DNA of 38,368 nt from Candidatus Adiutrix intracellularis. Lineage in GTDB: Bacteria; Desulfobacterota; Desulfarculia; Adiutricales; Adiutricaceae. Location of the stretch: positions 1 to 38,368 of the forward strand of contig LQAA01000152.1 of the NCBI GenBank assembly GCA_001577715.1, in the 5' to 3' direction. Below, in pieces: positions 1-38,368 of the stretch. The notes under the pieces were generated by a model. That model searched no databases. It had not been told where the DNA came from and saw only the letters and a list, made by a program, of their open reading frames with translations. How positions within the stretch are numbered: position 1 is the stretch's first letter; every line of letters begins with the position of its first letter. The position numbers were made by a program, and so were the translations under genes.

Positions 1-1111
1 AGGCCACGGCGGTAGCGTATTTAGGATCATTAATAACATCTTTAAGCCCACCGATCTCCCGAGGATACCCTCTTCGTACGGGCAGGTCAAACACCTGTTC
101 AGCTAGTTCCGGGACCCCTTCCAAAAGAGCAGCCCCCCCAGTAATGACCACCCCGGAGTTAAGCTGATCATCAAAACCGCTTTTTATGAGTTCCCGGTTG
201 ATAAGCATCATAATTTCCTCAACTCGCAGTTCCAAGATATCCGCTAAAACCATACGGCTGATCATGCGGGACGGCCGCCCACCCACCGACGGAACTTCAA
301 TAACCTGATCATCTTCCACTAAAGAGGTTAAGCAAGAACCGTAAGTTTTTTTTATCTCTTCCGCGCTGCTGGTGGGGGTGCGTAGACCCACGGCCACATC
401 GTTGGTCAGATGCGTACCGCCCAAGGCCAGGACGGAAGTATGCTTGATACTGTTCTGGGAAAAAATAGCTAAATCTACAGTTCCACCACCAAAGTCCAGA
501 AGAGCCACCCCCAGTTCCTTTTCTTCCTGGGTCAGAACCGCATCGGCCGAGGCTACAGATTCTAAGACTATATCGCAAACATCCAAATCGGCCATATGGG
601 CGCAGCGAATTAGATTCTGGGCACTGGTGGCCGCGCCGGTAACAATATGAACCTTAGTTTCTAACCTTACTCCACTCATACCCACCGGGTCCTGAATACC
701 GTCCTGATTATCAACTATAAATTCCTGAGGAATAGTGTGGATAACCTCACGATCCATAGGAATAGCCAGAGCTCGAGCCGCTTCCAGCACTCTTTCCACA
801 TCACTAGGGCTGACTTCCCGATTTTTTATAGCTATCACCCCCTGACTGTTGCGTCCCTCTATGTGGCCGCCGGCGATGCCCACATAGACCTCAGTTATTT
901 CGCAGCCGGCCATAAGTTCGGCTTCCTCCACCGCTCGCTTGATAGATTCCACCGTACGCTCGATATTAACCACTGCACCCTTCCGTAAACCCTGAGATGG
1001 ATAACTACCGATGCCAACAATATCTATACCGCCTTCGTTATTTGGCTCACCCACCACGCAGCATATTTTAGTAGTACCAATGTCTAGCCCAAATATTAAG
1101 TCTCCAGCCAT
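1..1111 (-). CDS. ftsA: Cell division protein FtsA, 3' end cut by window edge
   Basis: FtsA is an actin-like ATPase that anchors FtsZ to the inner membrane and recruits later divisome proteins. The reading frame is open from the ATG at 1111 to base 1, giving about 370 residues. The family is usually around 410, so the C-terminal part with the membrane-binding helix lies outside the window. The N terminus reads MAGDLIFGLDIGTTK, the phosphate 1 motif of the actin/Hsp70 fold. The second phosphate motif LLDFGGGTVDLAIF and the adenosine motif VVITGGAALLEGV are also present. A strong GGAGGGG ribosome site precedes the ATG. The gene follows ftsQ by 22 bp in the same transcript, and ftsZ would be expected next, outside the window. 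Confidence 0.95.
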   Translation of the reverse strand, partial: MAGDLIFGLDIGTTKICCVVGEPNNEGGIDIVGIGSYPSQGLRKGAVVNIERTVESIKRAVEEAELMAGCEITEVYVGIAGGHIEGRNSQGVIAIKNREVSPSDVERVLEAARALAIPMDREVIHTIPQEFIVDNQDGIQDPVGMSGVRLETKVHIVTGAATSAQNLIRCAHMADLDVCDIVLESVASADAVLTQEEKELGVALLDFGGGTVDLAIFSQNSIKHTSVLALGGTHLTNDVAVGLRTPTSSAEEIKKTYGSCLTSLVEDDQVIEVPSVGGRPSRMISRMVLADILELRVEEIMMLINRELIKSGFDDQLNSGVVITGGAALLEGVPELAEQVFDLPVRRGYPREIGGLKDVINDPKYATAVA

Positions 1112-1133
1112 TTCCCCTCCTTCTCATATGGGG

Positions 1134-2054
1134 TTACCCCGCACAATTATATCGCACAATAACTCTAGGGCTGGCCTCAAGATTTACATAAACCAACCCG
1201 TCAAATTGCCCGTAGAGTTTTAAATGAGCTATAACTCGACCCAGACGCCTGAATTTTTCTTCGAAAGCCCCTAACCCTATCTTTACCTCAAAGTCGTTGT
1301 TCTTAGTGAATAGAGTCAAGCCCCGCACTGCATCATAATTTATTTCCGAAATATTATCGAGTCTAAACTCGTCATTTCTAACCACCAGAATGTCCGCTAA
1401 AAGAAAGACTTGATTCAGAGATTCCCTAATTATAGGCGAACAACTTAAGATTTCATCTTCACTGAAACCGCTAACTATGGGTAGATCGGGCTTTTCCCCA
1501 GGCGACAGTTCCTTAAATGGTTCACCCTTATCGTCAAGATAGTAAAGGCGCCCCAGACTGACCAGAAACCGAGGCCGGTGCTCAACTACATCCACCGACA
1601 CCGTGTCGGGCATAGTTATAGTTTTAGTTACCTTAACCTTGTCAAGCCAAGGTAAAAGGGAGAGGGTAGCGGAAGCTTTTTCAACATCAAAAAGCCAACT
1701 GTTCACCGGTCGGTCCAGACCGGCGGCCGCCAAAATTTCCTTACGATTAATTTGGTTAATACCCGAAATAATCACCTTCTTGACCGAAAAATAGTTCGAC
1801 TTGGAAACATAGAGGTATCCGGCGATCAAAAAAACAGTTAACAGAGCCAGAAAAAGCAAGGCCACTCCGGTAGCTATAATCACCTTCAAACTCCGCCCCA
1901 ATATACTCAGAATTAAAGCGGCCAGGCGGCCTGCCTGAAGCTGGGAATTATTTCTCGAACCGGATACCTTGAAGGCCGCGCCCCGAGCGTAACGAACCCC
2001 CTTAGATAAGCGGCTTTTTTTTAAAGCCCAGGCGTCGGAATCAAGCCATTTCAT
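1134..2054 (-). CDS. ftsQ: Cell division protein FtsQ/DivIB
   Basis: FtsQ is a single-pass inner-membrane divisome protein that links early components to FtsL/FtsB, FtsW and FtsI. The 306-residue product has a basic cytoplasmic tail (about residues 1-55), one membrane segment (about 58-82) and then a POTRA domain. The POTRA domain begins FSVKKVIISGINQINRKEI (about 88-155) and is followed by the FtsQ beta domain. The ATG at 2054 lies inside the end of murB, a 14-bp overlap, and a GGTGAGG site lies just upstream. The long basic N tail is common in deltaproteobacteria. The assignment rests on architecture and position between murB and ftsA, because FtsQ sequence is poorly conserved. Confidence 0.93.
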   Translation of the reverse strand: MKWLDSDAWALKKSRLSKGVRYARGAAFKVSGSRNNSQLQAGRLAALILSILGRSLKVIIATGVALLFLALLTVFLIAGYLYVSKSNYFSVKKVIISGINQINRKEILAAAGLDRPVNSWLFDVEKASATLSLLPWLDKVKVTKTITMPDTVSVDVVEHRPRFLVSLGRLYYLDDKGEPFKELSPGEKPDLPIVSGFSEDEILSCSPIIRESLNQVFLLADILVVRNDEFRLDNISEINYDAVRGLTLFTKNNDFEVKIGLGAFEEKFRRLGRVIAHLKLYGQFDGLVYVNLEASPRVIVRYNCAG

Positions 2055-2979
2055 GGCCTACCTCACCAGTAGGGCCGATGATTCTAATTTCCGGTTCTAA
2101 AAGGAGACCGTATTTTTCGCTGACGCCCCGTCGAATCAATTCCATCAAAGTCAAAATATCGGCACACGTAGCCCCAGCCCGAGCGATGATGAAATTAGCG
2201 TGAATCTCGCTAACTCTAGCCCCGCCATAAACATAGCCCTTAAAACCGCATTCTTCTATAATTCGCCCAGCAGATTGGCCCGGTGGGTTTTTAAAAACGC
2301 AACCAGCGGATCGTTCTCCCAGCGGCTGAGTTTGGTGGCGTCGTTCTAACGCTTCGGTTATATTCGATCTTATTTCTATCTTCGGTCTAGGTTTAAGATT
2401 AAACTCCGCTCCCAGAATAACCGCTTCCGGTGACAAACCAAATAAACGCCGTGACGAAAATTTCAGCTCAGTCTCCTTAAGAACTTTCGCTTCACCGTCT
2501 TCCCCTAAAATGAAGAGACGATTGACTATCCGTCCTACCGTCTGCCCCCCGATACCGGAATTACCGGCCAGAGCTCCGCCCACGGTACCGGGAACCCCAG
2601 CCAAACACTCTAGCCCGCCCAGTTCCTTTTCCCAGGCCCAGGCCAGAAGTTCCAAAACCGCCGCCGCCGCCCCCACCAAAATTCGCCCGCCCCCTAAATT
2701 CTCAATAGTCGCAAAACTCCGACCCAGCTTAATTACCAGCCCAGCAAAACCGGAATCACTAAAGAGCAAGTTAGAACCACCTCCTAAAACCAGGACCGGC
2801 AACCCTAGTTCCCTAGCTAAATTTACCAGAGTCCTTAGTTCTCCACTTTTTTCCGGCCGAGCCATAATCCCGGCAGCCCCCCCCACCCTGAAGGTAGTAA
2901 AATCCCTTAAAAGCACCTCGAAATCCAGACGACTAGACATCTGGCCCTGCAACGGCAGCCAAGGACGATGGTCGATCAT
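2041..2979 (-). CDS. murB: UDP-N-acetylenolpyruvoylglucosamine reductase
   Basis: MurB is a cytoplasmic FAD enzyme that reduces UDP-GlcNAc-enolpyruvate with NADPH to UDP-MurNAc. The 312-residue product has the FAD-binding motif VLGGGSNLLFSD, the loop LAGVPGTVGGALAGNSG, the catalytic-serine segment SAGCVFKNP and the C-terminal glutamate in LLLEPEIRIIG. Its length and spacing resemble the shorter type II enzymes. The start ATG overlaps the murC stop as ATGA, so the two are probably translationally coupled. The 3' end overlaps ftsQ by 14 bp. Ddl, often found between murB and ftsQ, is absent here. Confidence 0.96.
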   Translation of the reverse strand: MIDHRPWLPLQGQMSSRLDFEVLLRDFTTFRVGGAAGIMARPEKSGELRTLVNLARELGLPVLVLGGGSNLLFSDSGFAGLVIKLGRSFATIENLGGGRILVGAAAAVLELLAWAWEKELGGLECLAGVPGTVGGALAGNSGIGGQTVGRIVNRLFILGEDGEAKVLKETELKFSSRRLFGLSPEAVILGAEFNLKPRPKIEIRSNITEALERRHQTQPLGERSAGCVFKNPPGQSAGRIIEECGFKGYVYGGARVSEIHANFIIARAGATCADILTLMELIRRGVSEKYGLLLEPEIRIIGPTGEVGHEMA

Positions 2980-4394
2980 ATGCCCCCCCTCTTACCCCCG
3001 TCGTTTCCATCCGCCTGGACCTCTTGGCTCAAAAGGCGCAGAATTTCATCAGCCAGAATGTGGATGTTGCCTGCCCCTAAAGTTAAAAGGACGTCACCGA
3101 AGCTCAGATTATCGGCCAAGATTTTACCTAAAGAAGCCAGTTCGGAATGATAAACTACATCACGATGGCCGTGACTCCGCACCGCCTCAGCTAACGACCT
3201 AGCGGTCACCCCCTCTAGTGGTGCTTCGCCGGCAGAATAGATATCGATAATAATCAATTGATCACTCTGGTTGAAGGCCGGTATAAAAAGGTTGAAAAGA
3301 CTCTGGGTGCGACTGTAACGGTGGGGCTGAAAGACCACTACCCGACGCCGCCCCGGAAAACACTCCGTTAAAGTCGCTAAAGTAACCTCTATTTCTGTGG
3401 GGTGATGACCGTAATCATCCAAAACCATAACCCCCCTAATTTCGCCCTTTTTTTCTAAACGACGGCTCACACCTTTAAGTTCAGCTAACCCATTGATGAC
3501 ATTTTCAGCAGTTAAACCCATTTCCAGACCCACCGCTGCCGCTGCCAAAGAATTTAAAACATTGTGACGACCAGGTATATTTGTAGTTACCCGGCCCAAG
3601 TTTTGCCCGCCACGATTTAAATCAAAAGAATAACCCCAACCTTCACATTGAATGTTTTTAGCTGAGATCTCAGCCTGAGCTGATAGGCCGTAGGTTAAAT
3701 AACGCTTTTTTACATCCGGTAATAAGCTCTGAACATTAGGATCATCTAAGCACAGAACCGTAAAACCATAGAAAGGCACTTTATTAATGAAAGCTAAAAA
3801 ACTCTCTTTCAGGTGTTCTAGATCGCGATAGTAATTAAGGTGTTCCAAATCAATATTAGTGACTAGAGCCACAGTGGGTGTAAGAAGAAGAAAAGAACCG
3901 TCGGATTCGTCAGCCTCAGCTACCATCAGTTCGCCCTGCCCCAGTCTAGCTCCTACTCCTAAATAGTTGAGTTTACCTCCAATAACTAGAGTTGGATCTA
4001 AACTAGCCCAGGTTAGCATAGTGCCCACTAAAGAGGTAGTAGTAGTTTTACCGTGACTACCGGCTACTGCCACAGCATATTTGAGACGCATAAGTTCCGC
4101 CAGCATTTCAGCTCTGGGGATGACCGGGATGAAGTCCCGACGAGAAACCAGAACTTCTGGGTTATCATCGGGCACAGCCGAAGAAACTACCACCACGTCC
4201 GCTCCATGCACGTTCTGTCCTGAGTGACCGATCATAACTTTAGCCCCCAGATCAGCTAGGCGATGGGTGATATCACTGGCCTTAAGATCAGAGCCGCTAA
4301 CCTCATGCCCCAAATTTAAAAGCACTTCGGCGATACCACACATACCAATACCACCTATGCCCACGAAGTGGATATGTCTTTTTTTGTGATACAT
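2976..4394 (-). CDS. murC: UDP-N-acetylmuramate--L-alanine ligase
   Basis: MurC is a cytoplasmic ATP-dependent ligase that adds L-alanine to UDP-MurNAc, the first amino acid of the stem peptide. The 472-residue protein has the N-terminal nucleotide fold HFVGIGGIGMCG and the ATP loop AGSHGKTTTTS. It also has the EADESDGSF motif, the metal/ATP segment NIDLEHLNYY, RHNVLNSLAA, and the C-terminal DDYGHHPTEI and FQPHRYSRT blocks. These are diagnostic for MurC rather than MurD, MurE or MurF. Length is normal for the family. It starts 1 bp after the murG stop and shares an ATGA overlap with murB. Confidence 0.97.
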   Translation of the reverse strand: MYHKKRHIHFVGIGGIGMCGIAEVLLNLGHEVSGSDLKASDITHRLADLGAKVMIGHSGQNVHGADVVVVSSAVPDDNPEVLVSRRDFIPVIPRAEMLAELMRLKYAVAVAGSHGKTTTTSLVGTMLTWASLDPTLVIGGKLNYLGVGARLGQGELMVAEADESDGSFLLLTPTVALVTNIDLEHLNYYRDLEHLKESFLAFINKVPFYGFTVLCLDDPNVQSLLPDVKKRYLTYGLSAQAEISAKNIQCEGWGYSFDLNRGGQNLGRVTTNIPGRHNVLNSLAAAAVGLEMGLTAENVINGLAELKGVSRRLEKKGEIRGVMVLDDYGHHPTEIEVTLATLTECFPGRRRVVVFQPHRYSRTQSLFNLFIPAFNQSDQLIIIDIYSAGEAPLEGVTARSLAEAVRSHGHRDVVYHSELASLGKILADNLSFGDVLLTLGAGNIHILADEILRLLSQEVQADGNDGGKRGGI

Positions 4395-4395
4395 T

Positions 4396-5496
4396 TTATA
4401 ATTCCCCGGCCTGAGTCAATTCCAGACAAATCGCGGCCATCCGCTCGGCCGCCCCCGGGCGAAAAAGGTCCCCAGCCGCTTCGCTCATAGCTGCTAGCCG
4501 GCTCGGGTTAACTAATAAAGTTTCCAATAATGCCGCCAACCCGGTCGAAGTTAAACCCAACTGAGACTGAATAACAGCAGCACCAGCCGCTTCCAGGTGA
4601 CGAGCATTACTCATCTGATGATCATCGGTCGCCGTCGGCAATGGCACTAGTACTGAAGGAAGACGGGCCGCAGTTAATTCAGTTACGGTAATAGCCCCAG
4701 CCCGACTCACTACCAGATTCACCCGGCTATACAGCCCAGGCATATCCTGAAAAAAATCTGAAACTTCAGCCGTTAAACCTGCCTCCTGATAAAAACTTCG
4801 CAACTGTTCTAAATCAGCGGCCCCAGTTTGATGAATAAGCTGGAAAGTTAGACCTTTCTGGTGTAGTAAAACTACGGCTGGAGCGACCACCCGGTTTAAA
4901 CCTCTGGCTCCCTGGCTACCGCCGGTAACCAAAATAACCAAAGATCCCCGGTTAAAAATTCGCCTTTGATTATTTAGAGCCGCTATTTCCGGACGAATAG
5001 GATTACCGGTGACCACAATCTTTGAGAGGGGGAAGGCCCCGGCCGCCTCCTCAAAAGCCAGCATAACCCTTTGGCTCAAAAGGCCCAAAAATTTATTGCT
5101 TAACCCCGGCCGCGAATTTTGTTCATGGATAATTAATGGCACCCCCCTCACCCAGGCGGCTAGACCCACCGGTACTGTAACATAACCACCGGCCCCAAAA
5201 CAGAGCTGCGGTTTGTAACTCTTTAAGAACCACAAGGCCTCCAAAAAAGCTACAAGACAACGCCCAAGGCCCTTAAGCCGGTTTAAAAGACCCAGCCCTT
5301 TCAATCCGCTAACTTTCAAAACAACTCGTTTAAAACCAGCCGAGTCCACAATCCTAGCCTCCAGTTCCTTACCCGCTCCGATGAAAAGAAAATCCATCTC
5401 GGGCCGGATTTTCCGCAAAGCTAAGGCTAGAGATAGGGCCGGCCATAAATGCCCGCCTGTACCGCCAGCGGCCAGTATAAAACGTTGGAAACTCAT
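4396..5496 (-). CDS. murG: Lipid II synthase MurG (GlcNAc transferase)
   Basis: MurG transfers GlcNAc from UDP-GlcNAc to lipid I on the inner face of the cytoplasmic membrane, making lipid II. The 366-residue GT28-type protein has the N-terminal glycine loop AAGGTGGHLWPALSLA, the central GGSQGARGLN block that binds the UDP-sugar, and the C-terminal motif VSRAGAITVTEL. Length and motif order match the family. The ATG at 5496 follows the ftsW stop by 26 bp, and the stop is 1 bp before the murC ATG. It sits between its substrate's flippase-class partner FtsW and murC, as in many proteobacteria. Confidence 0.97.
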   Translation of the reverse strand: MSFQRFILAAGGTGGHLWPALSLALALRKIRPEMDFLFIGAGKELEARIVDSAGFKRVVLKVSGLKGLGLLNRLKGLGRCLVAFLEALWFLKSYKPQLCFGAGGYVTVPVGLAAWVRGVPLIIHEQNSRPGLSNKFLGLLSQRVMLAFEEAAGAFPLSKIVVTGNPIRPEIAALNNQRRIFNRGSLVILVTGGSQGARGLNRVVAPAVVLLHQKGLTFQLIHQTGAADLEQLRSFYQEAGLTAEVSDFFQDMPGLYSRVNLVVSRAGAITVTELTAARLPSVLVPLPTATDDHQMSNARHLEAAGAAVIQSQLGLTSTGLAALLETLLVNPSRLAAMSEAAGDLFRPGAAERMAAICLELTQAGEL

Positions 5497-5522
5497 AATT
5501 TAATTATTTCAGCCTTCCGACC

Positions 5523-6677
5523 TCAGTCTTCCGCCCGAACAACCCGCCCGAAACCAAGAGAGGCCTTAGGCTGTTCGGACCGGCTCTGCCAAGCCACGTT
5601 CATCAAAATACCCATGGCCACATAACAAATAAAAAGATTAGTCCCTCCATAACTGAAAAATGGCAAAGGCAACCCTTTAGTAGGGATCAGCGCCGTCACA
5701 ACCGCCATATTAAAAAAAGCGGGAATAGCCACCACCAGAGTAGCGCCCAAAGCCAGATAAACTCCGCTAAAATCTCGGGCGGAACGAGCTATAGCAACCC
5801 CCCGAATAACGATTCCTAGAAAAAGAAGGGCAATAAAACTTACTCCCACCAGACCCATCTCTTCAGCCACCACTGAAAATATAAAATCAGTGTGCGGTTC
5901 AGGCAGGAAAAAAAGTTTCTGTTGTCCGGCTCCAGGCCCCTGCCCGAAAAGGCCGCCGGAGGCAAAGGCATAAAAGGAATGAATAATATGATAGCCCGAA
6001 CCTTTCGGATCGGACCAAGGGTCAAGAAAAGCCGAAATCCGTCTAAGACGAAAAGTATAACTAGTAATCTCATAATAAACGATAGAGCCGCCGATCACTC
6101 CCAAAGCGGCCATGTGCCAAATTTTAGTGCCGGCCACAAACATCAAGGTGAAGGCTATGATCACCACACAAACGGCTGTGCCCAGATCCGGCTCAAGTAG
6201 AATCAATCCCACCATCAAGCTCAAAACAATCAGATGCGGTAACAACCCGTAGAGAAAACTAGCTGTTTTCTCACCTTTGCGATTGAGGGAATAGGCTAGA
6301 TAGATAACAATAGCTAACTTGGCTAGTTCTGAAGGTTGAAAAGAAAAACCAAGAAACTTAAGCCAGCGGTTGGCCCCGCTAACCATATGCCCCACCCCCG
6401 AAATAAGAACTAGAGCCAGACAGATAATGGTCGTTGCCAGAATCGGGTAAGCCATCTTAGGCCATAACTGATAAGGAACCCAAGAAACGATCATCATCAT
6501 GGGCACACCCAAGAGCATATTGTGAATCTGAGGGTAAAAAAAGAACAATGCATCCCCGTAACGCTGCTCGGCCATGATGGAACTAGCCGACAGCAACATC
6601 ATCAGACCTAAGCCTGACAAGCCTAAAACCAGCGTCAGGAGCAGAGCGTCAAAGGGCGTGACCCAACCTTCTTTCAT
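5523..6677 (-). CDS. ftsW: SEDS-family septal peptidoglycan glycosyltransferase FtsW
   Basis: FtsW is a polytopic SEDS protein that polymerises lipid II at the septum together with the transpeptidase FtsI. The product is hydrophobic throughout, with about ten membrane segments. It contains the family signatures GANRWLKFLGFSFQPSEL, LLEPDLGT, GPGAGQQKLFFLPEPHTDF and the C-terminal PFFSYGGTNL. The frame opens with TTG at 6683, but the ATG at 6677 (384 residues) has an AGAGG ribosome site 7 bp upstream and is preferred. The position between murD and murG favours FtsW over RodA. Confidence 0.95.
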   Translation of the reverse strand: MKEGWVTPFDALLLTLVLGLSGLGLMMLLSASSIMAEQRYGDALFFFYPQIHNMLLGVPMMMIVSWVPYQLWPKMAYPILATTIICLALVLISGVGHMVSGANRWLKFLGFSFQPSELAKLAIVIYLAYSLNRKGEKTASFLYGLLPHLIVLSLMVGLILLEPDLGTAVCVVIIAFTLMFVAGTKIWHMAALGVIGGSIVYYEITSYTFRLRRISAFLDPWSDPKGSGYHIIHSFYAFASGGLFGQGPGAGQQKLFFLPEPHTDFIFSVVAEEMGLVGVSFIALLFLGIVIRGVAIARSARDFSGVYLALGATLVVAIPAFFNMAVVTALIPTKGLPLPFFSYGGTNLFICYVAMGILMNVAWQSRSEQPKASLGFGRVVRAED

Positions 6678-6745
6678 AAACAAACCTCTAGCTTCAGAGC
6701 AACCCGGAAACCATATTTTTTAATCTTACTAAGAACGGGTCTCTA

Positions 6746-8098
6746 CTAAGCGGCCCGGGTCTGCCGCCTGACTTCTCTAACAAAGGTTTCGCCTCGGTGC
6801 TTGTAATCACGAAACATGTCAAAACTAGCGCAAGCTGGAGACAAAAGAACAATTGAACCTCTGGGTGCGGCGGCACGAGCCTGGCGAACGGCCTCAGCCA
6901 TAGAATCGGCTATACTAATGGGCGCGGCCCCGGCTAGAGCCAAACTAATTTTATCGCGGTCCTCACCAATCAGCACCAACTGCTTAACTTTGTCATGTAC
7001 TGATTTATACAGCAGCCGAAAGTCCTGACCCTTGCCTTGGCCACCGACAATGAGAACCACGGGAGGTTTGAAACTTGCTAGAGCCATAGCGACAGCCCCG
7101 ACATTAGTACCCTTGGAATCGTTATAATATTTAACGTCGCTGAATTCTCCAACCAGTTCTAGCCGATGTTTCTGAGGTATAAAGTCAAGGGCCGACTCTA
7201 GAGCCTTTTCCGGATTAAGACCCAACCCCAGAACTAAACCAACGGCGGCCATAACATTTTCTTGATTATGAATACCTTCCAATTTAAAATCAGCCCAAGC
7301 ACGCCCAGCCACTTCTCGTCCCTGCTTAACCACCAGAATTTCATCCTTATGAACCCAGGCACCGTGGTGCTGTCTCTTTTTGCGCGAAAAACCGAAGCGA
7401 ATAGCTCGCGTGTTTTTACGAGCTAAAAGAAGGTCATCCTCATTCATCACAGCTAGATCGCCGATAGTCTGGTTCATTAAAATCCTAGTTTTGGCCCGAA
7501 AGTATTCAGCCATATCTGAATATCTATCCAGATGATCGGAGCAAACGTTTAAAATGGCGGCGGAACAGGCATGAAAAATATTTACTGTCTCCAATTGGTA
7601 ACTGGAAACTTCGACCACGGCCGCCTGAACTTTCTGCCTGCTTAAAACAAAACGACTTAAAGGTTCCCCGATATTACCACCCACAAAGACCGGAATTTTA
7701 TTTTTCCGGCAGATATGCCCGACTAGACCTGTAGTGGTAGTTTTACCGTTTGAGCCGGTTATGGCCACTAACGGTACCTGAATCATAGAAGCGGCTAATT
7801 CCATTTCACCAATAACCGATACTTTTTTAGCTGCCTGAACCAAACCGGGGAAACTCCAGGGTATCCCAGGACTCAGAACGACCAATTCCATATCTTTAAA
7901 CGCCTCGTCTGTCCTGGTACCCAAAACCCACTCAACCGGGCGACCCTTGAAGCGTTCTAGAGCTTCAGCTAAATTAGCCTCGTCCTTTTGATCACAAATA
8001 GTGACTTCGGCCCCACGATCCAATAATAATTCTGCAGCCCACTGGCCCGATACTCCAGCACCTATGACCAGGCATTTCCCAAATTTTCTCTCTGCCAC
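6746..8098 (-). CDS. murD: UDP-N-acetylmuramoylalanine--D-glutamate ligase
   Basis: MurD is the cytoplasmic ligase that adds D-glutamate to UDP-MurNAc-L-Ala. The 450-residue protein has the N-terminal dinucleotide-like fold VIGAGVSGQWAAELLLDRG, the ATP loop ITGSNGKTTTTGLVGH, the NVCSDHLDRYSDM segment, the KYYNDSKGTN block that binds substrate, and the C-terminal LLSPACASFDMFRDYKHRG typical of MurD. It starts at GTG (8098) behind a strong AAGGAGGGG site. It lies 83 bp after mraY and 68 bp before the preferred ftsW start, slightly looser spacing than the rest of the operon. The usual proline in the NxxPDHLDR-type block is serine here. Confidence 0.96.
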   Translation of the reverse strand: MAERKFGKCLVIGAGVSGQWAAELLLDRGAEVTICDQKDEANLAEALERFKGRPVEWVLGTRTDEAFKDMELVVLSPGIPWSFPGLVQAAKKVSVIGEMELAASMIQVPLVAITGSNGKTTTTGLVGHICRKNKIPVFVGGNIGEPLSRFVLSRQKVQAAVVEVSSYQLETVNIFHACSAAILNVCSDHLDRYSDMAEYFRAKTRILMNQTIGDLAVMNEDDLLLARKNTRAIRFGFSRKKRQHHGAWVHKDEILVVKQGREVAGRAWADFKLEGIHNQENVMAAVGLVLGLGLNPEKALESALDFIPQKHRLELVGEFSDVKYYNDSKGTNVGAVAMALASFKPPVVLIVGGQGKGQDFRLLYKSVHDKVKQLVLIGEDRDKISLALAGAAPISIADSMAEAVRQARAAAPRGSIVLLSPACASFDMFRDYKHRGETFVREVRRQTRAA

Positions 8099-8181
8099 CG
8101 TTTCCCCTCCTTAATAAAGAATAATAATACTTTAGAACCGGGCCAAAAATTATCATTTAAAAGTAGATAAGCCACTCAAAT

Positions 8182-9261
8182 TTATCTAACCTTTAGGGTG
8201 GATAAACCAATCATAGCCAGAATAATAGCAATGATCCAAAATCTAACAATTACTTTAGGTTCCGGCCAACCTTTTAGTTCAAAATGATGATGAAGGGGGG
8301 CCATTCGAAAAATCCGTCTTCCCCTGGTTAATTTAAAATACCCGACCTGAATAATCACACTCAAGGCTTCCATAACAAATAACCCGCCCACAATGATTAG
8401 AATCAACTCCTGTTTGGCAATCAAAGCTGCCATCCCCAGGATGCCCCCCAAAGACAGAGAACCCACATCGCCCATAAAAATTTGCGCCGGGTAAGTGTTA
8501 TACCATAAGAAACCCATAACCGAACCTACCACCGCAGCCAATAAAATAGTCACCTCAGCCGCTCCAGGGACAAAACTTATCTGAAGATAATGGGCGAAGC
8601 GAGCGTTCCCAGCGCAATATATAAAAACCATGTAACACATGGTTGCTATGACCATTGGACCGGCAGCCAACCCGTCCAACCCATCGGTCAGATTAACTGC
8701 ATTGGAAGCTCCACAGATAACTAAAACGGCGAAGGGAATATATACAATTCCCAAATCAAAACTTAGCTCTTTAAAAATTGGAAAATATAAACTCGTATCA
8801 TAGTCTGAAGAAAAATAAAAAAAAGACCCGACGACTAAACCTACCACCGCCTGCACCGCGAGTTTCCGACGAGCCGTAAGCCCCTGATTATGTTTGCGCC
8901 TAATTTTAAGAAAATCATCGTATAAACCTAGAGCGCCGAGACTCAAAGCACAAAATAGAAATAAATAAATAGAAGATTCGGTCAAGTCCGCCCACATCAA
9001 AGTCGAAAACAGGGTCGATAATAGAATAAGCATCCCCCCCATGGTAGGGGTACCAGATTTTTTTTGATGCGAAGGTGGCCCTTCTTCACGAACGTATTGC
9101 TGAATCTGATAATTTTTAACCAAATCTATGAATTTCTGCCCCATAGCAAACCAGATCAACATAGCGCAAAAAGCCGCTAGAATACTCCGAAAAGTCAAAT
9201 ACCGAAAGACGTTAAAAAAAGTTACATCTCCGGTCAGCCTTATGAACAGATGATAAAGCAT
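8182..9261 (-). CDS. mraY: Phospho-N-acetylmuramoyl-pentapeptide-transferase
   Basis: MraY moves phospho-MurNAc-pentapeptide from UDP to undecaprenyl phosphate, making lipid I at the inner membrane. The 359-residue polytopic protein shows the early motif KKSGTPTMGG, the catalytic aspartate pair in GLYDDFLKIRRKHNQGL, the NAVNLTDGLDGLA motif and the MGDVGSLSLGG motif. The histidine-rich loop APLHHHFELKGWPE is also intact. About ten membrane helices fit the known fold. The start overlaps the murF stop by one base (TAATG), which suggests coupled translation. Confidence 0.97.
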   Translation of the reverse strand: MLYHLFIRLTGDVTFFNVFRYLTFRSILAAFCAMLIWFAMGQKFIDLVKNYQIQQYVREEGPPSHQKKSGTPTMGGMLILLSTLFSTLMWADLTESSIYLFLFCALSLGALGLYDDFLKIRRKHNQGLTARRKLAVQAVVGLVVGSFFYFSSDYDTSLYFPIFKELSFDLGIVYIPFAVLVICGASNAVNLTDGLDGLAAGPMVIATMCYMVFIYCAGNARFAHYLQISFVPGAAEVTILLAAVVGSVMGFLWYNTYPAQIFMGDVGSLSLGGILGMAALIAKQELILIIVGGLFVMEALSVIIQVGYFKLTRGRRIFRMAPLHHHFELKGWPEPKVIVRFWIIAIILAMIGLSTLKVR

Positions 9262-10694
9262 TATTCGATCGCCTTACCCACCGGACTAGCGCCATTTCTC
9301 AAATAATCAACTGCCCGTTCCAGGCCCATGCTCTGAGAAGCTTTAACCAGAACTACAGCGCCACGCCCGCCTTCAACCGCAACCCAGGCTGCGGCTTGTT
9401 CGGGATTTTCAAACTCCTGAACCTCATTTTTACTCAACCCCGCCCTTTTAGCAGCCGCAGCCGTGCTTCGAGATAGGGGACCAATCAAAGCTAAAAAATC
9501 AAGCTTTAAGGCAGCGGCTAAGCGACCAACCTGACGGTGCAGTTCCGGTCCGGATAACCCTAATTCCAACATATCACCTAAAATAGCCCCTCTGCGACCT
9601 TTATTTTTCAATCCAGCTAGAACTCTTAAGCCGGCTTCGACCGAAGCCGGGTTTGCATTGTAACTGTCGTCCAATATCCATTGGCCACTGTCGGTTTTAA
9701 AACTAGCCAATCGGCCGTTTAAGTACCGTGCTTCTTCTAGACCCTCACTTATCTGATCCCAATTAGCGCCGACAGCCAGAGCGGTAGCGGCGGCGGCTAA
9801 AGCATTATGAGCATTGTGACGGCCCAGAAAATTAAGACGAACCCGGCGACCTTTTTCAGCGCCAGGGCCATAAATAATCAGAGTCTGGCCAGCGAGACCC
9901 CTGAGACTGACCCGGCCCAGCCTAACCTCGGCCCTACCGTCGATACCGAAATAGAGGCAGTTACCAGCAAAGTGCTTAGCTTCACGCCGCAGAAGCGGCT
10001 CATCAGCGTTGACCACAGCTACAGCTTCCGACGGCAACCCCGCATAAAGCTCACCTTTAGCCCGAGCCACCTGGCTTACGGTTCCGAAAAATTCAAGGTG
10101 AGCTGGTCCAACTGAAGTTATGAGACCAACATCCGGCTGGGCTAGATGAGTAAGACGGCTTATTTCACCAAAGCGATTCATCCCCATTTCCAAAACCGCT
10201 AGCCGAGTTCGCCGGGACAGACGAAAAAGAGTTAAGGGCACCCCAATCAAATTATTAAAATTGCCTCTGGTAGTCACCACATTCACATCCAACCGCTTCA
10301 AGATGGCAGCCAACATATCCTTAGTACTAGTCTTCCCATTTGAACCAGTCACCGCTACCACCTTTATCCGCTGCTTAAGACGTAGAGCCCGGGCTAAATC
10401 ACCTAGAGCCCGGAGAGGGTCGGAAACAATAAAAGACTGTGAAGCGACTTCGCCGGCTAAAGGTCTCCGGGTTACCAAAGCCAGAGCGCCCCGCTCAAGA
10501 GCTTGAACTACATAATCGTGACCATCGAATTTATTGCCGGCCAAAGCGACGAAAACTTCATCCTGGGCCACCGTACGACTATCAGTTGAAATACCGGCGA
10601 TATTTCGCCGCCCCAGCCGGGCTAAATCCAAACCACATTTTTCAACCCCCACATTTTCCGCGACCCAGTTGAGAGTTAGTCTCAAATCTTTCAT
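9261..10694 (-). CDS. murF: UDP-MurNAc-tripeptide--D-Ala-D-Ala ligase
   Basis: MurF adds the D-Ala-D-Ala dipeptide to the UDP-MurNAc-tripeptide, finishing the soluble precursor. The 477-residue protein has the N-terminal substrate domain with GISTDSRTVAQDEVFVAL, the ATP loop VTGSNGKTSTKDMLAA, the RGNFNNLIGVPLTLF block and the DDSYNANPASVEAGL motif that sets MurF apart from MurE. Length is normal. The ATG at 10694 shares one base with the murE stop and has a GGAAGGA site. D-Ala-D-Ala must come from a ddl located elsewhere, as none is visible in this cluster. Confidence 0.97.
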   Translation of the reverse strand: MKDLRLTLNWVAENVGVEKCGLDLARLGRRNIAGISTDSRTVAQDEVFVALAGNKFDGHDYVVQALERGALALVTRRPLAGEVASQSFIVSDPLRALGDLARALRLKQRIKVVAVTGSNGKTSTKDMLAAILKRLDVNVVTTRGNFNNLIGVPLTLFRLSRRTRLAVLEMGMNRFGEISRLTHLAQPDVGLITSVGPAHLEFFGTVSQVARAKGELYAGLPSEAVAVVNADEPLLRREAKHFAGNCLYFGIDGRAEVRLGRVSLRGLAGQTLIIYGPGAEKGRRVRLNFLGRHNAHNALAAAATALAVGANWDQISEGLEEARYLNGRLASFKTDSGQWILDDSYNANPASVEAGLRVLAGLKNKGRRGAILGDMLELGLSGPELHRQVGRLAAALKLDFLALIGPLSRSTAAAAKRAGLSKNEVQEFENPEQAAAWVAVEGGRGAVVLVKASQSMGLERAVDYLRNGASPVGKAIE

Positions 10695-12220
10695 TAATCC
10701 TTCCCCATTTTCCGAAGCGCGGCTAAGGCCTCTTGCTGATCGTTAAATGGTTTTTTCCCCCAACCAATAATCTGGTAATCCTCATGACCTTTACCAGCAA
10801 TTAATAAGACATCGCCAGGAGTCATAAGCCGCACGGCTTCAGTAATAGCCGCCTGACGGTCTATAATCATAAGATATCCACCGCCACCCGGCCAACCGTC
10901 ACCGACTAATTCACCCGGCTCATAACGATTTAAATTCAAAGTTTTGAGCCCCTCCTCTATTTCCAGCAAAATCCCCCAGGGTTCCTCGGTTCGAGGATTA
11001 TCGGAAGTCAAGAGGCATAAGTCAGCAATCTCTCCCCCTAGGCGTCCCATAAGCGGGCGTTTACCCCGATCCCTATCACCCCCGCAACCAAAAACCGCAA
11101 ACAACCTTTTGGCCTCTAAATTACCGGCAGTCTTTAAAACTTTGGCTAAGGCATCGGGAGTATGAGCGTAATCAACTAAAACTAAATAATCACTATTTGA
11201 ACCTACTTTTTCTAGACGACCGGGCGCTCCGGGGCAGAGGGCTAAAGCTTCCCGTATTGTTTCTAGTGCCAGCCGCAGAGATAAAGCCATAGCCGCCGCC
11301 GCCAGAATATTGCAGGCATTCACTTCGCCTAGCAAAGGGGAAGTCTGATGCCAGGTTTTTCCCCCAGGCACACTAATGGAAAGACTCAGGCCATTACGAT
11401 CGACCCGGAGATCGTCGCCCCGCACCTGAGCTTCTTCAGAAAAGCCATAAGTCAATGCTCTTTCACCTAATTCACCCGCCAAGCGACGTCCGTATTTATC
11501 ATCTATATTAATGACCGCTCTGCCGACTCCGGGTCGAAGATACCGAGTGAACAAAAGTTTTTTAGTCTTGTAGTAATCATCCATATCTTTATGAAAATCT
11601 AAATGATCGCGGCTGAGATTTGTAAAGAGTGCCACTTCAAAGTTAAGCCCCGCCACCCGCCCTAAAGACAAGCCATGAGAAGAAACTTCCAGAATGGCTG
11701 AACGGCAGCCGGCCTGATACATAGCTACTAGAACGCCGAACAAAACTGATCCTTCAGGCGTTGTGTTGGGAGCCGGGCGCGTCTCGCCCGGCCAGCGATA
11801 ATTAACAGTTCCCATAACCCCCGGTTTCAACCCGGCCCGTTTTAAAATGGCCTCCATTAAATAACTAACGGTAGTTTTACCATTAGTACCAGTGAGTCCG
11901 ACCGTAATCAGCTGATCGGTCGGATGGCCATAAATAATCGATGCGGCAAAGGCTATAATCGAGTGCAATCGTTCCTTCGGTGCCAAAAGTCGAGGGACGG
12001 CCAGTTCCAGATCCGGTTCCGGTAAAAGCACCGCCGCCGCGCCTCGGGCGACGGCCTCAGCCGCAAAATTACGACCGTTAAATCGAACGCCCGGCTGGGC
12101 AGCAAAAATCCAACCAGGGGCCACATTCCGGGAGTCATCGGTTATGCCACTAATCTCAGGATCACCCGAACCTCTAATCTCCAACTTCATTTGACTAGCC
12201 AAACAGCCCAAAGTCACCAT
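10694..12220 (-). CDS. murE: UDP-MurNAc-tripeptide synthetase, meso-diaminopimelate type
   Basis: MurE adds the third residue of the stem peptide. The 508-residue protein carries the N-terminal GITDDSRNVAPGWIF block, the ATP loop GTNGKTTVSYLMEAI, the NLSRDHLDFHKDMDDYYKTK segment with the site of the carbamylated lysine, and DYAHTPDALAKVL. The motif DNPRTEEP matches the DNPR signature that selects meso-diaminopimelate rather than lysine, so the wall is predicted to be DAP-type, as in other Gram-negative bacteria. It begins at 12220 behind AGAGG, 47 bp after ftsI, and overlaps murF by one base. Confidence 0.96.
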   Translation of the reverse strand: MVTLGCLASQMKLEIRGSGDPEISGITDDSRNVAPGWIFAAQPGVRFNGRNFAAEAVARGAAAVLLPEPDLELAVPRLLAPKERLHSIIAFAASIIYGHPTDQLITVGLTGTNGKTTVSYLMEAILKRAGLKPGVMGTVNYRWPGETRPAPNTTPEGSVLFGVLVAMYQAGCRSAILEVSSHGLSLGRVAGLNFEVALFTNLSRDHLDFHKDMDDYYKTKKLLFTRYLRPGVGRAVINIDDKYGRRLAGELGERALTYGFSEEAQVRGDDLRVDRNGLSLSISVPGGKTWHQTSPLLGEVNACNILAAAAMALSLRLALETIREALALCPGAPGRLEKVGSNSDYLVLVDYAHTPDALAKVLKTAGNLEAKRLFAVFGCGGDRDRGKRPLMGRLGGEIADLCLLTSDNPRTEEPWGILLEIEEGLKTLNLNRYEPGELVGDGWPGGGGYLMIIDRQAAITEAVRLMTPGDVLLIAGKGHEDYQIIGWGKKPFNDQQEALAALRKMGKD

Positions 12221-12267
12221 AGGGAACCTCTGATTAATCTAACAAACGTTAATTCCGCCGCTATTTG

Positions 12268-14370
12268 TTACTGAGGTTCAAAATAAACTGCACCGGGTTC
12301 ACCCCCAGCCACAGAAGAGCCAGGTCCAGGGTTTTGACTAATCGCATGACCGCTACCTAAATATTCCAGATCCAGATTATAACCACTCATTATTTCCATC
12401 ACCTGGCGCATCGAAAGCCCCGATAGATCCGGCATAATTCCTGGGCTGGTCTTTAACCCGGGGGACAGATTAACCATAGTTGTTTCCATATTATCCAGCG
12501 CAGCCCCGTTCAGGGTCTCTTCCGAATCCATTGAAGCGAAGGTTATAGGCCCATTGGCGCCACGATCTCTTTTTTTAACCTTAACCCGAATGAAGTTAGT
12601 AGGCTGATTAGCCGCAATCACCCCCGGAGCCCCCCCAGAATTACGCTCAATTAGTGGCCAGACGGGATCGCCTTTGTCTTCAGTAGGGGACAGGTCTAAA
12701 AGAGGTAGAGCATTTTCCATGATCTCCTTGAAAGCCGGCGTCGCTACCGTGCCACCATAATAACCATTAGCCGGTTCATCCAGAACCACCATTACACACA
12801 ATTGGGGGTTATGATAAGGAGCAAAACCTAAAAAGGAGGCAACATATTTACCAGCAGTATAAGTTTTACCCCCGTGCACAACTTTTTGAGCAGTACCGGT
12901 TTTACCGGCCACCGGATAACCGGGCACTTCGGCCCGAGTAGCCGTACCGCCCTTCAATACGGCCATACGAAGCATGGCTGCTACCTGGCGTGCGGTAAGA
13001 GGAGAAATCACCTGTCGGAGAATTTGAGGCTGGGTCTTTTCAATGAGTCGACCTTCCGAATCCAGAACCCGATCCACTATATACGGCTTCATCAAAATAC
13101 CGTCATTAGCCAGAGAACTCATAGCCATGACCATCTGCAAAGCCGTCACCGACACACCCTGCCCAAACGCAATGTTAGCCGCATCTACTGGATGCCAACT
13201 TTTAGGGTGCCGTAAAAGTCCCGATGCCTCACCCGGTAAATGGGCTAACCCGATTTTTTCGCCGAAAGAAAAACGCGTCAAATAATTATATAACAGATCA
13301 TTACCCAAAATAGCCCCAATTTTTAAAGAACCAATATTAGATGAATATTTAATTATTTCACTAACACTGAGTTCTCCATTATTGTGAGTATCGCGAACTG
13401 TATGTCCAGCCACATGAAAGGCACCGTTTTCACAATTGATAAGACTATCCGGGGTAACCAGATTTTCTTCCAGGGCCGCAGCCACCACAAAGACTTTAAA
13501 AGTAGAGCCAGGTTCAAATGGATCGGTTAGAATCCGGTTCCGCCGCGTAGAATTAGGAGCCGATTTATAATCGTTGGGGTTAAAACTGGGCCAGACCGCC
13601 GCGGCCACCACCGCCCCAGTTTTGGGGTGCATCACCAGAGCCATGCCGCTTTTAGCCTTGTAAGTCGTAGCGGCTTTATCCAGAGCCTTCTCAATTATAT
13701 ATTGAATTCGGCGATCCATGGTCAACACCACTGAAGCCCCCCGGGCTTCCTCTACTTCACCGTCGACATTATCGACCATGATACGGCCAAGGTTATCACG
13801 TTTAACCTTCATTATTTCCTGGCCGGCTTTAAGATATCCGTCCAAAGCTAATTCCAGACCTTCTAGACCCCGATCGTCTACCCCAACAAAACCTAAAAAA
13901 TTGGCCGCAAGCTCACCATTGGGATAAGTTCGTTTATACTCTTTACTAAGAGCTAACCCGGGTAGAGCTAGACTCTTAATCGCTTCGGCCTCATCAGGAT
14001 TCAGCTGACGTTTAATCCAGATAAATTTTCGATTAGTGTCTAATTTTTCTAACACTTTCTCATATTTCAATTCCAGAATTTCTGAAATTTTTCTGGCCGT
14101 ATTTTCTTTATTTTGAATTACTGAGGCATCGGCATAAAGGGAAAGCACGGCTACTGAAGCAGCTAATCTCTCGCCGTTCGCATCAAAAATTTCGCCGCGC
14201 ACTGCCCCTAGATTCAAATGCCTTTCCACCTCAGCCCGGGCCTTTTTAACCAAAAAATCCCTCTGAGTAACCTGAAGAATGAAAGACTTGTATATAATCG
14301 CTCCGCTAGCCAGAATAAAAACTAGACCGACCAGCTGCAACCTTACTTTCATCCATTTAACGGTTTTCAT
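12268..14370 (-). CDS. ftsI: Septal transpeptidase FtsI/PBP3 with C-terminal PASTA domain
   Basis: FtsI is a class B penicillin-binding protein that cross-links septal peptidoglycan alongside FtsW. The 700-residue product has one N-terminal membrane anchor (about 10-30) and a dimerisation domain containing the RGEIFDANG motif. Its transpeptidase domain has the active-site STFK at 289-292, SSN at 343-345 and KTG at 490-492. After a linker, residues about 642-700 form one PASTA domain, seen in many deltaproteobacterial and Gram-positive homologues but not in E. coli PBP3. The ATG overlaps the ftsL stop by one base. All catalytic motifs are present. Confidence 0.95.
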   Translation of the reverse strand: MKTVKWMKVRLQLVGLVFILASGAIIYKSFILQVTQRDFLVKKARAEVERHLNLGAVRGEIFDANGERLAASVAVLSLYADASVIQNKENTARKISEILELKYEKVLEKLDTNRKFIWIKRQLNPDEAEAIKSLALPGLALSKEYKRTYPNGELAANFLGFVGVDDRGLEGLELALDGYLKAGQEIMKVKRDNLGRIMVDNVDGEVEEARGASVVLTMDRRIQYIIEKALDKAATTYKAKSGMALVMHPKTGAVVAAAVWPSFNPNDYKSAPNSTRRNRILTDPFEPGSTFKVFVVAAALEENLVTPDSLINCENGAFHVAGHTVRDTHNNGELSVSEIIKYSSNIGSLKIGAILGNDLLYNYLTRFSFGEKIGLAHLPGEASGLLRHPKSWHPVDAANIAFGQGVSVTALQMVMAMSSLANDGILMKPYIVDRVLDSEGRLIEKTQPQILRQVISPLTARQVAAMLRMAVLKGGTATRAEVPGYPVAGKTGTAQKVVHGGKTYTAGKYVASFLGFAPYHNPQLCVMVVLDEPANGYYGGTVATPAFKEIMENALPLLDLSPTEDKGDPVWPLIERNSGGAPGVIAANQPTNFIRVKVKKRDRGANGPITFASMDSEETLNGAALDNMETTMVNLSPGLKTSPGIMPDLSGLSMRQVMEIMSGYNLDLEYLGSGHAISQNPGPGSSVAGGEPGAVYFEPQ

Positions 14371-14849
14371 TAATTAATCACCACTATCTGACCCTGGCTA
14401 GGTGTGATTAGACCCAAAACTGAGCGGGCTGCTTCTTCCAGCTGACCTAAAGAACCGATTTGGGCTAGTTCTGTTTTTAGCTGGCGGTTAATTTCCAAAA
14501 GTTCTAGTTTTCTCTGAGTTAAATCGGAAATTTCATAACTCATAGCTACCGACAGATGATTGGAGTAAATTAGACCCCATACCAGAAAAATAGCAGCCAT
14601 AAACACCGCCGACAAAACGAAAAAATGACGGGCTGATAAAAAGGACAAAGGAGCAGCAGCCAAATTCGGCATAACCTGGTTTTCCGGCAAACTTGCAACT
14701 TTGGACGAAGCCGAGGCGCTCTTTAGCAATCTAATTCTTGAAACAGACTCTTTTTTAGCACGTGTTTTCACACTCCACTTCCAGCTGCTATGGATTAATT
14801 TTCTGGAACTATCTAGAGGTAAACCCACTTTAATACGCGAAACAGACAT
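14370..14849 (-). CDS. ftsL: FtsL-like divisome protein
   Basis: The 159-residue protein has a basic, Ser/Lys-rich cytoplasmic tail (about 1-70), one membrane segment (FVLSAVFMAAIFLVWGLIY, about 78-96) and a heptad-like periplasmic coiled coil rich in Leu, Glu and Lys. It ends in a short segment including QGQIVVIN. This is FtsL architecture: FtsL pairs with FtsB through the coiled coil and supports FtsQ, FtsW and FtsI. FtsL sequence is poorly conserved, so the name rests on topology and on position between rsmH and ftsI. The cytoplasmic tail is longer than the roughly 35 residues of E. coli FtsL. Confidence 0.85.
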   Translation of the reverse strand: MSVSRIKVGLPLDSSRKLIHSSWKWSVKTRAKKESVSRIRLLKSASASSKVASLPENQVMPNLAAAPLSFLSARHFFVLSAVFMAAIFLVWGLIYSNHLSVAMSYEISDLTQRKLELLEINRQLKTELAQIGSLGQLEEAARSVLGLITPSQGQIVVIN

Positions 14850-14858
14850 TACACACCG

Positions 14859-15788
14859 TTATTTCAGCGCGATTTTTTCGGCGGCTCTGAGCTTGGCCGA
14901 TCTGGCCCTAGGATTGCGCCTTATTTCATCCGCCCCAGCAGTCTGAGGTTTTTTATAAACCACCCGCCACGGCGAATATCCCTGTTCGTCTTTAAACCGT
15001 AAAGCCTCTTTAACTAGCCGATCTTCCAAGGAATGAAAGCTGATAACTACTAGGCGGCCGCCAGGTTTCAACAAAGTCGGTGCAGCTTTAAGTAAAGTAT
15101 CTAAAACTATAAGTTCCCGATTAGTTTCAATACGAAGCGCCATAAAAGTCCGAGTAGCCGGATTAATCCGACCCGGCGGACCAGGTCGGTACAGGGTTTT
15201 AGCTAAAAGCCCAGCCAGTTCCCCGGTAGTTTCCAACGCTTTAATCCGCCTGGCTCGAACTATGGCCCGGGCCACCCGACGAGAAGCCTTCTCCTCTCCG
15301 TAGTGCCAAATAAGATTAGCCAGGTCTTTTTCTTGGTAGTGATTAATCACCTGGGCGGCAGTTAATCCCCCCTTCGGGTCGAAACGCATATCTAAAGGTT
15401 CATCGCCACTCCAAGAAAAACCCCGACCGGAGATAGCCAGTTGGCGGCTGTTAAACCCCAAATCTAGTAAAATTCCGTCAACTCCGCCTAAACCCTGTTC
15501 TGCCAAAATTTCGCCCAATTTTTCAAAGTTACTGAGAACCGCTATTAGACGTTTTTCCCCCTGGCCCCAACCTTCCCTAGCCCAGCGGACAGGCTCAGGA
15601 TCCTGATCCAAAGCGATAAGGCGGCCCTCCGAGTTTAAAGCCTTAAGAATAAGACGACTGTGACCGCCGCCGCCCAAGGTGGCATCCACATAGGCCCCAC
15701 CCGGCTTCACCGCTAGAGCCAGGACGGCCTCCGTCCCTAAAACCGGCCAATGCCCGAAAGCTCGCGACCAATTCCCCCCTGAGGACAT
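14859..15788 (-). CDS. rsmH: 16S rRNA (cytosine1402-N4)-methyltransferase RsmH/MraW
   Basis: RsmH methylates N4 of C1402 in the ribosomal P site using S-adenosylmethionine. The protein shows PVLGTEAVLALAV, the SAM-binding loop YVDATLGGGGHS, LLDLGFNSRQLAISGRGFS, DEPLDMRFDP, NPATRTFMALRIETNREL and ISFHSLEDRLVK, all hallmarks of the family. The frame can be extended to a TTG at 15863 that overlaps the mraZ stop (334 residues). The ATG at 15788 gives 309 residues, close to the E. coli length of 313, and has a GAGG site 9-10 bp upstream, so it is preferred. The extra N-terminal stretch would have no known role. Confidence 0.94.
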   Translation of the reverse strand: MSSGGNWSRAFGHWPVLGTEAVLALAVKPGGAYVDATLGGGGHSRLILKALNSEGRLIALDQDPEPVRWAREGWGQGEKRLIAVLSNFEKLGEILAEQGLGGVDGILLDLGFNSRQLAISGRGFSWSGDEPLDMRFDPKGGLTAAQVINHYQEKDLANLIWHYGEEKASRRVARAIVRARRIKALETTGELAGLLAKTLYRPGPPGRINPATRTFMALRIETNRELIVLDTLLKAAPTLLKPGGRLVVISFHSLEDRLVKEALRFKDEQGYSPWRVVYKKPQTAGADEIRRNPRARSAKLRAAEKIALK

Positions 15789-15859
15789 TTTGAGAGCCTC
15801 AACTAATTCAATAGGTTGTAAAGGTAATTCCAGCAGACTGGAACGTTTTAACTGAACCC

Positions 15860-16321
15860 TCAAAGTGGTAGTCCCTTGATGATGTCAGGATTGATATCTC
15901 CAAGTCTAACGTTAGTGAAAGAGGCGGCCCTGACAGCAAAATCTAACGGCCGATTGCTGACAACGATCTTGTAAAGAGCTCCTCTAACTTCAACTTCACG
16001 AAGCAACGACAAGCGCTGTCGTTGGGGAATTAACACCCGCCCGGATTTATCTATGCTTAAACGTTCTGCATTACCCATATAAAAATCTAAAGCTTTTTCG
16101 CGTTCATCAGAATCTATAATTTTCCGCAAATCAGCTTCTATCGCCTGCCAGCTTTCATGGGGATAGAAAACCAGACCGCCTGTTTCCAGAGGTAAAGCCA
16201 CCACTTCCTCAGGCCGCCCAGATTTCAATAATTCTTCCCGATGTTTTACCGGTAAGGCCAGACGACCTTTATCATCGAGGCTATGCTCATATCTGCTCAT
16301 CAAGCTGAATCGGCTGCTCAT
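15860..16321 (-). CDS. mraZ: Transcriptional regulator MraZ
   Basis: MraZ is an AbrB-like DNA-binding protein that represses its own dcw operon and associates with the nucleoid. The 153-residue product contains two swapped-hairpin repeats. The first has DDKGRLALPVKHREEL (about 15-30) and the second has DKSGRVLIPQRQRL (about 85-98). The ATG at 16321 gives seven residues before MSRYEHSLDDKGR. Many MraZ proteins begin close to the second methionine, so 16300 is a possible start, but only the first ATG has an AAGG-like site nearby. It heads the operon and lies next to three consensus-like MraZ boxes. Confidence 0.95.
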   Translation of the reverse strand: MSSRFSLMSRYEHSLDDKGRLALPVKHREELLKSGRPEEVVALPLETGGLVFYPHESWQAIEADLRKIIDSDEREKALDFYMGNAERLSIDKSGRVLIPQRQRLSLLREVEVRGALYKIVVSNRPLDFAVRAASFTNVRLGDINPDIIKGLPL

Positions 16322-16369
16322 TATGATAACCTTAGGCTTGAGTTAGGGTTAATTCCAGGCTAACTTGGG

Positions 16370-16428
16370 ATTATACCCCATTTACTACCACATTTTCCCA
16401 CTTTATTATCTAACCACCCTAGTGTCAA
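16370..16428 (-). promoter_or_regulatory. dcw operon promoter region with three MraZ boxes
   Basis: On the minus strand three TGG-core boxes start exactly 10 bp apart: TGGG at 16400-16397, TGGTA at 16390-16386 and TGGGG at 16380-16376. This matches the known MraZ operator, which is several TGGGN-type repeats on one helical face. A TATAAT -10 hexamer (16375-16370) directly abuts the last box, and a TTGACA hexamer lies at 16428-16423. TATAAT is too far from that TTGACA to form one promoter. TTGACA with TAAAGT at 16405-16400 has 17-bp spacing. Two overlapping promoters are therefore possible, both covered by MraZ. Confidence 0.75.
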
Positions 16429-16860
16429 GGAAAAATTCCGAGGCAGCCGAAAAAAATACTACCCCTAAACATTTAGGTAGATGTAGATATTAAAATATTT
16501 TATAATTAACCTCCAGGCATTGTAAAAATTTACTTAACAGCGCCGATTGTTAAACCCGTTTCTCCCACCTAAAGCTAAAAATAAGAGGATAATTCTAATT
16601 AAAAAGTTAAAAGTATTATAAAGTTAATGAAATAATTATTATGTAGAATATAAATAAAAAATTATTATAGAATATTAATTATATTATTATATTTATGATA
16701 TAATTAATTATAAAATAAGAACAACTCTTTTTTAAGCCTCTCCGGTAAAAACGACCAAAAAATCCCCGCTAACTCATTGGACAAATGAGGTCAAAACTGT
16801 TACAGTCTAACAATTGAAGCCTGACTGCCCCAATTATTAACATATAAAATACGACGACTA
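16429..16860. other. AT-rich spacer between divergent dcw operon and nuclease pseudogene
   Basis: This 432-bp stretch is strongly AT-rich, especially 16590-16720, where long A/T runs such as TTATTATAGAATATTAATT occur. No open frame of useful size, RNA gene or clear hairpin-plus-T terminator was recognised. It must have held the promoter of the plus-strand nuclease gene and probably still drives nadE, but no convincing plus-strand -35/-10 pair was found. Confidence 0.5.
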
Positions 16861-18499
16861 TTGAAAATAAAAGCCTTAAGTGCAGTGTATACGGTTACTA
16901 GTTCCAGCTTAAAACTGGAACTAGACGAAGGAGTCAAGATATTACTGGATCGCGATCTCTTTTAAGGAGGCCGCCAAACGAAACTTCGAAATACTAATTT
17001 CGAGGTCTACAAACCCCGAAACTTCTCACTGATAATCCTGACCCATGCCCGCATAGATCACTCTAGCCTAGTGCCGTACCTGGTCAAAGCCAGCTATGCC
17101 AGCCCAATTTACACTACAACGGCCACCTAAAATCTTTCAAAATTTTGTAGCTAGGGGCAACTAATGTTCAGGAGCAAGAAGCTATCTAGCAGAGTCACAA
17201 AATTAAAAACACCAGGACAAGCGCGCTGTAGAACCCCTCTATACCGAAGCTACCGCCCGAAAGTCTATAACCTTACTCGACCCGCTAAATTTGGATAACT
17301 CCTTGAAGCTTATTCCGGGTCTTGACTCTCCGCCTCCTCCCCCCGAACACATTCTGGAGGCAACTAGCGCCCATTTCACCGTAACAAAAAACGGGCGCGT
17401 CCGCCGGATGCCTTTTCCCAGCAATCTCGGACAAACTGGGTATTTACTTATGCTAAAGTCAGCGAAACTACCGGAAGTGGACAATATTTTTATGGAAATA
17501 ACTAACGGTAACCGCTACCACAAAGATCTTAGGCCGTCGATCGATAAATTTCTAACCATAATAATTAAAACTTGGCAGGATCAGGGTAAGATTCTCATCC
17601 AGGCCTTCGCCATAGAACAAACTCAAGAATTATTACTACTTTTAGACCGAACCGGGCACGAAGGCCACCTACCTAAAAAACTAACTATAATTCCAAATTC
17701 ACCTCTAGTCACCGCCACTCTGACTATCTATAGCGACCACCAAAACCTCTTTAACCCCGCGATCAGAAATTTCCTAACCCAGGACCAAAATATAAAAAGA
17801 CTCCTACCTACCCTACACATCACCCGTAACACTAAAGAAATCCAAGCCTTAAACGACCTCATCAGCCCAATCGTTATCATAACCGGCAGCGACATAACTA
17901 ATGCTGGTCGCATTCTACACCACCTTAAGCACAATCTCTGGCAACCCAACTATCGCGTCATTTCCGTTAAGTTTCAAGTTCAGACTACTGCTAACCACCA
18001 CCCCACAGAAAGGGTCAGCGTGATAATTTTTTTTCGAGAACCAGTTCAAGCGAAAGCTCAAATTCACACCATCGGTGGTTTTTCCGAGCATACCGACCAA
18101 AAAAAACTCCTGATCTGGCTGCGTTACCAGGCTCACCCTAAGCTAACCATCAACCTAATTCACAGTGAGCCCACAAATACCAGAAACTTTTATGAGCTGA
18201 TCCACTGGGCCTATCCGAAAGTCAATTTCTACACTCCCATTTGGCTTAATTATGTACCTCTGAATGAAAAATCAGCCACCCTAAAAAATGATATAAGCCG
18301 CGCCCCCGCCCCCCCACCCCATTACCGACAACAAAGTCTACCCACCCTGCTACTCTGCCGCCCAAAACGCTTGTGCAACGAAGCCGCAGCCGCAACCACC
18401 ACCCTACCCCCGGATCAACAACTGACTCTTCTGGAAAACTGTCTAACCCAAGCAGAAAGTCTTATTTTGATCGGGACGATGAAAAAGATTAGGATTTAA
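16861..18499 (+). pseudogene. Broken beta-CASP metallo-beta-lactamase RNA nuclease (YSH1-like)
   Basis: Intact relatives are two-metal beta-CASP hydrolases of the mRNA 3'-processing/RNase J superfamily. The 5' part is readable from TTG 16861 as KALSAVYTVTSSSLKLELD, then the metal motif reads HARIDHSS where HxHxDHSG is expected. TAA at 16963-16965 replaces the glutamine of the GLFQGG motif. More stops lie at 17128, 17152 and 17187, and the frame shifts twice (frames 1, 3, then 2) before about 17210. From there the gene stays open to 18499. This part keeps ITGSDITNAGRILHHLKHNL and HTIGGFSEHTDQ, but several conserved positions have changed (STYG to ITNG, HGE to HSE). The last 70 codons are low-complexity and not recognisable. 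The stop is 2 bp before nadE, so the two were probably cotranscribed. Confidence 0.88.
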
Positions 18500-18501
18500 T
18501 A

Positions 18502-20142
18502 ATGTTGTGTGCTCTGCTCCAGATAAACCCTAAAGTCGGCGATATCGACGGCAACGCAAAACTGCTCCTACAGCAGATTGAAGCAGCAGCCAGATGCGGC
18601 GTTCGTCTGGCTATCAGCCCAGAAATGGCTCTAATCGGCTACCCACCCCGCGATTTACTTCTATATCCCACCCTCGTTGAGCGAGCGGAACAAGCCACTC
18701 TGGAGCTAGCCCAAAAAATTAAACCTCTTAACCTTAGCCTTATTCTAGGTAGCGTTGGTCCCAACCGTTCCGGCCAGGGTAAACCTCTACATAACCAGGC
18801 ACTTTTTATCGACAACGGCCAGATAGTAGCCCGCTACTATAAACGTCTTTTGCCCACTTATGATGTCTTCGATGAAACTAGATATTTTGAACCAGGCGAC
18901 CGCCCTCTAGTCGTTAACTGCGCCGGTTACCGCCTAGCCCTGACTATCTGCGAAGATATTTGGAACGATGGGAACTTTTGGCCCGAGCGTATTTACCAGC
19001 AAGATCCATTAGCCGGGCACCCCCCTTTTGATGTGCTCATAAACCTCTCAGCCTCACCTTTCGCCGTAGGAAAACAAATGCTGCGCCAAAAGATGATTCA
19101 GGCCCTAGCCCGTAAATATTCCGTCCAAGCCCTTTATGTAAACCAGGTCGGTGGCAACGACGAACTAATCTTCGATGGCCGCAGCTTGCACATCACCGCT
19201 ACTGGCCAGGTTAATGCCCGGGCCACTGCCTTTGTCGCTGACCTAAAAATTATAAATTTAGCTGATCCAACTCCGGATTTAGCAGAAGATGATTTTACGC
19301 CTGAAGCCGAAATCTTTAATGCGCTAGTTCTGGGAGTCAGGGATTATTGCTGGAAAACAGAACACAGCTCGGCGCTTCTGGGACTTTCTGGCGGAATTGA
19401 TTCAGCTCTGGTGGCCATAATCGCCTGCGAAGCTTTAGGTCCAAAACGAGTTCACGGCCTTATTATGCCCTCCCCATATTCCAGCGAACACAGCGTAACA
19501 GATGCCCTAGCCCTAGCAGCCAATCTTAAAATGGGAACCAGCATCCTAGCTATTGAACCAGCCATGTTAGCTATGGATAGCATTCTAGCGCCCGCTTTCG
19601 CCGGCCGGGTGGCAGACACGACTGAAGAAAATCTGCAGGCTCGTCTCCGAGGCGGCCTTTTAATGGCCTTTTCCAACAAATTTGGCCCCCTGCTTCTGAG
19701 CACTGGCAATAAATCCGAACTTTCCATTGGTTATTCCACTATTTACGGCGACATGTGCGGGGGACTAACGGTCATCGGTGACCTTTATAAAACTAAAGTC
19801 TTTAAGCTATGCCGCTGGCTGAACCAGACTAAAGGAATTATTCCTAAAAACATTATCCTCAAGCCACCTTCAGCCGAACTACGACCAGACCAGACTGACC
19901 AAGACAGTCTACCGCCCTATGACGAACTGGATGCTATTTTACATCTCATTATAGAAGGCCGAAAAAATGTGGACGCCATTGTTGCAACCGGCCATTCTCC
20001 GGTAATAACGGCTAAAGTCGCCTCTTTGGTAAAGGCCGCTGAATTTAAACGCCACCAAGCAGCCCCAATTTTAAAAACAAGCGCGCTCGCTTTCGGCCTC
20101 GGCTGGAGAATGCCCATTGCCGCGCAAACTGCCTATATTTAA
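18502..20142 (+). CDS. nadE: Glutamine-dependent NAD+ synthetase
   Basis: NadE makes NAD from deamido-NAD, ATP and glutamine in the cytoplasm. The 546-residue protein has an N-terminal nitrilase-type glutaminase domain with the triad Glu41 (SPEMALIGYPPRD), Lys114 (YYKRLLPTYDVF) and Cys150 (LTICEDIW). The C-terminal synthetase domain has the ATP loop SGGIDS at 296-301, plus TGNKSELSIGYSTIYGD and DLYKTKVF. All key residues are present and length matches proteobacterial two-domain NadE. The ATG follows the stop of the nuclease pseudogene by 2 bp, with only a weak AGGA site. No promoter of its own was identified. Confidence 0.97.
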   Translation: MLCALLQINPKVGDIDGNAKLLLQQIEAAARCGVRLAISPEMALIGYPPRDLLLYPTLVERAEQATLELAQKIKPLNLSLILGSVGPNRSGQGKPLHNQALFIDNGQIVARYYKRLLPTYDVFDETRYFEPGDRPLVVNCAGYRLALTICEDIWNDGNFWPERIYQQDPLAGHPPFDVLINLSASPFAVGKQMLRQKMIQALARKYSVQALYVNQVGGNDELIFDGRSLHITATGQVNARATAFVADLKIINLADPTPDLAEDDFTPEAEIFNALVLGVRDYCWKTEHSSALLGLSGGIDSALVAIIACEALGPKRVHGLIMPSPYSSEHSVTDALALAANLKMGTSILAIEPAMLAMDSILAPAFAGRVADTTEENLQARLRGGLLMAFSNKFGPLLLSTGNKSELSIGYSTIYGDMCGGLTVIGDLYKTKVFKLCRWLNQTKGIIPKNIILKPPSAELRPDQTDQDSLPPYDELDAILHLIIEGRKNVDAIVATGHSPVITAKVASLVKAAEFKRHQAAPILKTSALAFGLGWRMPIAAQTAYI

Positions 20143-21734
20143 AAACAATTCGTTAATATTTTACCGCTACACTTCCTAGAAGAACAATAAATTAGAAATG
20201 ACATCCACTAACAGAACCGAATCCACAAAGAGTAGGGCCGCTATGAGCAAGATTAAAATCAAAACAGCCAACAATTTTTTCGGAATCCTCCGCCTTTTTC
20301 AGATGCTTTTCATGTGAGCAGCAACCGGCCGAGCTTATTTTTAAGTGCAGGTTTGATCACGAATTTATACCCGCACTCCTAGAAACAGAAACTTAGTTCC
20401 GTCATCATCGGAAGAATGTCGACCGTAAATTTGCATTTCAGGCAACTTGCTGTCTAAGTCGGGAGGGGTAACCAACCCAGCTAGCGATTGATAGCCTTAG
20501 ACCTAATACTGATCTCCCGCCCCTAGCTGCGAAGGAAAGATTAATTAGGCAGATAACAGCGTCTAGTTATATTGGAGTTAGCTATAAGCCAGAGGTTAAC
20601 AATAAAAGGAGTTCCTAACCCGGAACCTCAGGTACTGACTACGACAGCAGGACATAATACAACAACTGAGACGACAAAAAAGTGGGTTAAAGTTGACCAA
20701 ACTGGAATTTATGGAGGATTAAAGGTAACTGAAGCGTTTTCAAAAAGCACTCTGACAAAATGTTGCTAACAACTTCTGTATTAGGTAGTTTAACCAATAT
20801 AACCACCTTCCATCAGATAAAATTTTTGTCGTGTTCATTCCTAGTTTTAACTTTTACCGTCCTGTCTCCCTTAACGATAATTTAATCTACATTTTATTGT
20901 AACTTATTTTAATTTAAAGTTCCAAGCTTAAAAACTAATAGTCTTTATTTTATTATAACTATCTCTTCAATTTTTGAAATCTAAATAGTAGATCCTTAAA
21001 AAGTATTTTAAAATAAACATAACTCAGGCATCACAGATTATATTGTCATAAAAAATAGTCAAAAGTATTAAGATCACCAGCTGCAAGTAAAGTTTATCTC
21101 CCATATCTATTCCATGAAATTAAAAGTAGCAGCAATCATAAGGACATTAATCTTATTTTCCAATATTTATTCCAAGAAATTTCGAAACATTTGAAAATCT
21201 AATTTAAAGTATCCGCTTTAAATGAGCTAACTCAGATAACGCGCAAGGTACAGTCTATTGAAAGGTTGTCTCCCCACAAAAATATTGAAAAATTGCATGC
21301 CCACTCTTGAATAACTTAATCATCGCTCAATTTCTCAAATTATTTTATAATTAACAACCTACACATTAAACGAATGTTTTCGGCTAAACGTCCTTAGTTA
21401 GAATAGCACTCTTGCAGCTCTCGTTCTAAGAGATTCCATAGTATTTTTATAACTACTTACGTATGAGTATCTCGAGGACTAATTTACTACAACAAATCCT
21501 CTTTGAACAAAACGCTTTACCCTGATTGTGGTGATTATGCTACCATAAATCCCTAAAAGAAAAGAACATTTCAACCGGAGTTTAAGGTAAATCTCGGACT
21601 GTATAATCTAAGTTATACTATAATTAATACAATTAATTAAAAATCAAGTAATTAATATATTTTTAAGGACCGCCCAAATAGGCTAACCTAGGTCCCTTCC
21701 CCTAGAAAAGTAAACTTTTAGCTGAAACTTAAGA
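20143..21734. other. 1.6-kb gene-poor stretch with a possible membrane-peptide fossil
   Basis: No intact gene is visible between the convergent nadE and yycJ genes. On the minus strand at about 20170-20500 there are two short coding-like pieces: LPEMQIYGRHSSDDDGTKF and, after stops, a basic then hydrophobic run beginning KRRRIPKKLLAVLILILLI. They look like the remains of one or two membrane-associated genes, but I do not recognise the family. A 65-codon plus-strand frame at 20572-20769 has no recognisable content. From about 20780 to 21680 the DNA is AT-rich, with stops in every frame and no recognised feature. Confidence 0.4.
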
Positions 21735-22493
21735 TTAAAATTCAAAAACTACGGTTGGTTCCCATTGGCTAGCAGCCACCGGCTCCAAAGCCCCGTCAAG
21801 CGTTTCGCGAGCAACTTTAAGGGCCAGAGCGGGGTTATTGTTGATCTCGGAAAGGTGGGCTAAGATCAGATACCTCATCTCCCGATGATAGAGTTTAGCC
21901 GCAAAAGTAGCGGCTGTTTCATTAACTAGATGGCCGGTGCGGCCCCGAACACGCTGCTTTAAGGGCCAGGGATAGGGGCCGTCCATGAGGAGGCGATAGT
22001 CGTGATTGAATTCTAGAATAAGAGCGGTTAGGGCCTGAAATCTATATTTTATAAGTTCGGTGGGAGTGCCAAGGTCGGTAGCCAATCCCAAACGCCCAGC
22101 CTGACTTTCCATGACAAAGGCCACGGGATCGACAGCGTCGTGAGATAGCCCCAAAGTACGAATTTTCAGAGGACCCAGATTAAGAGTATCGCCAGTAGTA
22201 AATATCTCCCACCGCACCCGGCCAACCAGCGGAGAAGCGGCAGCACAGGTTGCAGCATTAGCCAGAACGGGAATTTTCAGGCGGCGAGCCAGAACTCCAA
22301 GGCCGCTAATATGGTCACGATGCTCGTGACTGACCAAAAGACAGGACAATCGAGAAATATCCAAACCGGCTACCCCAACCCGGCTTAAAAATTCGCGAGC
22401 TGACAGGCCACAATCCACCACCAGAGCCAGATCGCCCTCTTCCACCCAGATGGCATTACCCCGGCTACCACTGGCTAAAAGGCAAAATTTCAC
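21735..22493 (-). CDS. yycJ: YycJ/WalJ-like metallo-beta-lactamase fold hydrolase
   Basis: This 252-residue protein is a compact single-domain metallo-beta-lactamase fold hydrolase. It starts MKFCLLASGSRGNAIWV, the usual YycJ opening, and carries the metal motif SHEHRDHISG (His56, His58, Asp60, His61). LSHDAVDPVAF, the aspartate in LATDLGTP, EFNHD and LAHLSEINN follow. YycJ homologues are linked to 5'-3' exonuclease activity and DNA repair or cell-wall homeostasis in Gram-positive bacteria; the role here is not shown by context. The start is GTG at 22493, with AAGG upstream, 9 bp after dut. Unlike the beta-CASP fossil at 16861 it is fully intact. Confidence 0.9.
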   Translation of the reverse strand: MKFCLLASGSRGNAIWVEEGDLALVVDCGLSAREFLSRVGVAGLDISRLSCLLVSHEHRDHISGLGVLARRLKIPVLANAATCAAASPLVGRVRWEIFTTGDTLNLGPLKIRTLGLSHDAVDPVAFVMESQAGRLGLATDLGTPTELIKYRFQALTALILEFNHDYRLLMDGPYPWPLKQRVRGRTGHLVNETAATFAAKLYHREMRYLILAHLSEINNNPALALKVARETLDGALEPVAASQWEPTVVFEF

Positions 22494-22502
22494 TTAAGAA
22501 CC

Positions 22503-22949
22503 TTAACCTGAGGTGGAGCCGAAGCCAGCCTCGCCCCTAACAGTAACGGATAATTCCGAAACCACAACAACCTGAGGCCGCTCAACCTTATTAATTATAA
22601 GTTGAGCCACCCGATCACCCCGACAGATAGTCAACGGTTCGCGACCGAAATTAATCAAGGGCAGTTGAATTTCGCCCCGGTAGTCCCAATCAATGGTGCC
22701 AGGGGTATTGACCAAAGTCAGACCCGTTTTTAAAGCTAACCCGCTGCGAGGACGCACCTGCCCCTCATAACCCTCAGGCAGGGCCATCGCCCAACCGGTG
22801 GGCACGAGAACTATTTCACCCGGGGCCAAAGTTAGGTTTTCCCTAACCCCGGCAGCTAAATCTAGACCAGCAGCCCCGGCCGTCTGCCAGGCTGGCAAAG
22901 GCAGGTCGGCGTCTTCTTCAGGACGCACTTTTTTAAATTCAAGGCGCAT
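22503..22949 (-). CDS. dut: dUTP diphosphatase
   Basis: Dut hydrolyses dUTP to dUMP, supplying thymidylate synthesis and keeping uracil out of DNA. The 148-residue trimeric-type enzyme shows the five family motifs in order: AGLDLAAG, RPRSGLALK, NTPGTIDWDYRGEIQLPL, RGDRVAQLII and the C-terminal GEAGFGSTSG. The catalytic aspartate lies in TIDWDYRG. Length is typical. The ATG has an AGAGGTGA ribosome site, and a good promoter lies about 42-70 bp upstream. The gene is followed by yycJ with a 9-bp gap, so both are likely on one transcript. Confidence 0.97.
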   Translation of the reverse strand: MRLEFKKVRPEEDADLPLPAWQTAGAAGLDLAAGVRENLTLAPGEIVLVPTGWAMALPEGYEGQVRPRSGLALKTGLTLVNTPGTIDWDYRGEIQLPLINFGREPLTICRGDRVAQLIINKVERPQVVVVSELSVTVRGEAGFGSTSG

Positions 22950-22990
22950 AAGTCACCTCTACAAACTAAGGTTAATATTATATAATAACC

Positions 22991-23019
22991 AATATATAGT
23001 GGATTAAATAATACGTCAA
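22991..23019 (-). promoter_or_regulatory. Sigma70-type promoter of dut-yycJ
   Basis: On the minus strand, TTGACG (23019-23014) and TATATT (22996-22991) are separated by exactly 17 bp and lie in the short intergenic space before dut. The predicted start of transcription is near 22984, which gives a leader of about 35 nt. This is sequence-pattern evidence only. Confidence 0.6.
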
Positions 23020-23139
23020 AATCTGAAACAATGATTCAGAAACTCAACTGACCGCTTTAATTTTAAACTTAATTCTCATGCTTTAGTATACTTATTTAAA
23101 TATAATTCTAATTAACTATTAAATATTAGCAAGTGCTAT

Positions 23140-24275
23140 TAGTGGGTAGGATTTATAGATTAAATCAGCTTAAGGACCTTTTGTTAGAAGGACTGGGTCT
23201 GGGTGATAATGTTGAAAGCAGAAAGTTATTTGTTGGTATTTTACACGTTGCAGCTTACTTAGTCTATATTGAAGTCGATAGTGGTAAGATTGATCAAAAT
23301 ACCGGCGAAAGGAAGAATAAGGAATCCATCCTTCGCCGTCTTCTTTGCCACTTTTTTTTGACACTGCCTGAGTTTTACATTAGTAATATGGAGTCGCAAA
23401 TTTCCTTTTAAACTAATTTCTTCATCGGTAAAAGTTAATTCCCTCCAGGTCTCACACATGTACAATTCAACATAGTAAGCCAACATACACAAAGATAAAT
23501 ACGCCCAAACTCTCGATTCCGTATAATAATAAATTGATCTAATTTTTTCGCTGATGTTTTTCGTTGTACGGAAGACTCATTTCACCTGTGATAATTTTTT
23601 ATAATTACGAACGCAGTCTTCGGCGTTCATTTTTTCCGGCGCAATTAAAGTTCTGATAATATAGATGCCATTAAGAATGACCTCCGCGGCAATGTTTTCA
23701 TCCTATTGAGAGAAGAGGAAACTGTCACCTTCAATTTTAAATTTAAAGTATTTTCCCAATATGGTATTTATCTATGACTCAACCAACGACGAAATCTATA
23801 GTGTTCCACCTCTGTAAGCGTCCGACCTCTACGTAGTTGCGAATTTTATCTAGATTTTTTCAGTGCTACTCAAAAGCTTTTCGCAAGCGTGCCGCGTTTG
23901 TCGGCCAAAAAATAGATATTCCCAATTTACTTTTGGGAGAAACAATATACGCGATCATCATAGCTAAAAATTAAATTTAGCTTGAAACCCAATTTAGAGG
24001 AGATAAATTCTGACAGTCCAAGTTTTTTTCATGATCACTATAACAGCCTAGACATGACCATAGAATTTTAATTAAACGATAGGAAAAAACCGCCGTGACT
24101 AGAATAAAAGATTTTTTGAGGCTACGCTTGATTAAATCAATGGCATCAAGAGTAAGACAGGAAAGACTAATCAGGATTATTTTTTTAACCTTTCCGTTGT
24201 TCAAATATGATTTTCGCAGGATAACAGCCAGGGTAAATTCTATCACTAGATTTATATACATAACCAAATAAACAT
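23140..24275 (-). mobile_element. Decayed IS1634-family transposase
   Basis: The minus strand can be read in pieces as an IS1634-type transposase broken by many stops and frameshifts. From the N terminus, AVILRKSYLNNGKVKKIILI and SCLTLDAIDLIKRSL lie near 24270-24120. VATEK-like text and LDKIRNYVEVGR follow near 23850. Next come LIAPEKMNAEDCVRNYKKL near 23600 and the best-preserved block, LCMLAYYVELYMCETWREL (about 23490-23430). KKVAKKTAKDGF and FNIITQ-like C-terminal pieces end near 23150. The order matches the family and the total length is close to a full transposase with internal deletions. No terminal inverted repeats were recognised. Small frames on either strand inside this span are debris or antisense shadows. 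Confidence 0.8.
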
Positions 24276-24790
24276 ATATTCATTAGAAGCAGTTTTATTT
24301 TTTTGACTTTTCCAATAAGGCTAAGAATTTTGTGCTAATATTACACAATCATAATATTAATTTATTAAAACTAATCATTTACTCCCCATTATGTTAATCG
24401 AGCTTCCACAATACTAATTTAAAATTTTAGTTGGTTAAAAAATTCTAACAAAAAAGTAAGCTATCTTCTTTTTATAAAAAATATAATATTTTAAAACAAA
24501 ATGCTCTTCTAGATACGTTTTTAGTTTCACTTAGTAAGTAAAAAAATCCACTTTTAAAATTTCTATTACAATTATATTATAATAACATAATACCTTGTAT
24601 AAATCAATAGTAAAATATCATCTACATAGATGTAATATTACAAATAAATAGATATTTTAGTAAAAATTTTAGTATTTTATAGAAAATAGCCACCAAAAGT
24701 TTAGTTTAAGACAACAAAAATGTATCTTATTATGAAACTTTTGAAAGTTCTGGATTTAAGGTTGTTTTTTTAATGGCCTCAATGTAGTAG
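24276..24790. other. AT-rich stretch, nothing recognised
   Basis: This is about 500 bp of very AT-rich DNA, with frequent stops in all six frames, between the IS1634 fossil and the next gene fossil. No RNA gene, clear promoter, terminator or repeat unit was identified. Confidence 0.5.
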
Positions 24791-24799
24791 CGAAGCCGA

Positions 24800-25168
24800 C
24801 GCCGCGGAAACCGGTAGCTTGGTAGAAACTTATAGCCACCCCCGTCGATAGTTACCAGAATGAGATAGGGTCGCCCCGGCACTACAGTAACCTATCTAAC
24901 CAGCGACGACCGAACCCATCCTATTTTCGTAACCAACAGTGGTTAGGCGGCTAAACGCGATCCATTACTGTCTATCTGAATACCAACATGCTGTATGACC
25001 TGTATACTACCAACCCGATCAGCATTAACGAAATATCTCTTACCGACATCATCCCAAAAGTCGCTACTAAACTAAGTTTATTTTCATAGACAAAATAACA
25101 GTTTCATCACCCAGCGAAGATGTTACTTTCCTATGCGATTAAACTTGAAGAAACCACCATCTATGCTA
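24800..25168 (+). pseudogene. Possible ExbD/TolR-like biopolymer transport gene fossil
   Basis: GC content rises here and coding-like text appears in two plus-strand frames. One frame reads SDDRTHPIFVTNSG, then after a shift TVYLNTNMLYDLYTTNPISI and NEISLTDIIPKVATKL, then PSEDVTF in another frame and SYAIKLEETTIYAS. The arrangement of a short strand, a 'NxxPISxxxLxxxIxxxA' block, a 'DEDVxF'-like loop and a final amphipathic helix resembles the periplasmic domain of ExbD/TolR. The N-terminal membrane helix cannot be read. At least three internal stops rule out a working gene. The match is from memory of the family and is tentative. The fossil runs directly into repeat copy C. Confidence 0.35.
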
Positions 25169-25400
25169 GTGAAACACATCAAAGATCACTTACGAAAAGA
25201 CCTTGCGACTAATCAACTAACATTAAAGGAATACATTAACTCGTTTATAAATGAGTCGGTAAATAAAGGTAAAAAGGGATAGCCCCTTTAGGGATAAGTC
25301 TGTGAACATGATACACTTAATAAATTATCCAGCACGCCCTAATGCGCTACCGTACCAACCCCTTATATGAGTGAACGGACACCTACTGAGCGGATGATCC
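25169..25400 (+). repeat. Repeat copy C: protein tail plus 3' noncoding segment
   Basis: This is one of three diverged copies of an unrecognised element (the others are near 30719-30965 and 32143-32275, both in reverse orientation). It begins with a coding-like tail containing HLRKDLATNQLTLKEYINSF and then ESVNKGKKG followed by TAG at 25280-25282. It continues with about 115 bp of noncoding DNA that contains TTTAGGGATAAGTCTGTGAA, an AACCCCTTATA block and a weakened version of the terminal hairpin (25380-25396). In the reference copy (A) that hairpin is CACCCGC-TGA-GCGGGTG. The preceding frame in copy A has almost the same tail, so coding tail and noncoding segment belong together. No known family was recognised. 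Confidence 0.65.
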
Positions 25401-25466
25401 TGATTCATTTCTTTATAACATACCACCTCTCCCCCAGCAAGACTATTCCAAAAGCAAAAAATAGAG

Positions 25467-26441
25467 CTACCGAGCGGCCGCTTTTTGCCTAATCCACTCC
25501 AAACGTTCCAGAGCAATAGTGGAAGGTAGGGTGCAATCGGCACCAATTAAAATACCCTTAGAACCAGCTTCAGATATTAACCCAGCCGTAAAAGTTTCGA
25601 TTTCCACCCTGGAACCAACTTCTATCAACGAACCCGGAAAGTTGGCGAAACCACCAATAACGGCCCGGCCACCAAATATTTTCTTGCCTTCGGCCAAACT
25701 GACCTGTTCCACATTGACCGCCCAGTTATAAGCCCGCGCCGAATAATCAGCCCAGCTTTCTAAATAGTTTCTAGCCCCAGCATAGCCGCAGATATGCAGA
25801 ATATTAATGCCACCGACTCTATTGGCCGCCTCTAACACCATCTGGTCGCTGGGTCTTAAGTAACAGCGATACTCTTTATCCGTCAGACGATTAAAATCGG
25901 GGTTCTGCACGCTAAGGTAAATCCCGTCGGCGCCGCCTTCGCGAATAACGCCCTGGGCTAGGGTCGCTAACCCCCCAGCTATCCGAGCCAGGGCAGAGGT
26001 AACCAGAACAGGGTCCATTTTCAGATATTTTACCAGAAACTCTTGGCCAATTAAGAGCCTTAAAGAGGTAGGGGGAGCAAAAATATTATAAAAGTAAAGC
26101 GTATCTTTTTGCAGCGCCACCACTCGCTGCACTAATTCAATCTGCCTTACTAACCAAGGATGATCTTTATCTAGTTCTTTAATCCCGGCCAAGTCCTTTA
26201 GGCATTTCAGAGGACTCTCCACCGGATAACTGAAAAAACCGTCGCTCATTATTTTGACCAGATCCGGTCGAGCTCTTTCAATAAAATTTTTATGCCCAGC
26301 CACATTCCGCTCCAACAAGCCGGGGGTTTTAAGTCCATCACCCATTTCCTCTTCCGCTAAGAAATGAAACCAAAACCCCACCGGAACCCGCTCCACCTCC
26401 TGATTATCAAAAGCCCTTAAAACTAATTCTCTATTAGACAT
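25467..26441 (-). CDS. Uroporphyrinogen decarboxylase-family protein, MtaA/CmuA-like
   Basis: The 324-residue protein begins MSNRELVLRAFDNQEVERVP and has the (beta/alpha)8 UroD-family layout. It lacks the RDPxxA-type N terminus and substrate motifs of true HemE. It carries His216-x-Cys218 (LHICGY) and Cys303 (GADCTLPS), matching the H-x-C-Xn-C zinc site of MtaA/MtbA/CmuA methyltransferases that move methyl groups between corrinoid proteins and thiols such as coenzyme M or tetrahydrofolate. The sequence therefore favours a zinc methyltransferase-like role over haem synthesis. No corrinoid protein gene is nearby, so the substrate is unknown. It starts at ATG 26441 behind GAGAGG, 28 bp after the HAD gene, and is last in the thiE operon. 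Confidence 0.75.
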   Translation of the reverse strand: MSNRELVLRAFDNQEVERVPVGFWFHFLAEEEMGDGLKTPGLLERNVAGHKNFIERARPDLVKIMSDGFFSYPVESPLKCLKDLAGIKELDKDHPWLVRQIELVQRVVALQKDTLYFYNIFAPPTSLRLLIGQEFLVKYLKMDPVLVTSALARIAGGLATLAQGVIREGGADGIYLSVQNPDFNRLTDKEYRCYLRPSDQMVLEAANRVGGINILHICGYAGARNYLESWADYSARAYNWAVNVEQVSLAEGKKIFGGRAVIGGFANFPGSLIEVGSRVEIETFTAGLISEAGSKGILIGADCTLPSTIALERLEWIRQKAAAR

Positions 26442-26469
26442 AGACCCTCTCTTGAAAACCGTTGATTTT

Positions 26470-27129
26470 TTAAACCAACTGGATCAATAAATCACGCCAG
26501 GTCTGAACCACCAGATCAGCCTCATTTTTCAGAATCTCCCATTCCACAGCGCCGGAAGGGTCGTAGACGGCCGCCAAACCCATCCCGGCCGCCCGAACAC
26601 CCAAGCCCGCAGCTCGTAAATCTTCAAAAACTAGGCAGGTCTCTGGAAGAAGACCCAACCGTCCGGCGCAGAGCCGCCAGATATCCGGGTTAGTTTTATC
26701 CCAGTTCACCTCGCTCAAGTAGACGATCTGAGCAAAATATTCCCTGAGACCATAACGACGCAACACAGCCTCGCAAGCGGCAGGAAAAGAAGAGGTCACA
26801 ATAGCGAGTTTAAGACCCCGTTCGGCTAAAAAACGGATACATTCTACCGCACCATCTTTTAACAACACCGTCTCTTCATAACTTCGCCGGACTAACTCTT
26901 CCCACTCGAGCAATACTTGTTCGATAGTCAGATTCAGGGCCAACCGAATGATTATATACCTAGCCGACTGGGGTAAAGTCATAAGCTCAATATCCCGCTC
27001 TAAGTTGGCCGGCGGCGATAGACCTTTTTTCAACAACCAGTCCCGGCCGAGCCGCTCCCAAACGGGCATAGAATCGGTTAAAGTGCCATCCAGGTCAAAA
27101 ATCGCTGCCTGATACTCTTCAAAAATCAC
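26470..27129 (-). CDS. HAD-superfamily phosphatase next to thiE
   Basis: The 219-residue protein has the HAD motifs in order: motif I FDLDGTLTDS (nucleophile Asp12, Asp14), motif II VTSS, the lysine in WDKTNPD and motif III FEDLRAAGLG. A helical cap sits between motifs I and II, giving subfamily IA, like phosphoglycolate phosphatase or beta-phosphoglucomutase. It begins at GTG 27129, overlapping the thiE stop by 11 bp, which implies coupled translation. The tight link to thiE makes a phosphatase acting on a thiamin intermediate such as thiamin phosphate an attractive idea, but the substrate cannot be read from the sequence. Confidence 0.85.
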   Translation of the reverse strand: MIFEEYQAAIFDLDGTLTDSMPVWERLGRDWLLKKGLSPPANLERDIELMTLPQSARYIIIRLALNLTIEQVLLEWEELVRRSYEETVLLKDGAVECIRFLAERGLKLAIVTSSFPAACEAVLRRYGLREYFAQIVYLSEVNWDKTNPDIWRLCAGRLGLLPETCLVFEDLRAAGLGVRAAGMGLAAVYDPSGAVEWEILKNEADLVVQTWRDLLIQLV

Positions 27130-27751
27130 GAACGGCCTGACTTAGCGCCTCAGCAGCGGCTTTAATATCAGGCTGGGATAAAATAGCGGAAATAACCGCC
27201 ACACCAGCCGCACCCGCCCGCCTCATCTGAGCGGCGTTCAGAACATTCACTCCGCCGATGCCAACGACCGGGATAGTAACAGCCCCACATATTTCCTGCA
27301 ATCGCTCCAACCCGATGGCCTCGCCGGCATCGGATTTACTTCCGGTAGGAAAGACCGCCCCCACGCCGAGGTAATCAGCTCCATCTCTCTGGGCGACCCG
27401 AGCTTCCTCCACCGTACCAACGGAAACACCGATAAACATATCCCGGCCAACAATTTCACGGGCTATCGAAAGCGGGAGGTCGGTCTGGCCGAGATGCAGA
27501 CCCTCGGCTCGAACAGCTAAAGCAATATCCACGCGATCATTAACAACTAGCGGCAAACCAAGGCAGCGGGTAAGAACCCGCAATTCCAGAGCCAGCTTAT
27601 AAAATTCACGGCTCACAACTTCTTTTTCCCTTATCTGAACCATAGTAACACCTCCAGCCGCCGCCACCGCCACCGCCTCAAGGAGGGAGCGACCTGCAGA
27701 TAGAGCGCGGTCGGTGCAAAGATAGAGAAGAAGGCTATTCCGATTTAACAT
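27119..27751 (-). CDS. thiE: Thiamine-phosphate synthase
   Basis: ThiE joins HMP pyrophosphate to thiazole phosphate, forming thiamin monophosphate. The 210-residue TIM-barrel protein shows LCTDRAL, GVTMVQIREKE, the VNDRVDIAL motif, EGLHLGQTDLP, GVSVGTVEEA, YLGVGAVFPTGSKSDAG and IPVVGIGGVN, all family signatures for pyrophosphate and thiazole phosphate binding. The frame extends to a TTG at 27823. The ATG at 27751 has a GGAGGAAGGG ribosome site and gives the usual length of about 210 residues, so it is preferred. No THI-box or TPP-riboswitch-like leader was seen upstream. ThiC, ThiD and ThiG are not in this window. Confidence 0.95.
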   Translation of the reverse strand: MLNRNSLLLYLCTDRALSAGRSLLEAVAVAAAGGVTMVQIREKEVVSREFYKLALELRVLTRCLGLPLVVNDRVDIALAVRAEGLHLGQTDLPLSIAREIVGRDMFIGVSVGTVEEARVAQRDGADYLGVGAVFPTGSKSDAGEAIGLERLQEICGAVTIPVVGIGGVNVLNAAQMRRAGAAGVAVISAILSQPDIKAAAEALSQAVRDF

Positions 27752-27870
27752 TTTAAACAGCCCTTCCTCCAAAAAATAAGGCCGAAAAATTATAAACTTA
27801 GATAAGGAGCGAATAAAAGACAAAAGGCCTATCCAAACTATTTAAGTATTAGATATGCCTCTTAAATTTG

Positions 27871-27944
27871 TGGCTGGGGAACAGGGATTCGAACCCCGAC
27901 AGGCAGATCCAGAGACTGCAGTCCTACCATTAGACGATTCCCCA
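27871..27944 (-). tRNA. tRNA-Gln (anticodon CTG)
   Basis: The minus strand folds into a full 74-nt cloverleaf with CCA encoded. The acceptor stem is TGGGGAA/TTCCCCA, the D arm GTCT-AATGGTA-GGAC, the anticodon loop CTCTGGA and the T arm CGGGG-TTCGAAT-CCCTG, which closes apart from normal G·T pairing. The anticodon CTG gives glutamine, and the U-rich first acceptor pair and G discriminator fit tRNA-Gln. The last anticodon-stem pair (positions 31-39) is T opposed to T, a mismatch. Promoter hexamers lie upstream at 27983-28011. Confidence 0.95.
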
Positions 27945-27982
27945 AGATAGCGCTTTACGCTTCGCTTTACCGCCTGAAAATA

Positions 27983-28011
27983 ATTATAGCAAAAAAACAA
28001 AGTAGTATCAA
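27983..28011 (-). promoter_or_regulatory. Promoter of tRNA-Gln
   Basis: On the minus strand TTGATA (28011-28006) and a perfect TATAAT (27988-27983) are exactly 17 bp apart, just after the dsbA stop. Transcription would start near 27976, leaving a leader of about 31 nt rich in GCG/AAGCG repeats before the tRNA. The transcript may continue into thiE, since no terminator is evident between them. Confidence 0.7.
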
Positions 28012-28017
28012 GGTTTT

Positions 28018-28704
28018 TTAAAAGTCCGGCGTTTTTTCTGCCCGGAGAGCCCGTTCTCTAGCTATCAGTAGATCAGCCAATTTAATGTATCTAGCGGGGC
28101 CATGAGTCATCCCAATGTCAAAACGATACTTACCATCTATGACCATGGACGGCACGCCCGGGAGATTGTAGACGTTCATCAGTTTTTCCAAGATTTCCAT
28201 TTTAGCCTGAATAACGGACGAATTGAAGGTCTGAACAAAAAGTGCTGGGTCTATTTTCAAATCTCTAGCCAACCCGGGCAACTCGGCAGGGGTATTAATA
28301 AAATGCCCTTGATCCTGGAAGATGGCAAACACCTTCCGGTCAGTCTCACGGCCTTGGCCCAGCGCCTCTAGAGTCAGAAAAATACGAGCGTGAAAGTCAA
28401 CCGGTGCTTTGAACTTAACAGGCAGCCAGACGAAACGGACATCGGAAGGTAACTGGGCAGCCCAAGCAGCTACTTCGAAATCTACTATGTAACAGTGCGG
28501 ACACCCGTACCAGAAAAAACTCAGTACCTCAACCCGGCCATCTTCAGGCTCATATAAAACCGGGGGGGAGGGGAGTTCCACATATTCCCGGTCAACCTGA
28601 AAATTAGCTGAGCCGCCGGACTTAACCTCATTATTCTGAGCCTGAGCTACCGGAACCACCAAGAATAGCACCACTAACACCAACATGATTAAAAATGAAC
28701 GCAT
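28018..28704 (-). CDS. dsbA: Periplasmic thiol:disulfide interchange protein DsbA
   Basis: DsbA introduces disulfide bonds into exported proteins and is reoxidised by DsbB. The 228-residue precursor has a signal peptide with a hydrophobic run (LIMLVLVVLFLVVPVA) and a likely AQA cleavage site near residue 22. The thioredoxin active site is Cys68-Pro-His-Cys71 in SFFWYGCPHCYIVD, and the cis-proline loop is GVPSMVIDGKY. CPHC is the classic DsbA active-site pair. The ATG has an AAGGAG site 8 bp upstream. It follows mnmG by 45 bp and may share its transcript. Exported proteins such as the inverse autotransporter at 33068 are possible clients. Confidence 0.94.
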   Translation of the reverse strand: MRSFLIMLVLVVLFLVVPVAQAQNNEVKSGGSANFQVDREYVELPSPPVLYEPEDGRVEVLSFFWYGCPHCYIVDFEVAAWAAQLPSDVRFVWLPVKFKAPVDFHARIFLTLEALGQGRETDRKVFAIFQDQGHFINTPAELPGLARDLKIDPALFVQTFNSSVIQAKMEILEKLMNVYNLPGVPSMVIDGKYRFDIGMTHGPARYIKLADLLIARERALRAEKTPDF

Positions 28705-28749
28705 AGGAGATACTCCTTTTACTTTATAACCTAACTTGTAAACGGTTTA

Positions 28750-30597
28750 TCAGGCGCCCAGAGTTTTAAGGTGAATAGCCAAGACGGTTAGAGCGGCGGG
28801 AGTAACCCCGGAGAGACGGCCAGCCTGACCTAAGGTGGTGGGACGATGCCGGCCAAGGATTTCACGCACCTCTCCGGTGAGTCCACTTAAAGATCCGAAA
28901 TCAAGAGAGGAAGGAATGGAGAGGTTTTCCTCTTTTTTAAGGCGGGCCACCTCTTCTTCCTGGCGACGAAAATAACCGGAAAACTTAAGTTCTATTTCTA
29001 GACTGGTCTGAGCTCGAGGAGAAAGTTCGGCCAGTCGCGGCAAAGCAACAAAAAAATGACTAAGGCGAGCGAACGGGCGTTTCAATAGTTCGACCCCGGT
29101 GGTAGTTTCGCGGGTAAATAGTTCCGGATGACCCAGGCGAACACTATCTTCTGGGGTAAAACGGATAGCCTGCAGCATCCGCCGGCCCACCTCCATGTCC
29201 TCAATTTTAATTCGAAAGCGGGCCGAACGCTCCCGATCTAGAAGCCCCAATTTTTCAGCCAAAAGCGAAAGACGCAAATCAGCGTTGTCTTCCCGAATTA
29301 AAAGTCGCCATTCAGCCCGACTAGTAAACATACGATAGGGCTCGGTGACGCCACGCACCGTCAGGTCGTCAGCCATAACCCCGATCAAGGCCTGGGAACG
29401 TGATAAAACCAGCTTTTCCTGGCCACCGCTAGCGGCTAAGGCCGCATTAACCCCGGCTAAAAGACCCTGAGCAGCGGCTTCTTCATAACCACTAGTACCG
29501 TTTATCTGCCCAGCCAGAAAGAGATTTTTGATCTCCAGAGATTCAAAAGTCGGGGCTAGGTCCCGAGGATCAACAAAATCATATTCAACGGCGTACCCGG
29601 GCCAGGCCAGTTCCGCCCGAGCCAAACCCGGAATAGAACGGAGCATAGCTTCTTGCACCTCCGGGGCCAGGCCGGTAGGCAGACCACTAGGGAAAATAAC
29701 CCCTTCTCCGTCGGGTTCTAAAAAAACTAGGTGGCGTTCCCGATCCGGATACTGAGCCACTTTATCTTCGATGGAAGGACAGTAGCGGGGGGGGGTACCC
29801 AGAGTCGAGGCAGCGGCAGAATAAAAAATAGAATTACCGAGCCCAGCGGCCACGATCCGATGGGTTTCTGGGGTGGTCCAAGTCAGCCAGCAACAGAGTG
29901 AATTCCGAGGTTCATCATAAAGAGTAGAAAAAGGGCTGACTTCGCTCTGGCCCGGCTGTTCATCTAATCCCGTCACATTAACGGTATCAGCCTTGATGCG
30001 AGGCGCAGTACAAGTGGAGAGGCGACCGAGACGATGACCCAGATTAACTAAAGACTGGCTAATGAAGTTAGCCGGGGCTTCACCCCGGCGCCCAGCCGGG
30101 GTAGAAACCAAACCCTGGTGGATGCGGGCCCGCCAAAAAGTACCGCCAGTAAGAACTAGCGCCCCAGCGATCCAAGCACGGCCGTCGGCCAGTCTAAGGC
30201 CAATCAGTTCTTTTTTATTAACTAATATTTCCGCCGCTTCTCCGGATAGAACCGTGAGACGATCATAAGAAGTAACCCAAGCCTGAGCACCCCGACTATA
30301 ATCCAAGCGATCCACCAGTATCCGAGTGGAACGAGCCGCCGGACCCTTGCTCTCACCCAAGATACGACACTGCCGGGCAGCTAGATCGGCATTTTGCCCA
30401 CAAAAACCACCCAAGGCATCCACTTCCCGCACCAGTCCACCCTTAGCCGAGCCACCAAAAGCAGGGTTACAGGATAAAACGCCGATGGTTTCCAACTTTT
30501 GAGTAACCAAAAGCGTTTTCGCCCCCATCCGGGCGGAAGCTAGGGCAGCTTCTAAGCCACTATGACCGCCACCCACCACAATTACATCATAAAACAT
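28750..30597 (-). CDS. mnmG: tRNA uridine-5-carboxymethylaminomethyl modification enzyme MnmG
   Basis: MnmG (GidA) works with MnmE to modify wobble uridine 34 of several tRNAs, using FAD and methylene-tetrahydrofolate. The protein starts MFYDVIVVGGGHSGLEAALA, the FAD dinucleotide loop, and has CNPAFGGSAKGGLVREVDAL, GTFWRARIHQG, YCPSIEDK, GQINGTSGYEEAAAQGLLAG and MFTSRAEWRLLIREDNAD. The frame reaches a TTG at 30645, but the ATG at 30597 (615 residues) places the FAD loop near the N terminus as in homologues and is preferred. C-terminal homology extends to the last residues, so the gene is full length. Confidence 0.96.
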   Translation of the reverse strand: MFYDVIVVGGGHSGLEAALASARMGAKTLLVTQKLETIGVLSCNPAFGGSAKGGLVREVDALGGFCGQNADLAARQCRILGESKGPAARSTRILVDRLDYSRGAQAWVTSYDRLTVLSGEAAEILVNKKELIGLRLADGRAWIAGALVLTGGTFWRARIHQGLVSTPAGRRGEAPANFISQSLVNLGHRLGRLSTCTAPRIKADTVNVTGLDEQPGQSEVSPFSTLYDEPRNSLCCWLTWTTPETHRIVAAGLGNSIFYSAAASTLGTPPRYCPSIEDKVAQYPDRERHLVFLEPDGEGVIFPSGLPTGLAPEVQEAMLRSIPGLARAELAWPGYAVEYDFVDPRDLAPTFESLEIKNLFLAGQINGTSGYEEAAAQGLLAGVNAALAASGGQEKLVLSRSQALIGVMADDLTVRGVTEPYRMFTSRAEWRLLIREDNADLRLSLLAEKLGLLDRERSARFRIKIEDMEVGRRMLQAIRFTPEDSVRLGHPELFTRETTTGVELLKRPFARLSHFFVALPRLAELSPRAQTSLEIELKFSGYFRRQEEEVARLKKEENLSIPSSLDFGSLSGLTGEVREILGRHRPTTLGQAGRLSGVTPAALTVLAIHLKTLGA

Positions 30598-30718
30598 GAA
30601 ATTAAGTTGCCGCTCTTTCCAATTAAAATTAAACAAAATCAACAATTAAAAAAAGTGGCTCTTTAAATAACACCGAGGAAAGCATTTTAAGTTAATTTAC
30701 CGGCCACACAATTAAAAC

Positions 30719-30965
30719 CACCCGCTCAGCGGGTGATCTACTTACCCTTATAAGGGGTTAGTACGGCAGCACCTAAAGAGAGCGCACTAAATAACTTGCC
30801 AAATATACTATATTTACAGATTCACCCCTAAATAGGCTATTTCTTTTTAACTTTGTTTATCGACTCATCCATAAACGAATCGATATATTCCTTTAACGTC
30901 AGTTGGATAATTGTCAGATCTTCCTGTAATTAATTCCTGATATACCCCAGTATTCGTAACCGTTC
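30719..30965 (-). repeat. Repeat copy A: protein tail plus hairpin-ended noncoding segment
   Basis: Reading the minus strand, a coding-like tail (DLTIIQLTLKEYIDSFMDES, then INKVKKK and TAG at 30839-30837) is followed by about 120 bp of noncoding DNA. That segment contains the perfect palindrome CCCTTATAAGGG (30745-30756) and ends in a perfect 7-bp hairpin CACCCGC-TGA-GCGGGTG (30735-30719). Copies B (32143-32275) and C (25169-25400) share the noncoding part, and copy C also shares the protein tail. Copy A is the best preserved. The hairpin lacks a T-run, so it is not a standard terminator. The element was not recognised and may be the 3' end of a transposable element. Confidence 0.65.
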
Positions 30966-31054
30966 ACAGCAATTATTAAGCAAGATATAATTATACATTA
31001 ATAGGCTAGTATATATATTATAATTATAGAATCAAGTAACCCACAAAATACAGT

Positions 31055-32105
31055 ATTTTAAGTTTTCCAGCATACAAGTAAACTAGAACATGTGTTTAAA
31101 GTTTTATACGACGAAAATATTTTATTCCGAGTAAAGAATGCTATATTATGAAATAAGGTTATTGAACTAGTAACTAAACTAGCTGGAGACCAAAATAATT
31201 CCATCAACTTATCAAAGGCCTCACCGTCTAATGTTACTAATCCCCATCAACAAAAGAAGCGCAGCAAAAAGTGTAAATTCGAAGTGCAACCAGGGCGTGA
31301 CCCCCATTTTTCGTACACCCTTTATCCCTGAAGAACTTAATAAGATCAGAACCTCTATCCTAGAGCTAAAAATATACGGTTGCTATGGAAAATTAATTAC
31401 CAAACTAGATAAAAACATTATGCAGCAATAAATTGAATCGGCTATTAACCTCCGGCGGCTTACCAAATATCGTGGAGCCGCTTATCTTTGTAACCGTTGT
31501 GAAGATACTTATTGTGGTTAGATACTATTTAAAATCATTAACCCTGAGTTCATAGGTCCGAATTTAGCTATTTATCTGGCTTTTCAAAAGGCAAGACCAT
31601 ACTTCGTACTCATCTTTACAGTTTTTGTAACTAAAATATTAGATTACTCTATACGCTGCGAACAAATAGCTAATATCTTAAAAAAGATCTCTGCTGCTTT
31701 AAAGACTCCCTATAAAAAGGCCTCAGATACCCTATCCTAACAATTTTTATTACATATAGACGAAACTAAATACAAATAAAATAATTATTAACCCTAGACC
31801 TGGATTTTTCGAATCGCTTTTTCCACAGTATTCAGAATACCAGCTCATCAATCATCAAAAGTTCTCCAATCAGTTTTGAGAAAAGATTTTACCGGATTAT
31901 CAAGCTATAATTACTATTCAACCTATTACAAGTATTTGAAAAACTACCCAGCCTAGGCCCAAGGAAGTACTAACTATTCCAATTTCTACGCCAAGCTGTC
32001 AACTCCTTCTATAAAAAGATAGGCACATTCTTCACTACTGCAAAAAGAACGTTCCGTAAACGGTTATAATAAACCGCCTTAACTCACGCTACTCCCAGGC
32101 TGCCG
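31055..32105 (+). mobile_element. Decayed IS66-family transposase (TnpC), copy 1
   Basis: Plus-strand text in changing frames follows the IS66 transposase order. A leucine-zipper-like N terminus begins near 31060. Next are KRSAAKSVNSKC and IFRTPFIPEELNKI (31250-31340), then a zinc-ribbon-like AAYLCNRCEDTY near 31480. The catalytic domain has LIAYLAF-like text, DYSIRCEQIANILKKI and KISAALKTPYKKASDTL (31640-31730), then LHIDETKYK (about 31755) and pieces near 31900 to 32050 such as SFYKKIGTFFTTAKK. Several stops and frameshifts are present, so the gene is dead. It sits between repeat copies A and B. The same N-terminal segment recurs at 36640. Confidence 0.8.
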
Positions 32106-32142
32106 CTTCAACACTATCGTGTAACTTAGCCACGATCAAGGT

Positions 32143-32275
32143 CACCCGCTCAACGAGTGGATAGTCTACTTACCCCTATAAAAATCAATACAGCAGCGTC
32201 TAAAGGCGCGCTAAACAGTTTGCTAAGTATACCCACGTCACAGGCCTACCCCTAAAAAGGGTCCTAGCCAAATTA
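32143..32275 (-). repeat. Repeat copy B: noncoding segment with terminal hairpin
   Basis: This copy has the same orientation as copy A but lacks a readable protein tail. It shares the TTTTTAGGGGTAGGCCTGTG start, the TATACTTAGCAAACTGTTTA block, the GCGC motif and the terminal hairpin at 32159-32143. As minus-strand RNA the hairpin is CACUCGU-UGA-GCGGGUG: it differs from copy A at two positions, and both still pair as U·G. The inner CCCTTATAAGGG palindrome is lost. It lies just after the IS66 fossil. Confidence 0.6.
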
Positions 32276-33067
32276 TTTAAATAAACGAACCCTAACCCCA
32301 CCCCTGAAACTAGCTTGGGGTATCCTCAAAAAGCCAGTAACGTTATTGACGCTATCCGGAAGCCGTAGCCCGCCGCATCCTCAGTCACCAGCGAAATAAC
32401 CTAACCCATCCAGCATTTATCAAAAAATAGAATAACAATAGCCTACACCCTTTATCCCACTCGTTCCCGGTTTTTTAATAATTTCCGCCAACCCTATACC
32501 GCGTTCATGATCTCCAATATAATATGCCCACCCGGATTAAAGACGGATAGTTCCGCTAACACATCGCGTTAAGACGAAGGCAAGGTTACGACCTTAGTTA
32601 TAACCCCGGTTCACTATTTCTCATAATCAATTAATTTCTGTTTCGAACCAATCTAGCTCAAATAGAGCCAGAGCTAACTATATTTCAACGCTTTACTTTC
32701 CGGTAGCCAAACTTTATTCAAAAGCTTTTCCAAACCTAGCAAAGATAACCACCATAGATTACGAGGGATTAACTCTTAACCTTTTTAGTCATTAGTTTTA
32801 AGGAGGCTATCATATTTATGAATCACCACAGCGACTATTAATACAATTTAGCGAAAAATCCTTACAGCGAAAATAAACGACCTCCGGTTCCGCGCTCGAT
32901 CTCAGTTTCTCTTCCCTATTCACATTACCAAACCACCCGCGCTAAATTTCTAAAGTTACTGCCAACCCTGCGAATACCTGGGGGGGGAATAAAACCAAAA
33001 TAAAGTTAATTAGTTAAAGACAGGGAGGACGGAGTCGTTCCCCCAGACTAAAAGTAAATTAGGAATC
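32276..33067. other. Gene-free stretch with coding-like debris
   Basis: No intact gene is present between repeat B and the 3' end of the inverse autotransporter. Moderate GC and short coding-like runs, for example VIDAIRKP and FMISNIICPPGLKTDSS on the plus strand near 32340-32570, suggest one or more old plus-strand genes, but the family could not be named. At 32801-32820 a good ribosome site AAGGAGG is followed after 11 bp by an ATG (MNHHSDY, then TAA), which looks like the start of a dead gene. No terminator hairpin was recognised. Confidence 0.4.
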
Positions 33068-36064
33068 CTAAGGACTAATACACACTGTCATTATTTCATT
33101 GAACAGCATGTACCAGTTCGTTTCGCCATCAGCAAGGGTAATACCAACGGCACCGAAGTCCTTGTCATTACCAACCGCTACTTCGCCTGTCCAATACCAC
33201 TGCCAGTCCCAATTAGCCGCAAAAGCAGCACCCTTACGCTGTACCTCACTGTTACGTTTATTACTATAAACAGATACCGCCAGCACTTGATCAGTTGTAG
33301 GCAAATTAGAGCCAACTGAATAACGGAAAGATCTGGTTTGCCCTTGGGGGCGATAAGGTTTTGTCCACCCACCAATACTAGGATTAGGATTAGAAGGTAT
33401 AAAACTAGCTTCATCCCAATTAGACGTAGTTGTCACATCATTATGCGTGGTGCCGCCACAAGTCGCTACAGCAGGGAAGCGTGTTGGGAAAGTCGCGTTG
33501 GTGTACTTATACTGGAAAGTACCAGGGACTTGTTTTTCAGGGGGACCACCGCTGCTAACATTATCCGGCGCCCAGGCTCGTAATTTCGTTTCGACCTTAG
33601 TAAATACTGACAAGGGACCATCACCAAAATGTATCGTTTTTTCTGCAGTATAAGTCTCAGCCCCTAAAGGTACCGAGACCTCTAAAGTCACTGAACGCGA
33701 ACCTACAACATCTGTTAATTTTACCTCACTTGTTTTACTAGGCGTTCCCTCCACCGGATAGGTGCCATCATCTTCGCCTTGTCCCCAAGTACTGGTTCCA
33801 TCGGCTATCTCACCCCAAGTTAATCCATTCTTAGAGTTCGGTTTTTTGCGCCGCTTCCACCAAGGGGCCGAAGGATTATCCATCACTACCGATTTCACAT
33901 TCCAGACCACATTACCAATTATATCCTCGATTTTACCGTGCCCATTCATAAAACTAACCTTCACCGAAGCCGTGCTTTGGTAACCCGATGGACCACCGGT
34001 TACGAAACTAGGTCCATTAGTCCACGTAAAAACTAGATGCGGTGGGATAGTTTCTCCATCAATATCGAGCTCCGAAGGATAAGCATCAAGGGGGAAAACC
34101 TTAGTGGTTTTACCCACGCTTAAGGTGGCCATAACCGGCAAAGTAGCTGTGGTCGGAACCATAGTCAGTACTACGACTATATACCCTCCCTCATCTGTCG
34201 TATAAACCCCACCTCGACTTAGGCTTACACCCTCCTGATCTAATGATACTTTAACTGTCCGACCTATGGGAACCAACCCAGAATCACTGGTGATCTGAAA
34301 CACAAACATATTCTGGCCTTTTGAACCCAGAGGAATAATATTGAAAATACCCTCATCTTTCTCCCGATATTCCAACAACATCTCATACTGACGATCTACA
34401 AATTCATAACGTGAACCCTTAACCGTTCTCATCTCCGCTACTACCTCCGAACGTAGCTGATCCTCCAACGGCACATCAAAGTGATAATTGAAAGTCAGAC
34501 CTAATTGGGTCTCTGACTGGCCACCACTATAACGCTGATCCAAACCTACAGATAACAACGGTACTGGAGTCCACTCTACCCCCGCACTCCATACTTTTGG
34601 GTCAATATTCAAATTGTTACTCTGACCAAAAGCGCCAACATTATCTCCATACCACTGCTCAAAGGCCGTCTTCACCGCCAAGTTCCGATAAAAAGGCAGA
34701 TAACCAGTCAACCGGGCGTCCCAACCCTCTGCCGCCTTTTCCTCCACCTTTATCGAATCGTAGTCTCTGGAATCTTTCCACCCCGATAGCGACGTATACT
34801 GGTTCACCGCTAGACGTAGCCAATCATACCAACCTTCTACACCCACACCCCCACGACTATGAGAACGTGTAAAATCGTAATCTAAAAAACCGTTATAACC
34901 TAAGGCCAAATCATCACTCAAAAAGAAACGCTGCCCTAAACCGAAATTACCGATTACCCTATCACCACTCATGGTACGTAACCCAAACTGGCTAAATACT
35001 GTCATATCTTCCGTATTATATAAAGGCAGTAAAAAATCTCCGGAACCAGTGATACGTTCATCCAGATTCAAGTTTAAATTTAACCGAGTATTCCCGTAAC
35101 TACTCAACCAACCCTCGGCCCATGAAAGGACTGCTCCACTCCCCACCGATAACGCATGTTGCAAAAGACGCTCGCTAAGGTCGATAGGGTTAAGCTGAAC
35201 TGGTCTAGATGATTGACGACCATACGAACCATCAGGGTTCCGGTTGTGATTTTCGGCATTGTAATTATGAGACGTCTGCACCCGCTCATGAACCGAAGGC
35301 TTATCAGCTTTACCTTTACTAGAATCCCTATCCAAACCCGGTAGACCTAGAAGTCCAAAGGTCCGATTCAAGGTCGAGGTCTTCGCCGACACCACCGGAG
35401 CCGCGACGGGAGCAGAAGCGGAAGCCCCCGTCCCATTATTCCGACGAGATCCAAGATCCATCTTCTCTGAAAACGGCCCCCGGCTTTCGCCGAGATAACT
35501 AGCCTGAGGGGAAGCCGCTGACTTATTAGAATATGCCGTTTTCTTACCAGCCTCGCTCTCTCCCGTGTTGAGCGTCGGAACCGCCTCAGCAGTCTGGCTA
35601 AGTGAATCAACTATTTCCCTACCAGCTTCGCTCTCTCCCGTGTTAAGCGTCGGAACCGCGCTCAGCAGCCTAACTACTGAATCAACTATTTCCCTACCAA
35701 CCTCACTCTCTCCCGCGTTAAGCGTCGGAACCGCCTCAGCAGTCTGGTTAAGTGAATCAACTATTTCCTTATCGACCTCGCTCTCTCCCGCGTTAAGCGT
35801 CGGAATCGCCTCAGCAGTCTGGTTAAGTGAATCAACTATTTCCTTATCGACCTCGCTCTCTCCCGCGCTAAGCGTCGGAACCGCCTCAGCAGTCTGGTTA
35901 AGTGAATTAACTGAACCACACATTGAATCGGATACAGAACTAGAAAACTGCTGCTCGGAGACCAAGGGAACTACCCCCGGTCGGCTTTGATAAAGCAGAA
36001 TAAAAAAAGCAACCATAAGTAGTTTTATCCCAACACCTAAACGTAAACCACTCATATTAATCAC
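33068..36064 (-). CDS. Intimin/invasin-type inverse autotransporter adhesin
   Basis: The protein is predicted to sit in the outer membrane and expose its C terminus. Of 998 residues from GTG 36064 (ATG at 36055 gives 995), about 1-30 form a signal peptide, and 54-178 hold five 25-residue repeats. Residues 180-290 are a low-complexity linker, and about 295-545 form the inverse-autotransporter beta barrel. Barrel evidence includes ERLLQHALSVGSGAVLSWAEG, FSQFGLRTMSGDRVIGNFGL, FLDYDFTRSHSRGGVGVEGW and VWSAGVEWTPVPLLSVGLDQ, followed by the conserved RYEFVDRQYEMLLEYREKD. About 570-660 resembles a Big1-type Ig domain, and the remaining 330 residues are beta-rich passenger of unknown fold. No LysM domain is seen before the barrel, where enterobacterial members usually have one. 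No chaperone or secretion gene is adjacent; export would use Sec and BAM. Confidence 0.88.
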   Translation of the reverse strand: MINMSGLRLGVGIKLLMVAFFILLYQSRPGVVPLVSEQQFSSSVSDSMCGSVNSLNQTAEAVPTLSAGESEVDKEIVDSLNQTAEAIPTLNAGESEVDKEIVDSLNQTAEAVPTLNAGESEVGREIVDSVVRLLSAVPTLNTGESEAGREIVDSLSQTAEAVPTLNTGESEAGKKTAYSNKSAASPQASYLGESRGPFSEKMDLGSRRNNGTGASASAPVAAPVVSAKTSTLNRTFGLLGLPGLDRDSSKGKADKPSVHERVQTSHNYNAENHNRNPDGSYGRQSSRPVQLNPIDLSERLLQHALSVGSGAVLSWAEGWLSSYGNTRLNLNLNLDERITGSGDFLLPLYNTEDMTVFSQFGLRTMSGDRVIGNFGLGQRFFLSDDLALGYNGFLDYDFTRSHSRGGVGVEGWYDWLRLAVNQYTSLSGWKDSRDYDSIKVEEKAAEGWDARLTGYLPFYRNLAVKTAFEQWYGDNVGAFGQSNNLNIDPKVWSAGVEWTPVPLLSVGLDQRYSGGQSETQLGLTFNYHFDVPLEDQLRSEVVAEMRTVKGSRYEFVDRQYEMLLEYREKDEGIFNIIPLGSKGQNMFVFQITSDSGLVPIGRTVKVSLDQEGVSLSRGGVYTTDEGGYIVVVLTMVPTTATLPVMATLSVGKTTKVFPLDAYPSELDIDGETIPPHLVFTWTNGPSFVTGGPSGYQSTASVKVSFMNGHGKIEDIIGNVVWNVKSVVMDNPSAPWWKRRKKPNSKNGLTWGEIADGTSTWGQGEDDGTYPVEGTPSKTSEVKLTDVVGSRSVTLEVSVPLGAETYTAEKTIHFGDGPLSVFTKVETKLRAWAPDNVSSGGPPEKQVPGTFQYKYTNATFPTRFPAVATCGGTTHNDVTTTSNWDEASFIPSNPNPSIGGWTKPYRPQGQTRSFRYSVGSNLPTTDQVLAVSVYSNKRNSEVQRKGAAFAANWDWQWYWTGEVAVGNDKDFGAVGITLADGETNWYMLFNEIMTVCISP
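35531..35905 (-). repeat. Five 75-bp tandem repeats coding the adhesin N-terminal repeats
   Basis: Five in-frame 75-bp units encode 25-residue repeats with consensus SLNQTAEAVPTLNAGESEVD followed by KEIVD. Units 1-3 are nearly identical, while units 4 and 5 have diverged. Unit 4 contains an extra base near the Ala-Val codons and a missing base about 10-20 bp away, so six or so residues are read in another frame before the frame returns. The region lies between signal peptide and barrel, on the periplasmic side, where a peptidoglycan-binding domain is often found. A long antisense frame over the same DNA is only a product of the repeat. Confidence 0.9.
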
Positions 36065-36639
36065 TTTTTATCTTTTACAAAAATAAATAGCAAAATAAAA
36101 CTCGAACTTTATAATGAAATAATCTATTCCCTAGAAATAACAACTAGGAGAAGAAGAGAAAAATCTGAAAGAAAAAAACGATAATACTATAACAACCATC
36201 CGACGAAAAAATTAATCTCTTTACATGCAGACAAAAGAAACTAAAAATACGTTTATTTAAAGAAAATAATAACTATACTAAGTTGCAGGGTAACTAAAAA
36301 ATATCAACCGACGTCAGTTGACCGGGAAAAATACTTGTACGCGACATTTAACTCTTAACCATATAACTATCTCCAACTAAATAACTCCAACTAAATAACT
36401 TGGGTCTTTTTAAGTTACCAGATTAACCAATCATTATCATATCTAAATATAAATAAAAAGTAAATTAAAATGCAAGATATTTTTCAATAATTCTTATTTT
36501 ATAGTTACATAACACATTCGTCAGGCAAAATTTAATTTTTTAATTTTTAGTAATAATTTACAATAATTATCAAATTAGATATAATTATATATCAATATAA
36601 AAATCCACCATGTTGTGATCGTGGAGTTAACAAAATAAC
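36065..36639. other. AT-rich upstream region of the adhesin
   Basis: About 575 bp of AT-rich DNA between the adhesin start and an IS66 fossil. It must contain the adhesin promoter; TATAAA (about 36104-36114, minus strand) is a possible -10 without a good -35. A direct repeat of CTCCAACTAAATAACT occurs at about 36370-36400 in two adjacent copies. No gene was recognised. Confidence 0.4.
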
Positions 36640-36960
36640 AAGATACAATATTTCAAATTCTCCAGCGTATAGATAAACTGGAATACGCGCTTAAAGGGTT
36701 ACACGATAAAAATGCTTTGTTACGAGCAAAGAATGCTACGTTACGGAATAAAATTACCAAATTGGAAACTAAAATAGCTAAAGCCCGAAAGAATTCCAGT
36801 AACTCATCAAAGTCCCAATAATATGACATTATCACTCTCCACCAATAAAAAAAGTGCGGCAAAAAGTGTAAAGTTAACGCATAACTAAGACATAAGCCCC
36901 ATTTCCGTAGCCTTTTATCCCTAAATAATTTAATTAAATCAGAATTTTATATTTATTAGG
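36640..36960 (+). mobile_element. IS66-family transposase N-terminal fossil, copy 2
   Basis: A plus-strand frame reads IFQILQRIDKLEYALKGLHD then KNALLRAKNATLRNKITKL and ETKIAKARKNSSNSSKS before a TAA. This is the coiled-coil N terminus of IS66 TnpC up to the usual SSKPPSSD segment. Shortly after, KKSAAKSVKL-like and PHFRS-like text appears in other frames, then nothing. The rest of the transposase is missing, so this is a truncated remnant. It aligns with the start of copy 1 (31060-31340). Differences by eye are mostly transitions, as expected for neutral decay. Confidence 0.75.
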
Positions 36961-37350
36961 AGGAATTTTAGAATCAAACTTTTCAATCACCAAACAAATT
37001 TAAAATCGTATCTAAAATAGTATTCTTATTACAAACATATTATAATTATTTATAAAAATAAGATAATCTATTTTTTGTTAAGTTTTTCTATCCAACTAAA
37101 AATTTAATTTATCTTATGTCTTCTTAATGCGGCTAGTGAACCTTCATCTTAACAATCGGAGACTTCTTTAACTTAGAACTAAAACTAAAGAACACCTACC
37201 ACCAGCATAGCTAATGGTTTTTCCAAACTTAAACATACGAGAAAGTATTGTTCAGAGCTACTTTTTCTTTAAATATGAAAAGATTTTTTTCTTGCATTGA
37301 TAAGGAGGCCTATGTTAGATTTAATAAAATTTTGCCCCGGAGGTTATTTT
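36961..37350. other. AT-rich leader of the small basic protein gene
   Basis: AT-rich DNA without recognised genes. Two ribosome-site-like motifs lie near the end: AAGGAGG at 37302-37308 with an ATG at 37312, and CGGAGG with a 7-bp spacer to the ATG at 37351. A 13-codon in-frame stretch separates these two starts. No convincing promoter pair was found. Confidence 0.4.
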
Positions 37351-37842
37351 ATGGCTAAACTGCGAACTCCAGACGAAAAATTCGAAAAAATTAACCCGTC
37401 TGACTTTTTTGTCGACAACAATAATGGACTTTCGAAATCTCAACTTTCGAAAAAATACGGAATTCCGCTAGCTGGCCTAAATGAATTATATGTCTGGGTT
37501 CTCTCTAAATTATTCGGTGAAAAAGTACCAACTTTAGGGGCCAAAAGTTCGCGCAGACGTGGTCCCGGCTCTCGGCGGACTATAGTCCGCGTTAAATACG
37601 GACTAATCAAATTTTCACCTAAAGATTTACTTAAAAATCAAGAAGTTGCACCAACCTATACCATTAGAGTTTTAAAAAATGGTAACTTTATCCTAGCCCC
37701 GCTTAACGGATCAACGGAAACCATAGAAAATCCGGCGCTTCCAAGCGGACCGGCGGTTGGCCAAAAAATAGTGGTTCGGCGGCGCAGTAAAAAAGGAGAA
37801 CCAAACGCCCTAGATCGAACCTATGATCCCTATCAAACATGA
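37351..37842 (+). CDS. Small basic protein of unknown function
   Basis: The 163-residue product is rich in Lys and Arg and is not recognised. Residues about 28-55 (LSKSQLSKKYGIPLAGLNEL) could form a helix-turn-helix-like segment. They are followed by a basic patch SSRRRGPGSRRTIVRVKYG (about 67-85) and a beta-rich second half ending in KIVVRRRSKKGEPNALDRTY. Such composition suits nucleic-acid binding, but that is inference. ATG 37351 has CGGAGG 7 bp upstream and is preferred over the ATG at 37312, which has AAGGAGG only 3 bp away. The stop overlaps the apparent start of the aminotransferase fossil. It is intact in a neighbourhood of broken genes. Confidence 0.65.
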   Translation: MAKLRTPDEKFEKINPSDFFVDNNNGLSKSQLSKKYGIPLAGLNELYVWVLSKLFGEKVPTLGAKSSRRRGPGSRRTIVRVKYGLIKFSPKDLLKNQEVAPTYTIRVLKNGNFILAPLNGSTETIENPALPSGPAVGQKIVVRRRSKKGEPNALDRTYDPYQT

Positions 37843-38368
37843 TCTCTTATTAAACAGTAAATCTACTTCATTAGCTTTAACTCACAGTACTTAGCTCTAA
37901 AAAATAAAATAGACGCCGAAATTCAGCGGGAACTGGATTATGGCCAGTTCATTCTAAGACCGAAAGACCTGGAGCTAGAAGGAACGTTGCAGGATTATAT
38001 AAGCCAGTGGACGATATCGTTTGACCTACACCAACGGCACCGAGGCCTTGCAACTGGCCTTAATAGGCCTAAACCTGAGTAACGCAGTACTCGAGCCCGA
38101 ATGTTACATTTTTCGCCACTCCAAAAGTAACAGTTCTATTCGGAATCATCCTAGTTCCGGTCGGTATTAATCTCAAAATTTACAATATCAACTCCATCGG
38201 TCTCAGCCTCCAAATCAAAATCGTCAAAGCTGAAGGTTGCTATCGCCTCCAGGCTGTGCAGCAACTCATTCTTTAAGTACCCCAAACCTACTATAAAACC
38301 TAGAGTATTTTGCCGGCGGCAGGGGCTAGAACTTATAGAAGACATAACCCAGTCCTTTGGAGTGGATA
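37838..38368 (+). pseudogene. DegT/DnrJ/EryC1-type aminotransferase pseudogene, runs off the right edge
   Basis: Intact relatives are PLP enzymes that aminate keto-sugars for surface polysaccharides. From about 37880 the plus strand reads QYLALKNKIDAEIQRELDYG, then FILRPKDLELEGTLQDYIS. It shifts frame to LTYTNGTEALQLALIGLNLS (the conserved CANGTDAL-type block) and NAVLEPECYIF. After further shifts come VTVLFGIILVPVGINLKIYN and, near the right edge, LELIEDITQSFGVD, the block that contains the PLP-contacting Asp and Gln. At least three frameshifts and several stops show the gene is dead. The segment between about 38220 and 38310 is the most degraded. The catalytic lysine would be outside the window. 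Confidence 0.82.

Follow-up and report, generated by a model that had tools for sequence, protein, structure and literature searches.

The locus and its relatives

The DNA considered here, referred to below as the window, is one complete contig of 38368 bp from the genome assembly (2.07 Mb, 154 contigs, completeness 91.6%) of Candidatus Adiutrix intracellularis, an organism that PMC7608387 describes as endosymbiotic in the Trichonympha flagellates of termite guts. At 16861–18496 on the plus strand, the window carries a gene for a beta-CASP ribonuclease of the TTHA0252 type that is now a pseudogene (Table 1). Frameshift-aware alignment with intact orthologues of 539–546 codons, encoded in genomes G002 to G005, traces the homology from 16861 to ~18470 on the plus strand.

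Table 1. Features of the pseudogene and its surroundings (window coordinates)
Feature	Positions	Strand	Basis
AT-rich spacer (29.5% GC) from mraZ (minus strand) to the pseudogene; both strands carry promoter-like sites	16322–16860		composition, consensus scan
Broken 5′ part of the gene: first portion of the MBL domain, including the HxHxDH motif	16861–17206	+	frameshift-aware alignment, invariant columns
Open 3′ remainder of the gene: 402 codons counted from TTG 17291, 430 between the flanking stops	17207–18499	+	ORF list; Beta-Casp and RMMBL Pfam matches
Span between opposite frameshifts within the open remainder	17324–17347	+	L003 alignment only
Decayed metal-binding motif, FSGD of relatives to FPSN	17417–17434	+	loss of invariant S (17417), G (17420), D (17423) and R (17432)
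In-frame internal ATG giving 335 codons; has the strongest SD-like sequence and aligns with a Met in the orthologues	17492–17494	+	alignment, SD energy
Beta-Casp domain match (PF10996)	17621–17992	+	profile match
Intact nadE (NAD synthase carrying a CN_hydrolase domain)	18502–20142	+	ORF, profiles, branch lengths

An intact, stop-free match is present in four of the six same-genus genomes, and no beta-CASP match was found in the remaining two (G001, 81% complete, and G006, 77% complete). Homologues occur in 49 of the 60 genomes searched, the window genome counted, and within its own assembly the pseudogene is the sole match to the Beta-Casp family. The preliminary description had seen a beta-CASP nuclease in the course of being lost and had proposed comparison with intact homologues; that comparison, with orthologues intact elsewhere in the genus and the family's only local copy disabled, upholds the reading. 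An alignment search placed the Candidatus Adiutrix MAGs Gx485_bin45, Kf353_bin84 and Hs463_bin11, together with Deltaproteobacteria bacterium Smac51, among the named best matches of the window beta-CASP protein; a search of named genomes with the window protein alone, by comparison, had returned zero relatives. A tblastn search of plasmids gave 217 records, all at <60% identity.

The intact orthologue L003 comprises MBL, beta-CASP and RMMBL domains, the last two of which still score above cut-off in the pseudogene (Beta-Casp PF10996, 76.2 bits; RMMBL PF07521, 29.2 bits). The best solved relative of L003 is TTHA0252 of Thermus thermophilus (PDB 2dkf, 3iek and others; match over residues 1–438 of the 540 of L003, phmmer E 1.8e-82). 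According to PMC4229858, TTHA0252 is a beta-CASP RNase with 5′–3′ exonuclease activity, the disruption of which shifts mRNA levels but which is not essential. By contrast, the window copy is broken, has lost metal-motif residues and is not expected to yield a product. Going by the family, the link between the lost nuclease and RNA turnover that was suggested earlier is plausible; two RNase E/G-family matches with open frames are left in the window genome.

Damage to the gene

Frameshift-aware alignment with the four same-genus orthologues places in-frame stops at 16963, 17128, 17148, 17187 and 17204, all within the first 21% of the gene, and two single-base frameshifts near 17137 and 17196. 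The stop at 17204 sits in a one-codon insertion, so that the total is four or five according to the mode of counting. The four stops and two frameshifts reported in the preliminary description were thus correct as to the frameshifts and within one as to the stops (five if the inserted codon is counted), whilst the metal-binding MBL domain, which it placed upstream, falls partly inside the open half too.

The HxHxDH motif and the Asp of FSGD, which we take to be the metal motifs of the MBL fold, are not intact in the pseudogene: at 17050 a His that is invariant in 19 relatives has become Arg, and at 17423 the metal-motif Asp, equally invariant in 19 relatives, has become Asn. The invariant initiator Met at 16861 is replaced by TTG, a codon still able to start.

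Further downstream a 402-codon ORF runs from TTG 17291 to TAA 18499 on the plus strand and, as foreseen in the preliminary description, is liable to mislead annotation. The other two plus-strand frames of 16701–18502 contain 45 stops (longest open run 42 codons) and 32 stops (longest open run 66 codons). It had been allowed that a working start for the ORF would count against decay; TTG 17291 is a poor one, with a duplex energy of +0.4 and no Shine-Dalgarno match, and what is found across the gene is a frame interrupted by the stops and frameshifts listed above rather than one that is continuous from a start with a ribosome-binding site. In 17600–18000, 24 of 56 invariant columns are changed. 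Alignment with L003 also places two mutually opposed frameshifts, one near 17324 and one near 17346, which are absent from the alignments with the other three orthologues, L004, L005 and L006. Apparent frameshifts against L004 and L006 (two alignments) fall in the variable, poorly conserved C-terminal linker at 18269–18376, and frameshift-aware alignment with L005 places none in the open part. Judged from its sequence, the 402-codon ORF does not encode a conserved protein, nor is a functional protein expected from 17291–18499.

Constraint is lost equally in both parts

Amongst columns invariant in 19 relatives, the residue is lost at 22 of 60 in the 5′ part and at 47 of 125 in the 3′ part (Fisher P = 1.0), confirming that the open half, too, has changes at conserved positions; leaving out codons with stops or frameshifts gives 18 of 56 and 46 of 124. 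In successive bins along the gene the losses are 9/35, 13/25, 14/30, 8/20, 16/36, 9/30 and 1/10, so that both ends are the least changed. The C-terminal RMMBL stretch is somewhat less changed than the rest of the 3′ part (10/40 versus 37/85, P = 0.05), a mere hint, and the very 5′ end is less changed as well (9/35).

Branch lengths give the same picture. Third-position rates are saturated. At codon positions 1 and 2 the window lineage has lengths of 0.539 and 0.327 for the 5′ part and 0.549 and 0.375 for the 3′ part, where the four intact same-genus tips have 0.048–0.143; four longer family-level tips in the beta-CASP tree reach up to 0.357 (position 1) and 0.179 (position 2). The lengths are thus raised 4–5-fold in both parts of the pseudogene but not in nadE, where the window lineage (0.210 and 0.227) can be set beside six other tips (0.216–0.437 and 0.131–0.314). 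Protein-level constraint is gone to an equal extent in both parts. The locus combines disabling mutations relative to intact orthologues with a loss of purifying selection across the whole gene, and a later decay of the 3′ half alone finds no support. Having lost constraint to the same degree, the two parts most likely died together.

Is the open frame more than chance?

Within invariant codons (positions 1 and 2), G has changed to A on the sense strand in 41 of 111 cases and C to T in 7 of 68. We used this observed spectrum to simulate decay, with the genus orthologues as proxies for the ancestor and the matrix resampled (4000 runs per matrix). The simulations lead one to expect 2.1–2.5 stops in the 5′ part and 5.6–6.7 in the 3′ part; the probability of no stop in the 3′ part is 0.0015–0.005, and that of a stop-free run of such length anywhere in the gene 0.003–0.011. 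Estimated from invariant codons only, the probability of a stop-free 3′ part is 0.042, whilst a fixed matrix with a single orthologue as ancestor proxy gives 3.0e-4 to 6.5e-4. The eight disabling events that were counted, four stops by substitution and four frameshifts, all fall in the first 30% of the gene; under uniform placement, the post hoc P is ~6e-5. A base-composition null (~1e-8 in its plain form, 3.5e-4 by codon position) was rejected, the frame being descended from a gene.

A control within the genome set 617 G005 ORFs (each of ≥120 codons, drawn from 801 kb) against 567 kb (27%) of the window genome, window included. This yielded 110 places, 24 of which were flagged for stops or several frames; in 20 of the 24, the window gene included, the alignment shows two or more stops. 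The flagged places without a stop, namely L227, L143 and L233 (one frameshift each) and window 9921–12220 (none), were excluded as controls. The 19 other multi-stop pseudogenes, a set that was selected for stops and is therefore biased towards them, have 1.1–10.3 stops per 100 codons and a longest stop-free run of at most 165 codons. Just two of the 19 come near the length of the 3′ part, L220 (427 aligned codons, longest run 80) and L229 (382 aligned codons, longest run 85). The window gene is an outlier among multi-stop pseudogenes.

Across all 110 sampled places, two or more stops occur in 20 apart from the window gene, among them L211:13242-13721, which lies outside the 19 aligned controls; in this count of 21 the window gene enters with four stops, the inserted codon being left out. 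Scaled from the sampled fractions, a rough estimate for the whole genome is a couple of hundred pseudogenes, and with so many, about one survivor like the window gene, or fewer, would be expected by chance. For the window gene taken alone the chance explanation is not comfortable, and the gene was singled out for being striking.

Strand orientation alone was also considered as a source of stops and proved weak, the difference lying in the expected direction (2.6 versus 3.7 stops per 100 codons): 56 stops in 2134 codons for 11 pseudogenes with a C-rich sense strand and 66 in 1779 for eight with a G-rich one, in a sample that required at least two stops and was uncorrected for age. Two pseudogenes fall in neither group: the window gene, and L234:17289-18050 with a skew of 0.00 and 20 stops over 245 codons. 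The pooled spectra (G>A 0.39 and C>T 0.19 for C-rich sense strands, 0.27 and 0.26 for G-rich ones) are not mirror images. GC skew on the plus strand is negative in 38 of 38 1-kb steps of the window, which suggests a replication-strand bias.

Pseudogenes of Mycobacterium leprae and Sodalis glossinidius, as described in PMC2753549 and PMC7067036, likewise have multiple stops, frameshifts, relaxed constraint and poor start and Shine-Dalgarno sequences. An in-frame stop is lacking in 25 of 486 transcribed M. leprae pseudogenes, and an estimated 80% have at least three (PMC2753549). The window gene differs from the pseudogenes described there in having all its stops in the first 21% and then 430 open codons.

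Alternative explanations

We consider it probable that the whole gene is one pseudogene in an eroding Candidatus Adiutrix-like genome, with a 3′ frame that was inherited, has not yet been closed and stays open mostly by luck. Both parts would have died together, and the substitutions that followed were mainly G-to-A on the sense strand; such hits would produce stops chiefly at rare Trp codons and largely spare Gln codons. The 3′ frame would then be a still unclosed legacy of a coding gene, and its escape, set against the stops of the 5′ part, would be mostly luck, at ~0.3–1% per gene amid many pseudogenes. That figure comes from the decay simulation, which serves as the stop-free probability check proposed in the preliminary description, and chance fits best. 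This would be ordinary genome-erosion biology with an annotation trap, in which a dead gene's tail is taken for a 402-residue protein; a simple remedy is to compare the loss of invariant residues between the stop-bearing and the stop-free part.

That the gene is intact and its 5′ part merely suffers from an assembly or sequencing error is hardly credible: the source is a 154-contig assembly, but missense decay is as heavy as nonsense decay and affects the whole gene, and the neighbours mraZ and nadE keep open frames. It is also very unlikely that the 3′ ORF yields a truncated beta-CASP/RMMBL protein whose role is new or non-catalytic. The 402 open codons, the two profiles above cut-off and the less changed RMMBL stretch would suit such a product, and in Sodalis seven split pseudogenes gave peptides from one of their ORFs (PMC7067036); yet the 3′ part has lost invariant residues at the same frequency as the 5′ part, which is certainly dead, the rate acceleration is equal in both parts, TTG 17291 is no good start and one alignment shows an internal out-of-frame stretch. 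A death in two steps, with the 5′ part truncated first and the 3′ part under selection until recently, would account for disabling events confined to the first 30% of the gene, but with equal proportions of invariant losses and similar codon-position rates in the two parts we regard it as improbable, if a little less so than a truncated protein.

The other explanation, raised in the preliminary description, is that translation into nadE has been selected, and this we hold to be unlikely but worth setting out in full. Ribosomes crossing the 3′ part would shield its RNA from Rho and reach the nadE start, so that stops and frameshifts would be purged and missense changes free; nadE would have been placed behind a dying gene by rearrangement and then transcribed through the pseudogene. 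Several observations are consistent with this. The nadE ATG lies 2 bp past the stop of the pseudogene frame, the window genome encodes a Rho RNA-binding domain, and in base composition the 3′ part is rich in C and poor in G (A 0.31, C 0.30, G 0.16, T 0.23), so that a long untranslated transcript could in principle face Rho. Stops in the 3′ part are fewer than simulated while missense changes are free, and opposite frameshifts, where seen, cancel. A consensus scan finds four plus-strand promoter-like sites in 16300–18560, all upstream of the pseudogene and none between it and nadE. Internal ATGs have SD-like sequences, with energies of −3.8 at 17450 and −7.4 at 17492 (long spacing), compared with −3.7 for nadE and −3.1 to −10.1 for 13 window genes. 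Against it, the upstream stops mean that an internal start is required, and the adjacency is not conserved: the beta-CASP neighbourhoods from G002, G003, G004, G005 and G011 do not include nadE. Moreover, the pseudogene L219:3927-4628, which lies 40 bp upstream of an unbroken, stop-free place on the same strand, is full of stops (10 in 285 codons), although this is one case. Two of the 21 multi-stop places, the window gene and L219, are seen within 50 bp upstream of a same-strand stop-free place, in a test where only the 110 sampled places could appear as neighbours and most rows were therefore empty. A literature search on pseudogenes, polarity and operons gave, among the matches listed, no title on frames kept open against polarity, which is no proof of absence. 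If selection did hold the frame open, the locus would exemplify a reading frame maintained for the sake of being translated and not for its product.

Gene neighbourhood and upstream spacer

The beta-CASP gene lies near mraZ, in divergent orientation, in G002 and G003 as in the window, and its upstream neighbour is a proC-like gene in G002 and G004 and a cytochrome c assembly gene in G005. The best proC-like protein match of the window genome is on a different contig. Either the beta-CASP/nadE pair would have arisen by rearrangement in the window lineage or it would have been lost in the others. The spacer between mraZ and the beta-CASP gene measures 539 bp in the window, whilst its counterpart in G002 contains two ORFs, B3/4-domain and proC-like; an upstream deletion or rearrangement may have removed the expression context of the pseudogene. 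Over 16300–18560 there are 12 promoter-like sites, as against 4.8 (sd 2.3) in shuffles, and nine of these are inside the spacer. The nearest plus-strand site ends at 16850, ~1.65 kb upstream of nadE.

Other decay and features in the genome

Within the window, 20143–21734, 22950–25466, 30646–33067 and 36065–37296 are stretches of 27–38% GC with no ORF of at least 100 codons, and presumably represent further decayed genes. Elsewhere in the genome, heavily broken homologues of G005 genes, with 10 to 21 stops each, are found at L229:13636-14793, L234:17289-18050, L211:8299-8793, L220:7849-9031 and L219:3927-4628. Stop-free homologues with a single apparent frameshift are found at L143:2851-4136 (76% identity), L227:1421-2714 (75%) and L233:1367-2259 (48%); these may be fresh pseudogenes, programmed shifts or sequencing errors. 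On the minus strand of the window, 33068–36064 encodes a 998-aa ORF that matches the inverse autotransporter beta-domain (PF11924, E 3.5e-73).
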